The position numbers were made by a program, and so were the translations under genes. A stretch of 64,000 nucleotides of DNA, taken from assembly GCF_003946405.1 (NCBI RefSeq), contig NZ_RHOG01000006.1:1-64000 (forward strand). The letters are read 5' to 3'. The notes under the pieces are model-generated. The model saw nothing but the letters and a program-made list of their open reading frames with translations, made no database searches and was not told where the DNA came from. Source of the DNA: Lacticaseibacillus yichunensis (GTDB taxonomy: Bacteria; Bacillota; Bacilli; Lactobacillales; Lactobacillaceae). Of this stretch, positions 1 through 64,000 are shown piece by piece. Each line of letters starts with the position of its first letter. Position 1 is the stretch's first letter.

Positions 1-334
1 AAGCGGGAAGGTCACCGAAATTCTAAGCCTACATGACCTAAGCTTACTGCACCAGCAATCGATATATGGCGGCGGCACGGATGCCAACCAAGTTTTCAAA
101 GAGCAATGCAATCACACAAGTTGCGACTGGCGAGGGCCTGCCGCTTACAACTTGTGTGGCCCCCGGTCCGGTCAAAGGCCCGACCGGATCGGGGGTACAT
201 AGATGGCGCATCAGATGCGTCCATCAATGGGGTATACGACTGTCGCAACAGAATCAAAAAGGCCCAGCAAAAACACCGGGCGATCGAGCATCAGTTCAAT
301 TTTGGTAGGACCTTTTGCAAAAGAACATGTGGTA
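1..334. other. Gene-free window edge with three consecutive hairpins
   Basis: I find no convincing gene here; the possible reading frames are short and have no ribosome binding site or recognisable protein. Three inverted repeats follow one another: ACACAAGTTG at 114-123 pairs with 148-157; CCCCCGGTCCGGTC at 160-173 pairs with 182-195 with one mismatch; and GATGGCGCA at 202-210 pairs with 216-225 around a short loop. The stretch may be the 3' region of a gene outside the window, or a structured element related in style to the repeats found elsewhere here. Confidence 0.5.
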
Positions 335-1234
335 CTACGCCTCTGCCAGCGCGGTCAACTCCTCTGGCTGGAACACCCCTGTTTTCAACCAGTTCAGCTC
401 CACAGCATATGGCGCGTGTTTGTGTTTGGGGTCGGTCCCGACATATGGCGTCTCAAGAATTTTCGGCAGATGGGCGAGCTGGGGGTGATGCGCGATGGCG
501 TACAGCGCGTCAAAGCCGATCGATCCCATGCCGATGTTGGTGTGGCGGTCTTTGTGGGCACCTTGAGGATTCTTTGAGTCGTTGAGGTGGATGATCGCCA
601 ATTTGTCGAGGCCGATCACGTGATCGAATTCGTTGAGGACGCCGTCGAAATCGTCGCGGACCGGATAGCCGGCGTCGCTCATGTGACACGTATCCATGGT
701 CACCCGCACCTTGTCCTGGCGGTCGACTCGGTCGATGATTGCAGCCAACTCCTCAAACGTCCGCCCAATTTCTGTGCCTTTGCCTGCCATCGTTTCAAGC
801 GCGATGGTGACATGCTGGTCGGCTGAAATGATTTCGTTGAGACCGCGGGCGATCTGCGCAATGGCCGCCGGTGCGCCGGCGCCGACATGCGCCCCGGGAT
901 GAAATGGCATGCTGTAGGCGTGCAGCGCCTCGGCGCGCGCGACCTCCTCTTGCATGAATTGCACCGCAAATGGGTAATTCTCTGGCTTGATGGTATTGCC
1001 GAGATTGACGATGTAAGGCGCGTGAATCACCAGATGCGACAGGCCGCCAGCCGTCATCTCGGCCAGACCTTCCGGAATCCGCATCTGATCCGTCGTTTTT
1101 CGCCGCGTGTTTTGCGGGGCGCCGGTATAAAACTGCAAGGTGGTGGCGCCATAACTTTCAGCTTCCTCAACGGCCCCAAAAAACATCCCCTTGCCTGACA
1201 TACTGACGTTGGCTCCGATCAACAATTCATTCAT
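335..1234 (-). CDS. nfo: Endonuclease IV (AP endonuclease)
   Basis: This is an AP endonuclease of base excision repair. It cuts the DNA backbone 5' to abasic sites and uses three metal ions in a TIM barrel. The 299-residue length is normal. The metal ligands of the family are visible: H71 (HAPY), H112 (HPGAH), E147 (LETMAG), D181 and H184 (MDTCH), H216 (HLND), D229 and H231 (DRH), and E261 (LETPY). The ATG at 1234 is preceded by a clear AAGGAGG. A hairpin with a T-run lies just upstream, so nfo is probably transcribed apart from the yitT-like gene behind it, or is attenuated. The family call is secure. Confidence 0.95.
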
Positions 1235-1248
1235 GGCTATCCTCCTTA

Positions 1249-1277
1249 TGAAAAAAGCGGCACCTGGCCGCTTTTTC
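1249..1277 (-). terminator. Rho-independent terminator upstream of nfo
   Basis: On the minus strand AAAAAGCGGC pairs with GCCGCTTTTT around a CAGGT loop, ending in a T-run. It lies between the yitT-like gene and the nfo ribosome binding site, so it should end the upstream transcript. It could also act as a leader terminator for nfo. Confidence 0.75.
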
Positions 1278-1378
1278 GTGCAACGCTGCTAAATTGACGC
1301 ACCAAACTGATCTACGTTTGCTCGTAGAACCGACGCCGGTTTGCAATCATCAATCGATACTGCTTCCGTGCGAGAAGA

Positions 1379-2299
1379 TCAATCCGCTTTTGGCTCGTAG
1401 AAATGCCCCATGATCTTAACGGACTCGGTGATCGACACAAACGCATATGGGTCCGCCTTGCGCATCGCCGTTTCCAGTTCGTACATTTCAGCGCGGGAAA
1501 TGATCGTGAACAAGATCGTCTTTTCCTCGTGGCGGAAGGCCCCTTCTGCATCGTGGACGATGGTGATGCCGCGCCGAAGCGTATTTTGAATCTCGTTGAC
1601 GACGGCCTTAGGGTGCTCCGTGACGATCATCACCTGCATCCGCTGCTGGCGGGTGAACAGCGAGTCGATCACCTTGCCGTTGATGAAGATCGCCATCGCG
1701 GAATAAAGCGCGTGCGGCCAATCATTGACGAAGCCCGCCAGGAAAATGATCAAGATGTTGAAGGCGATGTTCACGGTGCCCACGGTTGTGCCGGTTTTGC
1801 GGCGCAGCACGATGCCAATGATATCCAGGCCACCGGTCGACAGGTTATTGCGCAGCGCAAAGCCGGTGCCCATCCCGTTGATCAACGCCCCGAAGATCCC
1901 GCAGACGATCGGGTCTGTGGTCAGCGGTTTGAGGCCGCCCAGCAGGCGAATCATCACAGTCGAAAACACGACGGCCAAGAACGTGAACATGGTGAAGCGG
2001 TGGCCGATCTTTTTCCATGCCAAAACAAACAGTGGCACGTTCAACAGAAACAGCAAAGTCCCGGTCGAAAAAATATCGGTGCTGGCAATTGGGCCAAACG
2101 GGGTCGCCACTTTGAAATAGAACCACTTGCGGACCACAGTGGCCAGCAATTGCGCCGCCCCTGTGATGCCACTGGCGAAAACGCCGGCGGGCTCCCAGAA
2201 CATATTCAGTGCCACCGCCACACAGATACTGTAAAACAACGCGGCGGTGAGCCGACTTGAGTTTTGATGACGACGGATCAAGCGATCGATCTCTTGCAT
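1379..2299 (-). CDS. YitT family membrane protein (DUF161/DUF2179)
   Basis: A 306-residue integral membrane protein. The first ~210 residues hold several hydrophobic segments with the YitT-family pattern (NLSTGGLDIIG around 147-157). A soluble C-terminal DUF2179 domain follows at about 220-300 (VMIVTEHPKAVVNEI, then a region containing TILFTIISRAE). Proteins of this family are common in Firmicutes; transport or membrane-associated roles have been suggested but the substrate is not known. The start at 2299 has an AAAGGA ribosome binding site. It appears to be monocistronic, with a terminator downstream at 1249-1277. Confidence 0.88.
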   Translation of the reverse strand: MQEIDRLIRRHQNSSRLTAALFYSICVAVALNMFWEPAGVFASGITGAAQLLATVVRKWFYFKVATPFGPIASTDIFSTGTLLFLLNVPLFVLAWKKIGHRFTMFTFLAVVFSTVMIRLLGGLKPLTTDPIVCGIFGALINGMGTGFALRNNLSTGGLDIIGIVLRRKTGTTVGTVNIAFNILIIFLAGFVNDWPHALYSAMAIFINGKVIDSLFTRQQRMQVMIVTEHPKAVVNEIQNTLRRGITIVHDAEGAFRHEEKTILFTIISRAEMYELETAMRKADPYAFVSITESVKIMGHFYEPKAD

Positions 2300-2413
2300 G
2301 ATTATCCTTTCCCTGATTCAGTGTGCATTCAGTATAACACGCAGGACCCTTTTGAAACCGCAAAAATAGCGAGCCGGCCGTTGCCGATTCGCCAATTTTT
2401 GTGTGTTAGATGA

Positions 2414-2935
2414 TCAACCATGCCAGTGGGCGCGTTTGAACTGTGCCCGCCCGCCTTCTTCTTCCATCTCATAGCGCAACGGATTTTTCTTGTAAAACTG
2501 CTGGTGATAGCTTTCAGCCTCATAAAATGGCTGGGCAGGTTCGATGGTCGTGACGATCGGCTTGTCGAATTTGCCAGATGCCTCGAGCTTGGCCCTGGAA
2601 GCTTCCGCGGCTTCCCGCTGCGCCGGCGAGTTCACGAAGATCACCGGCCGGTAGCTATCGCCGCGGTCCTGGAACTGGCCCATCGCGTCGGTAGGATCCG
2701 TCTGGCGCCAATAGATCTCGACCAATTGCGCATACGTGATCACCGCCGGGTCAAACGTGATCTTGACCGCCTCGGTGTGGCCGGTCGTTTCGCTGGTGAC
2801 CTCGCGATAGGTCGGGTTCGCCACATGCCCACCGGTGTAGCCCGACACGACCGACACGATGCCGGGCTGGCGGTCAAACGGCTGGACCATGCACCAGAAA
2901 CATCCGCCGGCAAAAATCGCTGTTTCCTCTGCCAT
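2414..2935 (-). CDS. msrA: Peptide methionine (S)-S-oxide reductase
   Basis: Reduces the S epimer of methionine sulfoxide in proteins and free methionine, repairing oxidative damage in the cytoplasm. The signature GGCFWC lies at residues 10-15 with the catalytic Cys12, and the usual [12 protein letters not shown] and GHTEAV motifs follow. At 173 residues it is a normal single-domain MsrA. Its ATG overlaps the msrB stop codon (TGATG), and the ribosome binding site AAGGAGG lies in the end of msrB, so the two are translationally coupled. Confidence 0.96.
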
Positions 2936-3372
2936 CAGCGCGCCTCCTTAAAAAGACTGCGATACTCGCCGTAGCCAGCTTTGTCCAACTCCGCAACGGG
3001 AATGAACCGCAACGCCGCCGAGTTGATGCAATAGCGCAGGCCGCCTTGATCTTGAGGACCATCCGTGAAGACGTGCCCAAGATGTGAGCCGGCGTCTTGG
3101 CTGCGGACCTCGACGCGCTCCATGCCAAAGCTCTGGTCGCGATGTTCCTTCAGTTTGCCGATCGGCTTGGTGAACGCCGGCCAGCCGCAGCCCGCATCAT
3201 ACTTATCCGCCGAGGAAAACAGGGGTTCGCCGCTGACCACATCCACATAAATGCCATCTTGATAAAAATCATCATACCGTCCGGAAAACGGCCGCTCCGT
3301 GGCGGCGTGCTGCGTGACTTCATACTGTTCAGGCGTCAGTCTTTGCTTCAATTCGTCATCTGTTTGCTTCAT
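2935..3372 (-). CDS. msrB: Peptide methionine (R)-S-oxide reductase
   Basis: Reduces the R epimer of methionine sulfoxide and so complements MsrA. Of 145 residues, the conserved core includes GCGWPAF around 61-67, HLGHVF around 97-102 and [11 protein letters not shown], with the catalytic Cys near 115. The zinc-binding CxxC pairs of some MsrB proteins are absent, as in many Firmicutes. I chose the ATG at 3372, served by GAGGTGAGG; a GTG three codons upstream is possible. It forms a two-gene operon with msrA. Confidence 0.95.
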
Positions 3373-3449
3373 CTTCCTCACCTCGCGTCCAGTATACCAA
3401 TTTTCATCTCGATTGTCAGCGATTTAGTTGCACATAGGTTAATGTTTAC

Positions 3450-3498
3450 AAAAAAATAACCAGGCGCCAGTCATCATTGCCGGATCCTGGTTATTTTG
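3450..3498 (-). terminator. Terminator after the nucleoside phosphorylase gene
   Basis: On the minus strand AAAATAACCAGG pairs with CCTGGTTATTTT and a long T-run follows. It sits about 10 bp after the stop of the phosphorylase gene and upstream of msrB. Confidence 0.85.
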
Positions 3499-3507
3499 CG
3501 TGTACCG

Positions 3508-4269
3508 CTAGACTTGGGCCAGTGCCTGAAGCGCCAAGCGTGTGGCCACCTCCCGCGCAGCCAGCCCAAACGTGCGCGCATCGTGATGGCTCGGGTCCGC
3601 CAGTGAGTCGCCGGTAAACAGAAGCTCGGCGAACCGCACGTTGCGATACCGCGCACACGCCGCCAGCGCCGCCGCTTCCATTTCCACGACCGTGACCCCC
3701 AGCTCTAGCGCCCGCTCGATCTGCGCCGGTGTCTCGCGGAAAAAGGCATCCGTGGTCCAAGTCTTCACGCGTTCGACCGGACTGCCGAGCGCCAGCAGTT
3801 GCGCCGCCACCCGCTCGCCAAAGCCCGCCTCAAACGCAATGCTGGGCGCCGCCGGCAAATAATGATACGAGGTACCTTCATCCCGCAAAGCCTCGCGCAC
3901 CAGCAGCAAGGCCCCTTCCTCGCGCGCGGTCAAGGTCCCACAAGACCCGACGGCCACGATCTCATGGGCGCCATACGCGATCACAAATTCCAGCAATTGC
4001 GTGGCGGCCGGGGCTCCCAGTGGCGCGCGGCACAGCCCAATTTTCTCACCGGCCACCTCAAGCGTCCAAATGGGGAAGGTGTTGCTGACGGTCTCAAACA
4101 CCGCCAGCTGCTGGGCAGAATATTGCTGGCACATGGCCGCGATCGTGTCCTCGCCCACAAACGCAAACACAAACTTGGCCGGAAAATTGAATCCTTCATC
4201 GCGAAACGGTTCGATCACCGCTTTGGCGCGGCCCGGAAACCCGAGGGGCAAAAATCGATTCTCAGTCAT
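3508..4269 (-). CDS. Nucleoside phosphorylase (PNP/UDP family)
   Basis: A 253-residue protein of the PNP_UDP_1 family, which splits nucleosides with phosphate to a base and ribose 1-phosphate for nucleoside salvage. The phosphate/ribose site pattern VGSCGTL is near 106-112, and the nucleoside-binding VVEMEAAALAACA is near 194-206, followed by FTGDSLAD. The substrate (uridine, purine or other) cannot be fixed from the sequence; the overall pattern is closest to uridine phosphorylase-like proteins. Flanking terminators on both sides make it a single-gene unit. Confidence 0.85.
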   Translation of the reverse strand: MTENRFLPLGFPGRAKAVIEPFRDEGFNFPAKFVFAFVGEDTIAAMCQQYSAQQLAVFETVSNTFPIWTLEVAGEKIGLCRAPLGAPAATQLLEFVIAYGAHEIVAVGSCGTLTAREEGALLLVREALRDEGTSYHYLPAAPSIAFEAGFGERVAAQLLALGSPVERVKTWTTDAFFRETPAQIERALELGVTVVEMEAAALAACARYRNVRFAELLFTGDSLADPSHHDARTFGLAAREVATRLALQALAQV

Positions 4270-4343
4270 CGCACACCTTCTTTTCCAAATTCAGAGCACA
4301 AGGCTTTTCCCATCAGCCCCCGCGGCCCATTTTCGGCGAAAGT

Positions 4344-4392
4344 AAAACGGTGTTGACTCTGCGCCTGGTGCGCGAGCCAACACCGCTTTTTC
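4344..4392 (-). terminator. Terminator of the hisS-aspS operon
   Basis: On the minus strand CGGTGTTG pairs with CAACACCG across a GC-rich loop, and a T-rich stretch follows. It lies about 10 bp beyond the aspS stop. Confidence 0.75.
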
Positions 4393-4402
4393 AAATCAAT
4401 GC

Positions 4403-6208
4403 TTATTCTGTCAGCTGATCATCCGCTGCGTGGGCCTCGTCTGGATCGACGCCACCGCGAACCTCGATGCCAAGATCCTTCAGTTGCACATCCGCAACCG
4501 GCGTCGGCGCGTTCGTCATCGGCTCAGAGGCCTTGGAGTTCTTCGGGAAGGCGATCACGTCGCGGATGTTGTCGCGGCCAAGCAGCAACATCACGAAGCG
4601 ATCCAAGCCGATCGCCAGACCACCATGCGGCGGAAAACCGTATGTCAACGCGTCAAGCAGGAAGCCAAACGCCTTTTGCGCGCGCTCTGGCGTAAAGCCC
4701 AATGCGTGCAGCATTTTTTCCTGAATCTCGCGCGTGTGGATACGAATCGAGCCACCGCCGAGTTCGTCCCCGTTCATGATGATGTCGTAGGACTGGGCAT
4801 GGGCGCTGTGCGGATCGGTGTCCAAAAGCGGGACATCCTCTTCGTTTGGCATCGTGAATGGATGGTGGGCCGGAACCCAGCGCTCGATGCCTTCATCGTA
4901 TTCGAACAGTGGCCAGTTGACGACCCAGCAGAATTCGTAATCGTCCGGATCGATGAGACCCAGCTCCTGGGCAAAATGCACACGCAGGTAGCCCAGACTA
5001 GCCGCAACCACGGTCGGTTGATCGGCAACAAACAAGATCAGGTCGCCGGCATTGGCTGCCACGGCGCTCGTCAAGGTACTGCCATCGCCGAAGAACTTGG
5101 CGATCGGGCCAGAGATGCCGTCATCGGTGACTTTGAGACAAGCGAGCCCTTTTGCCCCAAAGCGCTTGATGTAGTCCTGTTGCTCATCGATCTTCTTGCG
5201 GGAATACTTTTCTGCCCCGCCCGGCACCACGATGGCACGGACTTGGCCGCCATTAGCAACGGCGCCGCTGAAGACCTTGAAGTCTGAGTCCGCGACTAGC
5301 GCGGAGACATCTTGGATCAGCATGCCAAAGCGCAGATCCGGACGGTCAGAGCCATACTTGTCCATGGCGTCCTGCCACTGAATGCGGCGGAACGGCAACT
5401 TGACGTCGATGCCTTTGACATCCTTCATCACGCGGGCGATCAGGCCTTCCGTGAGGGTCTGGATCTCCTCTTGATCAAGGAAGCTGGTCTCCATATCGAT
5501 CTGGGTGAATTCAGGCTGACGATCGCCGCGCAGATCCTCATCGCGGTAGCAGCGCGCGATCTGATAGTAGCGGTCAAAGCCGGCGCCCATCAACAGCTGC
5601 TTGAACAGCTGCGGGGACTGCGGCAAGGCGTAAAAGCTGCCCGGGTACACGCGAGACGGCACCAGATAATCACGCGCCCCTTCAGGCGTGGACGCGGTGA
5701 GCGTTGGCGTTTCAATGTCCAGAAAACCGTTGTCATCGAAGAAATGGTGGACCGCCTGCATCACCTTGCTGCGGGTGATGATTGCCTCTTGCATTTCCGG
5801 CCGGCGCAAGTCGAGGTAGCGATACTTCAGCTTGGTCTCTTCGGTGGCGTTGACGTTGTTGTCAATGTCAAATGGCGGCGTCTTGGCCTTGTTCAAAACA
5901 GTCAGACGGCTGCATTCCACTTCGATCTCGCCGGTCTGCATCGCCGCGTTCTTAGCCTCGGCCGCACGGGCTTTGACCACGCCAGTTGCCTCGATCACAT
6001 ATTCGCTGCGGACATCTTGCGCGATCGCCAAGGCATCGGCGCCGAATTCTTGTGAAAACACCAACTGCACGATGCCATGAATGTCGCGCAGATCGATGAA
6101 GATCAAATTCCCAAGGCTGCGGCGCTTTTGCACCCAGCCCTTCAAGGTCACCGTCTGATCGATATCACTTGCCCGGACATCGCCGGCATACATTGTGCGT
6201 TTACTCAT
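4403..6208 (-). CDS. aspS: Aspartate-tRNA ligase
   Basis: A class II synthetase that charges tRNA-Asp. The 601-residue protein has an N-terminal OB-fold anticodon domain (about 1-105), class II motif 2 ([12 protein letters not shown], near 217), the bacterial GAD insertion (about 290-420), and motif 3 ([15 protein letters not shown], near 530) followed by DVIAFPK. I chose the ATG at 6208, which begins [10 protein letters not shown] and has GGAGG at good spacing; a longer frame upstream adds 19 residues that do not fit the family. The start overlaps the end of hisS by 8 bp, so the two are coupled. Both lie under the T-box at 7521-7709. Confidence 0.97.
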
Positions 6209-7490
6209 GATCTGCCTCCAATAATTCCTCATAAAGCTGCTTAAAGTTTGTGCGCAGTTCCGCAAACGCCACTGGCTTTTGCGCGCCGGTGGCCATGTTC
6301 TTGACCTGCACCGTTTCGCTGGCCAGCTCTTCTTCGCCGATGGTCAAGGTGAGCTGCGCATTTTCCTTGGCGGCGGACTTGAACTGGGCCTTGGCTTTGC
6401 GGCCGAGAAAATCCATGTCAACGGCAAAGCCCTGCTGGCGAATCGCATGCGCCAGCTGCAAGGCTGCCGCGTTGGCCTTGTCATCGATGGTGACCAGGTA
6501 CACCGGCAAGTTGGTCGTGACGGTCTGTTTTTGCATCAGCAGCATCACCCGCTCCACGCCCATGCCAAAGCCAATGCCAGGCGTCTCAGGCCCGCCGAGT
6601 TCCTCGACCAAGCCGTTGTAGCGCCCGCCAGCCAACACAGTGGTGAAGCCGCCGCCAAAGACAGGGTCATCACTCATGATCTCGAAGATCGTGTGGTTGT
6701 AATAATCCAGGCCGCGCACCATGTCCGCGTCGATCTCGTACTGAATGCCGAGGCCATCCAAGAAGCCGCGCACTGCGGAAAAATGGGCAGCCGCTTCAGG
6801 CGTCAGATAGTCGAGAATTTTTGGTGCGCCTTCAACGATCTCCTGGTCGCGCTTATCCTTGCTGTCGAGGATACGCAGCGGATTTTTCGCCAGGCGGACC
6901 TTTGAATCGGCGGATAATTCATCTTGATATGGGGTCAAGTACGCAATCAACGCGGCGTGGTAAGCCTCACGAGTAGCCGGGTCGCCCAACGTGTTGATCA
7001 CCACTTTGAGGTTGCCTGCGCCAAGTGCCTTGAGCAGGTCGCTGCCAAGTGCGATCACTTCCGCGTCCAGCGCTGGGCTATCGACACCAAACGCCTCGAC
7101 GCCGAATTGATGAAATTCGCGCTGCCGGCCGCTTTGGGGACGTTCATAGCGATACATCGGGCCCATGTAATAGACCTTGTACGGCTTGGCAAATTCCGGC
7201 CCGTACAACTTATTTTCGACATAGGCCCGCACAACGCCCGCGGTGCCTTCTGGACGCAGCGCCATTTTGCGGCCGCCTTTGTCTTCGAAATCATACATTT
7301 CCTTCGTCACGATATCGGACGTGTCGCCAGACGAGCGGGAAAAGACTTCGTAATTTTCAAACAACGGGGTGCGTACTTCCTGGTAGCGATACGCGTCAAA
7401 CACGCGCCGGCCGATCGCCTCGGCCCGCTGCCACAGCTCACTTTGGCCAGGCAGAATGTCGGCTGTGCCTTTTGGTCGTTGATAACTCAT
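6201..7490 (-). CDS. hisS: Histidine-tRNA ligase
   Basis: A class II synthetase that charges tRNA-His. The 429-residue protein has [13 protein letters not shown] (near 80-92), motif 2 [13 protein letters not shown], the histidine-binding [11 protein letters not shown], motif 3 [13 protein letters not shown] and a C-terminal anticodon domain. The ATG at 7490 begins [15 protein letters not shown] and has GGAGGAACGACA upstream. The extra 55 in-frame residues upstream are the translated T-box leader, not protein. It is the first gene of the hisS-aspS operon. Confidence 0.97.
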
Positions 7491-7520
7491 TGTCGTTCCT
7501 CCATTTTCTTGCAGGTGCAA

Positions 7521-7709
7521 AAGAAAACGCACCCCTCGATTTGTCGAAGGGTGCGTTGCACGGTACCACCTTACTGTTTCACTTAGCCATAACGGCGGCG
7601 ACCGGAGCGGATCTGCCTCAGAAGTGTCTTTTCGACCGATCCCGGCTTTCACCAATTCCGGGTCGCTTGTGGCGGTCTATCCTACTTCGTCTTGGGCACT
7701 GCAATATTT
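7521..7709 (-). promoter_or_regulatory. T-box riboswitch leader of hisS-aspS
   Basis: The minus strand carries the T-box hallmark GGTGGTACCGTGC (7558-7570). It is followed at once by a terminator in which AACGCACCC pairs with GGGTGCGTT and a T-rich run follows (7521-7556). Upstream lies a stem I with the apical motif GGTGAAAGCC. In the specifier region a lower stem GAAG/CTTC closes a loop containing AAAAGACA. Uncharged tRNA should pair with the specifier and with the T-box bulge, favouring the antiterminator. GACAC at 7624-7628 contains GAC (Asp) and CAC (His) in overlapping registers, matching the two synthetases downstream. Confidence 0.93.
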
Positions 7710-7715
7710 AGGTTC

Positions 7716-7744
7716 AGCATACGTTTTTAATGAAAACTTGTCAA
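7716..7744 (-). promoter_or_regulatory. Sigma-A promoter of hisS-aspS
   Basis: A perfect -35 TTGACA (7739-7744) and a -10 TATGCT (7716-7721) are 17 bp apart. Transcription would begin near 7709, right before the T-box stem I. Confidence 0.85.
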
Positions 7745-7787
7745 TGATACTGGGGGCAAAACGAAGCTGAAAAAGCAAGAAAACGCC

Positions 7788-7936
7788 AGGGTGGGCTTCG
7801 ACCAGAAATGGCTGGAACGCTCCCAAGTGACTTTAAGCCCGCAAAGGTCGCGGTCATAAAGCTCACTTTCGGTGTAAGCGGCACAGCCGCTAACACCGAC
7901 GAGGGGGCTGAGCCATTTCTGGCCGAAGCCCACCCT
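7788..7936. repeat. 149-bp structured repeat, copy A
   Basis: The ends form a 26-bp inverted repeat with one mismatch (AGGGTGGGCTTCG... and ...CGAAGCCCACCCT, each followed inward by CCAGAAATGGCT-type sequence). Two further stems lie inside: AAGTGACTTTA with TAAAGCTCACTT, and GGTGTAAGCGGC with GCCGCTAACACC. Copy B lies inverted at 8317-8465 and has the same length. No open reading frame is supported inside, so this is a MITE-like or RNA-like element. Confidence 0.85.
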
Positions 7937-8316
7937 GATATCCAACATTGCTTCTACTTTGTTGCCAATTGCTGCATTGACAGTAACCTTTTGCACCTAC
8001 TCTGAAATCATTCAAGCTGACGCCCACAAACGCATCAAGTTTTCTTCCACAAACACTGCAAACAGCAACTTGTGACGACAGGACACTCGGCCAACGACCG
8101 AGCGCCTCGACCTTCGCAGAGCTTATTCTTTGCAATCGGCTGATCAGTCAAGAAGGCCTCTGACTGAAGCAGGGTCTCCCAATCAGCGCACAGTGGATAG
8201 GGCAAATATTGCCTCGAGACAGATATACTTACCAATCCAGGCTAACCAAGACACCGAGCAGGTGGTTCGCGTGAATCATGAGGCGCTGATTCCAAATATG
8301 ATCAAAGTTCAATGTA
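7937..8316. other. Gene-free spacer between two inverted repeats
   Basis: This 380-bp spacer looks less GC-rich than its surroundings and has no frame with a ribosome binding site or recognisable product. The longest frames are about 65 codons and look accidental. With its flanks it has the layout of a composite element, two inverted ends with a filler, but no transposase is present. It may be a decayed gene remnant. Confidence 0.45.
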
Positions 8317-8465
8317 AGGGCGAGCTTTAGCCAGAAATGGCTCAGCCCCCTCGTCGTTGTTAGCGGCTATGCCGCTTACAACGAAAGTAAGCTTTGAGAC
8401 CGCGTACTTGGCGGGCTCAAAGTTACTTGGGAGCGTTCCAGCCATTTCTGGCTGAAGCCCGCCCG
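8317..8465. repeat. 149-bp structured repeat, copy B (inverted)
   Basis: This is the reverse complement of copy A with roughly 80 percent identity by eye. Several differences are paired: the inner stem GGTGT/ACACC of copy A is GTTGT/ACAAC here, and GTGA/TCAC is GTAA/TTAC. The terminal CCAGAAATGGCT palindromic motif is kept. It ends about 80 bp before the promoter of the amidase gene. Confidence 0.85.
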
Positions 8466-8548
8466 CCGTCTTCCTCCTCCACCCATTGAATTTAGAAAAG
8501 CCGCACCGCGACAAAATTCTGCTCCCTCTGCCTTATCTGGCGCGGGTT

Positions 8549-8557
8549 TGGTATAAT
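8549..8557 (+). promoter_or_regulatory. Extended -10 promoter of the amidase gene
   Basis: TGGTATAAT is an extended -10 element. No good -35 is seen 17 bp upstream. The start point would be near 8564, which rules out the ATG at 8571 as the main start. Confidence 0.7.
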
Positions 8558-8588
8558 CGACGTATATTAGATGAGGACTGATGCGAAT

Positions 8589-9905
8589 ATGCGTTTCAAA
8601 CAACTCAAAAAATGGCCGTTGATCGTGCTTTTTTCCCTACTGGTCGCGATCTCGGCGGCGACGACCACGGTGCTGGCCAATAATCAAACGCTGACCGTCC
8701 GCGCCTCAGTGCTCAATGTGCGGCTTGGCCCCGGCCTTGGCTACAGTGTGATGGGCCAGGTGCAAAACGGCACCCAGCTGACGGTGATCGATAAGGAAAA
8801 TTCGTGGTATCAGGTGCGCCTCGCCGGTAATCGCATCGGCTGGGTCGCCTCTTGGCTGGTCGATCAAAACGAAGCGACGACCACGACGGCCCGGGTTGCG
8901 ACGGTGGCTGGGCAGGTCAATGTCCGTCAGTATGCGACCACGACGTCGAAGGTGCTTGGCACGCTTGAGCCCGGCGACTCCGCGAAGGTGATCTATCAAG
9001 AAGGCGATTGGACCGAGATTGCGTATCAAAATACGGCCGCCTGGGTCTACACCAAGCTGATCAACATCACCAATCAAACGGTGACGTTGGAAGCGCCGAA
9101 GCAGACGGCGGCCGCCGCTACGAAAGCCGCCGTCACGCTGGTCAAGGCCACCACGACCACCGCGGCCAATGTGCGCGAAGCGGCCGGCATCAACGCGCCA
9201 ATCGTCACCCGCCTGACAAAGGGCCAAAGCGTCACAATTTTAAAACAATCCGGTGAATGGTATTACGTCCAGACCGCGACAGGCAAAAAAGGCTACATCG
9301 CCAGCTGGATCTTGTCGATGCCAGGCAGCGCAACGGCCAAAGCCGCGACTAGCCTAAGCGAGGCGACCATCGTACTGGATCCGGGCCACGGCGGCACCGA
9401 CTCCGGCGCCCAGTCCACAAGTGGCGGGTCGGAAAAGACGTACACGCTGGAATTGGCGAACAAGGTCGGCGCGGCGCTCAAGGCGCAAGGCGTCAATGTG
9501 ATCTACACACGCAGCGATGACAGTTTCGTCGATCTCGCCCCGCGGCCGGCCGTTGCCGAAAAGGTCCACGCGGATGCCTTCATCTCATTCCATTTTGACT
9601 CGACGCCAAACGCCAACACGGCAAGCGGCTTCACGACTTACTATTACAGCGTTAAGAAGGACAAGACGCTGGCCACTTACCTGAACAAGAGCTTCACAGG
9701 CTTGGGCCTGACCAATCGCGGCGTCGAATTCGGCGATTTTGAAGTGATTCGGGAAAATACGCAGCCGGCTGTCTTGCTTGAGATGGGCTACATCAACGAT
9801 GATTCCGATTACGCCAAGATCAAGTCCGCCGCCTATCAGCAGCAGATTGCCAGCGACATTGTCAGCGGCTTGACCAGCTACTTCAAGGCTGGCAACCATC
9901 AATAA
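8589..9905 (+). CDS. Secreted N-acetylmuramoyl-L-alanine amidase with three SH3 domains
   Basis: A 438-residue peptidoglycan hydrolase that should cut the amide bond between MurNAc and L-alanine at the cell surface. A signal peptide spans about 1-30 (KK, hydrophobic core, TTVLA). Bacterial SH3 domains follow at about 35-92, 101-158 and 186-243. An Amidase_3 domain occupies about 258-438, with zinc ligands H267 (DPGHGG), E282 and H335 (SFHFDS) and catalytic E398 (LLEMGYI). The ATG at 8589 has GAGGA upstream. An ATG 18 bp earlier lacks a ribosome binding site and is almost at the transcript start. A terminator follows directly, so it is a single-gene unit. Confidence 0.92.
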   Translation: MRFKQLKKWPLIVLFSLLVAISAATTTVLANNQTLTVRASVLNVRLGPGLGYSVMGQVQNGTQLTVIDKENSWYQVRLAGNRIGWVASWLVDQNEATTTTARVATVAGQVNVRQYATTTSKVLGTLEPGDSAKVIYQEGDWTEIAYQNTAAWVYTKLINITNQTVTLEAPKQTAAAATKAAVTLVKATTTTAANVREAAGINAPIVTRLTKGQSVTILKQSGEWYYVQTATGKKGYIASWILSMPGSATAKAATSLSEATIVLDPGHGGTDSGAQSTSGGSEKTYTLELANKVGAALKAQGVNVIYTRSDDSFVDLAPRPAVAEKVHADAFISFHFDSTPNANTASGFTTYYYSVKKDKTLATYLNKSFTGLGLTNRGVEFGDFEVIRENTQPAVLLEMGYINDDSDYAKIKSAAYQQQIASDIVSGLTSYFKAGNHQ

Positions 9906-9912
9906 GCGTTCG

Positions 9913-9962
9913 AAAAAAGTCTCAGTCAACCGCGATGTGTGCGGAATGCCTGAGACTTTTTT
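9913..9962. terminator. Bidirectional terminator
   Basis: AAAAAAGTCTCAG pairs with CTGAGACTTTTTT, giving T-runs on both strands. It lies between the convergent amidase gene and HAD hydrolase gene. Confidence 0.9.
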
Positions 9963-9973
9963 GAATCGCTTTG

Positions 9974-10597
9974 TTATTGGAAAAACGCCGGAATCTCGTG
10001 CAGATGCTCGACTTGATACGTCGCCATCGGGGCATCGTTGAGCCCGTCGACGTTAAAATAGATCGTCTGGACCCCTGCCCGCTGCCCGGCCAAAACATCC
10101 AGCCGCCGATCCCCGATCATCGCGGTGACCACGGGATTGAGCTGGTGGCGCGCGAGCAGGTAATTGATCGCGGCCGGATCAGGTTTGCGGGGCAGCTGAA
10201 GGCGCGCCGTGACGCCGCCGAGAAACAGCTCGCGCAGGTCGTCTTTTGCCAGCAAGGCCCACGCACTATCATCGCGGTGGGTCATGAGGAGATTGTTGCC
10301 GCCAGCTTTGATAATGGCCTGCAACACAGCGGCTGTTTCGGGGTACGGCTCGGCCTCTAGTAGCCGCTGTTTTTCCCTATCGTGATAAGTCGCCAGCAGC
10401 TGGTCGCGGGTCGTGCCGAGCGCGGGTGCCACGCGGCCGGCGATGGCAAAAACAGAGGTCTCTTTGGCTTCGCGCAAGAGTGCGGCCGGCGCGATCGTGA
10501 GCCCGGCTTCTTGAAGGACGTCATGCAGCGCGGCCATCATCACGGGATAGGTGTCGTACAGCGTCCCATCCAGATCCCAGATCGCATTGACCAGCAT
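9974..10597 (-). CDS. HAD superfamily hydrolase
   Basis: A 207-residue phosphatase-like protein of the haloacid dehalogenase superfamily. Motif I is DLDGTLYDT at residues 8-16 with the nucleophile Asp8. Motif II is in LMTHRDDS, the motif III lysine is likely in PRKPDP, and motif IV is MIGDRRLDVLAG. The small helical cap after motif I suggests a phosphoglycolate phosphatase-like subgroup; the substrate is unknown. The ATG at 10597 overlaps the dtd stop (TGATG) and has GGAGG, so it is coupled to dtd. Confidence 0.88.
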   Translation of the reverse strand: MLVNAIWDLDGTLYDTYPVMMAALHDVLQEAGLTIAPAALLREAKETSVFAIAGRVAPALGTTRDQLLATYHDREKQRLLEAEPYPETAAVLQAIIKAGGNNLLMTHRDDSAWALLAKDDLRELFLGGVTARLQLPRKPDPAAINYLLARHQLNPVVTAMIGDRRLDVLAGQRAGVQTIYFNVDGLNDAPMATYQVEHLHEIPAFFQ

Positions 10598-11043
10598 CAC
10601 TTCGCCTCCGTGTCGTAACAGATCGTGACCGGGCCGTCATTGACCAGCGCCACCTGCATGTCGCCGCCAAATTCACCGGTTTCAACAGGCACGCCAAACG
10701 CAATCAGGTCGGCGTTGAAGGCCTTGTACAACGCCTCCCCTAATTCAGGCGGCGCCGCTTGGGTAAAGCTCGGGCGGTTGCCATGCGTCGTTTCGGCGTA
10801 CAGCGTGAATTGCGACACGGACAGCACCGCCCCATTCACAGCGGCCAGCGCGAGATTCATTTTCCCGGCTTCGTCGCTGAAAACACGGAGCTTGCTGATC
10901 TTCTCGGCGAGGTACTGGGCATCTTCTGCGGTATCGTGCGGACCGACGCCTAGCAACACCAAAAGGCCGCGGTCGATCTGCCCCACGACTTTCTGCTCGA
11001 TTGTGACGCTGGCGGATGAAACTCGTTGAACAATGGCGCGCAT
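10597..11043 (-). CDS. dtd: D-aminoacyl-tRNA deacylase
   Basis: Removes D-amino acids, and glycine mis-charged on tRNA-Ala, from tRNA as a proofreading step. The 148-residue protein has the conserved [17 protein letters not shown] active-site segment and the C-terminal Gly-cisPro motif (NDGPVTI). It follows rel in the same direction, as in many Firmicutes. Here the two are separated by an array of the 126-bp palindromic repeats. It is translationally coupled to the HAD gene downstream. Confidence 0.95.
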
Positions 11044-11085
11044 GGGGGATCCTTTCTGGGGGAAAACGGAAATGGCGAAGGCGTG

Positions 11086-11136
11086 ACACTCAGGGCCGAT
11101 TTAGCTGTTCAGACTTAAACGCTCGGCTCCGCATCC
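11086..11136 (-). repeat. Truncated copy of the 126-bp palindromic repeat
   Basis: The minus strand starts with GGATGCGGAGCCGAGCG and continues with a left arm (TCTGAACAGCTAAATCGGCC), then diverges before the hairpin closes. Only the first part of a unit is present, adjacent to two full units. Confidence 0.8.
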
Positions 11137-11262
11137 TTTAGTTGAGCTTCGGCGGCCCGCATGGTCGGGTCATCCAACTGGTGCGTGCACTCGATGGCCA
11201 AGTGCGCCATCAAGCACCCGCCCCAAGTTGGCTGCCCGACCATCCCGCGGGCCTCCGCATCC
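11137..11262 (-). repeat. 126-bp palindromic repeat, GGCCCGC stem type
   Basis: On the minus strand the unit opens with GGATGCGGA, then GGCCCGCGGGATGGTCGGG. It closes with CCCGACCATGCGGGCC and the end motif GAAGCTCAACT. The apex pairs GATGGC with GCCATC. It lies between rel and dtd and is in the transcribed sense orientation. Confidence 0.9.
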
Positions 11263-11389
11263 TTTCCTAGTTGAGCTTCGCCGAGCAGGTCTGAGACAGA
11301 TAGTCGTCCTGGCCGCTCGATGGCCAAGTGCGCCATCAACCGTCCAGGCCGAACTATCTGCTCAGACCTAAACGCTCGGCTCCGCATCC
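11263..11389 (-). repeat. 127-bp palindromic repeat, CCGAGC stem type
   Basis: On the minus strand the unit begins GGATGCGGAGCCGAGC directly after the TAA stop of rel, with no spacer. The right arm ends CTCAGACCTGCTCGG and is followed by GAAGCTCAACT. The arms pair along most of the unit with isolated mismatches. Confidence 0.9.
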
Positions 11390-13618
11390 TTATCCTTTCG
11401 ACCTTTTGACTTCATACACATCCGGGACGTTTTTAATGGCGTCCATGAGGTGGTCGAGGTCGGCGAGGTTGCGGATGCCGACTGTGACGTGGACGTCGGC
11501 CATTTTGTCGTGGTCGACGCGGCCGCTGACGTTGGAGAGGTTCTTGCTGTGCAGGTTGAGGACCTGAAGCACGTCGTTGAGCAGGCCGCCACGGTTGTAG
11601 CCGTAGACTTCAAGGTCGGTGTCAAACAGCTGGCTTTGGTCGTTCATGTTCTGCCACTGGACATCGATCAGGCGGCCAGCCATTTCCGGGGACGCTTGAA
11701 CGTTCGGGCAATCGGCGCGGTGAATGGTGACCCCGCGGCCCTTGGTGACGTAGCCGACGATCGGATCGCCGGGCACGGGACTGCAGCATTTTGCCAGATG
11801 GACCAGCAGGTTGTCGACGCCTTCAATGACCACGCCATCGTCGGTGCGGCTGGTCGGTTTTTTGCCTTCCCGCTGCAGGGTCGTGACCTTCTTGTTCTGG
11901 TCAAGCATCGCCTGCTCGCGTTCCTTTTGGTCGGCGGCCTCTTTTTCCTTCCGCGCCTTTTCGGTCAGGCGATTGGCTACGATCTTTGCGGTGTATTCGC
12001 CGTAGCCGATCGCGCTCATCAGCTCCTGTTCGGTGTTGAAGTTGAGCTTCTTGAGCAGCTCGACCATCGCCGGTTTGCCATTCAAAAAGTCCTTTGGCAG
12101 GTAGCCCATGTCTTGCAGCTGGGATTCCAGGGCGTCGCGGCCCTTATCGGCATTTTCGTCCTTATCCTCCAGCTTGAAGTAGCGGCGGATCTTGTTGCGA
12201 GCACGCGAGGTGTAGACCAAGTTGACCCAGTCGCGGCTTGGGCGGCTGGAGGAGTTGGTCAGCATCTCAACAATGTCGCCATTTTTCATTTGGTAATTCA
12301 GCGGGACGATCTTGCCGTTGACCTTGGCGCCGACGGAATGGTTGCCGACTTCGGTGTGGACCATGTAGGCAAAATCAAGTGGCCCTGACCCCTTTGGCAG
12401 CTCGTAGACATCCCCACGCGGGGTGAAAACATACACGCGATCGGAGAAAATGTCGCCTTTGACGCTGTCCATAAAATCATGGGCGTCTGTGCTTTCGTCT
12501 TGAATCTCCAAGATCTCGCGGAACAGGTCGATCTTGTTGCCGGCGTTGTCGTATTGGACCTCGGTCGTTTGGCCTTCCTTGTACGCCCAGTGCGCCGCGA
12601 CACCAAATTCGGCGACGTGGTGCATTTCTTCGGTGCGAATCTGAACTTCAAGCGGTTTGCCTTTTGGCCCGATGACCGTCGTGTGCAGCGACTGGTACAT
12701 ATTGGCCTTTGGCATCGCGATGTAGTCCTTGAAGCGGCCCGGCATCGGCTTCCACTTGGTGTGAATCGCGCCCAGCACCGCGTAGCAATCCTTGATGGTC
12801 TCGGTGATCACGCGCACCGCAAGCAGGTCATACAGTTCATCAAACTGCTTATGCTTGTCGCGCATTTTTTTATAAATGGAGTAAATGTGCTTTGGCCGGC
12901 CGTAGATCTCGTATTTGATGTTGAGCTCGGCCAGAGCCTGTTTGATGTCGACGATGGCCGAGGCGATGTAGGCTTCGCGCTCGCCGCGTTTTGACTTCAT
13001 CAACTGGGCGATGCGGTAATACTGCTGGGGATTGAGGTAGCGCAACGAAAGGTCCTCAAGCTCCCATTTGATGGCACTGATTCCCAAGCGATCGGCTAGC
13101 GGGGCGTAGATCTCCAGCGTCTCGTTGGCGATGCGGCGCTGCTTGTCGGGGCGCAGGTGCATCAAGGTGCGCATGTTGTGCAGGCGGTCGGCCAATTTGA
13201 CCAGAATCACGCGCATGTCTTTGGCCATTGCCAACAGCATTTTCCGGTGATTCTCCGCCAGTTCGTCTTTATGGGCGACATAGGTGACCTTGCTGAGCTT
13301 GGTCAAGCCGTCGACGATCACGGCGGTCTCCTTGCCGAAAACTTCCTGAATGTCGCCGAGGGTGATGTTGGTGTCCTCAACGACATCATGAAGATACCCG
13401 GACGCCACGGTGACCGGATCCATTTTCAAATTGGCTAGGATGCCGGCGACTTGCACCGGATGAATGATATATGGCTCGCCGGACTGACGTTTTTGATCTT
13501 TGTGCACATAAGCGGCAAAGTCGTACGCCTTTTTCACAAAAGCCAGATCCTGTTCATTCATGTACGCTTCGCACATGGTCATGACTTGGGCTTGGCTCAA
13601 TTCTTGTTCTTCCGCCAT
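11390..13618 (-). CDS. rel: Bifunctional (p)ppGpp synthetase/hydrolase
   Basis: Makes and degrades the alarmone (p)ppGpp in the stringent response. The 742-residue protein shows an HD hydrolase domain (about 30-185) with H53, H77 and D78 (YLHDVVEDT). A synthetase domain follows at about 235-345 (YEIYGRPKHIYSIYKKM, then DLLAVRVI), then a TGS domain (about 395-460, TPRGDVYELPKGSGPLDFAY), a zinc-finger/helical region with HLAKCCSPVPGD, and an ACT domain (about 665-742). Both enzyme halves look intact. It is probably an operon with dtd, although two and a half structured repeats separate them. Confidence 0.96.
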   Translation of the reverse strand: MAEEQELSQAQVMTMCEAYMNEQDLAFVKKAYDFAAYVHKDQKRQSGEPYIIHPVQVAGILANLKMDPVTVASGYLHDVVEDTNITLGDIQEVFGKETAVIVDGLTKLSKVTYVAHKDELAENHRKMLLAMAKDMRVILVKLADRLHNMRTLMHLRPDKQRRIANETLEIYAPLADRLGISAIKWELEDLSLRYLNPQQYYRIAQLMKSKRGEREAYIASAIVDIKQALAELNIKYEIYGRPKHIYSIYKKMRDKHKQFDELYDLLAVRVITETIKDCYAVLGAIHTKWKPMPGRFKDYIAMPKANMYQSLHTTVIGPKGKPLEVQIRTEEMHHVAEFGVAAHWAYKEGQTTEVQYDNAGNKIDLFREILEIQDESTDAHDFMDSVKGDIFSDRVYVFTPRGDVYELPKGSGPLDFAYMVHTEVGNHSVGAKVNGKIVPLNYQMKNGDIVEMLTNSSSRPSRDWVNLVYTSRARNKIRRYFKLEDKDENADKGRDALESQLQDMGYLPKDFLNGKPAMVELLKKLNFNTEQELMSAIGYGEYTAKIVANRLTEKARKEKEAADQKEREQAMLDQNKKVTTLQREGKKPTSRTDDGVVIEGVDNLLVHLAKCCSPVPGDPIVGYVTKGRGVTIHRADCPNVQASPEMAGRLIDVQWQNMNDQSQLFDTDLEVYGYNRGGLLNDVLQVLNLHSKNLSNVSGRVDHDKMADVHVTVGIRNLADLDHLMDAIKNVPDVYEVKRSKG

Positions 13619-13639
13619 GATTGACCCCCCTGATACAAG

Positions 13640-13664
13640 AAAAGCACGCGTTCGTCTGCGTGCC
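13640..13664 (-). terminator. Possible terminator upstream of rel
   Basis: On the minus strand GCACGC pairs with GCGTGC and a short T-run (CTTTTC) follows. The stem is short, so it may end transcription from the prmA-rsmE group only partly before rel. Confidence 0.5.
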
Positions 13665-13715
13665 CCTTCCCGTCGGTTTCAGATAGCTAAATTATACTGA
13701 AATCTGCCAAAAAAG

Positions 13716-14039
13716 CTAGTCCTTCAGCCAAGCAAGCAGGCTCAGAACCAGATAGATGCCGGCAAACCAGTAATCGTACTGGGCAAAGCGCCAAAAGACC
13801 ATGCCAGCAAACAAAACTGGCATGAGCAGCACCCACCAGAGTTTCAGATGATGTTTCTTGATCGTGCGGCCGATCCACAGCGCCAGGCTCATGTCGATCA
13901 AAATAAAGAGCACAAAGACGCGCTCCGGCACGCTGATATGGAGCCAGCGAAACGGCCACGGCAAGATCACGGTGGTCAGAACACTTAACAAAACAAGCAG
14001 GCCGCTGGGCGACTTGCACCAATTCACGAATTTACTCAT
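13716..14039 (-). CDS. Small integral membrane protein, unknown function
   Basis: A 107-residue protein with four likely membrane segments (about 12-30, 37-56, 66-84 and 88-104) and a basic loop (GRTIKKHHLK). I do not recognise the family. Its start overlaps the 3' end of rsmE by 8 bp, so it belongs to the prmA-rsmE transcript and is probably coupled to it. It could be a lineage-specific envelope protein. Confidence 0.75.
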   Translation of the reverse strand: MSKFVNWCKSPSGLLVLLSVLTTVILPWPFRWLHISVPERVFVLFILIDMSLALWIGRTIKKHHLKLWWVLLMPVLFAGMVFWRFAQYDYWFAGIYLVLSLLAWLKD

Positions 14040-14778
14040 CAGACGCTCCCTGTAATTCAGTCAATGCCGAAACGGCGCTCAGCAGATAAAGCGGCGCCGT
14101 TTCGGTGCGTAAAATGCGCGGTCCAAGCCCCGCAGCGAGAAAACCGGCTTTGCCAAGGGTGGCCACTTCCGCCGGTGTCAGCCCACCTTCTGGCCCGAAG
14201 ACGACTGCCAGCGACTGAGGGTGCGTGGCTAGCGTTGCCGCGAGCACTGCGCGTTCCCCTGTCTTGGCACTTTCTTCATACGCCACCAGCTTAGCGGCTT
14301 CTGTGGCCGCCGCCACCTCGGCCAGTCCCGCGGCATAAGTCACCGCTGGCACCAACGCCCGGTGACTCTGTTCCGCGGCGCCTTGTGCGATCGCGATCAG
14401 CCGCGCCAGCTTCCGTTCGACCTTAGCATCCGGCCATTTTGCCGTCGCCCAGGTGCTTGGGAAAAAGGTGATGGCGCTGGCCCCGAGCTCGGTGGCTTTT
14501 TGCACGATCCACTCAGCCTTGTCGCCCTTGGGCAGGCCACAAAACAAGTGAACACTTAAAGGCAATTCTACTTGTCCGGGGACCACTTCGTCAATGTGCA
14601 CCGTCAGCGGCGTCACATCCACGATCGTCGCACGGACCACCGCCCCTTGGCCATCCGCGAGTTCAAGCGCGTCACCGACCTGCATCCGCAGCACCTTGAT
14701 CGCATGATCCGCCACCTCACTGGGCAGCGTCAGCGTCGTCTCAACAGGCAACGCCTGCGTCACAAAAAATCGCCGCAT
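14032..14778 (-). CDS. rsmE: 16S rRNA (uracil-1498-N3)-methyltransferase
   Basis: A SPOUT-class methyltransferase that modifies U1498 of 16S rRNA with S-adenosylmethionine. The 248-residue protein has a PUA-like N-terminal domain and the knotted SPOUT core, with VFGPEGGLTPAEV near 194-206 and LGPRILRTETAPLYLLSA near 219-236. The ATG at 14778 begins MRRFFVTQ and has GGAGGG. It starts just after the prmA stop, an arrangement seen in many Firmicutes. Confidence 0.95.
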   Translation of the reverse strand: MRRFFVTQALPVETTLTLPSEVADHAIKVLRMQVGDALELADGQGAVVRATIVDVTPLTVHIDEVVPGQVELPLSVHLFCGLPKGDKAEWIVQKATELGASAITFFPSTWATAKWPDAKVERKLARLIAIAQGAAEQSHRALVPAVTYAAGLAEVAAATEAAKLVAYEESAKTGERAVLAATLATHPQSLAVVFGPEGGLTPAEVATLGKAGFLAAGLGPRILRTETAPLYLLSAVSALTELQGASDE

Positions 14779-14779
14779 G

Positions 14780-15727
14780 TCAGCCCTCCTTGGGAATACG
14801 CTGGGCGACAAGCGCGGTCCAGTCGCCGGCCTGCTGCAAGGTCATCACCTGCATCCCCGCCTGATGCAGGGCCTGCGTGATCACCGCCACCTTGTCGTGG
14901 AAAATGCCCGACAGCAGGAGCTTCCCATCTGGTTTAAGCACAGCCGGCACCTGCGGAATCAGCGGCACTAGAACCTCAGCCAAAATGTTGGCGAGCACCA
15001 GATTCGCTTGCGGCATGGTGGCCGTCAAGCCATCCGCGACGACCACATCGATGTCTGTCAGATCATTCAGCGCGATGTTTGCCTGCGCATTGGCAACCGC
15101 CTTGTCGTCGATGTCGGTGGCCAAAACGTGCTTGGCCCCCAGCATCCGCGCGGCAATGGCCAAAATACCAGAGCCCGTGCCGACATCCAGCACGTCTTCC
15201 CCACCGCGCAGGGTCTGTTCCAAAAGGCCCAAGATCAGTGCCGTGGTGGGATGACTGCCAGTACCAAATGCCTGGTCGGGGTCGAGCCGGATCAATTTTT
15301 CATCCGAACACGCCGGCTGATAATCCAGCCGCTCAGGCACGACGGTCAAAAACCGCGTCAGGCGCAGCGGGCGATAATATTGTTTCCACGTGTTGGCCCA
15401 AGTGGCATCGGCCAGCAGCGCCGTCGTCACCGTCCCGGCCCCCTTGGCCAGCCCAAAGCTCGGCAGCAGGGCCACTTGCGCCATCACGTCAGTTTGAAGC
15501 GCCGTGGCGTCGAGCTGGTCGCTGAAATAGCCGGTGACCCGCGCGCCCTCTGTCAGATGCGGAATGAACGCAGGGTCGATCGGCTCGCCGGCGCCTGTGA
15601 CGAGCGGCTGGCGAAAATCGGCGCTATCTTCGATCTGCACGCCTTCTGCGCCGCGCTCAAGCAGCATGTTGGCGACCGCGTCGACCGCTTCAGTGCTCGT
15701 TGTGACATGAACCATCAACCAAGCCAT
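14780..15727 (-). CDS. prmA: Ribosomal protein L11 methyltransferase
   Basis: Trimethylates lysines of ribosomal protein L11 using S-adenosylmethionine. The 315-residue protein has an N-terminal substrate-recognition domain and a Rossmann methyltransferase domain. The SAM motif DVGTGSGILAIAA is near 179-191, ATDIDD near 203-208, and the catalytic-region motif LVLANILAEVL near 246-256. It is followed at once by rsmE. The start at 15727 begins MAWLMVHV and has AGGAGGCGCGC upstream. Confidence 0.95.
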   Translation of the reverse strand: MAWLMVHVTTSTEAVDAVANMLLERGAEGVQIEDSADFRQPLVTGAGEPIDPAFIPHLTEGARVTGYFSDQLDATALQTDVMAQVALLPSFGLAKGAGTVTTALLADATWANTWKQYYRPLRLTRFLTVVPERLDYQPACSDEKLIRLDPDQAFGTGSHPTTALILGLLEQTLRGGEDVLDVGTGSGILAIAARMLGAKHVLATDIDDKAVANAQANIALNDLTDIDVVVADGLTATMPQANLVLANILAEVLVPLIPQVPAVLKPDGKLLLSGIFHDKVAVITQALHQAGMQVMTLQQAGDWTALVAQRIPKEG

Positions 15728-15736
15728 GCGCGCCTC

Positions 15737-16237
15737 CTAATACTTTGGGTACGGGTAAAACGTCTGCTTCGCCGCTTCCGGCTGCGCCTCGACTGCTGCC
15801 TGGTAGGCCGCATTGTCGAATTGCAGAGAAAATGTTTCGGCGTCGCTGGTGCCATCGACAAAGTCCAGCAAGTCGCTTTCGCCGTCATCAAGTAGCGTCT
15901 GAAGCTGATCGAACAGCGCGACAACCGCGGCCTGACTGATGCCTTTTTTGCCTTCAAATGGCACGACAGCCAGGTAATTGTCCGCGTAGTCTTGCCCGTT
16001 CATGCGGGTCTGGTCGTAAAACAGAATCGCGTCGGCGTAATCCACTTCGTCGCCGTCTTCAAGTGTTTGGCCGTCTTGGTCCTCCACTTCGTAGCCTTCC
16101 TTGGCCTCCACGTACATCGTCAGCTCCACTTCGATCACATGTGCTTCTTTGTCCCAGTTCAGATCCAGGTCCCCGTCAAAGTCCAAGGCATCCATTTTGT
16201 CGCCGATATAATCCAGCATGTTTTCTGTTTCGCTCAT
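15737..16237 (-). CDS. DUF3013 family acidic protein
   Basis: A 166-residue, strongly acidic cytoplasmic protein that resembles the DUF3013 family found in lactobacilli and streptococci, often beside prmA. No catalytic motif is visible and its function is unknown. I chose the ATG at 16237 because GAGGAGG is 6 bp upstream; an ATG two codons earlier directly abuts that site. It lies in the mpg-DUF3013-prmA-rsmE run, with the mpg stop overlapping its start. Confidence 0.8.
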   Translation of the reverse strand: MSETENMLDYIGDKMDALDFDGDLDLNWDKEAHVIEVELTMYVEAKEGYEVEDQDGQTLEDGDEVDYADAILFYDQTRMNGQDYADNYLAVVPFEGKKGISQAAVVALFDQLQTLLDDGESDLLDFVDGTSDAETFSLQFDNAAYQAAVEAQPEAAKQTFYPYPKY

Positions 16238-16857
16238 TGCCATCCTCCTCGTTGGTCGACCAACGCTCGTTTCATATCCGATACATATTGATTGCCTGTC
16301 ACAAAAAATCTTAGGGGTGCGCTTGTCGCCTCACCTTTGTTGGGCACCCCGATGCGTGGCGCCACGCCGATCGTTTGCGGCAGGCGCGCCGGCATCAGGC
16401 TCAAACACAGCCGGCCGCGATTGAGTCGCGTCGCGTTGTCTGCGCGCGTGAGGGCCAACGCCTGGCACAATTTCCCTGGCCCATTAGTCAGCGCCGGCCC
16501 GCTCACCCCGCGCCGCTGGGCCATGAGATCCAGGCCGGTCAGCGGCTCAACGGCGCGTATCAGCACGCATTGCGGCACCTCTTCAGCTTGAGTCACCAGG
16601 TTCAGGAGGCAATACTGCCGCATCTGATAGACATACACCGTGCCTGCCGTGTCATACAGCGCTAGATTCCGCGGGGTGCGCCGTCCTCCAAATGCGTGCG
16701 CCGCGCGATCGCCTTCGCCAAGGTAAGCCTCTGTTTCCACGATCAACCCGGAGCAAGCGCCCACCGTCAGCACACAGCCCAGCAGGTCCCTCGCCGACGT
16801 GATCGTCGGTTGATTCCGCAATTGATTTTCGACCGTCATTTTCACAATTTCTATCAT
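16234..16857 (-). CDS. mpg: 3-methyladenine DNA glycosylase (AAG family)
   Basis: A monofunctional glycosylase that removes alkylated purines from DNA. Family motifs are TEAYLGEGDRAAHA (near 42-55), AFGGRRTPRN, then YDTAGTVYVY and NGPGKLCQALALT (near 145-157). The length of 207 residues is normal. The start is uncertain: ATG at 16857 or ATG at 16839; neither has a strong ribosome binding site. It ends inside the start of the DUF3013 gene, so the pair is translationally coupled. Confidence 0.92.
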   Translation of the reverse strand: MIEIVKMTVENQLRNQPTITSARDLLGCVLTVGACSGLIVETEAYLGEGDRAAHAFGGRRTPRNLALYDTAGTVYVYQMRQYCLLNLVTQAEEVPQCVLIRAVEPLTGLDLMAQRRGVSGPALTNGPGKLCQALALTRADNATRLNRGRLCLSLMPARLPQTIGVAPRIGVPNKGEATSAPLRFFVTGNQYVSDMKRALVDQRGGWQ

Positions 16858-16957
16858 AGCCTATGCGCCGGGCCAGGAAAAGCGGATTTCGCGATGGCGG
16901 CCGGCGTAGCCGAATTTTTCCCAGGGGTTGAAACTAGTCCTTTGCCCAAAAGATCAC

Positions 16958-16963
16958 TATAAT
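16958..16963 (+). promoter_or_regulatory. -10 element for the 82-aa protein gene
   Basis: TATAAT about 35 bp before the start codon. No convincing -35 is seen at standard distance. Confidence 0.6.
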
Positions 16964-16997
16964 AGGTAAAAAGACGCCTGCGGGCAGGAGGAACATC

Positions 16998-17246
16998 ATG
17001 GCTGAAAATAATGCATTGCGTCATCTGATCTCAGATGCGGCGGATCAACTCACCTCGGAGCTGTACACCGACGACAAGGTTCAAGACCGGGTCAAGACCT
17101 GGGAAAAAGGCACCCCGAATCCGTCCGCGGCGGAGCAATACGCCTACTTGATGGCGGAAAACCGCAACTACGCCGAAGAACTCGTGTATCGCGTGCTGGC
17201 CAAGCTGGCGGATGACGGGCTGCTCAAAACGCCGGAAGAACCGTAA
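16998..17246 (+). CDS. Small conserved-looking protein, unknown function
   Basis: An 82-residue cytoplasmic protein, helical and rich in Asp, Glu and Ala, with no signal peptide or membrane segment. I do not recognise a family. The gene is well supported by CAGGAGG at good distance from the ATG and a TATAAT upstream. It is followed after 13 bp by the GNAT acetyltransferase gene, and the two are probably cotranscribed. Confidence 0.75.
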   Translation: MAENNALRHLISDAADQLTSELYTDDKVQDRVKTWEKGTPNPSAAEQYAYLMAENRNYAEELVYRVLAKLADDGLLKTPEEP

Positions 17247-17259
17247 GCTGGCGAGCCGC

Positions 17260-17718
17260 ATGGAAACCGTGGTTCTGACCGCAAAACTGCTGCGGCAAAA
17301 GCCCGCCCTGGTGACCTGGGCGACAACGCTTTTGAATAAGGTCCACTGGCAAGCCGGCCCCCATTTGGCGAAGCTGCTTGCCGGGGCCGGCTTGAAAAAA
17401 ACGGAATGCGTCATTCTATTGCTACAGAATGACGCATTGATCGGCTTTTGCGCCTTGGTTGACCAAGACATCGTGCTGGACACTGACTACGCGCCGTTTG
17501 TGTCCTCTGTTTATGTGGACCCTGCTTTTCGCGGCCAGGGCCTGAGCATGACCCTCGTCGGCCTGGCGGAACAGCGCGCTCAAGCCGGTGGTGCGACGGC
17601 GCTGTACATCGTCACCCAACATACGGGGCTGTACGAGCATCGCGGCTTCAAGCAGATCGGCGTGGGCAAAGACATTTTTGACCGGCCGATGCGACTGTTG
17701 GCGAAAAAATTGGGGTGA
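17260..17718 (+). CDS. GNAT family N-acetyltransferase
   Basis: A 152-residue acetyltransferase of the GNAT superfamily. It contains FVSSVYVDPAFRGQGLSMTLVGLAEQRA, in which the acetyl-CoA binding pattern (R/Q)xxGxG/A appears as RGQGLS. A C-terminal TALYIVTQHTGLYEHRGF is typical of the fold. The substrate is unknown. I prefer the ATG at 17260 (METVVLTAK) to an in-frame ATG 48 bp earlier that lies inside the preceding gene; the ribosome binding site is weak, which suggests coupling. A strong terminator follows. Confidence 0.85.
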   Translation: METVVLTAKLLRQKPALVTWATTLLNKVHWQAGPHLAKLLAGAGLKKTECVILLLQNDALIGFCALVDQDIVLDTDYAPFVSSVYVDPAFRGQGLSMTLVGLAEQRAQAGGATALYIVTQHTGLYEHRGFKQIGVGKDIFDRPMRLLAKKLG

Positions 17719-17744
17719 CATCCTGATTGCCTGATCATCCGACA

Positions 17745-17798
17745 AAAAAGGGCCAGTGCACACGCTGTAATTTCCGCATGCGTGTGCACTGGCCTTTC
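17745..17798. terminator. Strong bidirectional terminator
   Basis: GGCCAGTGCACACGC (17751-17765) pairs perfectly with 17780-17794. A-run and T-rich flanks serve both strands. It separates the convergent GNAT and YxeA genes. Confidence 0.92.
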
Positions 17799-17826
17799 GT
17801 GTCTTATCAATTATTTTGTGGCTCGC

Positions 17827-18219
17827 TTACTGATTTTTGATCGCGCTGAGGGCTTTGGCTGGGACGTCGCCTTCGCTGATCGTCCATGGGCCATTTGTCA
17901 CCCGTTTTTGTGAGATCTTCGCGCGGACATAGGTGCCCGGCGTGAGCGGTGTTGGGTCGGCACTTTCCGGGCCATCATAGGACAGCGTGGTCTTGTTGCC
18001 CGAGGCGTCGTAAAAGTCGAAGGTATATTTGATCATGTAATATTGCTTCCCGTTGACCTTATAATCGGTGCCCTTGGCCGTCTTCGATTTTTCCTTGACG
18101 CCTTCCGTCACCACCGCGTATGCGTCATGGCTGTGATAGGTGGTGTCCCAGTAGCGGTACCCGACAAATCCGAGGGCAGCGATGAGAATCACCGCGATGA
18201 GCCCAGCAATTTTTTTCAT
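17827..18219 (-). CDS. YxeA family (DUF1093) exported protein
   Basis: A 130-residue protein with an N-terminal membrane anchor or signal segment (about 4-22) followed by the small beta-barrel of the YxeA/DUF1093 family (YYMIKYTFDFYDASGNKTTLSY, in part). YxeA-like proteins are small exported proteins, often next to ABC transporters; their role is unclear. No transporter is present here. It directly follows a 61-residue protein gene and belongs to a three-gene minus-strand unit. Confidence 0.8.
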   Translation of the reverse strand: MKKIAGLIAVILIAALGFVGYRYWDTTYHSHDAYAVVTEGVKEKSKTAKGTDYKVNGKQYYMIKYTFDFYDASGNKTTLSYDGPESADPTPLTPGTYVRAKISQKRVTNGPWTISEGDVPAKALSAIKNQ

Positions 18220-18404
18220 TATCGTTTCTCCTTGTCTTTCGGTTGTGCCCCATCGCGCGGATCGTGTCTGGCGGCCGACTGCTTAAACGCGGTCTGGAAG
18301 CGGTGAAACAAACTTGGATCACTTTCGCGCGCGACCTTGACCATTTTGGCAAAATCATACGTGGTCGGATCGACGTCATTGCTTTTATTTTTATTGAACC
18401 ACAT
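18219..18404 (-). CDS. Small 61-residue charged protein
   Basis: A 61-residue protein starting MWFNKNKSND and ending KDKEKR. It is mostly polar with one possible amphipathic helix around 17-42 (FAKMVKVARESDPSLFHRF, in part). It begins 8 bp after the stop of the membrane protein gene, with GAAGGG as a ribosome binding site, and its stop overlaps the yxeA-like start. I do not recognise the family. The tight packing supports a real gene. Confidence 0.6.
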   Translation of the reverse strand: MWFNKNKSNDVDPTTYDFAKMVKVARESDPSLFHRFQTAFKQSAARHDPRDGAQPKDKEKR

Positions 18405-18412
18405 TTTATTTT

Positions 18413-18790
18413 TCACCCTTCCACGCTCACCAACCGGCGTCGCGTGCTGCGCATCAACAGCGCCAGTGCGAGCAGGTGCACGACCAGGATTACTGGGCTG
18501 TAATTGGGAATCAACGCATACGCGATGTAGACGCAGACACCCAGCGTGTTGGCGACCATGCCCATTTTCGACGTCAGGGATTTCGCGTAACTGAGCACAT
18601 GAAGCGCCGCGCCGACCAGGTTGAGCCACCACCACTGCAAGGTCCAGGTGAAAAGCAGGTCGCCGCATGCCGGCAGGGAAAATTGATGTTGAACGACAAG
18701 CGACAGCGCCGCCGCCACCATGACGCCTGTGATGAATACCGCATACATGAAGCCATAAAGCGCGGGGAGTTTTACCAGCGAGAGTTTCAC
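18413..18790 (-). CDS. Small integral membrane protein, unknown function
   Basis: A 125-residue protein with four likely membrane spans and a basic C-terminal tail (RSTRRRL). I chose a GTG start at 18790 because AGGAAG lies at good spacing; an ATG 33 bp upstream has no ribosome binding site. A minus-strand -10 TATACT lies at 18825-18830 with a weak TTGTTT-like -35. It is the first gene of the unit with the 61-residue protein and the YxeA-like protein. Function unknown. Confidence 0.7.
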   Translation of the reverse strand: MKLSLVKLPALYGFMYAVFITGVMVAAALSLVVQHQFSLPACGDLLFTWTLQWWWLNLVGAALHVLSYAKSLTSKMGMVANTLGVCVYIAYALIPNYSPVILVVHLLALALLMRSTRRRLVSVEG

Positions 18791-18908
18791 GTTCGCACTT
18801 CCTATGTCTTTAATGAATAACATAAGTATACAGAGTTACGCGGCGAAAACAAATCTCTTCAGCCCCCTTTGCAAAATAATAATGATTTGCTATACTGGTA
18901 AACGTTCT

Positions 18909-18996
18909 GGAGAGTTGGCAGAGTGGTAATGCAACGGACTCGAAATCCGTCGAACCGGCTAATACCGGCGCGCAGGTTCAAATCCTGTACTCTCCT
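18909..18996 (+). tRNA. tRNA-Ser(CGA)
   Basis: An 88-nt cloverleaf. The acceptor GGAGAGT pairs with ACTCTCC, and the anticodon arm ACGGA-CTCGAAA-TCCGT reads CGA for UCG serine codons. A long variable arm and the T-arm GGTTCAAATCC follow. No CCA is encoded. The gene is the attachment site of the IME: its last 59-60 bp are repeated at 23806-23864. The gene remains whole because the element end restores the 3' half. Confidence 0.96.
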
Positions 18997-18997
18997 T
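18938..18997 (+). repeat. attL: tRNA-Ser 3' half
   Basis: A 60-bp segment starting ACTCGAAATCC in the anticodon loop and running through the end of the tRNA to CTCCTT. It matches 23806-23864 except for one missing base and one substitution in the variable arm. Confidence 0.93.
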
Positions 18998-19022
18998 CAT
19001 AAAACGTTGATATGACAGAGTT

Positions 19023-19050
19023 CCGCAGCCTTTCTAGGTTGCGGTTTTTT
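19023..19050 (+). terminator. Terminator after tRNA-Ser, supplied by the element
   Basis: CCGCA pairs with TGCGG (19023-19043) and a T-run follows. It lies inside the element, so it now terminates the tRNA transcript in place of the original one near 23.9 kb. Confidence 0.8.
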
Positions 19051-19177
19051 GTTGCTTTCAAACGCTTGTTCGGGTCGGAATCGGCCTTCCAGTACCAGTG
19101 CAGTACCAGTTCGAAAAATCAGACCGCCGGTTTTGGCGGCAAACGTGTTCGGAATTTCATGTGATCAGACCTTTCTC

Positions 19178-20296
19178 TTAGAAGAATTTGTCGAGGGCAT
19201 CGGCCGTTTCGCGTTGCTTGTTGGGGAAAAGATGCCCGTAAGTGTCAATCGTGGTGACGATGCTGGCATGCCCCAGTCGTTCCTTGATGATCGTGTACTC
19301 TGTTTCTTGGTCGATCAACAAGGCAACGTGCGAGTGCCGGAAGTCGTGAATACGAATTTGCTTCATCATGGGATCGCGCTTGCAGATACGTTTGTAGCGC
19401 ATGCGGATCGTATGCTTGTTGCGGCGTATCAGCGTTGCTTGGAACATTGGCGTATCTTCGCTCCAGTCGAGGGCTAAGTCGTACTTAAAGAGTTCTTGTT
19501 GCTGTTCACGCCATTGCAGGAGCAAGGCGATCATGCCTTGGTTGAGGCTGATGCGGCGGTTGCTGGCCTTAGACTTTGGTGGCGTAATGATATCCACGCC
19601 GCCGCGTCGGAACACAGATTTGCTGACAGTCAGCTCTTTGCGTTTGAAGTCGAGATCCGACCAGTCTAGCGCGCAAAGTTCGCCGACCCGCAGGCCAGAG
19701 AAGAACAGTAGTGAGAACAACACATACCAGTCGAATTCCTCTGGCAGGTGAATCAGCTCGGTAAACGCGTGAAATTCATCAGGCGTGTAGAATTCCATTT
19801 TCTTGCGTTCGATTTTGAGCTTCTTCACGCCAATACAAGGATTTTCGACAATCACTTTCTCCTCAACGGCAACGTCGAGAATCAGCTTCAACTCAATCAA
19901 GGTCTTGTTGTTGGTGTTGTTGCTCAAATCGCGTTCTTCGGTGAGCCATTCTTGAAAGTCGCGTATATGCTCGCTAGTCAGGCGCTTAATATCGGCATTG
20001 ACGAAGAATGTCTGGATATAGCGCTTGTACACGGCGCGTTGTGACTGCAAGTAGGACGGCTTAATATGGATCTTAACGCGGTTCACGTACCGCTCGAATA
20101 ATTCGTCGAAGGTGACTGTTTCTTGATTGAACAGTCGGTCGACGCTAGTGCGCATCATCTCCTTTTCAACTTCGCGGGCAGCCGCCATTGAATGAATGCC
20201 TTGTTTCTTTTTGCGGCGGCGCCTGCCGGTGACGGGATCAGTGCCAAACGAGACACTGACAACATAGGTGCCATTAGGTGCTTGGGTAATGCTCAT
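19178..20296 (-). CDS. int: Tyrosine recombinase (integrase)
   Basis: Catalyses integration and excision of the element at tRNA-Ser. The 372-residue protein has an arm-DNA-binding AP2-like domain (about 1-50, SVSFGTDPVTGRRRRKKKQG), a SAM-like core-binding domain (about 65-150) and the catalytic domain (about 170-372). The catalytic arginine is in FFSGLRVGELCALDW, the lysine in PPKSKASNRR, the HxxR-type box in IRIHDFRHSH, the second His in GHASIVTT and the nucleophile Tyr in DTYGHLF. The ATG at 20296 has GGAGG. The extra 34 codons upstream have no ribosome binding site. Confidence 0.95.
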   Translation of the reverse strand: MSITQAPNGTYVVSVSFGTDPVTGRRRRKKKQGIHSMAAAREVEKEMMRTSVDRLFNQETVTFDELFERYVNRVKIHIKPSYLQSQRAVYKRYIQTFFVNADIKRLTSEHIRDFQEWLTEERDLSNNTNNKTLIELKLILDVAVEEKVIVENPCIGVKKLKIERKKMEFYTPDEFHAFTELIHLPEEFDWYVLFSLLFFSGLRVGELCALDWSDLDFKRKELTVSKSVFRRGGVDIITPPKSKASNRRISLNQGMIALLLQWREQQQELFKYDLALDWSEDTPMFQATLIRRNKHTIRMRYKRICKRDPMMKQIRIHDFRHSHVALLIDQETEYTIIKERLGHASIVTTIDTYGHLFPNKQRETADALDKFF

Positions 20297-20394
20297 TTCA
20301 TACCTCCAAATAATTGAAGGCACGCTTGCTTTGGTCGTTGACCATGATATACTTGGCTTGTCTAGGGCAAAGTATCGGGTGCGTGCAATCACGT

Positions 20395-21621
20395 TCATTC
20401 GTTGCTTTGTTTTTTTTCGTCTTCATGTTGCGCCTGTTCAAATACCTCCTTGAGTAACGTCTTCTGTTGCGGCGATAATTCAGCCTCGTTAATCATATCC
20501 GCGATCATGTCAGTACCATTGAGTGAATCGACTTGCTGAACCATTTTCAGACTGGGCGCGACTTGCTTGGTCAGCCAGTTCAGCACGCTGTCCATCGTGA
20601 TTGGTTCTGGCCGCATTGCTAGTTTCAAGCGATTACGGTTATCGCCGATAAAAGTTTGCCAGTCTGGATCTAGTGGACAATCGGCTAATTTCTTTGAGCC
20701 TTGTGGCGTTACGACCCGCAAGTAATGGTTGATGATCCCGAAGACGACCGTTTCGGCGTCTTGGCAGGCCAGCAGTTCCTTCATGGCTTTTTGAGCACGC
20801 TGGTCGCGAAGTCGGACTTCAAACCGGTTGAGGATTGGAGAATCCTCTGGATAGTCGATTTTGTTTTTGAAATATTGCTCGATGTCCTTTTGATAGCCAA
20901 TCATTTGCACCAAACTTTGTGGTGAACCGAATTGAACGGTTTTTCCGACGCGGCCTTTCTTAATGGTTTCGATTGCGCCTTTACTCTTGAACAAGCTCAC
21001 TAGTTCTTCTTTTTCGACTTTTTGAATCAGGTGGGGAATGTCGATAATCCCGACGGTATCATTGATGGCGAAGTCAACCCGTTTGTAGATCCCAGTTAGG
21101 TCATCGCAGGCCTGAAAAAAGTCGAACCAAGTTAGCCCATCTCGGACAAGCACTGCTTCTAGTTGACGGCAACCAGAGCCGTGCATCTCAATCATTGTTC
21201 CCAGATAGGCATTCGGGCCGCCCACGCGGGTACTCATGATTGAAATATCGCCACGCTGAATCGTGTAGTCGAACCCATAAAATGCCTTTTCAGTTAAGGA
21301 GAAGAAGTCCCTGTTCATTGGAAACAGCTTCTTGAACACATACTCGGCGTCTTGCGTATTGAACCGCACCCGCACGTAATCGACTAAGATAAACATCGAA
21401 TCACGATTGGTCAGGCCAAGGAGCGCGTGGCCTAGGCGTCGTTGTATTTCTTCGGTTAACGTAGCGCGTCCATTTAACAGCCGATTGACATAGGAGCGCG
21501 TCATGCCTAATTGCGCCGCAAGTTGCGTTTGACTGATACCGGCATCAGTCATCTGTTGGCGAAATTCCACCAACCAGCCGTGTCCAGTATGATCACGGCC
21601 ATTCATCATTGTTTTGTCCAT
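20395..21621 (-). CDS. MobT/Rep_trans-type relaxase or replication initiator
   Basis: A 408-residue protein with an N-terminal XRE helix-turn-helix (about 15-70, TQLAAQLGMTRSYVNRLLNG) followed by a replication initiation factor domain (PF02486 type, about 75-300, including MIEMHGSGCRQLE). This architecture is that of Tn916 Orf20 and ICEBs1 NicK, the MobT relaxases that nick oriT to start transfer and rolling-circle replication. The ATG at 21621 has GAGGTG. An inverted repeat like the nick region of these systems lies 110 bp upstream. A pure replication initiator is the alternative. Confidence 0.85.
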   Translation of the reverse strand: MDKTMMNGRDHTGHGWLVEFRQQMTDAGISQTQLAAQLGMTRSYVNRLLNGRATLTEEIQRRLGHALLGLTNRDSMFILVDYVRVRFNTQDAEYVFKKLFPMNRDFFSLTEKAFYGFDYTIQRGDISIMSTRVGGPNAYLGTMIEMHGSGCRQLEAVLVRDGLTWFDFFQACDDLTGIYKRVDFAINDTVGIIDIPHLIQKVEKEELVSLFKSKGAIETIKKGRVGKTVQFGSPQSLVQMIGYQKDIEQYFKNKIDYPEDSPILNRFEVRLRDQRAQKAMKELLACQDAETVVFGIINHYLRVVTPQGSKKLADCPLDPDWQTFIGDNRNRLKLAMRPEPITMDSVLNWLTKQVAPSLKMVQQVDSLNGTDMIADMINEAELSPQQKTLLKEVFEQAQHEDEKKQSNE

Positions 21622-21731
21622 TGCTCACCTCGTGTGCTCTGATTTCGCCGTCCGCGAACAGCCGATTGCCGTGCATAGCGGTGAATCGCCTGTGTTTTCT
21701 GCCTCGTTTCGGATTGTTGTTGTCATTTTGT

Positions 21732-21755
21732 GCCCCCCTGTTAGAATACGGGGGC
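21732..21755 (-). promoter_or_regulatory. Candidate oriT / nick region
   Basis: On the minus strand this is a 24-bp imperfect palindrome: GCCCCC, then GTATTC, then TAACAGGGGGGC. It resembles the oriT core of ICEBs1, as I recall it, in which a C-run and a G-run flank a segment ending CTAACAGGGGGG. It lies just upstream of the relaxase gene, where MobT-type oriT sites occur. A GC-rich tract with further inverted repeats follows up to 21835. Confidence 0.7.
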
Positions 21756-21834
21756 TTGGGCGGCCGGCTAACGCCGACCGCCGCCGCTCGCGCTAGCGGC
21801 TTTCGCGCTGCACGCCGCGCGCGGCGGCGTGGTG

Positions 21835-22035
21835 TTACGTGACCATTGCCAGATCTTCAAATGGATTGAAGCCTAACAGACTGACGATAGCGTGGAGTGG
21901 GACTTGACCGCACTTGCGGTTTGCATAGAAGCAGTGACCGTCTGCGACTAAGTTTAGTTTGCATTGATGGATAATCTGTCCGGCTTTGTAACCGGAAAAG
22001 CCAAGCTGCATAAGCATCTTCTTGTCGACTAACAT
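21835..22035 (-). CDS. DUF3173 family protein
   Basis: A 66-residue protein (MLVDKKMLMQLGFSGYKAGQ...) of the DUF3173 type, small helix-turn-helix-like proteins typically encoded with MobT relaxases and integrases in IMEs and ICEs. A role as excisionase or as relaxase accessory is likely by context. The ATG at 22035 has GAGGTG at good distance; an ATG eight codons upstream lacks one. It is the first gene of the minus-strand DUF3173-relaxase-integrase module. Confidence 0.75.
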   Translation of the reverse strand: MLVDKKMLMQLGFSGYKAGQIIHQCKLNLVADGHCFYANRKCGQVPLHAIVSLLGFNPFEDLAMVT

Positions 22036-22094
22036 GTAATCACCTCTTTTGGTTTGCATTTAACAGGTATGGGTTTATAATCTGCTATGGCTGA

Positions 22095-22123
22095 ATCATA
22101 TCATCCTCCAAGAGACTTATCAA
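22095..22123 (-). promoter_or_regulatory. Promoter of the mobilisation module
   Basis: The minus strand has TTGATA (22118-22123), a 17-bp spacer and TATGAT (22095-22100), a near-consensus sigma-A promoter reading into the DUF3173, relaxase and integrase genes. It diverges from the regulator promoter. Confidence 0.8.
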
Positions 22124-22165
22124 CCTCTTTAGGTAAATTACAAACAGGTTTCGTTTAATTATGTC

Positions 22166-22194
22166 TTGACACTTTCAATAGGTTTCATTAAGCT
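22166..22194 (+). promoter_or_regulatory. Promoter of the XRE regulator with repeated operator-like motif
   Basis: A consensus -35 TTGACA (22166-22171) with a weak -10 TAAGCT at 17 bp spacing. The motif AGGTTTCRTT occurs at 22146-22155 and 22180-22189, bracketing the -35, and may be bound by the regulator itself. Confidence 0.6.
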
Positions 22195-22227
22195 TCAAGT
22201 AAGGCCACACAAAGGAGAAATCAACCC

Positions 22228-22749
22228 ATGTTTGGAAAAAGCGAAGAAGGTATCGACAAGAAGCTCGCTAGAAATATACGCCGTATTCGTATGGAACGCG
22301 GCATGACGCAAAAAGACCTTGCTGATGCGATGGGCAGCATCGAGCAAAGTGTGTCTAAGTTTGAGCGGGCGATCTCTGCACCGTCCGCTAAAGCGATTAT
22401 GCAGTTATGTGAGGCGTTGCAAGTGACGCCCAACGACTTGTATCTCAATGATGCGGACTGGCGCAGCTGGCAGTCAGAGAAGCTCGAACACCAAGACCAT
22501 TCCGTTAACGGTTTGGTCGATCACGTCGAAATGGTTCAGAAGATGTTTGCAGAAGCAGAACTCGCCCGCAAAGCCGGAGATGAGAAGCTGGAGCGTGCTA
22601 CTCTAGATCAAATCATTCAGATGTACATGTGGACTAACGACCATTTTCGTGAAGTTGCGCACCTACTGGACCGGCGTTACGTGACCGACTACCTCGACAA
22701 GATGGAAAAGGAAACTCGTGACGCAATGATGAATGATGCTAATCGTTAG
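22228..22749 (+). CDS. XRE family transcriptional regulator
   Basis: A 173-residue protein with an N-terminal helix-turn-helix (about 13-68, MTQKDLADAMGSIEQSVSKFE) and a helical C-terminal part of unknown function (about 85-170). It is divergent from the mobilisation genes, the usual place of the element repressor. It has AAAGGAG 9 bp before the ATG. There is no peptidase domain of the ImmA type nearby, so induction is not explained by the visible genes. Confidence 0.88.
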   Translation: MFGKSEEGIDKKLARNIRRIRMERGMTQKDLADAMGSIEQSVSKFERAISAPSAKAIMQLCEALQVTPNDLYLNDADWRSWQSEKLEHQDHSVNGLVDHVEMVQKMFAEAELARKAGDEKLERATLDQIIQMYMWTNDHFREVAHLLDRRYVTDYLDKMEKETRDAMMNDANR

Positions 22750-22807
22750 ATTCTTGTACGTTTAACTTGTTTATAGTGGGACATCTATTTTGCTCCGTAA
22801 GTTCAGC

Positions 22808-22816
22808 TGGTATAAT
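22808..22816 (+). promoter_or_regulatory. Extended -10 promoter of the lipoprotein gene
   Basis: TGGTATAAT gives a start point near 22823. It lies after the regulator stop, so the cargo gene has its own promoter and is probably expressed in the integrated state. Confidence 0.75.
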
Positions 22817-22856
22817 AGTGACAAATAGAGGCAAAAAAGAAAGTGGGTTGAGACAT

Positions 22857-23615
22857 TTGAAGAAGTTTTTGGGAATTTTGGGTGGGCTCTTGTTAGTGGG
22901 AAGTTTGTTTATGCTGACCGGCTGTAGTGAGGAAAAAGCATTATTTTTAGATGTTCCGACATCTATCGAAGCTGACACTGGTGGGAATGTTACGATTAAA
23001 GGAAAGACATTGCCTGATACAGACGTAAAGATTGGCCTAGGAATTATTGGGGACAGCACGACATCAGATGAAAAAGGGAATTTTTCACTAAAATACGAGC
23101 TGTCATCGGAGGACGAATCTTCGACGATTAAGATTACAGCTAAAAGCGATGACGATAAAAAAACAAAATCAGTTACGGTAAAACCGAACGCTGCTAAAAT
23201 GTCTAGTCAGAAGGCTGCATCATCTTCTAGTGAAAGTGCAGCGAAAGCATCAGAGTCTTCTGCAAGTGCATCATCACAAGCAGATCAGGCGAAAATTGAA
23301 GCAGTGGCCAAGAATTATACCACGTCATATCAGGTTAAATTTCAAGACTACACGGTTATTTACTTAATTAACGAAAAAACCAAAACCATTGCGATGACCA
23401 CTTCCGATGAACCCGAACATGTATCAACAAGTCAGTACACTGGCAACTTCAACGATGGTATTGACTTTAATATGGACGGACTAGCAATGCATGCGCACTA
23501 TCATTACGTAGATCAACCGGCTGCCTTAATTGTCACCGATGAGTCTGGAAACGAAAATAAGGCAGTACAAATAGATCCAGCAACATCAGTTCAGTACTAC
23601 CACTTATATAAGTGA
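22857..23615 (+). CDS. Cargo lipoprotein with Ig-like domain
   Basis: A roughly 252-residue surface lipoprotein, function unknown. The start is probably TTG at 22857 (LKKFLGILGG...), or TTG at 22848; an ATG at 22767 lies upstream of the promoter. A signal peptide ends in the lipobox LTGC with the lipidated Cys near residue 21. A bacterial Ig-like region follows (about 30-95), then a Ser/Ala-rich linker (about 105-140), and a C-terminal domain ending in VQYYHLYK. By position beside the element repressor it resembles superinfection-exclusion lipoproteins of temperate phages, but I cannot show homology. Confidence 0.75.
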   Translation: MKKFLGILGGLLLVGSLFMLTGCSEEKALFLDVPTSIEADTGGNVTIKGKTLPDTDVKIGLGIIGDSTTSDEKGNFSLKYELSSEDESSTIKITAKSDDDKKTKSVTVKPNAAKMSSQKAASSSSESAAKASESSASASSQADQAKIEAVAKNYTTSYQVKFQDYTVIYLINEKTKTIAMTTSDEPEHVSTSQYTGNFNDGIDFNMDGLAMHAHYHYVDQPAALIVTDESGNENKAVQIDPATSVQYYHLYK

Positions 23616-23805
23616 CTCTGTCAAATTGGTAAAGTATGATATTTCTTTATAACAAAAAGGCCGCCAACCAGTGACGACCAACCAAGTATATTTGCGTGCC
23701 AATTCAGTACCACTTCATCCAAATTCAGCCGATTTCAATCGTTCCAATCGCACCAAGAATGCCGTTAAATCAGCAATCCGACGCCATCCAAGCCGTCAGA
23801 TTACA

Positions 23806-23864
23806 ACTCGAAATCCGTCGAACCGGTAACACCGGCGCGCAGGTTCAAATCCTGTACTCTCCTT
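23806..23864 (+). repeat. attR: duplicated tRNA-Ser 3' half
   Basis: A 59-bp copy of the tRNA-Ser 3' half with CCGG-TAAC in place of CCGGCTAAT in the variable arm. It has no 5' half, so it is not a working tRNA. It is the original chromosomal 3' end left behind after integration. Confidence 0.93.
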
Positions 23865-23892
23865 TCAGTGCCTTTTTCAGAGTTTAGTTGGA

Positions 23893-23930
23893 CCCGGAAA
23901 TGCCGTTAAATCAGCGTTTTCGGGTTTTTG
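23893..23930 (+). terminator. Original tRNA-Ser terminator, displaced by integration
   Basis: CCCGGAAA pairs with TTTTCGGG (23917-23924) with one wobble, and a T-run follows. It stands 30 bp after attR at the place expected for the tRNA terminator before insertion. Confidence 0.7.
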
Positions 23931-24070
23931 TTTTCGACTGATTTAGAGTGAATTCGATACTGGAGTGCACAAAAAGGGCATCGCTCTCAACTTATTTTAA
24001 TGACGCTTAGGATTGAGACCAAAAGACCGAGCGAACGTACTCAATAGAAAAATCATGAGGAGGCCAAATC

Positions 24071-24244
24071 ATGCCAAACATTGAAACAAAAATAAGTGCC
24101 GATCTGCTGGCGAGACTGGAAGATAATTCAAAGTATGAGCCAACATTTTACCAACAGAACAATGCACAGTTCGAAAAAATTATAGACCAGCTGCTAAAGG
24201 ACGAACACGTCGCTCTTGCCATGCGGTTGTTGGCAGATGCATGA
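24071..24244 (+). CDS. Small 57-residue protein, antitoxin-like size
   Basis: A short gene with a very good ribosome binding site (GAGGAGG, 7 bp before the ATG). The 57-residue product starts MPNIETKISADLLARLE and ends MRLLADA; it is helical and acidic. I do not recognise it. Size and composition recall antitoxins of type II systems, but the only frame after it, overlapping by ATGA, is 33 codons and not recognisable as a toxin. It lies just right of attR, so it may be a remnant of an older insertion. Confidence 0.5.
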   Translation: MPNIETKISADLLARLEDNSKYEPTFYQQNNAQFEKIIDQLLKDEHVALAMRLLADA

Positions 24245-24372
24245 ATTTCGAGAGCGCTTGGTCCGTGCGACGAGTAACCACCTTTGGGGCCATCTTGAGC
24301 AATAGACCTTTGAGAAGCCACACCACAGGTTTCATACGGTAGCAGTCATATACTTTTCCTAGGGACAACTGA

Positions 24373-24409
24373 AAACGCGGAACGCCCACCACAGGCATTC
24401 CGCGTTTTT
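24373..24409. terminator. Bidirectional terminator
   Basis: AACGCGGAA pairs with TTCCGCGTT, followed by a T-run on the plus strand and preceded by an A-run. It ends the small plus-strand gene and the convergent acetyltransferase gene. Confidence 0.85.
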
Positions 24410-24425
24410 GCGTTCACTGTTAACA

Positions 24426-25040
24426 CTACCGCCCCGTTTCCCGATGATAAGCAGCTTCCTCCGCCGCCCAAGTCGCGCGCGTTGTGTCATCGATTTTTCG
24501 CAGCACGCGCGCTGGGTTGCCCACCGCGATCACATGGTCCGGGATGTCATGGGTGACGACACTCCCCGCGCCGATCACCACATCGCTGCCGATCGTGACC
24601 CCGGGGCAGATCGTGACATCCCCGCCGACCCAGACATGGCTTCCGATCGTGATCGGATGGCCATATTCAAGGTCGCGTTCGCGCACGTCGTAACTGATCG
24701 GGTGGCCAGCGGTATACACGCCGACCCGCGGCGCGAACATCACGTTGTCCCCAATCGTGATCGGCGCCACGTCCAAAAAGATGCAGTCGTAATTGGCATA
24801 AAATTGTTTGCCAATATGAATATTCTTCGCGTAGTCCATCCGGATCGTTGGTTCAATATAAGCGTCATGGCTCGGGCAATCGATCAGCTGATCCAGCAGC
24901 GCTTTTTGCCCTGCCCCATCGTCTGTCTGATTATAAGCAGTCACGAGTTTGCGCGTCGCCGCACGCCGCGCCACCAGGTCTTTGTCTGGCGAATAATATA
25001 GTTTACCCGCGGTCATCCGGTCGTATTCAGTTTCGGTCAT
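24426..25040 (-). CDS. Maltose/galactoside O-acetyltransferase family protein
   Basis: A 204-residue hexapeptide-repeat acetyltransferase. An N-terminal maltose acetyltransferase domain (about 5-60, MTAGKLYYSPDKDLVARR) is followed by left-handed beta-helix repeats (about 70-185: IGDNVMF, IGSHVWVGGDVTICPGVTIG, GAGSVVTHDIP). The catalytic histidine should be in the YTAGHP segment. Such enzymes acetylate sugars at a terminal hydroxyl with acetyl-CoA; the true substrate is unknown. The ATG at 25040 has GAGGAGG. Confidence 0.9.
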   Translation of the reverse strand: MTETEYDRMTAGKLYYSPDKDLVARRAATRKLVTAYNQTDDGAGQKALLDQLIDCPSHDAYIEPTIRMDYAKNIHIGKQFYANYDCIFLDVAPITIGDNVMFAPRVGVYTAGHPISYDVRERDLEYGHPITIGSHVWVGGDVTICPGVTIGSDVVIGAGSVVTHDIPDHVIAVGNPARVLRKIDDTTRATWAAEEAAYHRETGR

Positions 25041-25257
25041 TCATGGGCCTCCTCTAATTTCAGGCGCGAAAAATCAGCGTCTGTTTGTCTTTTTCATGAT
25101 ACCTCATTCGCGTGAGCACGCCACATGACAGCTGTCATAAATGGCTAAAATAAATAACCAACGATTTTTAACTATTGCGTTTAAATTATATTGATAATTA
25201 GTTTTTCGAGTGTTAGGCTAGGTGAGTAAGTTAATAGTTGAGCAAGGAGGCTTTCCT

Positions 25258-25671
25258 ATGAGCACCGATGAATATGTCGCATCTGTTAATCAGCAACTCG
25301 AACGGCTTTTGGTCTATGAGACAGTCTTCAAGGAATACGTTCACACCTGCCGTAACATCGAAAAGGGGAACTGCTACGCAAGTGAAAGCCTGGCCCGGCT
25401 GCGGGATTACTACAGCAAGAACGTGCTGCGCTTCAACCGATTTGTCGCCCAGTGCGAAAAGCTCCAGGCGCCGCGCGGCTATGCTGCATTCAACCAGGCC
25501 TTGATCAGCGGATTGGAAGATATCCGCGCTGGGATCTTGATGACGCTGTCTGCGATTCACGACAACGGCGTCGAGCATCCCCGCTTTGAACAAGGGGTCG
25601 AAGAGCAGCAGCAAGCCCGCGCCGAGATCAACGAGGCATTCGCTCGCATCGAACCGCAGGCAGTGCTTTAA
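25258..25671 (+). CDS. Hypothetical helical protein
   Basis: A 137-residue soluble protein predicted to be almost fully helical, with Glu, Gln and Arg-rich stretches (FEQGVEEQQQARAEINEAF) that could form a coiled coil. I do not recognise a family. The ATG at 25258 has GGAGG 8 bp upstream and is preferred to a frame start 36 bp earlier. An AT-rich stretch (25140-25215) upstream probably holds its promoter. It stands alone on the plus strand, convergent with the DUF960 gene. Confidence 0.75.
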   Translation: MSTDEYVASVNQQLERLLVYETVFKEYVHTCRNIEKGNCYASESLARLRDYYSKNVLRFNRFVAQCEKLQAPRGYAAFNQALISGLEDIRAGILMTLSAIHDNGVEHPRFEQGVEEQQQARAEINEAFARIEPQAVL

Positions 25672-25830
25672 CACTTACTATGGTCCATTTTGGTCCGTCA
25701 CCAGGGAAAACGAACGCGAGCCTGCACGCAAATGCGCCGACCAGTCTCAGCTGCATGCGCCACTGATGCGTCTGCCGTTAGCCCACGGCAAGGGAGTCCC
25801 CCCGCCGCTGTCCCGTACCAAATGCCAACA

Positions 25831-25877
25831 AAAAAAATAGCCGCAACGCACTGTAAAAAATGCGTCGCGGCTATTTG
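25831..25877. terminator. Terminator of the apt-ybaK-DUF960 genes
   Basis: AATAGCCGC pairs with GCGGCTATT with further paired bases inside. The minus strand ends in a run of seven T. It lies 10 bp beyond the DUF960 gene. Confidence 0.88.
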
Positions 25878-25887
25878 TTTTGCCCCA

Positions 25888-26199
25888 TTAACGATTGGTC
25901 TCTTCGGGCAACAGAATCGTCTGATTTTCACCATCGTCGTAAGCCATTACCGTGTCCGGGAAGCTGTCGTCATAGGTGAAGTCCAAGTCAAAGGCCATCT
26001 GCGTGTCTTGCCCTTCTTCCGAAAAGCCGATGGTCAGCTGGCCGTCTGAATTCAGCAGGTCAAACCGGAGCAAATTCCCCAGTGGCAGGACCCCTTGCAG
26101 ATTCTGATCAATGATCATCCACACGCTGTCGATGATCTCCCCTGGCAGGTTGGCAATCACGCCATAAGTGGCAAACCGTGCTTCATCTCGTGAAAACAT
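25888..26199 (-). CDS. DUF960 family protein
   Basis: A 103-residue protein resembling the DUF960 family (MFSRDEARFATYGVIANLPGE..., then WMIIDQN). Members are small cytoplasmic proteins of Lactobacillales with unknown function. Its ATG overlaps the ybaK stop (TGATG), so it is coupled to it. A terminator follows, making it the last gene of a unit with apt and ybaK. Confidence 0.78.
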   Translation of the reverse strand: MFSRDEARFATYGVIANLPGEIIDSVWMIIDQNLQGVLPLGNLLRFDLLNSDGQLTIGFSEEGQDTQMAFDLDFTYDDSFPDTVMAYDDGENQTILLPEETNR

Positions 26200-26711
26200 C
26201 AGGCATCCTCCTCTTCAAGCGCCGTGAAATCGGCGAACTGAGCGTCGCAGACCGTCAGTAGATCCGCCGGGGCTAACCCGACAGAGCGGCCGATCTTGCC
26301 AGCCGAAACGATGATCTCCGCTTCATCTTGAGCCTCGATGCCCAGATAGATCGGATAGTTATGCCGGGCATGGATCCCGATCGGCGTGTTGGCGCCATGC
26401 TCGTAGCCCGTGGTCTTCACCAGATCCTTGAGCGGCACCATGCCAACTTTTTTGTTGCCGGAAACGGCGGCCAACTTTTTATAGGCGATGTGGCGATCAA
26501 GTGGCACGACCCCGACAACGGGACCGGTCTTGTTGCCAGTCAGCACAAGCGTCTTGTAAATGCGGTGCTCATCAACGCCGATATGATCAACCGATAGCTG
26601 GGCGACATCCCCCGCCTCATGAGTGGGAAATTCATATGGGACATAGGCGATCTTCGCCTTATCGAGCATCTTTTCGACAAGTGTCTTGTCTTCTTTTTTG
26701 TGTTTGGCCAT
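26199..26711 (-). CDS. ybaK: Cys-tRNA(Pro)/Cys-tRNA(Cys) deacylase
   Basis: A trans-editing enzyme that hydrolyses cysteine from mis-charged tRNA-Pro. The 170-residue YbaK/EbsC protein shows the family segments YKTLVLTG, VVPLDRHIAYKKLAA with the conserved Lys, and a C-terminal GRSVGLAPADLLTV. The window also contains proS, the source of such mis-charging. It lies between apt and the DUF960 gene. Confidence 0.92.
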   Translation of the reverse strand: MAKHKKEDKTLVEKMLDKAKIAYVPYEFPTHEAGDVAQLSVDHIGVDEHRIYKTLVLTGNKTGPVVGVVPLDRHIAYKKLAAVSGNKKVGMVPLKDLVKTTGYEHGANTPIGIHARHNYPIYLGIEAQDEAEIIVSAGKIGRSVGLAPADLLTVCDAQFADFTALEEEDA

Positions 26712-26729
26712 TTGCAGACCTCCCTCTGG

Positions 26730-27257
26730 TTATGCGCCAGTATAACTCATCAGCGTGAACATGTCATGATCTTTGATCCGGTCGCGGCCGTGCAGATCCG
26801 ACAGTTCGATCAAAAATGCGGTGCCGACGACAATGCCACCGAGTTTTTCAACAAGCTCAATGGTCGCTGCGATCGTGCCGCCTGTTGCCAGGAGGTCATC
26901 GCACACCAACACGCGCTGGCCCGGCTTGATGGCATCCTCATGCAGATACAAGGTCGCCTGACCATACTCAAGGTCGTAAGAGGCGCTGACAGTCGGGCGC
27001 GGCAGCTTGCCCTTTTTCCGCGCCGGGGCGAATCCAACGCCGAGCTTATACGCCACGGGACAGCCGACAATGAACCCACGCGCTTCGGGGCCGACGATCA
27101 TTTCGACGCCCTTGTCCTTGGCATAAGCGGCGATCTCATCGGTCGCGGCGGCATACGCCTTGCCATCAGCCATCAGCGGCGAGATATCGCGGAACACGAT
27201 ACCTGGCTCTGGAAAATTATCAACACTGGCTACATAATCCTTAAAATTGATGCTCAT
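26730..27257 (-). CDS. apt: Adenine phosphoribosyltransferase
   Basis: Converts adenine and PRPP to AMP in purine salvage. The 175-residue protein has the PRPP-binding motif [16 protein letters not shown] near 120-135, and [12 protein letters not shown] near 58-69. I chose the ATG at 27257 ([11 protein letters not shown]) with GAGGAAG; the in-frame ATG five codons upstream does not fit. It follows recJ in the same direction, the usual recJ-apt order of Firmicutes. Confidence 0.95.
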
Positions 27258-27277
27258 ATAAATCTTCCTCACATTCG

Positions 27278-29542
27278 TTATTCAAGCAGAAGCCGTTTCG
27301 CCAGGCTCGCGCGATCATCTGTCTGCAGGTGCTGCGCTAACGCCAAAAAGGCCTCGCGCGCTTGATACACGGTCGCTGTATTCAACGCGCGGCGGGCGGG
27401 CGCCGCCACCACCGTGATCAGCGCACCCTCAATTGTAACAAATCCAAGCTCAAAAAACACCTGAACGGCGAAGATCACCTGCTGGACAGTCAAATGGACC
27501 TCACGTGCCAGCGCCGGCAAATGGTGCTTATCAAAACCTGGGTGGCCTTGCAAGAACCTCAGCACGCGGCCGAATTCCTCACGCGTTGGCAGGGCCACGA
27601 GCTCGGCGGCCGGCGCAGTGAAGATCACCCGCACTGGGGCTGTCAGGTTGGCGGCTAAAGTTGCAAGCTGCTGATCCGTGTCTGGCAGGTCCACCAGCAC
27701 CGCATTAGCCAGCGGCGCGGTCACATCCTGGGCCATCACGACCGGCCCACCGAAGAAATATTGACTCGTTAATGTCTGTTTATGCTTGGCGTCAAAAAAG
27801 ACATAAGTATACGCCCCGCGAAACTGCTCGCCACTAGGCTTGGGCAAGCGCATGTCGATCACGCTGGGCGCCGACAACTGCCAGTCCTTGAGCTGAAGCT
27901 GCAAGGTCGTGTTGCCCTGCCACGTGTTTTGGCCCAGACACACCGCCAATTTTGCCTGGTCCGCGTGACTCAGCGCACTGGCATCTTGCCCGCGGCCAAA
28001 TGCGATCACATTGAGCCCATCTGCTTGAAACTTCAGATGCGCGCCTGTTTTGCCCAGTTGGCGAATGTCACCGAGTTGATGGGGCAAAAAACTGAACACT
28101 GGCTCCTCATTTCCTGGGCCATAGGGGGCGAGCTGGCGGATCAGTTGATAATTGGCAAGCGTCAGGTCACGCGCATCCACTTGACCAGCAAGCGTCAGGG
28201 TTGGGCGCGGCACATCTGTGAGGGTCGTGGCGCCGGCCTGCTCCATCGCCTCATGGAGCGCAGGCAGATTGGCAACGGGCACTGTCAATCCGACCGCCAT
28301 ATGATGCCCGCCAAAATGCGTCATCTCGTCCTTGGCCGCATTCAGTGCATTGAAGAGATGATAGGCCTCGATCGAGCGGCCGGAGCCCTTCGCAGTTTTC
28401 CCATCTTCCTGAATATTCAAGACCAAAGTCGGCTTGCCGGTTTCCTCAACAACATGGCTGGCGACGATGCCGAGCACCCCTTCATGCCAGCCGGCCTTGG
28501 CCAACACCAGCGTTTTCGCCTGCTGATTGGCGGGCGTGGTCGCCATCGCCAGAGCTTCATCGGCGATCTGTTTGACCAGCGCCTGCCGCTGAGTGTTCAA
28601 TTCGTTGACCGTGTGGGCCAGCGCCGCGGCTTCATCTTCGTCAAAAGTCGTGAGCAGCGTCACCCCAGGCTTGGCCTCCCCCAGCCGGCCCAGCGCATTG
28701 AGGCGTGGGGCGATGCCAAAGCTGACCGACGTCTCATCCACGGTCTTGGCATCAATGCCGGATGCCTGAAGCAGCGCCGCTAAGCCGATGCGCGGCTGGC
28801 TGCGGATCATGCGCAACCCGAGCTGCACGATCACCCGATTTTCATCCGTCATGCCCACCAGGTCGGCAATCGTCCCCAGGGCAGCGAGGTCGATGCTTTC
28901 AAGTGGCGGCTCCCCCAGTAGCGCGGTCGCGACTTTGAATGCGACACCCGCCCCTGACAGGTCGCCGAACGGATAATGGCCGTCTGGATGGCGAGGATGC
29001 ACCACCGCGACCGCCTTGGGCAAAACAGCCGGCAGTTCGTGGTGATCCGTGACAACCACGTCCATGCCGCTCGCCATCGCCTTATCGATCACAGCTGCCC
29101 CACCAACGCCGTTATCCACCGTGATGACCAGTTGCGTCCCTGTTTTTTGCAAATAATCGTAGACGTCCTGGTTTGGGCCATAGCCATCCGTGAAGCGATC
29201 CGGAATGAAGACCTCGGGCTCGGCGCCGATGCTTTGCAGGGTCTCCAGCATGATGCTCGACGCGGTCAACCCATCCACGTCATAATCGCCGTAGATCGTG
29301 ATCTTCTCGCCGCGCTCGATTGCCTGAGTGATGCGGGCGACGGCCTTATCCATGTCATGCAGCAGCAGCGGATCATTCAGCCGGCCCACATCCGGATTGC
29401 AAAAATTATCTAGCGCCTCCTTCGTCGTGATGCCGCGTTCAAGCAACAGTCGCGCTAAAAAAGGCGGGACCGCTAAGTCTGCCGCCAGCTGGTTCACTGC
29501 GTCTGCGGGTCGTGCCTGCAATTGCCAATCAAAAGTCGCCAT
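27278..29542 (-). CDS. recJ: Single-stranded-DNA-specific exonuclease RecJ
   Basis: A 5'-3' exonuclease on single-stranded DNA in recombination and repair. The 754-residue protein has the DHH family motifs [13 protein letters not shown] (near 83), ITVDNGVGG and VVTDHHELP (near 160), a DHHA1 domain with [13 protein letters not shown] (near 395), the OB-fold, and a C-terminal extension typical of Firmicutes RecJ. The second of two close ATGs (29542) has the better spacing to AAAGGA. It is followed by apt. Confidence 0.95.
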
Positions 29543-29609
29543 CGCCATCGTCCTTTCTAACTGACCAAGTATAGCAAAGAAAACACGGGGATGCCGGGGG
29601 AAATTATAA

Positions 29610-29735
29610 GGGTGCGGAGGCCCGCGGGATGGTGGAACAGCTAAGTCGGCTCAGGTGCTTGGTGGCGCTTCTTGCCACCGAGTGCATGAGACGCTTAGAT
29701 GCTTCCACCATGCGGGCCGGAGCCCAACTGCGAAA
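29610..29735 (+). repeat. 126-bp palindromic repeat, GGCCCGC stem type
   Basis: It starts GGGTGCGGA, with arms GGCCCGCGGGATGGTGGAA and TTCCACCATGCGGGCC. The apex pairs GGTGGC with GCCACC, and the unit ends GAGCCCAACT. It lies between the divergent recJ and the 108-residue protein gene. Confidence 0.9.
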
Positions 29736-29767
29736 GGGTGCGGAGGCCCGCGGGATGGTGACAGTTG
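29736..29767 (+). repeat. Truncated second repeat unit
   Basis: The left end of another unit (GGGTGCGGAGGCCCGCGGG and on through ATGGTG) follows directly, then the match ends at about 29767. Confidence 0.75.
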
Positions 29768-29858
29768 GAGCGCTGCGAACTCGCCTGGTTCATCTCAAAC
29801 AGTGTCCCAATATTACTAATATCGAGTTGCGCATTCCCCGCCAATGGGCCACAAATCG

Positions 29859-29867
29859 TGTTATAAT
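29859..29867 (+). promoter_or_regulatory. Extended -10 promoter
   Basis: TGTTATAAT about 60 bp before the 108-residue protein gene; no strong -35. Confidence 0.7.
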
Positions 29868-29927
29868 GCTAAAGTAAGTTTTTTCAGCCTTATCATCCGA
29901 CTGATATCACAGATTGGAGAGATCAAT

Positions 29928-30254
29928 ATGGCAGTATCTGAAGAGATTGTCGCCAAGGCCGATGAAGCCATGAACGCCAACAATTTTGTCACCGAAAAAG
30001 AAGTTCCCGAAATGGCCTCCCTTGAGACTGCGCGCGAGATCGCAAGCGCGTTGACCAAGGCCCGTGAAGGTAACGCCGAAGCCGGCTACATCTATGTTGA
30101 GCCATTCGACTTCCAAGGTGGCGAGATCAAGAACATCATCTGGAACATGGACAAAATCGAGTCCCGCGACGATGCTAAGCAGGCGTTGGCCGCCCACTTG
30201 AACCTGACCATCATGAAAGACACCCTGTCCGCTGCGGATAAGGTGACCTTCTAA
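29928..30254 (+). CDS. Hypothetical 108-residue protein
   Basis: A small, acidic, probably soluble protein starting MAVSEEIVAKADEAMN and ending SAADKVTF. I do not recognise the family. It has a good ribosome binding site (GGAGAG) and a TATAAT promoter. It may be cotranscribed with the ASCH protein gene 63 bp downstream, ahead of the terminator at 30772. Confidence 0.7.
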   Translation: MAVSEEIVAKADEAMNANNFVTEKEVPEMASLETAREIASALTKAREGNAEAGYIYVEPFDFQGGEIKNIIWNMDKIESRDDAKQALAAHLNLTIMKDTLSAADKVTF

Positions 30255-30317
30255 TTTACGACAAGACAGCGGGTGGCAGCATCCGCTTTTTTGTTGGCCA
30301 ATAAAGGAGACGCACGA

Positions 30318-30773
30318 ATGACCCCTACCGAATTTTTCAACGACGCGATCGAAGCTGGCGCCGTGCCTGCTGGATGCAAGTTGAGCTCCGCGTATTCCCT
30401 TGGCGCGCCGGCTCAGTCCGACACGCTTGCCCGGCTGGTGGCAACTGGCGAAAAAACAGCGACGTCCAGCCGGTTTTCCGGTTATCTGCAAGATCACGAC
30501 CCGCTCCCCGCTGAAGGCGCATACGATGTTGTGGTCGACAGTCACGGCACCCCGGTCGCCCTCACCTTGACCACGCGGGTCGAGATCGTCCCGTTCATGG
30601 CCGTCAGCGCCGAACACGCCGCCCGGGAAGGAGAACAGCCGAAAACGCTCGCGGCTTGGCGCACGGTGCACGAGGCTTTTTTCGCCGCCGAGGCCGCCGA
30701 AGCTGGGGGCCATTTTGATCCGGCAAGCGACAATGTCGTGCTCGAGACATTCAAAGTTGTTTATCCACTATAA
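30318..30773 (+). CDS. ASCH domain protein
   Basis: A 151-residue protein with the ASCH fold, a PUA-like domain thought to bind RNA or modified nucleotides. Visible family features are the GEKTATSSRF segment near 39-48, the VVVDSHGTPVALTLTTRVEIVPF strand region, and the C-terminal VVLETFKVVY. Cellular role unknown. The ATG at 30318 has AAAGGAG; an upstream in-frame start has none. The terminator overlaps its stop codon. Confidence 0.85.
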   Translation: MTPTEFFNDAIEAGAVPAGCKLSSAYSLGAPAQSDTLARLVATGEKTATSSRFSGYLQDHDPLPAEGAYDVVVDSHGTPVALTLTTRVEIVPFMAVSAEHAAREGEQPKTLAAWRTVHEAFFAAEAAEAGGHFDPASDNVVLETFKVVYPL

Positions 30774-30820
30774 AAAAACCAGGTGCTCGCCGATAGACGG
30801 ACGGACACCTGGTTTTTTTA
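30772..30820. terminator. Bidirectional terminator
   Basis: AAAAAAACCAGGTG pairs with CACCTGGTTTTTTT. It serves both the ASCH gene and lepA, which converge here. Confidence 0.92.
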
Positions 30821-30824
30821 CACT

Positions 30825-32663
30825 TTATTTGCCCTTCGTGTCATCCTCATTCATCTTGAGGATGCTCATGAAGGCCTCTTGCGGCACTTCGACGGAGCCG
30901 ACCGCCTTCATTCGCTTCTTGCCGGCCTTTTGTTTCTCCAGCAATTTGCGTTTTCGGGTGATATCGCCGCCGTAGCACTTCGCCAGCACATTTTTCCGGT
31001 AAGCCTTGACCGTGCTCCGGGCGATGATCTTCGTGCCGATCGCCGCCTGAATCGGAATCTCGAACTGCTGGCGCGGAATCGTCTGCTTCAAAGATGCCAC
31101 GATCGCCCGACCGCGGTCGAAGGCGAAGTCCTGATGAACGATCGTGCTCAGCGCATCGACCGCATCGCCGTTGAGCAGGATATCCATCTTGACCAGCTTG
31201 CTTTCGCGATAGCCGGTGATCTCATAATCCAGACTCGCGTACCCCTTCGTCGAGCTCTTCAGGTCGTCGAAAAAGTCGTAGATGATCTCTGACAGCGGCA
31301 GGTTGTAGATCACATTGACGCGGTATTTGTCGAGGTAATCCATTGTCACGAATTCCCCGCGTTTGCGCTGGGCGATCTCCATCACGGCCCCGACGTAATC
31401 GTTTGGCACCATGATGCTGGCCTTCACGTAAGGCTCCTTGATGTCCTTGATCGCGCTGGGTTCCGGCAGCTCGGCCGGATTGTCGATCTCGATGGTCGTA
31501 CCATCCGTCAGATCGACTTGGTAATCCACGCTCGGGGCGGTCATGATCAGATCCAGGTCATAGTCGCGCTCGAGGCGCTCTTGCACCACGTCCATGTGCA
31601 GAAGGCCCAGGAAGCCGACGCGGAACCCAAAACCCAGGGCCTGTGAGGTCTCCGGTTCAAACTCTAGCGCCGCATCATTCAGTTGCAATTTTTCCAGCGC
31701 CTCACGCAGGTCGTTGAACTTTGCGTTGTCGACAGGAAACAGCCCGGAGTAGACCATCGGCGTGATCTTCCGAAAGCCTTTGAGCGCTTCCTTGGCCGGG
31801 TTGTTGGCCAGCGTCACCGTATCGCCGACCCGAGTATCCTGAATCGTCTTGATGGCCGCGGTGATGTAGCCGACATCCCCCACCATCAGAAACTCCTTCT
31901 GAACGGCCTTGGGGGACATCACGCCGACTTCGGTCACTTCAAATGTTTTGCCATTGCTCATCAGCTGAATGGTGTCGCCGGGGCGCACCATCCCCTCTTT
32001 GATGCGAACAGCCAGGACCACACCGCGATAGGAGTCGTACACGGAATCAAAGATCAGGGCCTGCAGCGGTGCGTCGATATCGCCACTTGGGGCCGGAATA
32101 TCGGAAACAATGCGCGCCAACACCTCAGGCACCCCGAGCCCTGTTTTCGCGCTCGCCAAGATGGCGTCCGAGGCGTCCAGGCCGATCATTTCCTCGATCT
32201 CCTCTTTGACCACATCCGGCTGGGCGGATGGCAAGTCGACCTTGTTGATGATCGGCACGATCTCGAGGTCATCATCCAGCGCAAGATAGACGTTGGCAAG
32301 CGTCTGCGCCTCGACCCCCTGCGCCGCATCGACCAACAGCAGCGCCCCTTCACAAGCGGCAAGACTGCGGCTGACCTCATAGGAAAAATCGACGTGCCCC
32401 GGCGTGTCGATCAGGTGAAAAATATAATCCTCGCCATCATTGGCATGGTAATGAAGCTCCACCGCGTTGAGCTTGATGGTAATGCCGCGCTCGCGCTCCA
32501 GCGGCATGTCATCCAGCACCTGCGCCTGCATATCGCGCATGGCGATCGTATCGGTCATTTCCAAGATTCGATCAGCCAGCGTCGACTTCCCGTGATCGAT
32601 ATGCGCCACAATGGAAAAATTGCGGATGTGTTTTTGCCGTTCCAGGAGTTCCTGTTTGTCCAT
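30825..32663 (-). CDS. lepA: Elongation factor 4 (LepA)
   Basis: A translational GTPase that acts on ribosomes, with proposed roles in back-translocation and ribosome assembly. The 612-residue protein has G1 AHIDHGKST (near 17-25), G3 DTPGHVDF, G4 NKVDLP, the elongation-factor domains II, III and V, and the LepA-specific C-terminal domain ending in [13 protein letters not shown] and [12 protein letters not shown]. The ATG at 32663 (MDKQELL) fits the family. It lies after dnaJ in the same direction, separated by a terminator and a palindromic repeat. Confidence 0.97.
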
Positions 32664-32735
32664 TCCCTTGCCTCTTTCTGTTGAATGCTTCTTCCTATTA
32701 TAGCAACCACAACGCATCGGGACAAATAAAAGGAA

Positions 32736-32861
32736 GGGTGCGAAGCGGGGCGTTCAGGTCTGAGCAGCTAGTGCGGCCTGGGTGCTTGGGGGCGCACCTT
32801 GCCCACGAGTATCCAGGTCGACTAGATGCCTCAGACCTACCCCGCGGAGCCCAACTGTGAA
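32736..32861 (+). repeat. 126-bp palindromic repeat, GCGGGG stem type
   Basis: It starts GGGTGCGAA, with arms GCGGGG...AGGTCTGAG and CTCAGACCTACCCCGC, a paired apex, and the end motif GGAGCCCAACT. Its orientation is antisense to the dnaJ-lepA direction. Confidence 0.88.
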
Positions 32862-32925
32862 GGGTGCGGAGCCGAGCGTTTAGGGGTGGACAGGTAGTTC
32901 GGCCTGGGCGGTTGAGGCTTGCGAT
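32862..32925 (+). repeat. Truncated repeat unit, CCGAGC type
   Basis: The left half of a unit (GGGTGCGGAGCCGAGCG, then TAGTTCGGCCTGGGCGGTTGA). The match ends before the apex. Confidence 0.78.
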
Positions 32926-32934
32926 TGGAATGAA

Positions 32935-32967
32935 AAAGGACCTGACAGCATCTGTGCCAGGTCCTTC
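32935..32967 (-). terminator. Terminator after dnaJ
   Basis: On the minus strand GGACCTGGC pairs with GTCAGGTCC, allowing one bulged base, and a T-run follows. Confidence 0.85.
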
Positions 32968-32972
32968 CAGTT

Positions 32973-34118
32973 TTACTTACCTTTAAACGCATCGCGGACT
33001 TTGTCGAACAGGGACCCTTCATGTGGGGTCACGTCTTCGCCGCTTGCGGCCGCAAACGCCATCAGCGCGTCCTTTTGTTTTTGGTTGAGATTCTTCGGGG
33101 TGTTGACCGTCACGGTGACGATCTGATCGCCTGTTGAATTCTGCCGGAACTTCGGTGCCCCTTTGCCGCGCAAACGGAACTGGGTATTCGTCTGCGTGCC
33201 AGCCGGAATTTTCATCTCGACTGGACCATGGACCGTATCGACCTTGATCTGATCGCCGAGGGCCGCCTGGGCAAAACTGATCGGCAACTTGAAGTAGATG
33301 GTCGAGCCATCGCGTTCAAATTTGTTGCTTGGGGCCACCCGGAAGACGATGTAAAGATCGCCGTATGAGCCGCTGTTGCTGCCGGCTTCTCCTGCCCCGC
33401 GAAGAACCATTTGCTGCCCATCTTCGATTCCCGCGTCGACTTTGACGTCGATCGTGTGGCGTTCGTTTTGATGGCCGGTGCCGTGGCACGTCGGGCATTT
33501 TTCCTTGATCTCTTTGCCAGTGCCGTTGCAGACATCGCAGACCTGACGCGTCATCATCGCGCCAAGTGGGGTGTTCCGCTGCACTTCAATGTAGCCAGTC
33601 CCGTGACACTTCGAACAGGTCACTGGGCTGGTCCCAGGCTTTGCGCCACTGCCGCCGCAAGTCTGACATTGGGCTTCCCGATCATAGGAAATCTTGGTCT
33701 CCTTGCCAAACACCGCCTCTTCGAAGGTCAGATCCATGCGATACTGCAGGTCTGCGCCTTGTCGTGGGGCATTGGGCCGCTGCTGCGTGGTGCCGCCGCC
33801 AAAGAACTGACTGAAGATGTCATCAAAGCCGCCGCCACCAAAACCGCCGCCATTGCTGAACCCAGAGAAGCCTTGGCCGCCGCCAAAGCCTTGTGGGCCA
33901 TCTGCGGAGCCATATTGGTCATAGGCCGCGCGTTTTTGCGCATCGGACAAGACCTGATAGGCCTCATTGATATCCTTGAATTTTTGCTCCGCACCGGCTT
34001 CATGATTGATATCCGGATGATATTTCTTCGAAAGTTGGCGGAAGGCCTTCCGGATGGTGTCGTCATCCGCATCGCGGCTGACGCCCAGAATGTCGTAGTA
34101 ATCTTTCTGCTCTGCCAT
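32973..34118 (-). CDS. dnaJ: Chaperone DnaJ (Hsp40)
   Basis: Co-chaperone that delivers unfolded proteins to DnaK and stimulates its ATPase. The 381-residue protein has a J domain (1-70) with HPD (KYHPDIN), a Gly/Phe-rich linker (about 75-115), and a zinc-binding domain (about 145-225) with four CxxCxGxG-type repeats ([32 protein letters not shown]). C-terminal substrate-binding domains follow. It is last in hrcA-grpE-dnaK-dnaJ. Confidence 0.97.
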
Positions 34119-34181
34119 TGTTGCCTCCTAATGCTCGGGGGTCGCCATCCCCAAAAGCCTAACCAGAATAACATAATCAAG

Positions 34182-34224
34182 CGAAAAAGCCAAAGCCGCA
34201 TGTGCGCAGCTTCGGCTTTTTTGC
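34182..34224 (-). terminator. Terminator between dnaK and dnaJ
   Basis: On the minus strand AAAAGCCGAAG pairs with CTTTGGCTTTT and a T-run follows. It probably lowers dnaJ expression relative to dnaK, unless dnaJ has its own promoter. Confidence 0.8.
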
Positions 34225-34237
34225 GAGAGCTGGACGA

Positions 34238-36103
34238 TCACTTGTTGTCGTTGACGTCCTTGTATTCGCCATCGATCGGGCCATCACCCTTGCCGCCTTC
34301 ATTATTTTGGCTACCGGCTTGGTCTGCGCCCTGAGCGTCGCCATTGGCTTGTTGAGCCTGTTGCTCTTTTTGCGCCTGCTCATACAACTTGACGGTCAGA
34401 TCCTGCACGATCTTATTCAGATCATCGCGCTTGGCCTTCATGTCCTCGAGGTTATTTTCCTGTTGGGCCTTCTTGAGGGCGTCTTCCGCGTCTTGCGCCT
34501 TCTTGATCTCATCGTCAGAGACTTTGCCCTTCAGATCCTTCAAGGTCTTGTCAGTCTGGAAGATCAACTGATCGACGTCATTCTTCAGGTCAGCCTCTTC
34601 CTTACGCTGGGTATCAGCCGTCTCGTTTTCCTTGGCTTCCTTCATCATGCGATCGATCTCATCGTCGGACAGACCTGATGAACTCTTGATCGTGATGTTT
34701 TGGGACTTGCCGGTGCCAAGATCCTTGGCAGAGACCTGCACGATGCCGTTCTTGTCGATATCAAACTTAACTTCGACCTGTGGAACGCCCCGTGGTGCCG
34801 GCGGAATGTCCGTGAGCTGGAAGCGGCCAAGCGTCTTGTTATCCGCAGCCATTGGACGTTCGCCTTGCAGAACGTGAATATCAACAGCTGGCTGGTTATC
34901 AGCGGCCGTCGAGAAGACTTGGCTCTTGCTGGTCGGAATCGTGGTGTTGCGGTCGATCAACTTGGTGAACACGCCGCCCATGGTCTCGATGCCAAGAGAC
35001 AACGGGGTGACATCCAAGAGCACGATATCCTTCACATCACCGGAAATGACCCCACCTTGAATCGCGGCGCCAAGCGCAACGGCTTCATCAGGGTTGATCG
35101 AATGGTCTGGTTCCTTGCCAGTCCACTTCTTAACAGCCTCTTGAACAGCAGGAATACGCGTTGAGCCGCCGTTCAAGATCACTTTGTCGATATCCGCGTT
35201 GGTCAGGTTGGCATCACGCAGCGCATTGTCGACAGGAATCTTGGTCGCATCGACCAGATCTGCAGTCATTTGCTCGAACTGGGCACGGGTCAACGTACGC
35301 TCCAAATGCAGCGGGCCATTTGCACCAGCAGAGATGAATGGCAAGCTGATCTGAGTCGAGGAAACACCGGACAGGTCCTTCTTCGCTTTTTCAGCCGCAT
35401 CCTTCAAGCGCTGCATCGCCATCTTTTCCTGAGACAAGTCGATGTTGTTGTCCTTCTTGAATTCCGCAACCAGCCAGTCGATGACCTTGTTATCAAAATC
35501 ATCGCCGCCAAGATGGGTATCGCCGTTGGTGGACAGCACTTCAAACACGCCATCGCCAAGCTGCAAGATAGAAACATCGAAGGTCCCACCGCCGAGGTCA
35601 TAGACCAGGACTTTTTCATCCTTGTCGCTCTTGTCCAGGCCGTATGCCAAGGCGGAAGCGGTCGGTTCGTTGACAATCCGGGAAACGTTCAGACCAGCGA
35701 TCTTGCCGGCATCCTTGGTCGCCTGACGCTGGGAGTCGTTGAAGTAAGCCGGCACGGTGATAACGGCGTCCGTGACGGGTTCGCCCAGATAATCTTCGGA
35801 GAACTTCTTCATGTACTGAAGAATCATCGCGGAGATCTCCTGTGGGGTGTATTCCTTGTCACCAACTTTGACCTTGTAGCCGGCCTCGCCCATATGACGC
35901 TTGATGGAACTGATCGTATCAGGATTGGTGATCGCCTGGCGCTTAGCCACTTCACCGACCTGAATCTCTCCGTCTTTGAACGCAACAACAGACGGCGTGG
36001 TGCGGTTGCCTTCTGGATTAGTGATGATCTTCGGGTCGCCGCCTTCAAGCACAGCGACAGCGGAGTTGGTCGTCCCTAAGTCGATACCGATAACTTTGCT
36101 CAT
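34238..36103 (-). CDS. dnaK: Chaperone DnaK (Hsp70)
   Basis: ATP-dependent chaperone. The 621-residue protein has the actin-like ATPase domain (about 1-360) with [22 protein letters not shown] and [10 protein letters not shown], then the substrate-binding domain (about 370-540) and a C-terminal lid ending in a Gln/Gly/Asp-rich tail. It is slightly longer than average through that tail. It is third in the hrcA operon under CIRCE control. Confidence 0.98.
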
Positions 36104-36128
36104 GTTAAGATCCCTTCTTTTTCAAAAA

Positions 36129-36746
36129 TTAGTTTGCAACAACGACCATGGCTGGACGCAGGACACGATCTTTGAGGCGGTAGCCCTTTTGCAGGACCTG
36201 CGCGACCGTATCTTGCGGATGATCTTTGTCAGAGGCGATGGTCTGCACCGCTTGGGCGATGGTCGGGTCAAACTTGTCCCCGGCCGCCAGGTCGATCTCA
36301 TCGACATGATTGTCTTTGAGCGCCTGTGCCAGATGCGTATGCACCATTTCCACGCCTTTTTTCAGCGAGGCAGCGCCATCATCACTGACATCGGTCGAAA
36401 GCGCCCGCTCCAGGTTATCAAGAACCGGCAGCACCGCTGTTGCCAGCTTTTGCCCGTCATACTTGACGAGTTGGGCCGATTCTTTTTTGAAGCGATTGCT
36501 CATGTTGCTGATCTCGGCGGCGGCGCGCAGGTACTTGTCCTCAAAGTCATCGCGCTCTTGCTGGAGCTTGGTGACATCGACATCGCTCGCTTTGATCTGC
36601 TGGTCGAGATCGGCGCTCATTTCATCGGCGATCTCGTCCTTCAGCGACTTTTTGGCCGCGTGGGAGTCGGTGTCGACCGGCTTCTCCTTGGCCGTCGCCG
36701 GATCCGGTTGCCCGGTGTCCAGCGGCTCTGTCTTTTTGTCCGTCAT
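36129..36746 (-). CDS. grpE: Nucleotide exchange factor GrpE
   Basis: Releases ADP from DnaK. The 205-residue protein has an acidic, disordered N-terminus (about 1-45), a long coiled coil (about 50-115, KLQQERDDFEDKYLRAAAE) and the beta-domain ending in VLQKGYRLKDRVLRPAMVVV. The ATG at 36746 (MTDKKTEPLD) has GGAGG; upstream in-frame ATGs lie within or before that site. Confidence 0.96.
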   Translation of the reverse strand: MTDKKTEPLDTGQPDPATAKEKPVDTDSHAAKKSLKDEIADEMSADLDQQIKASDVDVTKLQQERDDFEDKYLRAAAEISNMSNRFKKESAQLVKYDGQKLATAVLPVLDNLERALSTDVSDDGAASLKKGVEMVHTHLAQALKDNHVDEIDLAAGDKFDPTIAQAVQTIASDKDHPQDTVAQVLQKGYRLKDRVLRPAMVVVAN

Positions 36747-36771
36747 GGTGTCCTCCTTCATCTCAAAACAG

Positions 36772-37815
36772 TCATTGGTCAAAATGCGAATAGTAGCTCG
36801 TCAGGCGCTTAGCCAGCTCTGAACGGAACGTGTCCAGCAGCCCGATCATCTTGGAATAAGGCATCTGGGTCGGCCCAATCAAGGCAATCATGCCCCGGCC
36901 GTGGTCGCCGACAGAATAACTGGCGGTGATCAGGCTTAGATTAGACAGCACATCAGGCGTCAGCTCAGAGCCAAGGCGGACATGCACGCCGCCTTCATCG
37001 TTTGGCCCAAGTAGCTTATTGATATCCCCATTTTCATCATCGATCAATGAGTACAGTTGTTTCAACTGTGGGACATCAGCGTCGCCCAAAAAGTCCATCA
37101 GGTTCAGCCGCCCACCAACGTAAAACCGCTCGGCCGCAGCCTGGCGGAGCACGTTGCCGAAGATATCAAGAAAGCCATCCGCGCTGGATAGATATTTGAA
37201 AAGCAATGCCGGCACATCGGTCGCCAGTCGGTTTGCCACCTGATTCAGGGGCATCCCCACGAGCTGATCATTGATGATGCGAATCGCTTTTTCAATATCC
37301 TCCGAGGCCACATTTGGCGGCAAGGTGAAGAGCTGATTTTCAACGTTCCCATTACTGGTCACGAGAATCGCCATCACCTGCCGATTGCCAAGTGGCACCA
37401 AGCGAAAGCCGTTCAACTTGATCGTTGAGACTTCAGGGCCAAGGCTGATCGCCGTGTAGCTGGTCAGATTAGACAAGATGCGTGCACTTTGCGCCACGAT
37501 CTCATCGATCTTGTAAAAATGACCACCAAAGCCCTGCTGAATCGCAGCTAGTTCACGAGGCGTTGCCTCAGCCGGCTCAACCAGATTATCCAGATAATAA
37601 CGATAGCCCTTGGTCGATGGCACTCGGCCTGAGCTACTATGCGTCTTATTGATCAACCCCTGCTCTTCCAAGGCAGCCATATCGTTGCGGATCGTCGCCG
37701 AACTGACATGGATGGGCAGTTCCGTCATCAATGTTTTCGACCCGACCGGCTGCCCCGTTTCCGTGAACAGTCGAATGATCTCCTTCAAGACGAGCAATTG
37801 GCGTTTCGTCAACAT
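36772..37815 (-). CDS. hrcA: Heat-inducible transcription repressor HrcA
   Basis: Represses class I heat-shock genes by binding CIRCE, with activity set by GroEL. The 347-residue protein has an N-terminal winged helix (about 1-75, [21 protein letters not shown] in part, and [17 protein letters not shown]), then a GAF-like dimerisation region. The ATG at 37815 has GAGGTGG. CIRCE lies directly upstream, so the operon is autoregulated. Confidence 0.97.
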
Positions 37816-37834
37816 TTGCTTGCCACCTCTTTTT

Positions 37835-37861
37835 TTAGCACTCAAAAACAATGAGTGCTAA
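37835..37861. promoter_or_regulatory. CIRCE operator
   Basis: TTAGCACTC, nine bases, GAGTGCTAA: a perfect match to the consensus. It lies between the -10 of the promoter and the hrcA ribosome binding site. Confidence 0.98.
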
Positions 37862-37871
37862 TACAATTACT

Positions 37872-37900
37872 AATATACCAACCGCCTCTGGCATAGTCAA
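37872..37900 (-). promoter_or_regulatory. Sigma-A promoter of the hrcA operon
   Basis: The minus strand has TTGACT (37895-37900), a 17-bp spacer and TATATT (37872-37877). Transcription should start at the edge of CIRCE, so HrcA binding would block it. Confidence 0.88.
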
Positions 37901-38083
37901 CCCTCGTTTGCTAAATCGGGCAAAAGTCTGAGGAGATTTTTTGGCAGTCACCGAGGGATCAAAGGACCGGGGGCACAGGACGCCATCACAGCGCGGCGCC
38001 ACGCTTGACGCATAGAGTTGTTACTGGGTTCGCTGCTGAATTTGGTCGTCTTTGTTCTTGCTCGTGCACCCGGTTTCTGGCAT

Positions 38084-38114
38084 AGAAAAAAGAACCGAAG
38101 CAGGCTTCGATTCT
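38084..38114 (-). terminator. Terminator after hemW
   Basis: On the minus strand GAATCGAAGC pairs with GCTTCGGTTC and a run of six T follows. A separate palindrome (GGCGATTGG with CCAATCGCC, 38122-38166) lies between it and the hemW stop. Confidence 0.82.
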
Positions 38115-38169
38115 CCTCTTTTGGCGATTGGCGACTGGCGAGTGCTAATGGCGAGTGCCAATCGCCATT

Positions 38170-39315
38170 TCAGATCAACGGGTCCTCGATCAGAAACTGC
38201 TGGAACACTTCATTGCCCAAAAACTTTCCCTGGTCAGTCAACGTCAGGTGTTCCTCATGTTCTGTGAGCAGTTGCTGTTCTTTCAGTTGCTGGACCGTGT
38301 CACCATAGACCGCATCGATCGACATGTGATACCGCTGCTTAAACCGCGCGCGCGAAACGCCGTCGCGGGTGCGCAGACCAAGAAACATTTCCTCCTCCAT
38401 CTGCTCTTCCACCGGCACCAGGTGATGCTCGATCACAGGCAACTTATGCGCGTGCAGCGGGGCCAGATACTGTTGAATCGGCCCATAGTTATGGTAGCGA
38501 TCCTTGCCAATATAGCCATAAGCCCCTGCGCCGAAGCCAAAATACTTGTCATTTTGCCAATACAGCAGATTATGCTGGCATTCAAAACCGGGCCGCGCAA
38601 AATTGGAGATCTCGTATTGCTGATGCCCACTGGCGGCCATCAGATCGATCGCATCGCGGTACATATCCGCCTCGACATCCTGATTTGGCAACTGCAGGCG
38701 CCCCTGCCGCATGAGGTTATAGAAGATCGTCTTTTTCTCAAGAATCAGTGAATAGGTCGAGTAATGCGGCAAGTCCAGTGCCAGGGCCTGATGCAAGCTA
38801 CTGAGAAAATTGTCCCGGCTCTGCCCGGGCAAGCGGAAGATCAGATCGATCGAGAGATCCTCGAATCCGGCCTTCCGTGCGTTGGCCACAGCAGTCAGCA
38901 CATCGGCCGCGCGATGGATTCGACCGATGCGCTTCAAGATCGCATCATCGAAAGATTGCACACCGATGGACAGCCGGTTCACCCCGCCTGCGCGCATCGC
39001 GGCCAATTTTTCCATCGTCAGCAGATCATTTGGATTGGCCTCGAACGTGAACTCGCCTTGGTCAAAATGCAAGATTTCATGAACGCCGTCGCATAGCTGA
39101 GTGATCTGGGCCAGCGTCAGCGTCGAAGGCGTCCCGCCGCCGACGTAGACCGTTTTGATCTCCTCATCCGGATGGGCGGCCATCACCAGCCGCATTTCCC
39201 GGAGCAGCATCGCCACATAATCAGCGACCGGCTGGCCTTCGATAAACACTTTGTTGAAGTCGCAGTAATAGCAGATATGATCACAAAATGGAATGTGAAT
39301 ATAGGCACCTGCCAT
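38170..39315 (-). CDS. hemW: HemW-type radical SAM heme chaperone
   Basis: A 381-residue radical SAM protein formerly annotated as oxygen-independent coproporphyrinogen oxidase. The Fe-S cluster motif CDHICYYC has cysteines at residues 11, 15 and 18, followed by YVGGGTPSTL and EANPNDL. It has the HemW-type motif and lacks the additional HemN features, so heme trafficking is the likelier role; no heme synthesis genes are near. It starts on the ribF stop (TGATG). Confidence 0.88.
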   Translation of the reverse strand: MAGAYIHIPFCDHICYYCDFNKVFIEGQPVADYVAMLLREMRLVMAAHPDEEIKTVYVGGGTPSTLTLAQITQLCDGVHEILHFDQGEFTFEANPNDLLTMEKLAAMRAGGVNRLSIGVQSFDDAILKRIGRIHRAADVLTAVANARKAGFEDLSIDLIFRLPGQSRDNFLSSLHQALALDLPHYSTYSLILEKKTIFYNLMRQGRLQLPNQDVEADMYRDAIDLMAASGHQQYEISNFARPGFECQHNLLYWQNDKYFGFGAGAYGYIGKDRYHNYGPIQQYLAPLHAHKLPVIEHHLVPVEEQMEEEMFLGLRTRDGVSRARFKQRYHMSIDAVYGDTVQQLKEQQLLTEHEEHLTLTDQGKFLGNEVFQQFLIEDPLI

Positions 39316-40262
39316 CAGCGCACCGCTCCTTCCAGCACCTGCTGGGCATCGCGTTGATCCTGATTCAACTGAGCGATCAACCCACTGGCGCCATCAAACT
39401 TCACCTCGCCACGCAGATAATGGACCCACTGGACCTGAACCGGTTCATCGTAAATATCATCAGCAAAATCAAACAGATTGATCTCAACGGTCACCGGTCG
39501 CCCGGCCCCAAATGTGACATTGCGGCCGACTGACGCCATGCCATCGACCCAAGCGCCACGCACCCACATGCGCACCGCATAAATGCCGATGCCCGGAATG
39601 CGCTCGCTGCTTGGGGCTTCAATATTGGCAGTCGGAAAACCAAGCGTCCGCCCGCGCGCCTCGCCATGCACCACCACGCCACTGGTCTGATAGGTGTAGC
39701 CAAGCAATTGATTGGCCAGATCGACCTCGCCGCTATCAAGCGCCTGCCGAATCCGGGTCGAGGAGATCTTTTCACCCTCATCAAGCGCCGCCGGGACAGT
39801 GATCACGCTGAACCGGCTCTTCGCGTATTCCGGTAAGCGGGCCATGGTCGCCACATCGCGTTTGCCATATGTATAGTCAAACCCGGCGACGACCACCTGC
39901 GCGTTGAGGCCGACCAGCACTTGATCGACGAACAGCTGTGGCGCGAGCCTGGCAAAGGCCGGGGTGAAGTGGAAGTAATACAACAGATCCACGCCCAGAT
40001 CCGCCATCAAGGTTGTTTTGCGGTCGATCGTCGAAAGATATTGAACGCTTTCTGCCGGGACCCCGCGATAGATCACCGCCGGATGAATATTGAAGGTCAT
40101 GACGGCGAGCTTCAGGCCAAGCCGGTCCGCCTCTTTTTTGGCTGTTTTGATCACGGCTTGGTGGCCGCGATGGACCCCGTCAAAAAATCCAAGCGCCAGG
40201 ACAACTGGTGTCTTTGAGACCTGTTTTGCCTGAAGCGGCGGCATGACATCGATCACTTGCAT
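39315..40262 (-). CDS. ribF: Bifunctional riboflavin kinase/FAD synthetase
   Basis: Makes FMN from riboflavin and then FAD. The 315-residue protein has an N-terminal adenylyltransferase domain (about 18-180, GFFDGVHRGHQ near 26-36, SSTRIR near 155) and a C-terminal flavokinase domain (about 185-305, GRTLGFPTANI). The start is uncertain: ATG at 40262 (MQVIDV) fits the family, while GTG at 40274 is closer to the GAGGAG in the end of truB. It lies in truB-ribF-hemW. Confidence 0.94.
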   Translation of the reverse strand: MQVIDVMPPLQAKQVSKTPVVLALGFFDGVHRGHQAVIKTAKKEADRLGLKLAVMTFNIHPAVIYRGVPAESVQYLSTIDRKTTLMADLGVDLLYYFHFTPAFARLAPQLFVDQVLVGLNAQVVVAGFDYTYGKRDVATMARLPEYAKSRFSVITVPAALDEGEKISSTRIRQALDSGEVDLANQLLGYTYQTSGVVVHGEARGRTLGFPTANIEAPSSERIPGIGIYAVRMWVRGAWVDGMASVGRNVTFGAGRPVTVEINLFDFADDIYDEPVQVQWVHYLRGEVKFDGASGLIAQLNQDQRDAQQVLEGAVR

Positions 40263-40273
40263 GGTGAGTTTCA

Positions 40274-41188
40274 CTACTCCTCTTTGACAGCCCCGGCGTT
40301 TGCCAAAAACATGACGTCGGGACGATAGATTCCATTTTCCGCGCGGTACACGGCCTTGAGCAGTCCTTCCGCAAAAAGGGCAAGGCGCGGCGCGGTTTCA
40401 TTCAGCGTGAGCCATTTGCCATTTAAAACAGCCTGATACTGCGCTTCAGTCAGCGCGACTTGCGGCAAGTCCGGATACGCATATTCGATGGGCCGAAGAT
40501 GGGCCGCTGCGGCAGCAGGCGCCGTTTCCTGCGTCAGTTCGCGCAGGTCAAGCGTCTGGTCCAACGTGAACCCGCCGCTTGCGATACGGGTCAACTGACT
40601 CATCACCGCAGGCACCCCTAACTGGCGGCCGACATCCACCGCCAGCGTGCGAATATACGTCCCTTTTGAGACCTGGGCAGAAAAGCGAATCGTCTGGACC
40701 CCATCGGCTGCCGTGAACACAGGCGCCGCTGTGCGCGCAAACGCGTAGATGTGCGCATGGCGCTGCGGACGCTCGACTGTTTCGCCGGCCCGCGCGTATT
40801 GATACAGACGCCGGCCGTTGACCTTCACCGCGGAATACATCGGTGGAATCTGAATGATCTCGCCGGTCAGTTTTGCCAAGGCCTGGTCGATCGCCTCAGT
40901 TGAAAAAGCTGTCTGAAGGCGGACGCGCTTTATCTCTGCGCCATCCAGATCCTCGGTCTCAGTCGCAAAGCCCAACGTGATCTCACCGGTATAGGTTTTT
41001 CCCAGCGTCATCAAGGCAGGCACAGCCTTTGTCGCCGCCCCAAGCGCCAGCGGTAAGACACCGTCGACACTGGGATCCAAGGTGCCCGAATGCCCGATGC
41101 GGCGCATGTGCAGCAACCACCGGCACTTCGCCACCACATCCGCGCTGGTCATGCCAACTGGTTTATAGACTGGCAAAATTCCGTCCAT
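40274..41188 (-). CDS. truB: tRNA pseudouridine-55 synthase
   Basis: Converts U55 of the tRNA T-arm to pseudouridine. The 304-residue protein has the motif HSGTLDPSVDGVLPLALG (near 38-55) with the catalytic Asp, RLYQYAR, and the SKGTYIRTLAVDVG segment. It follows rbfA in the classic rbfA-truB-ribF order, but a terminator and a decayed palindromic repeat now separate them. Confidence 0.97.
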   Translation of the reverse strand: MDGILPVYKPVGMTSADVVAKCRWLLHMRRIGHSGTLDPSVDGVLPLALGAATKAVPALMTLGKTYTGEITLGFATETEDLDGAEIKRVRLQTAFSTEAIDQALAKLTGEIIQIPPMYSAVKVNGRRLYQYARAGETVERPQRHAHIYAFARTAAPVFTAADGVQTIRFSAQVSKGTYIRTLAVDVGRQLGVPAVMSQLTRIASGGFTLDQTLDLRELTQETAPAAAAAHLRPIEYAYPDLPQVALTEAQYQAVLNGKWLTLNETAPRLALFAEGLLKAVYRAENGIYRPDVMFLANAGAVKEE

Positions 41189-41257
41189 CGTGACCCCTCA
41201 TTTCGTAAGTAACTTGTCTCATTATACCCGTAAAGCCGAATAGCTGCACAAGGAAAC

Positions 41258-41372
41258 GTGAAGCGGGGTCGCAATGGGGCGCTTAGGTCTGCGCAGTTCG
41301 CTGGGCCGGGGTGCTGAAGGTGCCTTCGTCTCGAGTGCACCGGTCAACTTGAAGCCCCGCCCTCAGCGCTCA
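41258..41372 (+). repeat. Decayed member of the palindromic repeat family
   Basis: Arms AAGCGGGG and CCCCGCC, a middle with CTTAGGTCTGCGCAG and GAGTGCACCGGTCAACT, and the same spacing as other units. The conserved ends are mostly lost, so membership is less certain. Confidence 0.6.
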
Positions 41373-41390
41373 TCTTTGCACCTTGAATCA

Positions 41391-41418
41391 AAAAAAACCG
41401 GCAACTGCCGGTCTTTTT
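41391..41418 (-). terminator. Terminator after rbfA
   Basis: On the minus strand GACCGGCAGTTGCCGGTT forms a short hairpin followed by eight T. It abuts the rbfA stop. Confidence 0.9.
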
Positions 41419-41419
41419 G

Positions 41420-41788
41420 TCACTCTTCGTCAGGCTTTTCGTGGCCTTCTTGTTTCATTTCATTGATCAACTGATCGATGCGGGCGCCATATTGCACGGA
41501 GGTGTCCTGTTCGAATGTAAGTGACGGGACCTTGAACAGCTTGATGCGCTGTCCGACTTCGGAGCGAATGAGCCCTTTTGCCTTATCCAACCCAGCCTTT
41601 GCTTCAGCGATCTTGGCAGGATCATCCGCCAAAATACTGAAGTAGATCGTCGCTTGTTGGAGGTCGCCGGTCAAATGCACCCCAGTGATCGTCACGCCCA
41701 GGACGCGCGGGTCGTTGACATCTTTCAGTAAGATGTCGTTGACCTCTCGCTGAATCTGCGTTTCGACTCGGCCAATGCGATGTTTCAT
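41420..41788 (-). CDS. rbfA: Ribosome-binding factor A
   Basis: A 122-residue KH-fold protein needed for 30S maturation and 16S rRNA 5' end processing. It starts MKHRIGRVETQIQREVNDIL and contains DPRVLGVTITGVHLTGDLQQA, both typical, with a charged tail. It ends the rimP-nusA-ylxR-ylxQ-infB-rbfA operon. Confidence 0.96.
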   Translation of the reverse strand: MKHRIGRVETQIQREVNDILLKDVNDPRVLGVTITGVHLTGDLQQATIYFSILADDPAKIAEAKAGLDKAKGLIRSEVGQRIKLFKVPSLTFEQDTSVQYGARIDQLINEMKQEGHEKPDEE

Positions 41789-41810
41789 ATTGTTTCTCCT
41801 TACGCTGGTC

Positions 41811-44597
41811 TTACTTGACCGGCACTTCTTCCATGGTGTAGGCCTCGATCTGATCGTCGACCTTGATGTCGTTGTAATTTTCGATGGTCAGCCCGAGCTC
41901 AAAGCCCTGGCGAACCTCCTTGACATCGTCCTTGAAGCGTCGCAGGGAACCCAGCTTGCCTTCGTAGATCACGATGCCATCGCGAATCAGACGAACGCCG
42001 GCATCGCGGGTAATGAAGCCGTTGTCGACAAAGGCACCGGCGACGGTTCCGACCTTGGAGACCGAAATCGTTTCGCGAACGGTAAGTGAACCAATGACCT
42101 TTTCTTCGTAGGTCGGCTCAAGCATGCCCTTCATCGCAGCCTCGATCTCTTCGATGGCCTTATAAATGACACGGTGCAGGCGAATATCAACATCGTCGCT
42201 GTCTGCTTGCTGCTTGGCCAGTGGGGTCGGGCGCACGTTGAAGCCGATGATGATCGCATTTGAAGCGGCTGCCAAGGTGACATCGCTTTCGTTGATCGCA
42301 CCGACTGCCTGATGGATGATATTCACCCGCACGCCTTCGACTTCGATCTTCTGCAAGCTGTTGGCCAAGGCTTCAACGGAACCTTGCACGTCACCTTTGA
42401 TGATGACGTCAACTTCCTTGAGTTGGCCTTCCTTCATGGTCTCAAACAGGTTGTCCAAGGTGACATGATGGGTTGCCTGACGCTCTTTGTCGATCGCGCG
42501 TTTTGCACGCTCTTCACCGGCAGCACGCGCCGTTTTTTCATCAGGGAAGACGACGAACTTGTCCGCGGACTGCGGCACGTCGTTCATCCCGGTGATCTCG
42601 ACTGGCATCGCCGGAACGGCATCCTTGACGCGACGGCCACGGTCATTGGTCATGGTCCGTACACGGCCAAAGGTGTTGCCGACAACGATTGGATCACCCG
42701 TCTTCAAGGTCCCCTGCTGCACAAGCACGGTAGCAACTGGGCCACGGCCTTTGTCAAGCCGCGCTTCGATAACGGTGCCGACCGCCTTTTGCTTTGGATT
42801 CGCTTTAAGCTCGAGCACGTCGGCTTCAAGCAGAATCATTTCCAGCAACTCGTCAATGTTTTTCCCAAACTTCGCGGAGATTTGAACAAAGATCGTGTCG
42901 CCGCCCCACTCTTCTGGAATCAGGCCGTATTCGGTCAGCTGTTCCATCACGTGGTTCGGGTTTGCGCCCGGCTTATCGATCTTGTTAACGGCCACGATCA
43001 TTGGCGCCTTAGCCGCCTTGGCATGGTTGATCGCCTCAATGGTCTGGGGCATCACGCCATCATCCGCGGCAACGACCAACACGATGATATCAGTGATGTC
43101 CGCGCCGCGCGCGCGCATGTTCGTGAAGGCCGCATGCCCTGGGGTATCCAAGAAGGTGATCAAGCGATCATTCAACTTGACCTGATACGCGCCAATGTGC
43201 TGCGTGATCCCGCCGGCTTCGCCTTCCGTCACATGGGTGTGGCGCAGCTTATCCAGCAAGGTGGTCTTCCCGTGATCGACATGGCCCATGATCGTGACAA
43301 CTGGCGGACGGGTCACAAGGTCCTCCGCGTTGTTGTCGATCTCATCGGCGAATTGCTTGTCAAGATCCGTGATATCCTCCTGGACCTTTTCTTCCGCATT
43401 GATGCCGTAATCGGTCGCGATCAATTCAATCGTATCCTTGTCCAGGCTCTGGTTCTGGTTGACCATGACCCCGAGCATGAAGAGCTTCTTGATGATTTCT
43501 GCTGGTTCCCGGTGCAGGATCTTACCCAGATCTTGGGCGTTCATCCCCACGGTGTAGATCAGTTTTTCTGGCAAAGGCCGCTCCTTACGTTGAGGCATTT
43601 CTTTCTTCGGCTGGGTCTGCTGGCGCTTGTTCTTGCGATTGCGCCGACCGCCGCCACGGTTACTGTTGTCGTCAAAACGACTGTTGCGACCGCGTTCATT
43701 GCGGCGACCGCGATTTTGCTTGTCGCGGCTTTCGCTCTCTGCCGGCTTGCTTGGTGCGGTCGGTTGCGGGGTCGCGGCCACTGGTTGAACAGAGGCTTGG
43801 GCCGCCTGACGCGCTGGGGTCACACCCTCATTTTTCACTGGTTCTGGCGTTGGCTCATGACGCTTGGTCACGCCTGGCAATGGCTGGCCGAACTTGCCAC
43901 CGTTGCCTGCGATCGGACGCGGATTCGAGTTGGCCTGAGTCGCTCGTCCGGCACGCGGACGTGGGCTTGGCCCAACTTGCTGCAAGTTGTTGTTTCGATT
44001 TTGAAAATCGCGTCCTTGCCGCTCGCCGCTGCCTGGTCGATCACTGCGTTGGCCACGGTTGTTGTTGCCACCACGGTTTTGGCCCTGACGTTGCTGACCG
44101 CTTTGATTGCCATTGCGGTTGCCCTGACGATTATCGGGGCGGTTGCCTTGACCCGATTGCGAGCGGCCGCCTTGTTGGCCGCGGTTTTGGCCCTGCTGCT
44201 GTGTTTGGTGCGGCCGACGAATCGCAGACTTCGAGATCTTCGTCTTCCCATCAGCGGTTTTTTGGCTCACATGATGCGTGCCCTGGACTGGCTTAGCCGT
44301 TGCGGGTTGTACCGCAGCCTGTTCGGTCGTCTTGGCCGCAGCCGGTTCAGCTAGCTTGTCTTTGGCCGCCGGCGCTGGTGCTGCGGAAGCGGCTGGCTTG
44401 TCAGCCGGTTTGTCAGCCGACTTTGGCGCTGGCTTTGCGCCCTTGCCCAATGCCTGTTTCATCGCTGTTTCCTGACCGTCGTCGATCGTCGACATGTGAT
44501 TTTTAAATTCGATTCCCTGTTTTGCAGCAGCATCGATCACTGCCTTGCTGGGAACCCCGATCTCTTTGGCAAATTCATAAACTCGTTTTTTGCCCAT
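41811..44597 (-). CDS. infB: Translation initiation factor IF-2
   Basis: GTPase that brings fMet-tRNA to the ribosome. The 928-residue protein has an N-terminal IF2 domain (about 1-50), then a long low-complexity region rich in Ala, Pro, Gln, Asn, Gly and Arg up to about 345. The G domain starts near 430 ([29 protein letters not shown]), and domains II, III and IV follow. The disordered linker is longer than in many bacteria but normal for lactobacilli. Confidence 0.98.
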
Positions 44598-44613
44598 TTC
44601 TTCACGCTCCCTG

Positions 44614-44919
44614 TCATTGTGAGGTGAGCAGCTTTATTAATTTGTTGGCAAATCCGACATCACAGACGGCGATCGAGGATCGTGCGGCGCCGATCGCTTG
44701 TGACAGCGCCAATTGGCTCAAGCCGTTCTGCAATGGAACTTGGTAAAAGCTACTTTTATCTTGAAACATTTTCTTCGTGTTAGCCGAGGCATCACTGGCG
44801 ACAAAAACCAGTTTTGCACTGCCGTCGCGGATCGCGCCAAGGACAAAAGACTCCCCGGAAGTGATCTTACCGGCACGCTTGGCGAGCCCAAGCAGATTCA
44901 GTGCCGCTTGTTCGTTCAT
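44614..44919 (-). CDS. ylxQ: L7Ae-family protein YlxQ
   Basis: A 101-residue RNA-binding protein of the L7Ae/L30e/S12e family ([21 protein letters not shown], in part, and [15 protein letters not shown]). It is found between ylxR and infB in Firmicutes and probably binds kink-turn-like RNA. Its start overlaps ylxR by four bases, so the genes are translationally coupled. Confidence 0.9.
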
Positions 44920-45215
44920 CGCTTGGTGCCAAATAGTTCTTGACGCGCTTTTTGATGATCGACATAGGCGAACAGCTCGTCATAAAACGTAGCCGGCACC
45001 TTGATGCTGAATGCTTTTTCGATCAGCTGCTTGCCTTTGGCGGCCTTGACTGCCTCTGGATCAAGCGCCACATAAGCGCCGCGTCCTGAGGCTTTGCCGG
45101 TCGGGTCGATGGCCACACTTTCTTCAGCGGTCTTGACGATGCGGACCATTTCTTTTTTCGGATGCATTTCCCCAGTCAGCAGATCTTTGCGCATGGGGAT
45201 CTTCCGCTGTTTCAT
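44916..45215 (-). CDS. ylxR: YlxR (RnpM) family RNA-binding protein
   Basis: A 99-residue protein with the DUF448 features RKDLLTGEMHPKKEMVRIV and DPTGKASGRGAYV (the GRGAY motif). Members bind RNA; one in B. subtilis, RnpM, modulates RNase P. It lies between nusA and ylxQ. Confidence 0.92.
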   Translation of the reverse strand: MKQRKIPMRKDLLTGEMHPKKEMVRIVKTAEESVAIDPTGKASGRGAYVALDPEAVKAAKGKQLIEKAFSIKVPATFYDELFAYVDHQKARQELFGTKR

Positions 45216-45226
45216 CGGCAGCCCTC

Positions 45227-46408
45227 CTATTCCTGAGAATCGTCGGCGGGAGCTGGCTCGGCAGCGGCATCATCTGCCTGGTCAGGCGCGGCTTCGGAGG
45301 CGTCAGTCTCAGTTGCAACACCGTCTTCAAGAATCTCGTCCTCTTCTTCAAGCTCATCGTCATCGACGAATTCAACTTCAGATTCAGGCTTGATATCGAT
45401 CTTAAAGCCAGTCAATTTGGCCGCCAGCCGCGCATTTTGCCCCTTCTTACCAATGGCCAAGGACAGCTGGTAATCCGGCACGATCACCGTGCAGGAGCGG
45501 TCGTTGTCATCGTCATTGAACTGAACAGCGATTACTTGCGCCGGGTTGAGTGCGTTGGCGATGTAATCGGAAGGATCTTCTTCCCACTGGACGACATCCA
45601 TGTTTTCGCCAGACAATTCATTGACGACCGCTTGGACGCGGACCCCTTTTGGCCCAACCGTTGTGCCGACGGGATCGACGGACGGATTGGTCGAGCGCAC
45701 CGCGATCTTCGTCCGGTCGCCGGCTTCGCGTGCGATGCCAGCAATCTCAACGACGCCTTCGAAGATCTCAGGCACTTCCTGTTCAAACAGACGCTTGACC
45801 AGTCCCGGATTGGTCCGGGAGACCGTCACCTGAGGCCCCTTGCTCGTATTTTCGACTTTGGAAACATAAACTTTGATGCGTTCATGCGGTTCGTAGTGCT
45901 CATTAGGCATCCGGTCTTGTTTGCCCAAAACGGCTTCGATCTTGCCGAGATTGACATAGGTAAACCGGTTGTCACTGCGCTCAACTTCTCCGGTCATGAT
46001 CTCGTCCAGGTATTGCGAGTATTCGTCATAAACGATGCCGCGTTCCGCCTCACGCACGCGCTGCATGATGACCTGTTTGGCCGTTTGCGCGGCGATGCGC
46101 CCAAAGTCCTTCGGGGTGACCTCGAATTTGATCTGGTCGCCGACCTCATAAGCCTTATTGAGCGTCAAGGCTTCCTTCAAGCTCACTTCAAGGCGGGAGT
46201 CAAAGACTTCCTCGGTGACTTCTTTGACTGCGTAGACATGGATATCCCCTTTGGCAGGGTCAAAGTTCACTTCAACGTTTTGCGCCTGATTGTAGTTACG
46301 CTTGTAGGCGGCTTCGAGAGCGGCTTCAAGGGCCTCGATAACGACCTCTTTTTTCACGCCCTTTTCCGTTTCAAGGACGTTCAGCGCCTCTAACATTTCC
46401 TTCGACAT
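45227..46408 (-). CDS. nusA: Transcription termination/antitermination protein NusA
   Basis: Binds RNA polymerase and nascent RNA to affect pausing and termination. The 393-residue protein has an N-terminal polymerase-binding domain (about 1-125), S1 domain (about 130-200), two KH domains (about 200-345, with VGPKGVRVQAV and IGKKGQNARLAA) and an acidic tail rich in Glu, Asp and Ala. The ATG at 46408 has AAGGAAGGA. The acidic tail replaces the repeats found in E. coli. Confidence 0.97.
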   Translation of the reverse strand: MSKEMLEALNVLETEKGVKKEVVIEALEAALEAAYKRNYNQAQNVEVNFDPAKGDIHVYAVKEVTEEVFDSRLEVSLKEALTLNKAYEVGDQIKFEVTPKDFGRIAAQTAKQVIMQRVREAERGIVYDEYSQYLDEIMTGEVERSDNRFTYVNLGKIEAVLGKQDRMPNEHYEPHERIKVYVSKVENTSKGPQVTVSRTNPGLVKRLFEQEVPEIFEGVVEIAGIAREAGDRTKIAVRSTNPSVDPVGTTVGPKGVRVQAVVNELSGENMDVVQWEEDPSDYIANALNPAQVIAVQFNDDDNDRSCTVIVPDYQLSLAIGKKGQNARLAAKLTGFKIDIKPESEVEFVDDDELEEEDEILEDGVATETDASEAAPDQADDAAAEPAPADDSQE

Positions 46409-46430
46409 GTTGTTCCTTCCTTTACTATGG

Positions 46431-46904
46431 CTAAAATTCGATGGCCAAGCGGGCACTTGCGATATCGCTTCGCAAAAAGTCCTGGTCATGAATGCGGCCT
46501 TTATCATTGATCGTCAGCGTCAATTGCTCAGGCGTCAAGGTCTTGAGATGACCCTCAAACACTTTCTTGCCGTTTTGTTTCTTGAACAGCGAGATGTGAA
46601 TGTAGTCGCCGACCGCATTGGCAAAATCCTGCTCATTTTTCAGCGGCCGCTCAGCACCAGGGCTTGAGACCTCGAGAAAATAAGCCTGCGGAATCGGATC
46701 GGGATCCAGCTGATCGAGCTGCTCAGAAAGCGTCTCGGAGACCAGGACGCACTCGTCAAGGGAGATGCCGCCGGTCTTGTCGATGTACACGCGCAGATAC
46801 CAGCTGCCGCCTTCCTTTACGAATTCAATGTCGCTGAGAAAAAAATGATGTTCTTCTAGGATCGGTTCAACAAGTGTCTTGACCGTGTCGGTGACAGTGC
46901 TCAA
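46431..46904 (-). CDS. rimP: Ribosome maturation factor RimP
   Basis: Needed for assembly of the 30S subunit. The 157-residue protein has the N-terminal domain with VDKTGGI-type sequence ([18 protein letters not shown]) and [10 protein letters not shown], then an SH3-like C-terminal domain. The start codon is TTG at 46904 with GGGGGG as ribosome binding site. It is first in the rimP-nusA-infB-rbfA operon. Confidence 0.94.
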
Positions 46905-46948
46905 CGTATTCCCCCCTTTATCTGTGTAGGCGACGCACCCTTTTCACT

Positions 46949-46975
46949 AAAAAGAGTGAGCATTTCTGCTCACTC
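46949..46975 (-). terminator. Terminator in the rimP-nusA leader
   Basis: On the minus strand GAGTGAGCA, loop GAAA, TGCTCACTC, then TTTTT: a perfect nine-pair stem with a stable tetraloop. It lies about 20 bp downstream of the start point of the promoter at 47003-47031 and about 45 bp before rimP. It may end polC transcripts and also attenuate the nusA operon. Confidence 0.9.
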
Positions 46976-47002
46976 CCTTCCGACGTCTTAAATACTACTC
47001 AT

Positions 47003-47031
47003 AATGTAGCATTATTTTCAGTAAAGTGCAA
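47003..47031 (-). promoter_or_regulatory. Promoter of the rimP-nusA operon
   Basis: The minus strand has TTGCAC (47026-47031), a 17-bp spacer and TACATT (47003-47008). The leader from about 46996 includes the terminator hairpin. Confidence 0.65.
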
Positions 47032-47075
47032 GGCCACTCGCATAATGACGCGCGAGTTGTCAAGAGGCAACCGGC

Positions 47076-50000
47076 TTAGAAGAGACTGTCAAAAAGCGAC
47101 AGCTGATTTTCATCTGGCAATTCATCTAAGACATGATTTTCAGTCATGTAATCGATCAATGTCTTGGACACCTTGCCGCGCGTCGCCAGGTCCTCCTTGG
47201 AAAGGAAGGGCCGCTCTTCACGGGCGGAGACGATCTGCTTGGCGACGTTATCGCCAAGGCCAGGCACTGCGCGAAATGGTGCGAGCAATGTGTGATCATC
47301 CAAAATGATGAAATCATGCGCATCCGAGGCCGTGACATCGACCATCTTGATCTTGAAGCCACGCTCCAGGCACTCATTGGCCAACTCGAGGACCGTCAGC
47401 AGCGTCTTTTCCTTGGCCGTTGCGTCGTTGCCCTTGTCGTTGATCTCCTGAATGGCGGCCTTGGTCGCCTCTTTGCCGTGACTCATGGCAACCAGGTCAA
47501 AATCTTCCGCCCGCACCGAAAAGTAGGATGCGTAATACACCAGCGGGTAATAGACCTTGAACCAGGCAATGCGTAGGCCCATCAGATCATAGGCCGCGGC
47601 ATGTGCCTTCGGGAACATGTACTTGATCTTGAGGCAAGAGTCGATGTACCAGCCAGGCACGCTTGGATTCTCTTCCATCTTAGCCTGAAGCTCATCGGGA
47701 ATGCCTTTGCCCTTACGCACATGCTCCATGATCGTAAAGGCGTCGCTGTCATCCATGCCCCAATGAATCAGGTCCATCATGATGTTATCACGACAGCCGA
47801 TCACGTCTTTGATCGTGACCGTCCCGTTTTTGATCAGCTCCTCTGCGTTGTCCAGCCACACATTCGTCCCATGAGACAGGCCAGAGATCTGAAGCAGCTC
47901 GGAGAATTTCTTGGGATGCGTTTCCTCGAGCATCCCGCGCACGAACCGCGTCCCGAATTCCGGCACGCCCAGCGTCCCCGTCTTTGAATTGATCTGCTCT
48001 GGTTTGACCCCGAGCACATCCGGACTGGAAAACAGCGACATGACCCCCGGATCATCCATGGGAATCGATTTCGGCTCAACGCCGGACAGATCCTGAAGCA
48101 TACGGATCATGGTCGGATCATCATGCCCCAGCACATCCATTTTCAAAATGTTGTCATGAATCGAGTGAAAATCAAAGTGGGTCGTCTTCCACGCCGCATT
48201 TTGATCATCAGCGGGATACTGAATCGGGCTGAAATCATAGATGTCCATGTTTTCTGGGACAATTAGGATTCCGGCAGGATGCTGACCGGTGGTGCGTTTC
48301 ACGCCGGTCGCGCCTTTTGCCAGTCGATCGATCTCCGCCCCACGCAGCATCTGGCCGGTGTCGCGCTCGTACGCTTTGACATAGCCATATGCGGTCTTAT
48401 CGGCAACGGTGCCAATCGTCCCGGCCCGAAACGCATGGTCTTCACCAAACCGCACCTTGATGTAATTATGTGCCACCGGCTGATAGTCACCGGAGAAATT
48501 CAGATCGATATCCGGGACCTTATCCCCCTTGAACCCAAGGAACGTCTCAAACGGAATGTCCTGGCCGTCTTTGACCATGTTTGCGCCGCAATTCGGGCAG
48601 GCCTTGTCGGGCAGATCAAAGCCCGACCCGTATTCCCCATGCGTGTAAAATTCGGAATACTGACACTGCGGGCAGCGATAATGCGGCGGCAGCGGATTGA
48701 TCTCGGTGATGCCGGACATGGTGGCAGCGAGACTGGAGCCGACCGAGCCACGTGACCCAACCAAGTAGCCATCTTTGTTTGACTTCAACACCAGCTGCTG
48801 GGCAATGTTGTAGATCACGGCATAACCGTTGCCGATGATACTATCGAGCTCCTTTTTCAGGCGCTTTTCGACGATCTCTGGCAACGGCTCGCCATACAAG
48901 CGATGGGCGGTGGTCATGACGTCATTGCGCAGATTTTCCTTCACCCCAGGGATCTTCGGGGTGTACAGATCATCTTTGACAGGCGTGATGGTGCCGTCGA
49001 TCATGTCGGCAACTTTGTGCGTATTTTCCACGACTAGTTGATGCGCCGTTTCTTCCCCCAGCCAGGAAAATTCATCCAGCATCTCCTGGGTCGAGCGAAA
49101 ATGGGCATCCGGTAGTTCGTGGCGGTTCAGCGGGTTCGCGCCGCCTTGCGAATGAATCAGGATCTTACGGTAGATCGCATCGTTTTTATCGAGGTAATGG
49201 GCATCCCCTGTCGCAACGACTGGCTTGTTTTGCGCCTGGCCGATCTTGATGATGTTTGAAATGATCTCATGCAGATGCGCATCGCCGTGGATCAGCTCTG
49301 CCTCTTTCAGCGGGGCATACAAGGCAGGTGGCTGGACCTCGAGAAAATCATAGAATTCTGCTTTTTCTGCAGCCTCGCCATACCCTTTTTGCATCATCGC
49401 GGTGAAGACATCCCCGCTGCTGCAGGCAGACCCCACGATCAGCCCCTCACGCAATTTTTGCAGCTGACTGCGCGGGACCCGCGGGACGCGATAGTAGTAG
49501 CGGACATTGGACAAAGAGACCAGCTTGAAGAGGTTTTTCAACCCGGCTTGGGTCGCGGCAAAAATGGTCGCATGGGTCGGCCGTGCCTGCTTCCAATCAT
49601 CGCCTTCGCCGACGCGACTGTTGAGTTGGTCAAGCGAGGTGATCTGATAGACTTCCGCCGCCTCTTTTTCAAGCGCGTACATCAAATAGCCGGTGGCCTC
49701 CGCATCCGCGTTGGCCCGGTGGTGATGCTCCAAATTGATCTTGTACGCCTTGGTCAGGGTATCGAGCTTGTGGTTCTTTCGCTCCGGATGTAGCATCCGC
49801 GACAATTCCAGCGTATCGATCACCGGATTTTGGATTCGCTCTTCATCCAGCCGCTGATAACCCGCATTCAAAAAGCCGACATCAAACGTCACGTTATGGC
49901 CACACATCACGGTGCCTTCACAGAACTGGCGGAATAGCGTGAGCACTTCTTTTTCCGACTTGGAGCCGTGCACCATTTCGTCTGTGATGTGCGTCAAATT

Positions 50001-51407
50001 GATGGTCGTTTCGGACAGCGCAAACCCAGGATCGATCATTTGCTCGAAATTATCGATCACCTTGCCATCTTGCATCTTGACCGCGGCCAACTCGATGATC
50101 TTGTCATACACTGCGGATAGGCCCGTGGTCTCGATATCAAAGACCACATACGTTGCGCTGGCCAGATCAAGCGGTTTGTCCGCATGATACGCGACCGGCG
50201 TACCGTCATCGACCAAGTTGACCTCAACGCCGTACAGCATTTTGAGCCCAGCTTTGGCGGCCGCAGTATGTGCCTCCGGATACGCCTGAAGCCCGGCGTG
50301 GTCAGTGACCGCGATTGCCGGATGGCCCCACGCCTTGGCGCGTTTGACGTAATCTGTGATGCTTGGAATCGCGTCCATCTGCGACATATTTGTGTGAAGA
50401 TGCAATTCGATGCGCTTTTCCCCCGGCGCGGTGTCCTGCGGGGCCGGGTGCGTGACTTCCTGCATGTCGTTGGCGTTGACGGTCAGCTCGCGGGAATAGT
50501 TGTCTTCCTGAACGCTGCCACGAATACGCAACCACATGCCTTCATGAATCTGGTCAAAAACAGCCTCATCCTCGGCGCCATTGCTGAATTTCTTCACCAA
50601 AAAACTCGAGGTGTAGTCGGTCACCTTGACCATTAACAGTTTTCGATTGGAGCGCAGGCTACGGACTTCGACGTCAAAAACGTAGCCTTCGATCAACACA
50701 GATTTTTCTTCCTGGGTGATTGTGACCATTTGCTGAAGCGGATCATCCATGTGATTGCCGCGCCCCAGCCGAACCGGTCCAGCCGGCGCTTCCACTTCCG
50801 CCGTTTCGCGGGCCTGGACGACGGCGGCCGCACGTTTTGCCATCGCGGCCGTTTCCTCAGCCTGCTTGGCATTGAACGCCGCCAGGGTATCGGCCGCCTT
50901 TTCGGTATCGACGATCGCACTCAAATGCAGGCCGGCAAAGCCGACTTGATGATAAGTTTCCTCAAGTTGGCCGAGACCTTTGGTGATCAGATATTGGCGC
51001 ACGGGTTCATTTTCTGCGCGCAGGACCACGCGCTCATCTTGCAGCTCCGGGGCCTGCACGCTGCAGGTCTCAGCCACCAGGGCAGACTGCAATTGCGCAT
51101 GGTCGATCACATACTGCCAGTATCCCGTCAGCAGGCTTTGATCGAACTGATGATCCGCCGGAACAATCGTCACCGAAGTCTGCGCAATGTCCTTGAAGGC
51201 ACTTTGAAGATGCCCCACCAGCTGAGCAAACACGCTGAAGGGCAGGATGGCCGGCACGCCGAGCTGAAACTCATAGCGTTTGGAGGCCGTATGAATCACG
51301 ACATCATCAACGGTCGCCTGCTGAAAGCCGGGAAACGCCGCCAGCTCCTCTGGCAGCTGAATCTGAGCCAGCAGCTTTTCAAACATTTCGTGTTTTGATA
51401 AGGCCAA
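47076..51407 (-). CDS. polC: DNA polymerase III alpha subunit, gram-positive type
   Basis: The main replicative polymerase with built-in proofreading. The 1443-residue protein has an N-terminal domain and OB-fold (about 245-325). A PHP domain (ELHLHTNMS near 336) is split by the 3'-5' exonuclease (about 420-590, [11 protein letters not shown], then [10 protein letters not shown]). The C-family polymerase palm follows ([13 protein letters not shown] near 965), then a zinc finger (CPQCQYSEF...CPNCG). The start codon is TTG with AAGGAG. It follows proS, separated by a terminator. Confidence 0.97.
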
Positions 51408-51482
51408 TTTGAACGCTCCTTCTGAGATCTATGTCGTTATCGTAACCCGAAAACGGGCGTTGGACAAGCGGCGGAAAAGGCG

Positions 51483-51515
51483 AAAAAAAGAAACCGGAGC
51501 CATGCCACGGTTTCT
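51483..51515 (-). terminator. Terminator between proS and polC
   Basis: On the minus strand AGAAACCG pairs with CGGTTTCT and a run of T follows. polC therefore likely has its own promoter or depends on read-through. Confidence 0.82.
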
Positions 51516-51531
51516 CTGAGAAATTCAACAC

Positions 51532-53268
<1,737 letters not shown>

Positions 53269-54513
53269 TTAGAACTGACGCATAATGTCGTTGATCGTGA
53301 CGGCAATCAGCAGCAAGACCATCAGCCCCGCCCCAATCAGCGTCACAATGCCTTCTTTTTCTGGTGATAATGGTTTGCGGCGAATGATCTCCAGCAGATT
53401 CAGCAGAATTTTCCCGCCATCCAGCACAGGAATCGGAATCAAGTTCATGATGCCCAGATTCAAGCTGAGATAGCCGAGGAAAAACAGCAACGACTGGAAG
53501 CCACCGCTGGCCGCCTGACTGGTCATCGTATAGATACCGACCGGCCCGGCTAACTTGTTCAGTGAAAATTGTCCGGTGACTAACTGCTTCAACACATCAA
53601 AGATCCGCGTGGTTAAGGACCAAAATTGGGTGAAGCCGTATTTGACGGCGGTGCCGATACTGCGATCGACCGGCGGCGTGACCCCAATCAGCCCCTCTTT
53701 CGTTGGCGTGATGGTCAAGTTCTCCGTCTTGCTGTTTTGCTTCGCCACCACATTCAAGGACGCGCCGTCTTTATCCTCGCCCACCACTTTTTGCAGGTCA
53801 GCAAACTTGCTAATGGCCTGGCCATTGATCGAGGTGATCGTCGCCCCATTTTCGAGTCCGGCCTTTGCCGCAGGAGAGCCGCTTTGCACGGTGCCGATCT
53901 GATTGGTGTCCAGCACCTGGACCCCAGCGGACAGGGCGACCCCGATAAACACCAGGATGGCCAAAATGAAGTTGTTCATCGGCCCCGCAAAATTAACCAG
54001 GAGGCGCTTGGCGATCGGCGCATTTTGGAATTGAACATCATCCGGGGCGATCACGACCTCGGTGCCATCTTCTTCGATGATCGTGGCATCATGATCCACC
54101 GGCCAGGTCTTCAGTTCCGATTCATCCCCGTTTGCGTAACCCTCAACAACCAGCTCATGCACCAGGTCGATGCGGCTGACCTGAACAGGGATTCCGCCTT
54201 GGAGCGTCGTCTTGTTGCTGGTATTGATGCGCGTTACCCGGCCCTCGCCGTTGACCTCGATCGCCAGCATTGTCCCGGGTTTGATCTCGTCGTCCTCGTC
54301 CTGCCAGCCGGCCATGCGCACATAGCCGCCCAGTGGCAACAGCCGCAACGTGTACGTCGTATTATTTTTATGCCAAGCCACCAGCTTAGGCCCCATGCCA
54401 ATGGAAAATTCGCGCACCAAGATGCCGCTGCGCTTGGCGAACCAGAAATGCCCGAATTCATGCACGAGCACCAGGATCACGAAGACAATGATAAAGTCGA
54501 TGATCGTGGTCAT
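53269..54513 (-). CDS. rseP: Site-2 protease RseP/RasP
   Basis: An intramembrane zinc metalloprotease that cuts anti-sigma factors and signal peptides. The 414-residue protein has HEFGH (18-22) in the first membrane segment, a PDZ domain (about 200-290, SPAAKAGLENGATITSING), a second zinc-ligand motif VLDGGKIL near 365 and a C-terminal membrane segment. It lies in uppS-cdsA-rseP-proS, as in B. subtilis. Confidence 0.95.
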   Translation of the reverse strand: MTTIIDFIIVFVILVLVHEFGHFWFAKRSGILVREFSIGMGPKLVAWHKNNTTYTLRLLPLGGYVRMAGWQDEDDEIKPGTMLAIEVNGEGRVTRINTSNKTTLQGGIPVQVSRIDLVHELVVEGYANGDESELKTWPVDHDATIIEEDGTEVVIAPDDVQFQNAPIAKRLLVNFAGPMNNFILAILVFIGVALSAGVQVLDTNQIGTVQSGSPAAKAGLENGATITSINGQAISKFADLQKVVGEDKDGASLNVVAKQNSKTENLTITPTKEGLIGVTPPVDRSIGTAVKYGFTQFWSLTTRIFDVLKQLVTGQFSLNKLAGPVGIYTMTSQAASGGFQSLLFFLGYLSLNLGIMNLIPIPVLDGGKILLNLLEIIRRKPLSPEKEGIVTLIGAGLMVLLLIAVTINDIMRQF

Positions 54514-54525
54514 ATCAACACTCCT

Positions 54526-55323
54526 TTAATGAAGCGAGATCAAGCCAAACAAGTGGACCAGTGGCAAGACCAGAAGCAAACTGTCAAAACGATCCAAAAT
54601 GCCGCCATGCCCAGGCAAGATCTTGCCCGAGTCCTTGACGCCGTAATAGCGTTTCAGCGCAGACTCGATCAAATCACCAAGTTGGCCGAACACGGAAAGC
54701 ACCAGCGCGATGCCCATCATCGGCCAGAAGCTATACATCTGCGGGAAAAATTGCAGGTAGATCGCCGCAAAGATCAGCGCAACAACATTCCCGCCGATGC
54801 TGCCTTCCCAAGTCTTATTGGGGCTGATTGCAGGCCACAGCTTATGTTTACCCATGGCGCGGCCGACAAAATACGCGCCAGAGTCCGTCAACCACACAAT
54901 GATCAAAGCAAACAACAAGGTATCTAGCCCCGCATCGTTGCGCACTGCGATCAGATTATGGAACCCGGTCCCAATGTAGAAGATCGACAAAGCGCTGATT
55001 GCGGCATCGTCGTAAGTCGTGCGGTTCTTGGTCGCCACGGTGACCAGCAGCAGCGCGGCCACGGCGATGTAGATCAGATCCAGCCGTGAGATGAAACTCG
55101 GCAACCAGCGAAAATAGCTATCCGGAAAAGTGACCAACAGGACACCGATCGCCGACACGAAAAAGCTGCTCGACACAATGATGCGTTTGCGCATGATGAA
55201 GATCTCAGACATCGCGATGACTGCCAGCACCGCGGCGGCGACTTCAAGCCAAACACCGCCGAGAATCAAGATCGGGATAAAGATCGCCAAGGCGACGATT
55301 GCAGTGATGATACGTTGTTTCAT
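54526..55323 (-). CDS. cdsA: Phosphatidate cytidylyltransferase
   Basis: Makes CDP-diacylglycerol from phosphatidic acid and CTP, a branch point of phospholipid synthesis. The 265-residue protein has about eight membrane segments and the family signature near the C-terminus (SALKRYYGVKDSGKILPGHG, then GGILDRFDSL). The ATG at 55323 has GGAGG; a longer in-frame start is less likely. Confidence 0.96.
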   Translation of the reverse strand: MKQRIITAIVALAIFIPILILGGVWLEVAAAVLAVIAMSEIFIMRKRIIVSSSFFVSAIGVLLVTFPDSYFRWLPSFISRLDLIYIAVAALLLVTVATKNRTTYDDAAISALSIFYIGTGFHNLIAVRNDAGLDTLLFALIIVWLTDSGAYFVGRAMGKHKLWPAISPNKTWEGSIGGNVVALIFAAIYLQFFPQMYSFWPMMGIALVLSVFGQLGDLIESALKRYYGVKDSGKILPGHGGILDRFDSLLLVLPLVHLFGLISLH

Positions 55324-55356
55324 TACGTTCCTCCGTGCCCCAGTCAACTGGGATTA

Positions 55357-56130
55357 TTATTTTGATTCAGGTGTGGTTCCCGCATCAAGTCCGCCATAGC
55401 GCCGATCACGCTGCTGATAAACAGCGATCGCCTCGCTGAGCATGTCGGGGGTAAAGTCGGGCCAATACGCCGGGGTGAAGACCATTTCACTGTAGGCCAA
55501 CTGCCACAGCAAGAAATTCGACAGCCGCTCTTCCCCGCTGGTGCGAATCAACAGATCCGGATCAGCCAAGGCCCCCAGATGGCGCGTCATCAGGTGATCC
55601 GCCACGACCGCGGCATCGATCTGCGCTGGGTCGAGCGTCCCAGCGACTGCCTCACTGGCCATTTGCTGGGCAGCCAGAATCAGCTCGTCCCGCGCGCCAT
55701 AATTGAGCGCAAAATTCAAGATCATACCGGTGTCCTGTTTCGTATCAGCCATCGCGTTGGCCGCCGCTTGCCGCGTGGCGGCTGGAAGCGCGTCAAGCTC
55801 CCCCATCACCTCGACTCGGACATTTTCAGCAATCAGCTCAGGCATGAACGTGTCAAAGAAGTCCACCGGAAGCTTCATCAGGTAGTTCACTTCGCCAGTC
55901 GGCCGCCGCCAATTTTCGGTAGAAAAGGCATACAGTGTCAGAACTTTCACGCCCAAGCGACTCGCCGCCTTGGTGATCGTCTTAACATTTTCCATGCCCT
56001 GTTTGTGCCCAGCAATGCGCGGCAGAAATCGTTTCTTCGCCCAGCGGCCATTCCCATCCATGATGATTGCCACATGCTGAGGGATGCGCTGCAGATCCAC
56101 TTGCGGGGCTTGATGCTTCGCTCCGAACAT
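55357..56130 (-). CDS. uppS: Undecaprenyl diphosphate synthase (cis-prenyltransferase)
   Basis: Builds the C55 lipid carrier for peptidoglycan and wall polymers. The 257-residue protein has HVAIIMDGNGRWAKKR near 18-33 with the catalytic Asp, then YAFSTENWRR and a C-terminal PDLLIRTSGEERLSNFLLWQ. The second ATG (56130) has the better spacing to AAGGAG. A terminator separates it from frr. Confidence 0.96.
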   Translation of the reverse strand: MFGAKHQAPQVDLQRIPQHVAIIMDGNGRWAKKRFLPRIAGHKQGMENVKTITKAASRLGVKVLTLYAFSTENWRRPTGEVNYLMKLPVDFFDTFMPELIAENVRVEVMGELDALPAATRQAAANAMADTKQDTGMILNFALNYGARDELILAAQQMASEAVAGTLDPAQIDAAVVADHLMTRHLGALADPDLLIRTSGEERLSNFLLWQLAYSEMVFTPAYWPDFTPDMLSEAIAVYQQRDRRYGGLDAGTTPESK

Positions 56131-56260
56131 CGCCATGCTCCTTTTTTCGGGCGAAAAAGACGCCCGGTAGTCTTAATGATTGTAGCAGAAAAGGCGGTGC
56201 TGAAACAGCTGGCATCAGAAAAACGTAAGCTCTGCGAAGCAACCGGTCACCTGGCATCAC

Positions 56261-56290
56261 GTAAAAAGCCCGCTTGCGCAGGCTTTTTAC
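56261..56290. terminator. Terminator between frr and uppS
   Basis: GTAAAAAGCC pairs with GGCTTTTTAC around CGCTTGCGCA, itself partly paired. It works on both strands. Confidence 0.88.
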
Positions 56291-56338
56291 TGAGGTGCGA
56301 TCATGCTGTTCGGTCCCATCATAGACCAAACCAACTGA

Positions 56339-56896
56339 TCAGCCCTCGGTGATCTCTTTTTCTTTGTCGGCCGCAGCGGCGTCGATCTTTTTGGTCGCGT
56401 CATCGGTGACTTGCTGGATTTCTTTTTCGAGACGATGCAGCTCATCTTCGGTGATCTCGCTTGCTTTTTCCTGCTTGCGCGCCTTATCAAGGGCATCACG
56501 GCGAATGTTGCGCACCGCGATCTTCGCTTCTTCGGCGTATTTGCCGACTTCCTTTGCGATCTCCTTGCGCCGCTCACCGGTCAACTGCGGCACGACCAGG
56601 CGAATGGCAGTCCCGTCATTGGCAGGATTGATGCCAAGGTCGCTCATGTTGATCGCCGTTTCCACATCCTTCAGGGAACTGCGGTCATACGGGGTGACCA
56701 GCAGCACACGTGGTTCTGGAATGGTGATGGAGGCCATCTGGTTCAGTGGCGTCGGCGTCCCATAATATTCAACTTGAATCCGATTGAGTAAACTCGCGTT
56801 GGCATGCCCGGCGCGAATCCCGCCGAGGTCACGTTCCAGCGACTCTTGGGTCTTTGCCATAGTGGCTTTTGCTTCGTCTACGATTGGGTTAGCCAT
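56339..56896 (-). CDS. frr: Ribosome recycling factor
   Basis: Splits post-termination ribosomes together with EF-G. The 185-residue length is standard. The protein shows [24 protein letters not shown] (in part), [16 protein letters not shown] and the C-terminal helix. It follows pyrH by two bases and is coupled to it. Confidence 0.97.
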
Positions 56897-56898
56897 GA

Positions 56899-57681
<783 letters not shown>

Positions 57682-57741
57682 TTATCTCCTGAGTGGTCTG
57701 GCCACGATTACGACTGTCTCTCTGTCAGACCCGTTTCTTCT

Positions 57742-57747
57742 ATTATA
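57742..57747 (-). promoter_or_regulatory. -10 element for pyrH-frr
   Basis: TATAAT on the minus strand about 125 bp before pyrH, with a weak -35. It lies just after the tsf terminator, so pyrH-frr have their own transcript. Confidence 0.6.
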
Positions 57748-57811
57748 TAGTGGTGAAACCGTGATGCGCACCCACCACGCGACGGTGTGACGCGGGGGTG
57801 TGGTCGGCGCA

Positions 57812-57835
57812 TAAAAAAAGCCGCATCGCTGCGGC
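57812..57835 (-). terminator. Terminator after tsf
   Basis: On the minus strand GCCGCA and TGCGGC close a tight loop, followed by seven T. It is 9 bp from the tsf stop. Confidence 0.9.
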
Positions 57836-57843
57836 CCATTGTC

Positions 57844-58719
57844 TTACTTGATCTGACCCATCACTTCGTCAACAAAGTTATCGGCCTTTTTTTCAATGCC
57901 TTCGCCCACTGCAAAGCGAACAAAGCCCTTGATGCTGCCGCCGTTTGCTTTGGCATATTCGGCAACCGTCTTGTCGGAATCCTTAACGAATTCCTGATCG
58001 ACCAATGAGATCTCAGCCAACCATTTGTTCACACGGCCTTCAACGATACGTGGCACGATCTTTTCAGGCTTGCCTTCGTTCTTGGTCTCTTCGGTGAAAA
58101 TATCGGTCTGGTGCTGCAGTTCGTCTGCAGGCACTTCACTACGGTCAAGGAAACGTGGGTTGATCGCAGCCACGTGCATCGCGATGTCGCGCGCAACGGT
58201 TTCGTCAGCGCCGGTCACGGTCACGAGTGCGGCGATCTGGCCGCCGTTGTGCAGGTAAGCACCAAAGTTGTCGCCATCGTCTTTTTCAACAACGGCAAAC
58301 CGGCGGAAACTGATTTTTTCGCCGATCACAGCGGTCAACGACTTGGCCGCGTCGTCAATGGTCTTGCCATCAAGGTCAAGCGCAAGCGCCGCCGTCATAT
58401 CGGCTGGCTTGCCAGCTGCGACAGCCTTGGCAACGTTTTGAACGAAGCCTTTGAATTCGGCGTTGCTTGCAACAAAATCGGTCTCGGAATTAACTTCAAC
58501 AACAGCAGCAACGTTGCCGTCGATCGCGATGTCAGCCAACCCTTCAGCGGCAATGTTACCAGCCTTTTTAGCAGCTTTTGCTAAGCCTTTTTCGCGCAAA
58601 ACGTCGATGGCCTTGTCCATGTCGCCATCAGCGGCAACAAGAGCCTTTTTTGCATCCATCATGCCGACCTGGGTACGGTCGCGGAGTTCCTTAACTTGTG
58701 CAGCAGTGATCTGAGCCAT
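57844..58719 (-). CDS. tsf: Elongation factor Ts
   Basis: Guanine nucleotide exchange factor for EF-Tu. The 291-residue protein has the N-terminal UBA-like domain ([19 protein letters not shown]), the core motif [17 protein letters not shown] near 73-89, and the dimerisation domain. It follows rpsB with a hairpin between them that may act as a partial terminator. Confidence 0.97.
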
Positions 58720-58750
58720 GAGTGATCCTCCTCAAAAATTGTTGGGTAAC

Positions 58751-58799
58751 AAAAGCGCCGCCTGCAGATCTTGCAGTATGCGAGACTTTCAGACGGCGC
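58751..58799 (-). terminator. Hairpin between rpsB and tsf
   Basis: On the minus strand GCGCCG pairs with CGGCGC across a 33-nt region containing a small inner stem (CTGCA/TGCAG), and TTTTG follows. It could be a partial terminator that adjusts tsf against rpsB. Confidence 0.6.
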
Positions 58800-58812
58800 G
58801 TATGATCAAATT

Positions 58813-59610
58813 TTATTCAGCATCCTTGCTGTCGTTGTCGCCTTCAACGGCTTCAACGATATCTTCGATCGAGTCGGCTTTCGGGGCATCGACCGGCTGC
58901 TGAGCAGCTTGGTCATCCGCCTGATCTTCGCCCTGGTTGCCTTCGATGATGGCATCAGCCATCTTGGCAGTGATCAGACGAACGGCACGAATCGCGTCAT
59001 CGTTAGAAGGAATGATCACATCGATATCATCTGGATCAGAGTTAGTGTCGACCATCGCAACGATCGGGATGTTCAGCTTTTGTGCTTCCTGAACGGCGAT
59101 CTTTTCCTTGCGCGGATCCACGATGAAGATCACATCTGGGATGCGTGGCATGTCTTCGATCCCGCCGAGGAACTTGGTCAGCTTGTCCTGCTGCTTCTTG
59201 AGCAGGGAAACTTCCTTCTTCGGCAGTTTGTCGAATGTGCCGTCTTCAGCCATCTTCTTGATGTCCTTGAGGCGCTTGATCCGAGTCTGGATGGTGTTCC
59301 AGTTGGTCAAGGTACCGCCAAGCCAGCGATGGTTGACGTAATATTGGCCAGCGCGAACAGATTCTTCTGCGATCGCGTCTTGCGCCTGCTTCTTAGTGCC
59401 GACAAACAGGAAAACGCCGCCATCAGCCGCTTCGTCCTTGACGAAGTTGTAGGCATCATCGATCATCTTGACCGTCTTTTGCAGGTCAATGATGTAGATA
59501 CCGTTGCGTTCCGTGAAGATATACGGACGCATCTTAGGGTTCCAGCGACGGGTCTGGTGACCAAAATGGACACCAGCTTCAAGCAGCTGCTTCATGCTTA
59601 ATACAGACAT
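58813..59610 (-). CDS. rpsB: 30S ribosomal protein S2
   Basis: A 265-residue S2 protein with [22 protein letters not shown] near the start (in part), the central coiled-coil region, and [12 protein letters not shown] and [13 protein letters not shown] motifs. An acidic tail of about 40 residues extends beyond the core. The ATG at 59610 (MSVLSMKQ) has GGAGG. Its leader is structured and may be the S2 binding site. Confidence 0.98.
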
Positions 59611-59639
59611 GTGTAGTCCTCCAATATGGTTTTTTCCTC

Positions 59640-59699
59640 TCAGGTGCGTCAACTCCCTGGCAGACTCTCGCGAGCACCTTGCCGAAGATCCTCACCTGA
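59640..59699 (-). promoter_or_regulatory. Structured rpsB leader, possible S2 autoregulatory RNA
   Basis: On the minus strand TCAGGTG pairs with CACCTGA, enclosing GGCA with TGCC and a GC-rich inner part (CTCGCGAG). It lies in a leader of about 110 nt between promoter and start codon. Position and shape suggest ribosomal protein autoregulation, but I cannot match it to a named family. Confidence 0.6.
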
Positions 59700-59726
59700 T
59701 GTGGTTTGTGTTTTCACACTTGTAAT

Positions 59727-59755
59727 AGTATACCCAAGCGGCTATGTTTTGACAA
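59727..59755 (-). promoter_or_regulatory. Sigma-A promoter of rpsB-tsf
   Basis: The minus strand has TTGTCA (59750-59755), a 17-bp spacer and TATACT (59727-59732). Confidence 0.85.
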
Positions 59756-59771
59756 GCAAAATTAGTTGACA

Positions 59772-59896
59772 GGGTGCATAGGCCCGCGGGATGGTCGAGT
59801 AGCTAGTTCGACTTGGGCGCTTGGTGGTGGCTTTGCCACCGAGTGCACGAGTCAACTAGATACCTCGACCATGCGGGCCGGAGCCCAACTTGGACA
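59772..59896 (+). repeat. 125-bp palindromic repeat, array unit 1
   Basis: It starts GGGTGCATA. Arms GGCCCGC and ATGGTCGAG pair with CTCGACCAT and GCGGGCC; inner CTAGTT pairs with AACTAG; apex TGGTGG pairs with CCACC. It ends GAGCCCAACTTGGACA. Confidence 0.93.
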
Positions 59897-60021
59897 GGGT
59901 GCATAGGCCCGCGGGATGGTCGAGTAGCTAGTTCGACTTGGGTGCTTGGTGGTGCTCTTGCCACCGAGTGCACGAGTCAACTAGATACCTCGACCATGCG
60001 GGCCGGAGCCCAACTTGGACA
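59897..60021 (+). repeat. 125-bp palindromic repeat, array unit 2
   Basis: Nearly identical to unit 1 and exactly the same length; the few differences lie around the apex. Confidence 0.93.
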
Positions 60022-60146
60022 GGGTGCGGAGCGCGGCGTTCAGGTCTGAGCAGCTAACAGGGGCTGGTGCTTGGGGCCGAACTTAGCCCCGAGTGCCGGA
60101 CCCGGTTAGCTGCCTCAGACCTGCCGCGCGCAGCCCAACTTGGACA
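60022..60146 (+). repeat. 125-bp palindromic repeat, array unit 3 with different stems
   Basis: Same length and ends, but the stem sequences are new. GCGCGGC pairs with GCCGCGC, AGGTCTGAG with CTCAGACCT, CAGCTAAC with GTTAGCTG, and the apex GGGGC with GCCCC. It ends 4 bp from the stop of the GIY-YIG gene on the other strand. Confidence 0.93.
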
Positions 60147-60150
60147 GGTA

Positions 60151-60420
60151 CTATTTTTGCCAGTCGACCTCATGTGCGGTCAAAAATGCTTCCTTATCAG
60201 CCCGGGTCTGGTGTTTGAAATGCCACTCCGCGGACAAGGCGTCGTGCCGCTCGGAAAAAGCTTCCGCATACAAAAGCCGAACCGGTCTGCGTGTTTTCGT
60301 ATACTTGGCACCCTTTCCAGCATTATGTGTGGCGACCCGCTCCCCGACATCGGTGGTGTAGCCGCCGTAAAAAGTGCCATCCGCGCATTTCAACACATAA
60401 AAATAAAAGATCTCACCCAT
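60151..60420 (-). CDS. GIY-YIG domain protein
   Basis: An 89-residue single-domain protein of the GIY-YIG nuclease superfamily (UPF0213 type). [18 protein letters not shown] contains the YVL...YGGYT form of the motif; the catalytic Arg is probably in VGERVATHN and a Glu in SAEWHFK. The cellular role of this group is unclear. The ATG lies inside the end of the upstream methyltransferase gene (8-bp overlap), a conserved arrangement in Firmicutes. Confidence 0.9.
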
Positions 60421-61141
60421 AAAGTAACCGCCGCACTTCCTCAAGATATTGGCCATCTGACCCATAAACGACCAGCGGCGGGAGGATGCGTAGCCCCCCT
60501 GGCCGGCCTGCCTTGATTGTCTCGATCAGGACCATGTTGGCCTCGCGCCCCGCTTTTGGATAAACGAAGCGCAACCGCTTTGGCGCAAGCCCCGCAGCCG
60601 CCAGCGTCGCCAATAATTCCTCAAGGCGATCCGGCCGGTGTACGAAAAAGGCTTTGCCCTGATATTTTAGAAGCGATGCCGCCGTCTTTGCCACCGTCTC
60701 AAAGTTGGTCGTCAGTTCATGCCGCGCGATCGCCAGGTACGGATTGGGATTTTTCACGCTTGCGTCATTCACTTTGAAATACGGTGGATTGCAGGTCACG
60801 ATGTCCACGCTGTCCTTGGCCACCGCTTGCGCCGCGTTGGCGAGATCCATGGTCAGCACATCCACATGGTCCGAAAAGCCATTAAGCGCCACGCTGCGCT
60901 GCGCCATGTCCGCCAGCCGGGGCTGCAATTCGATCAGGGTCACCTGGCCCGTCGTCCGTGGGGCCAAAAACAGGCCCACCGCGCCGTTACCGGCCGCCAG
61001 ATCGACGACGCGGCTGGTCGGTTTGACCTGCGCAAATGCCGCAAGCAACACTGCATCCAGCGAAAAGGCAAACACGTCGTTACTTTGAATCACTTGCACG
61101 GCCCCGCCAAGCGTGTCGATGCGTTCTCCTTCCTTTAACAT
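60413..61141 (-). CDS. tRNA1(Val) adenine-37-N6-methyltransferase-like protein
   Basis: A 242-residue Rossmann methyltransferase of the TrmN6/YfiC type. The SAM motif [18 protein letters not shown] is near 43-60. The N6-adenine catalytic motif [10 protein letters not shown] is near 123-132. The likely target is a tRNA adenine or another nucleic acid. The ATG at 61141 has AAAGGAG. It is coupled to the GIY-YIG gene. Confidence 0.88.
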
Positions 61142-61321
61142 GGCTACTCCTTTCTGATGCAAGATGGTTGTGATGCGCTTCGTCTAATACCAGAGCAAGT
61201 GGCATGTAACAAATTGCCCATCACCAGAGTTAAATTATGCGGCGTTGCGCCCAGTTCCTCTCAGCTCTGATTGCTCGGTCCGCAGCCTTCTCACAGTGCA
61301 GCACATCCACCTAGCAGTTTA

Positions 61322-61330
61322 TGGTATAAT
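61322..61330 (+). promoter_or_regulatory. Extended -10 promoter of the acyltransferase gene
   Basis: TGGTATAAT 33 bp before the start codon, with no strong -35. Confidence 0.7.
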
Positions 61331-61362
61331 CTAACAGATATTTTGGAAGCGAGGGAAGCCTG

Positions 61363-62013
61363 ATGTTTTATTCGATTGCACGCGGCATTGTCCGCGTCTT
61401 GGTGTTCCTATTTAATGGTAACGCACATTATGAAAATAAAGAGGCCTTACCTGATGGCCCATATGTCTTGGTTGGTCCGCACCGCACCTGGTGGGACCCG
61501 ATCTTTTTTGCCTTGGCCGGTAGCCCGCGCAAATATGCGTTCATGGCCAAAGCCGAGCTTTGGCATAACAAAATCTTGGCCTGGATCTTGACTCACGCTA
61601 ATGCGTTCGGTGTTGACCGGAAAAATCCGGGGCCAAGTGCCATTAAAACACCGGTGCGCATGCTCAAGCAAGGAAAACTCTCGGTGATGGTGTTTCCGTC
61701 CGGCTCGCGGTATTCCGAAGACATCAAGGGCGGCGCCATTCTGATTGCCAAGCTTGCCAAGGTGCCGATCGTGCCGGCGGTCTATCAAGGCCCCCTGAAG
61801 TTCTCGCAGGTCCTGTTGCGCCGCCGCATCACCGTTCGCTTCGGCGATCCGATCACGGTGCCGACCGGACGACTTGATGACAAGGCGACCCAAGCTATCG
61901 GCGAGCAGATGCAGGCCGCCTTCGACCAGATCGACAAAGCGATCGATCCGAACTTCAAGTATGTGCCTGATAAGGAAAAATATCTCGAAGAAAAAGCAAA
62001 AGGCAAGTTGTAG
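61363..62013 (+). CDS. plsC: 1-acyl-sn-glycerol-3-phosphate acyltransferase
   Basis: Adds the second fatty acid to lysophosphatidic acid, giving phosphatidic acid, the substrate of CdsA. The 216-residue protein has an N-terminal membrane segment, the catalytic H(x4)D motif HRTWWD at 40-45, and the FP(E)G-type motif as VFPSGSRYSED near 110-120, where the usual Glu is Ser. A C-terminal basic and Lys-rich tail follows. Its terminator overlaps its stop codon. The Ser variant leaves some doubt about the exact acceptor. Confidence 0.88.
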   Translation: MFYSIARGIVRVLVFLFNGNAHYENKEALPDGPYVLVGPHRTWWDPIFFALAGSPRKYAFMAKAELWHNKILAWILTHANAFGVDRKNPGPSAIKTPVRMLKQGKLSVMVFPSGSRYSEDIKGGAILIAKLAKVPIVPAVYQGPLKFSQVLLRRRITVRFGDPITVPTGRLDDKATQAIGEQMQAAFDQIDKAIDPNFKYVPDKEKYLEEKAKGKL

Positions 62014-62028
62014 CACTTGCCTTTTTTC
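62000..62028 (+). terminator. Terminator overlapping the plsC stop codon
   Basis: AAAGGCAAG pairs with CTTGCCTTT and a T-run follows; the TAG stop lies in the loop. Confidence 0.88.
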
Positions 62029-62033
62029 AGTTG

Positions 62034-62065
62034 GAGCTCACGCATAACCGCTCGGCTCCGCACCC
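62034..62065 (-). repeat. Truncated palindromic repeat
   Basis: The minus strand reads GGGTGCGGAGCCGAGCGG and then TTATGCGTGAG, the left end of a unit, and stops at the plsC terminator. Confidence 0.8.
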
Positions 62066-62192
62066 TTTTTCAGTTGGGCTTCGCCGAGCATGCCTGAGTC
62101 AGCTAGTCGGTCTGGTCGCTCGATGGCTAAAGGCGCCATCAACCGCCCAGCTCGAACTATCTGCTCACGCATAACCGCTCGGCTCCGCACCC
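62066..62192 (-). repeat. 127-bp palindromic repeat, CCGAGC stem type
   Basis: On the minus strand GCCGAGC pairs with GCTCGGC, CAG.TAGT with ACTA.CTG, CTGG with CCAG, and TTGATGGC with GCCATCGA. It ends GAAGCCCAACTG. Confidence 0.92.
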
Positions 62193-62319
62193 TTTTTCAG
62201 TTGGGCTTCGCCGAGCATGCCTGAATCAGCTAGTCAGTCTGGTCGCTCGATGGCTAAAGGCGCCATCAACCGCCCAGCTCGAACTAGCTGCTCAGGCAAA
62301 ACCGCTCGGCTCCGCACCC
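62193..62319 (-). repeat. 127-bp palindromic repeat, second tandem unit
   Basis: Same length and stem type as the neighbouring unit, with a few differences. It begins 22 bp before the start codon of the permease gene, close to its ribosome binding site. Confidence 0.92.
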
Positions 62320-62341
62320 TTTTGTAAGTGGAGGTCATTTG

Positions 62342-63709
62342 ATGAGTTTTTGGCAACGCGCGCTACGTAAACCGGATCTAGCCCAGACCCTGCAGGCAGA
62401 TCACCAGCTTGCTCGTACCTTGACGACCCGCGATCTGATCGCGCTTGGCATTGGCGCTGTCATCGGCACCGGTATCTTTATTTTACCAGGCACAGTGGCT
62501 GCGACCACCAGCGGCCCAGGCATCACCTTAGCATTTTTATTGGCGGCGGTGGTCTGCTCCCTGGCGGCGATGTGTTACGCCGAATTTGCGTCAGCCTTGC
62601 CCGTCGCGGGTTCGGCCTATGCATATGGCAACATTGTCTTCGGGCAACTATTCGGCTGGATCATCGGCTGGGCGCTTATTCTGGAATATATGCTGGCGGT
62701 CGCGGCGGTGTCGACGAGCTTTGCGGCGTATTTCCGTAGTTTGTTGGCCGGCTTTTCGGTGACCCTGCCGCAAGCGATCAGCGGCTCCTTTGCCCCGGCG
62801 CAGGGCCGCTATGTCGACTTGATCGCCGTAGTGGTCGTCCTTGTGATCGGCCTCTTGTTATCGCGCGGTCTGAGCACGTCGATGACCATCAATCGCCTGA
62901 TGGTCGGGGTGAAACTGCTGATCATCGCGCTGTTTGTGCTCGTCGGCTGTTTTTACGTGCGCCCGACGAACTGGCAGCCTTACCTGCCGTTTGGGGCAAA
63001 AGGCATCCTGGCCGGCGCATCGCTGGTGTTTTTCGCCTATCTCGGATTCGACGCTGTTTCGGCCTCGGCGCCTGAGGTCAAGGACCCGCAGAAAACATTG
63101 CCCCGCGGCATCATCGGGACGCTGATCATCGCCACGGTGCTTTACATGTTGGTCGCGATCGTCTTGACCGGCATGGTGCCTTATACGAAGCTCAATGTGG
63201 CGGATCCGGTAGCATTTGCACTTAATCTGATTCATCAGCCAAAATTGGCCGGCGTGATCTCGATCGGGGCGCTGGCCGGCATGTTCACCATGATGATGAC
63301 GATGATCTACAGCTCGTCTCGTCTGGTTTATGCGATCGGCCGTGATGGCTTGCTCCCACCATTTTTCGGTCGAGTTGTGCATCACCTGCCCAATCACGCC
63401 TTGTGGACTGTGACCGTGATTATCGCGGTGCTGGGCGGCTTGGTGCCATTGACCCAGCTGGTGAACCTAGTCAACATCGGCACACTGATCGCCTTTGCCT
63501 TTGTCTCGATCGGCATCATCCCTCTGCGCCGACACAAACAGATCGAAAACACCGGCTTTAAGGTACCGGGCTATCCGGTGGTGCCGATTCTCAGCTTTCT
63601 GTTTTGCCTGCTCCTGATGAGCCAATTGCCACTTGAGACCTGGTTGATGAGTCTGATCTGGTTTGGCATCGGCTTGGTCATTTATTTCAGCTACGGCTTT
63701 TGGCATTAG
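62342..63709 (+). CDS. Amino acid permease (APC superfamily)
   Basis: A 455-residue membrane transporter with about 12 helices. The first helix carries the consensus LGIGAVIGTGIFILPG near 38-53, and FFAYLGFDAVSASAPEV lies near 230-246, as in cationic amino acid transporter-like APC members. The substrate cannot be set from the sequence. The ATG at 62342 has GGAGG. The palindromic repeats sit directly upstream and may insulate or affect its transcript; no separate promoter is clear. Confidence 0.9.
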   Translation: MSFWQRALRKPDLAQTLQADHQLARTLTTRDLIALGIGAVIGTGIFILPGTVAATTSGPGITLAFLLAAVVCSLAAMCYAEFASALPVAGSAYAYGNIVFGQLFGWIIGWALILEYMLAVAAVSTSFAAYFRSLLAGFSVTLPQAISGSFAPAQGRYVDLIAVVVVLVIGLLLSRGLSTSMTINRLMVGVKLLIIALFVLVGCFYVRPTNWQPYLPFGAKGILAGASLVFFAYLGFDAVSASAPEVKDPQKTLPRGIIGTLIIATVLYMLVAIVLTGMVPYTKLNVADPVAFALNLIHQPKLAGVISIGALAGMFTMMMTMIYSSSRLVYAIGRDGLLPPFFGRVVHHLPNHALWTVTVIIAVLGGLVPLTQLVNLVNIGTLIAFAFVSIGIIPLRRHKQIENTGFKVPGYPVVPILSFLFCLLLMSQLPLETWLMSLIWFGIGLVIYFSYGFWH

Positions 63710-63760
63710 TCACAATTTCTTCAATCTGATTAGCTATCACTTAAGTTTTTCGTCCTTCAT

Positions 63761-63788
63761 TTGTTTACTGCTCGGCGTCTGGTACACT
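63761..63788 (+). promoter_or_regulatory. Promoter of the LCP gene
   Basis: TTGTTT (63761-63766), a 16-bp spacer and TGG-TACACT (-10 at 63783-63788, extended). Confidence 0.65.
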
Positions 63789-63815
63789 GAGCGGCAAACA
63801 GATGGAGGTTTTTTT

Positions 63816-64000
63816 ATGCGGCAACAACGACGAAAACATCATGTGTGGCGCTGGTTGGGTGCAATTCTGTTACTCCTGCTCGCGGCGGCTGGCGGCTATG
63901 GCTATTATGTCTACAGCAGCGCCCATGCAGCGATCGACAAGACCTACACCCCGCTAAAGGCCCAGACCACGAGCGCGGATAAAAAGATCACGTCCGCCAA
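63816..64000 (+). CDS. LytR-CpsA-Psr (LCP) family protein, N-terminal part
   Basis: Only 61 residues are inside the window. A basic start (RQQRRKHHVWRW) is followed by one membrane segment (about 14-30) and an extracellular stretch (AAIDKTYTPLK). This is the usual N-terminus of LCP proteins, which attach teichoic acids or polysaccharides to peptidoglycan. The catalytic domain lies outside the window, so the call rests on this pattern alone. It has GGAGG before the ATG. Confidence 0.6.
   Translation, partial: MRQQRRKHHVWRWLGAILLLLLAAAGGYGYYVYSSAHAAIDKTYTPLKAQTTSADKKITSA

Follow-up and report, generated by a model that had tools for sequence, protein, structure and literature searches.

What keeps the two arms of a hairpin complementary while both of them change? 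The array at positions 59772-60146 of the 64,000-nucleotide window (the whole stretch of DNA that we analysed, from a close relative of Lacticaseibacillus mingshuiensis) raises this question. The original prediction described three units of 125 bp, the third sharing the end motifs of the other two but having different stems, changed on both arms together, and read this as covariation in a unit that is copied whole. We found the three units, with the named stems and end motifs, lying head to tail, each exactly 125 bp long and made of a 119-nt long hairpin followed by the spacer TGGACA; TRF gave a period of 125 for the array. After unit 3 come the spacer and then GGTAC (Table 1). Hairpin folding had been claimed as well, and units 1, 2 and 3 each fold into a single long hairpin (-76.7, -74.1 and -86.3 kcal/mol; z-scores of -8.6, -7.4 and -7.8), with 0 of 200 shuffles folding as well. 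The opposite strand of units 1 and 3, the two that were folded both ways, gave weaker structures (-61.8 and -72.5 kcal/mol, respectively).

The array is flanked by the end of a GIY-YIG gene and by the promoter side of rpsB, and starts 17 bp upstream of the predicted rpsB promoter-like site; no promoter-like site was found within the array itself. An assembly artefact is unlikely, because the separately sequenced L. mingshuiensis carries the same array at the same position and the family recurs in many other assemblies. The L. mingshuiensis array consists of two units, one of the unit 1/2 type and a second whose core is identical to that of unit 3.

Table 1. Units of the hairpin family in the window, and the promoter-like site next to the array.
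Feature	Position	Strand	Support or remark
Promoter-like site of rpsB, TTGTCA, 17 nt, TATACT	59727..59755	-	consensus match only
Unit 1	59772..59896	+	hairpin 59772-59890 and spacer TGGACA; R1 116.4 bits
Unit 2	59897..60021	+	near-identical to unit 1; R1 119.5 bits
Unit 3	60022..60146	+	other stem type; R1 103.0 bits
GGTAC, possible stump of another unit, too short for certainty	60147..60151	+	
Second array, unit	62199..62319	-	TRF, R1 model
Second array, unit	62072..62192	-	TRF, R1 model
Second array, incomplete last unit	62036..62065	-	
Unit	11269..11389	-	R1 model
Unit	11140..11262	-	R1 model
Incomplete last unit	11091..11136	-	
Unit	29610..29729	+	R1 model; then spacer and incomplete unit from 29736
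Unit	32736..32856	+	R1 model
Incomplete last unit	32862..32917	+	
Decayed unit	41267..41375	+	R1 22.7 bits

The same hairpin family occupies four further sites of the window, in addition to one decayed copy. At one of these, 11091-11389, unit remnants are present in the sister genome (G013, taken as L. mingshuiensis 117-1). Scores with the covariance model R1 were 103-132 bits on one strand vs 16-26 bits on the other, a preference that is partly built in, since R1 was built from the top strand of the units. A different kind of element lies at 18909-23864, a stretch that remains unaligned in L. mingshuiensis: a small integrative element of ~4.8 kb, bounded by a 38-nt repeat (97%) of the 3' end of tRNA-Ser(cga), with genes for a tyrosine integrase, a rolling-circle replication initiator (Rep_trans) and an HTH regulator.

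Beyond the window, a BLAST search with the array, in which 40 of 142 candidates were scored, gave 57 matches in this genome, and R1 found at least 120 units there, mostly in short tandem arrays. R1 counts are lower bounds, because the model missed a unit that is plain by eye (locus L091). We read 43 arrays in this genome and 41 in the sister; those in this genome hold one to six units. Most of the scored arrays close with an incomplete unit, 37 of 42 in this genome and 31 of 40 in the sister; the array upstream of rpsB is among the 5 of 42 not scored as ending in this way. The arrays are intergenic, and several start directly after a T-run or a stop codon. L. mingshuiensis contig NZ_BOLS01000030.1 also carries a unit. 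A one-contig relative (G020) has at least 148 units spread over its whole chromosome, in 123 arrays of which 99 consist of a single unit.

The copies were collected, aligned by structure and tested for covariation. The alignment of this genome holds 100 of its 103 distinct full units, three odd ones being excluded. RNAalifold placed 40 pairs on it, 30 of them with changes on both sides; 96.5% of the cells were paired, vs 80.1% after shuffling, and the covariation score was 0.509 vs 0.206, with 0 of 500 shuffles as high. Shifting the structure by 1-3 columns lowered the score to at most 0.096. Across 32 species, 147 units (140 distinct; 112-124 nt long) showed changes on both sides of 40 of 40 pairs, with 93.0% of cells paired vs 62.1% and a score of 0.791 vs 0.200, in an alignment that was fitted to the model and hence leans toward it. 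Paired changes are therefore far above chance in both sets. Linkage between columns was equal within an arm and between opposite arms, as it must be because the arms are complementary; alone it does not reveal how units recombine.

Several short motifs are conserved across species: tGcG.A near the start, GC(G) in the outer stem, a TA on each arm and, around the apical loop, CG and TT, followed by TGC and AgC.C near the end. Many units also have a TTAG-like bulge (seen by eye), and columns 17 and 105 form a G-U pair in 99 of the 100 units.

The paired changes are thus real, and the units behave as copied folds. The step from units 1 and 2 to unit 3 is another matter: both are types that recur elsewhere in the genome, and the difference between them is therefore not covariation that arose within the array.

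The sister genome allowed us to ask how old the paired changes are. We compared 45 units, from 19 orthologous arrays, with the units of the sister; for 24 of them the best match sits in the orthologous array, where chance would give 1.0. We used 20 of these 24, hand-picked at an identity of at least 0.92; A30_2 and A41_1, each of which duplicates another unit of its array pair, were left out, as were A6_0 and A10_3 (arms of two types or lower identity). The 20 orthologous pairs differ at 52 base pairs, 51 of them changed on one side and only one on both. Since nearly all changes between the sisters are one-sided, the paired differences between unit types look mostly older than the split of the sisters, and assembled by copying. 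Of the one-sided changes, 24 keep the pair through G-U and 27 break it (13 to C-A, 14 otherwise); the similar numbers of pair-breaking and pair-keeping changes, together with the single double change, give little sign of repair in place or of strong selection. Weak selection on the standing fold is possible, as paired columns changed less than unpaired ones (3.3% vs 7.1%) and G-U outnumbers C-A, by 24 to 13 in the orthologous pairs (p 0.10) and by 72 to 42 among rare variants in all units (p 0.006).

What has changed since the split is the content of the arrays. For 15 of the 45 units, identity to anything in the sister's orthologous array is below 0.8, with relatives at 0.81-0.93 elsewhere in the sister; each such unit is either a gain here or a loss there. 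The surroundings stay: orthologous arrays have flanks of 89-98% identity and, for the most part, the same left boundary, spacer and terminal variants. Flanks that could be matched always met an array in the other genome, which means little as the stretches had been chosen for holding arrays. Spacers (1 to 7 or 8 nt long) are a local property. They are identical in 48 of 85 cases within arrays vs 73 of 4475 between arrays, and in the sister in 27 of 75 vs 46 of 3495 (the spacer and end tables cover 42 of the 43 arrays here and 40 of 41 in the sister). They also resemble the left flank, with a likeness of 2.30 vs 1.51 when shuffled (0 of 2000) and in the sister of 1.92 vs 1.45 (1 of 2000). Similarity of the terminal 22 nt is 0.92 within arrays vs 0.84 between them, and of the hairpin core 0.70 vs 0.65. 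The idea of a unit copied whole with constant ends did not hold, as the spacer and the terminal 22 nt are specific to the array and the core hardly so. Judged from these sequence comparisons, the linker seems to stay in place while the hairpin within it is exchanged.

One orthologous pair points to exchange within an array. In the sister array that matches 32736-32917 there is one unit more, beside the flank and with the spacer AA. The first unit and the incomplete last unit of that array depart from ours in the same way at their left ends, as such exchange would leave them. By eye, arms of two types are seen in units at L015, L019:1585-1703 and L027:1354-1473, and two units of L015 resemble reciprocal exchanges at the apex. 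At the edges of the arrays L009, L012 and L014 we noted, again by eye, GGGTGCGGAACCCAACT-like pieces, in which the hairpin was apparently lost between GGAG-like repeats at its base.

Sites in related species are occupied, empty or decayed. In the interval upstream of rpsB, R1 found units only in L. mingshuiensis among 24 Lacticaseibacillus loci. We read the gap between rpsB and tsf by eye: it holds two units and a stump in L. hulanensis, one unit (missed by R1) and one shrunken in L. zhaodongensis, apparently just the final bases of a unit in L. sharpeae, and no unit in L. songhuajiangensis or L. thailandensis. The site lies right after the same T-run in all five species. The clearest case of a copied flank is an array of L. 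nasuensis, where TAAGTTGT stands between the units and at the left flank. In L. suibinensis, L. suilingensis and L. pantheris, the interval between the GIY-YIG gene and rpsB holds a different, apparently structured stretch of ~150 nt (L073, L083 and a diverged L088; seen by eye), which in L073 and L088 had no Rfam match.

Within the genus, R1 detected the family in 26 of 30 genomes (E <= 0.001), at 0 to at least 120 units per genome; G003, G017, G021 and G022 gave no match. A family-wide draw gave 14 of 201 genomes and 5 of 40 genera (strict filters, E <= 1e-6), and an order-wide one 40 of 395 genomes and 16 of 80 genera (model R2, strict filters, E <= 1e-5); the 24 order-wide examples listed retain the hairpin and most motifs. 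Among 49 GIY-YIG loci there were 17 matches, in 6 of 24 Lacticaseibacillus loci (one of the six being a metagenome bin named Lactobacillus sp.) and in 0 of 25 others. An L. casei-type unit matched 14 plasmid records of Pediococcus and Lacticaseibacillus, a query from family f5 weakly matched one Aerococcus record, and plasmid searches with the array of this genome or with units of two other species gave no match. In plasmids of L. paracasei and Pediococcus inopinatus, the IIB and IIC genes of a mannose/fructose-type PTS operon have a unit between them (L252 and L254, about 3001-3115). A phage origin was made unlikely by three queries that had no blastn match in phages. A known Rfam RNA was rejected, as the searched units stayed below every curated threshold (best MIR1437, a long-hairpin model, at 34.2 bits vs 168 required); the only Rfam matches overall were the tRNA of the window and a Transposase-1 RNA at L046 837-891.

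The array upstream of rpsB thus belongs to a dispersed family of long hairpins with conserved short motifs and old covariation, whose members differ in their hairpins within local linkers. We regard it as plausibly a non-autonomous, fold-dependent repetitive DNA element, a reading in which we place about as much belief as doubt. The hairpin of one strand would form in single-stranded DNA, probably at replication, and well-folded units would be copied preferentially, which may keep the arms complementary over long times. Arrays could grow and shrink by slippage or by unequal exchange between units and the incomplete end unit. Hairpins might come in from other arrays, through template switching or an undescribed enzyme, entering and leaving at the base of the hairpin, where most units are similar over ~10 nt at either end; new sites would be founded less often, along with a short copy of the flank. 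Units with arms of two types, seen by eye, are what crossing-over at the apex would give. Against this reading, no enzyme was found, the units that lack a counterpart could have been lost from the sister and not gained here, the conserved G-U pairs and internal-loop motifs would suit RNA too, and G020 shows no replication-strand bias (52 of 123, p 0.10, provided that its contig starts at the origin), which a model based on the fork might predict. More tentatively, and on balance doubtfully, the family may stand for an order-wide class of structured elements with a site-fixed linker and a replaceable hairpin, propagated as a folded single strand without Y1 transposase or reverse transcriptase, through an undescribed enzyme or host replication.

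The main rival, which we consider unlikely though it deserves to be taken seriously, is a structured RNA: the units would act in transcripts, by stabilising or processing them, as terminator-like structures or as small RNAs, and selection on the RNA would keep the fold. One strand does fold better than the other, the G-U pair of columns 17 and 105 and the short motifs across 32 species are conserved, and plasmids carry a unit within a sugar PTS operon. However, the gene to the left of the arrays has no preferred orientation (20 of 42 here, 18 of 37 in the sister), nor has the gene to the right in this genome, where it points toward the array in 25 of 43 cases (the neighbours being the longest open frames, not annotated genes). 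The array itself has no promoter-like site, units turn over fast and about half of the one-sided changes break pairs. The bias of the right-hand gene in the sister (29 of 40, p 0.006) leaves slightly more room for a role related to transcripts.

Less probably still, the units could be a chromosome-organising repeat, with hairpins bound by a putative host protein and retained by the host. Gyrase, IHF and Pol I have been reported to bind REP and BIME sequences, and the conserved motifs and the spread of the family across the whole chromosome of G020 would suit such a role. However, copy numbers differ between congeners, from 0 units found to at least 120, a range that suits a mobile repeat more than a site that the cell needs.

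Three further mechanisms are very improbable. A REP/REPIN-type element moved by a RAYT or another Y1 transposase would have the same life style, with dispersed, clustered hairpins that show compensatory changes, as reported for REPINs (PMC3116915), and the genome of the array has two Y1 genes of its own. Yet a unit was found by model search at only 2 of 12 Y1 loci, in neither case adjoining the gene, and four unit-rich genomes (G007, G010, G011 and G018, with 56, 106, at least 120 and 109 units) have no Y1_Tnp match, which makes movement by such an enzyme unlikely. Quasipalindrome correction, in which a polymerase copies one arm onto the other, would change both arms together and create pairing without selection, and units with arms of two types would be its substrates. 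As the main source of pairing it is made unlikely by the one double change among the 52 changed pairs, and the 5' bulge and the G-U pair of columns 17 and 105 persist although correction would erase them. Retrotransposition of a transcribed unit, the least probable of all, would explain one fixed end, an incomplete other end (copies being 5'-truncated when read on the complementary strand) and flank copies, but five rich carriers (G000, G013, G007, G011 and G018) have no RVT_1 match, which makes reverse transcription unlikely. Since several rich genomes lack matches to Y1 or RVT_1, neither enzyme seems needed for the fold-dependent repeat that we favour.

The family adds a large repeat to a group of food and probiotic bacteria; searches of the open-licence PubMed Central literature, from which most subscription journals are absent, gave neither a description nor a name for it. 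It offers a clean case of palindrome spread, in which old covariation, recent turnover and local linkers can be separated by means of two sister species. It also carries a warning, in that covariation among the repeats of one genome can be old diversity that was gathered, not selection in place. On the practical side, such arrays may hamper assembly and typing, and their variable length could make them useful as markers.

Among known systems, integron attC sites are likewise long single-strand hairpins in tandem, with variable stems and key unpaired bases. The attC core is GTTRRRY, and the unit end GCCCAAC, which reads GTTGGGC on the other strand, fits it. Unlike attC sites, however, the units have no cassettes between them, and the GTTRRRY/RYYYAAC core is not kept: AAC is lost in many units and species, with ends such as GACT, TACT or GTTT.

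The behaviour of the family is closest to that of REPINs and BIMEs, yet the tests that define these, a cognate RAYT and a short tagged palindrome, failed. As in REP, BIME and REPIN sequences, the hairpins are dispersed, clustered, intergenic and present in many copies, with compensatory arm changes of the kind described for REPINs and BIMEs (PMC3116915, PMC2817692). REP palindromes have a GTAG- or CGTC-type tag at one end, according to PMC3733652. In contrast, the unit consensus ends in GGGTGC and a GACT-like sequence, without such a tag. The units are also longer (~120 nt vs palindromes of 20-40 bp), they are co-oriented within arrays instead of alternating, and the four rich genomes named above have no Y1 transposase.

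EFAR, ERIC, RUP, NEMIS and Bcr1 are treated in PMC3733652 as small, non-autonomous, palindromic intergenic elements, and the units resemble EFAR and other bacterial MITEs in being repeats of this kind; an autonomous partner element was not seen here. ERIC is about 127 bp long and EFAR about 170 bp. As for the fixed-length target-site duplication of MITEs, the spacers resemble the flanks, with TAAGTTGT as one clear case, and they vary in length from 1 to 7 or 8 nt. The enterococcal EFAR repeats may be relatives of the family.
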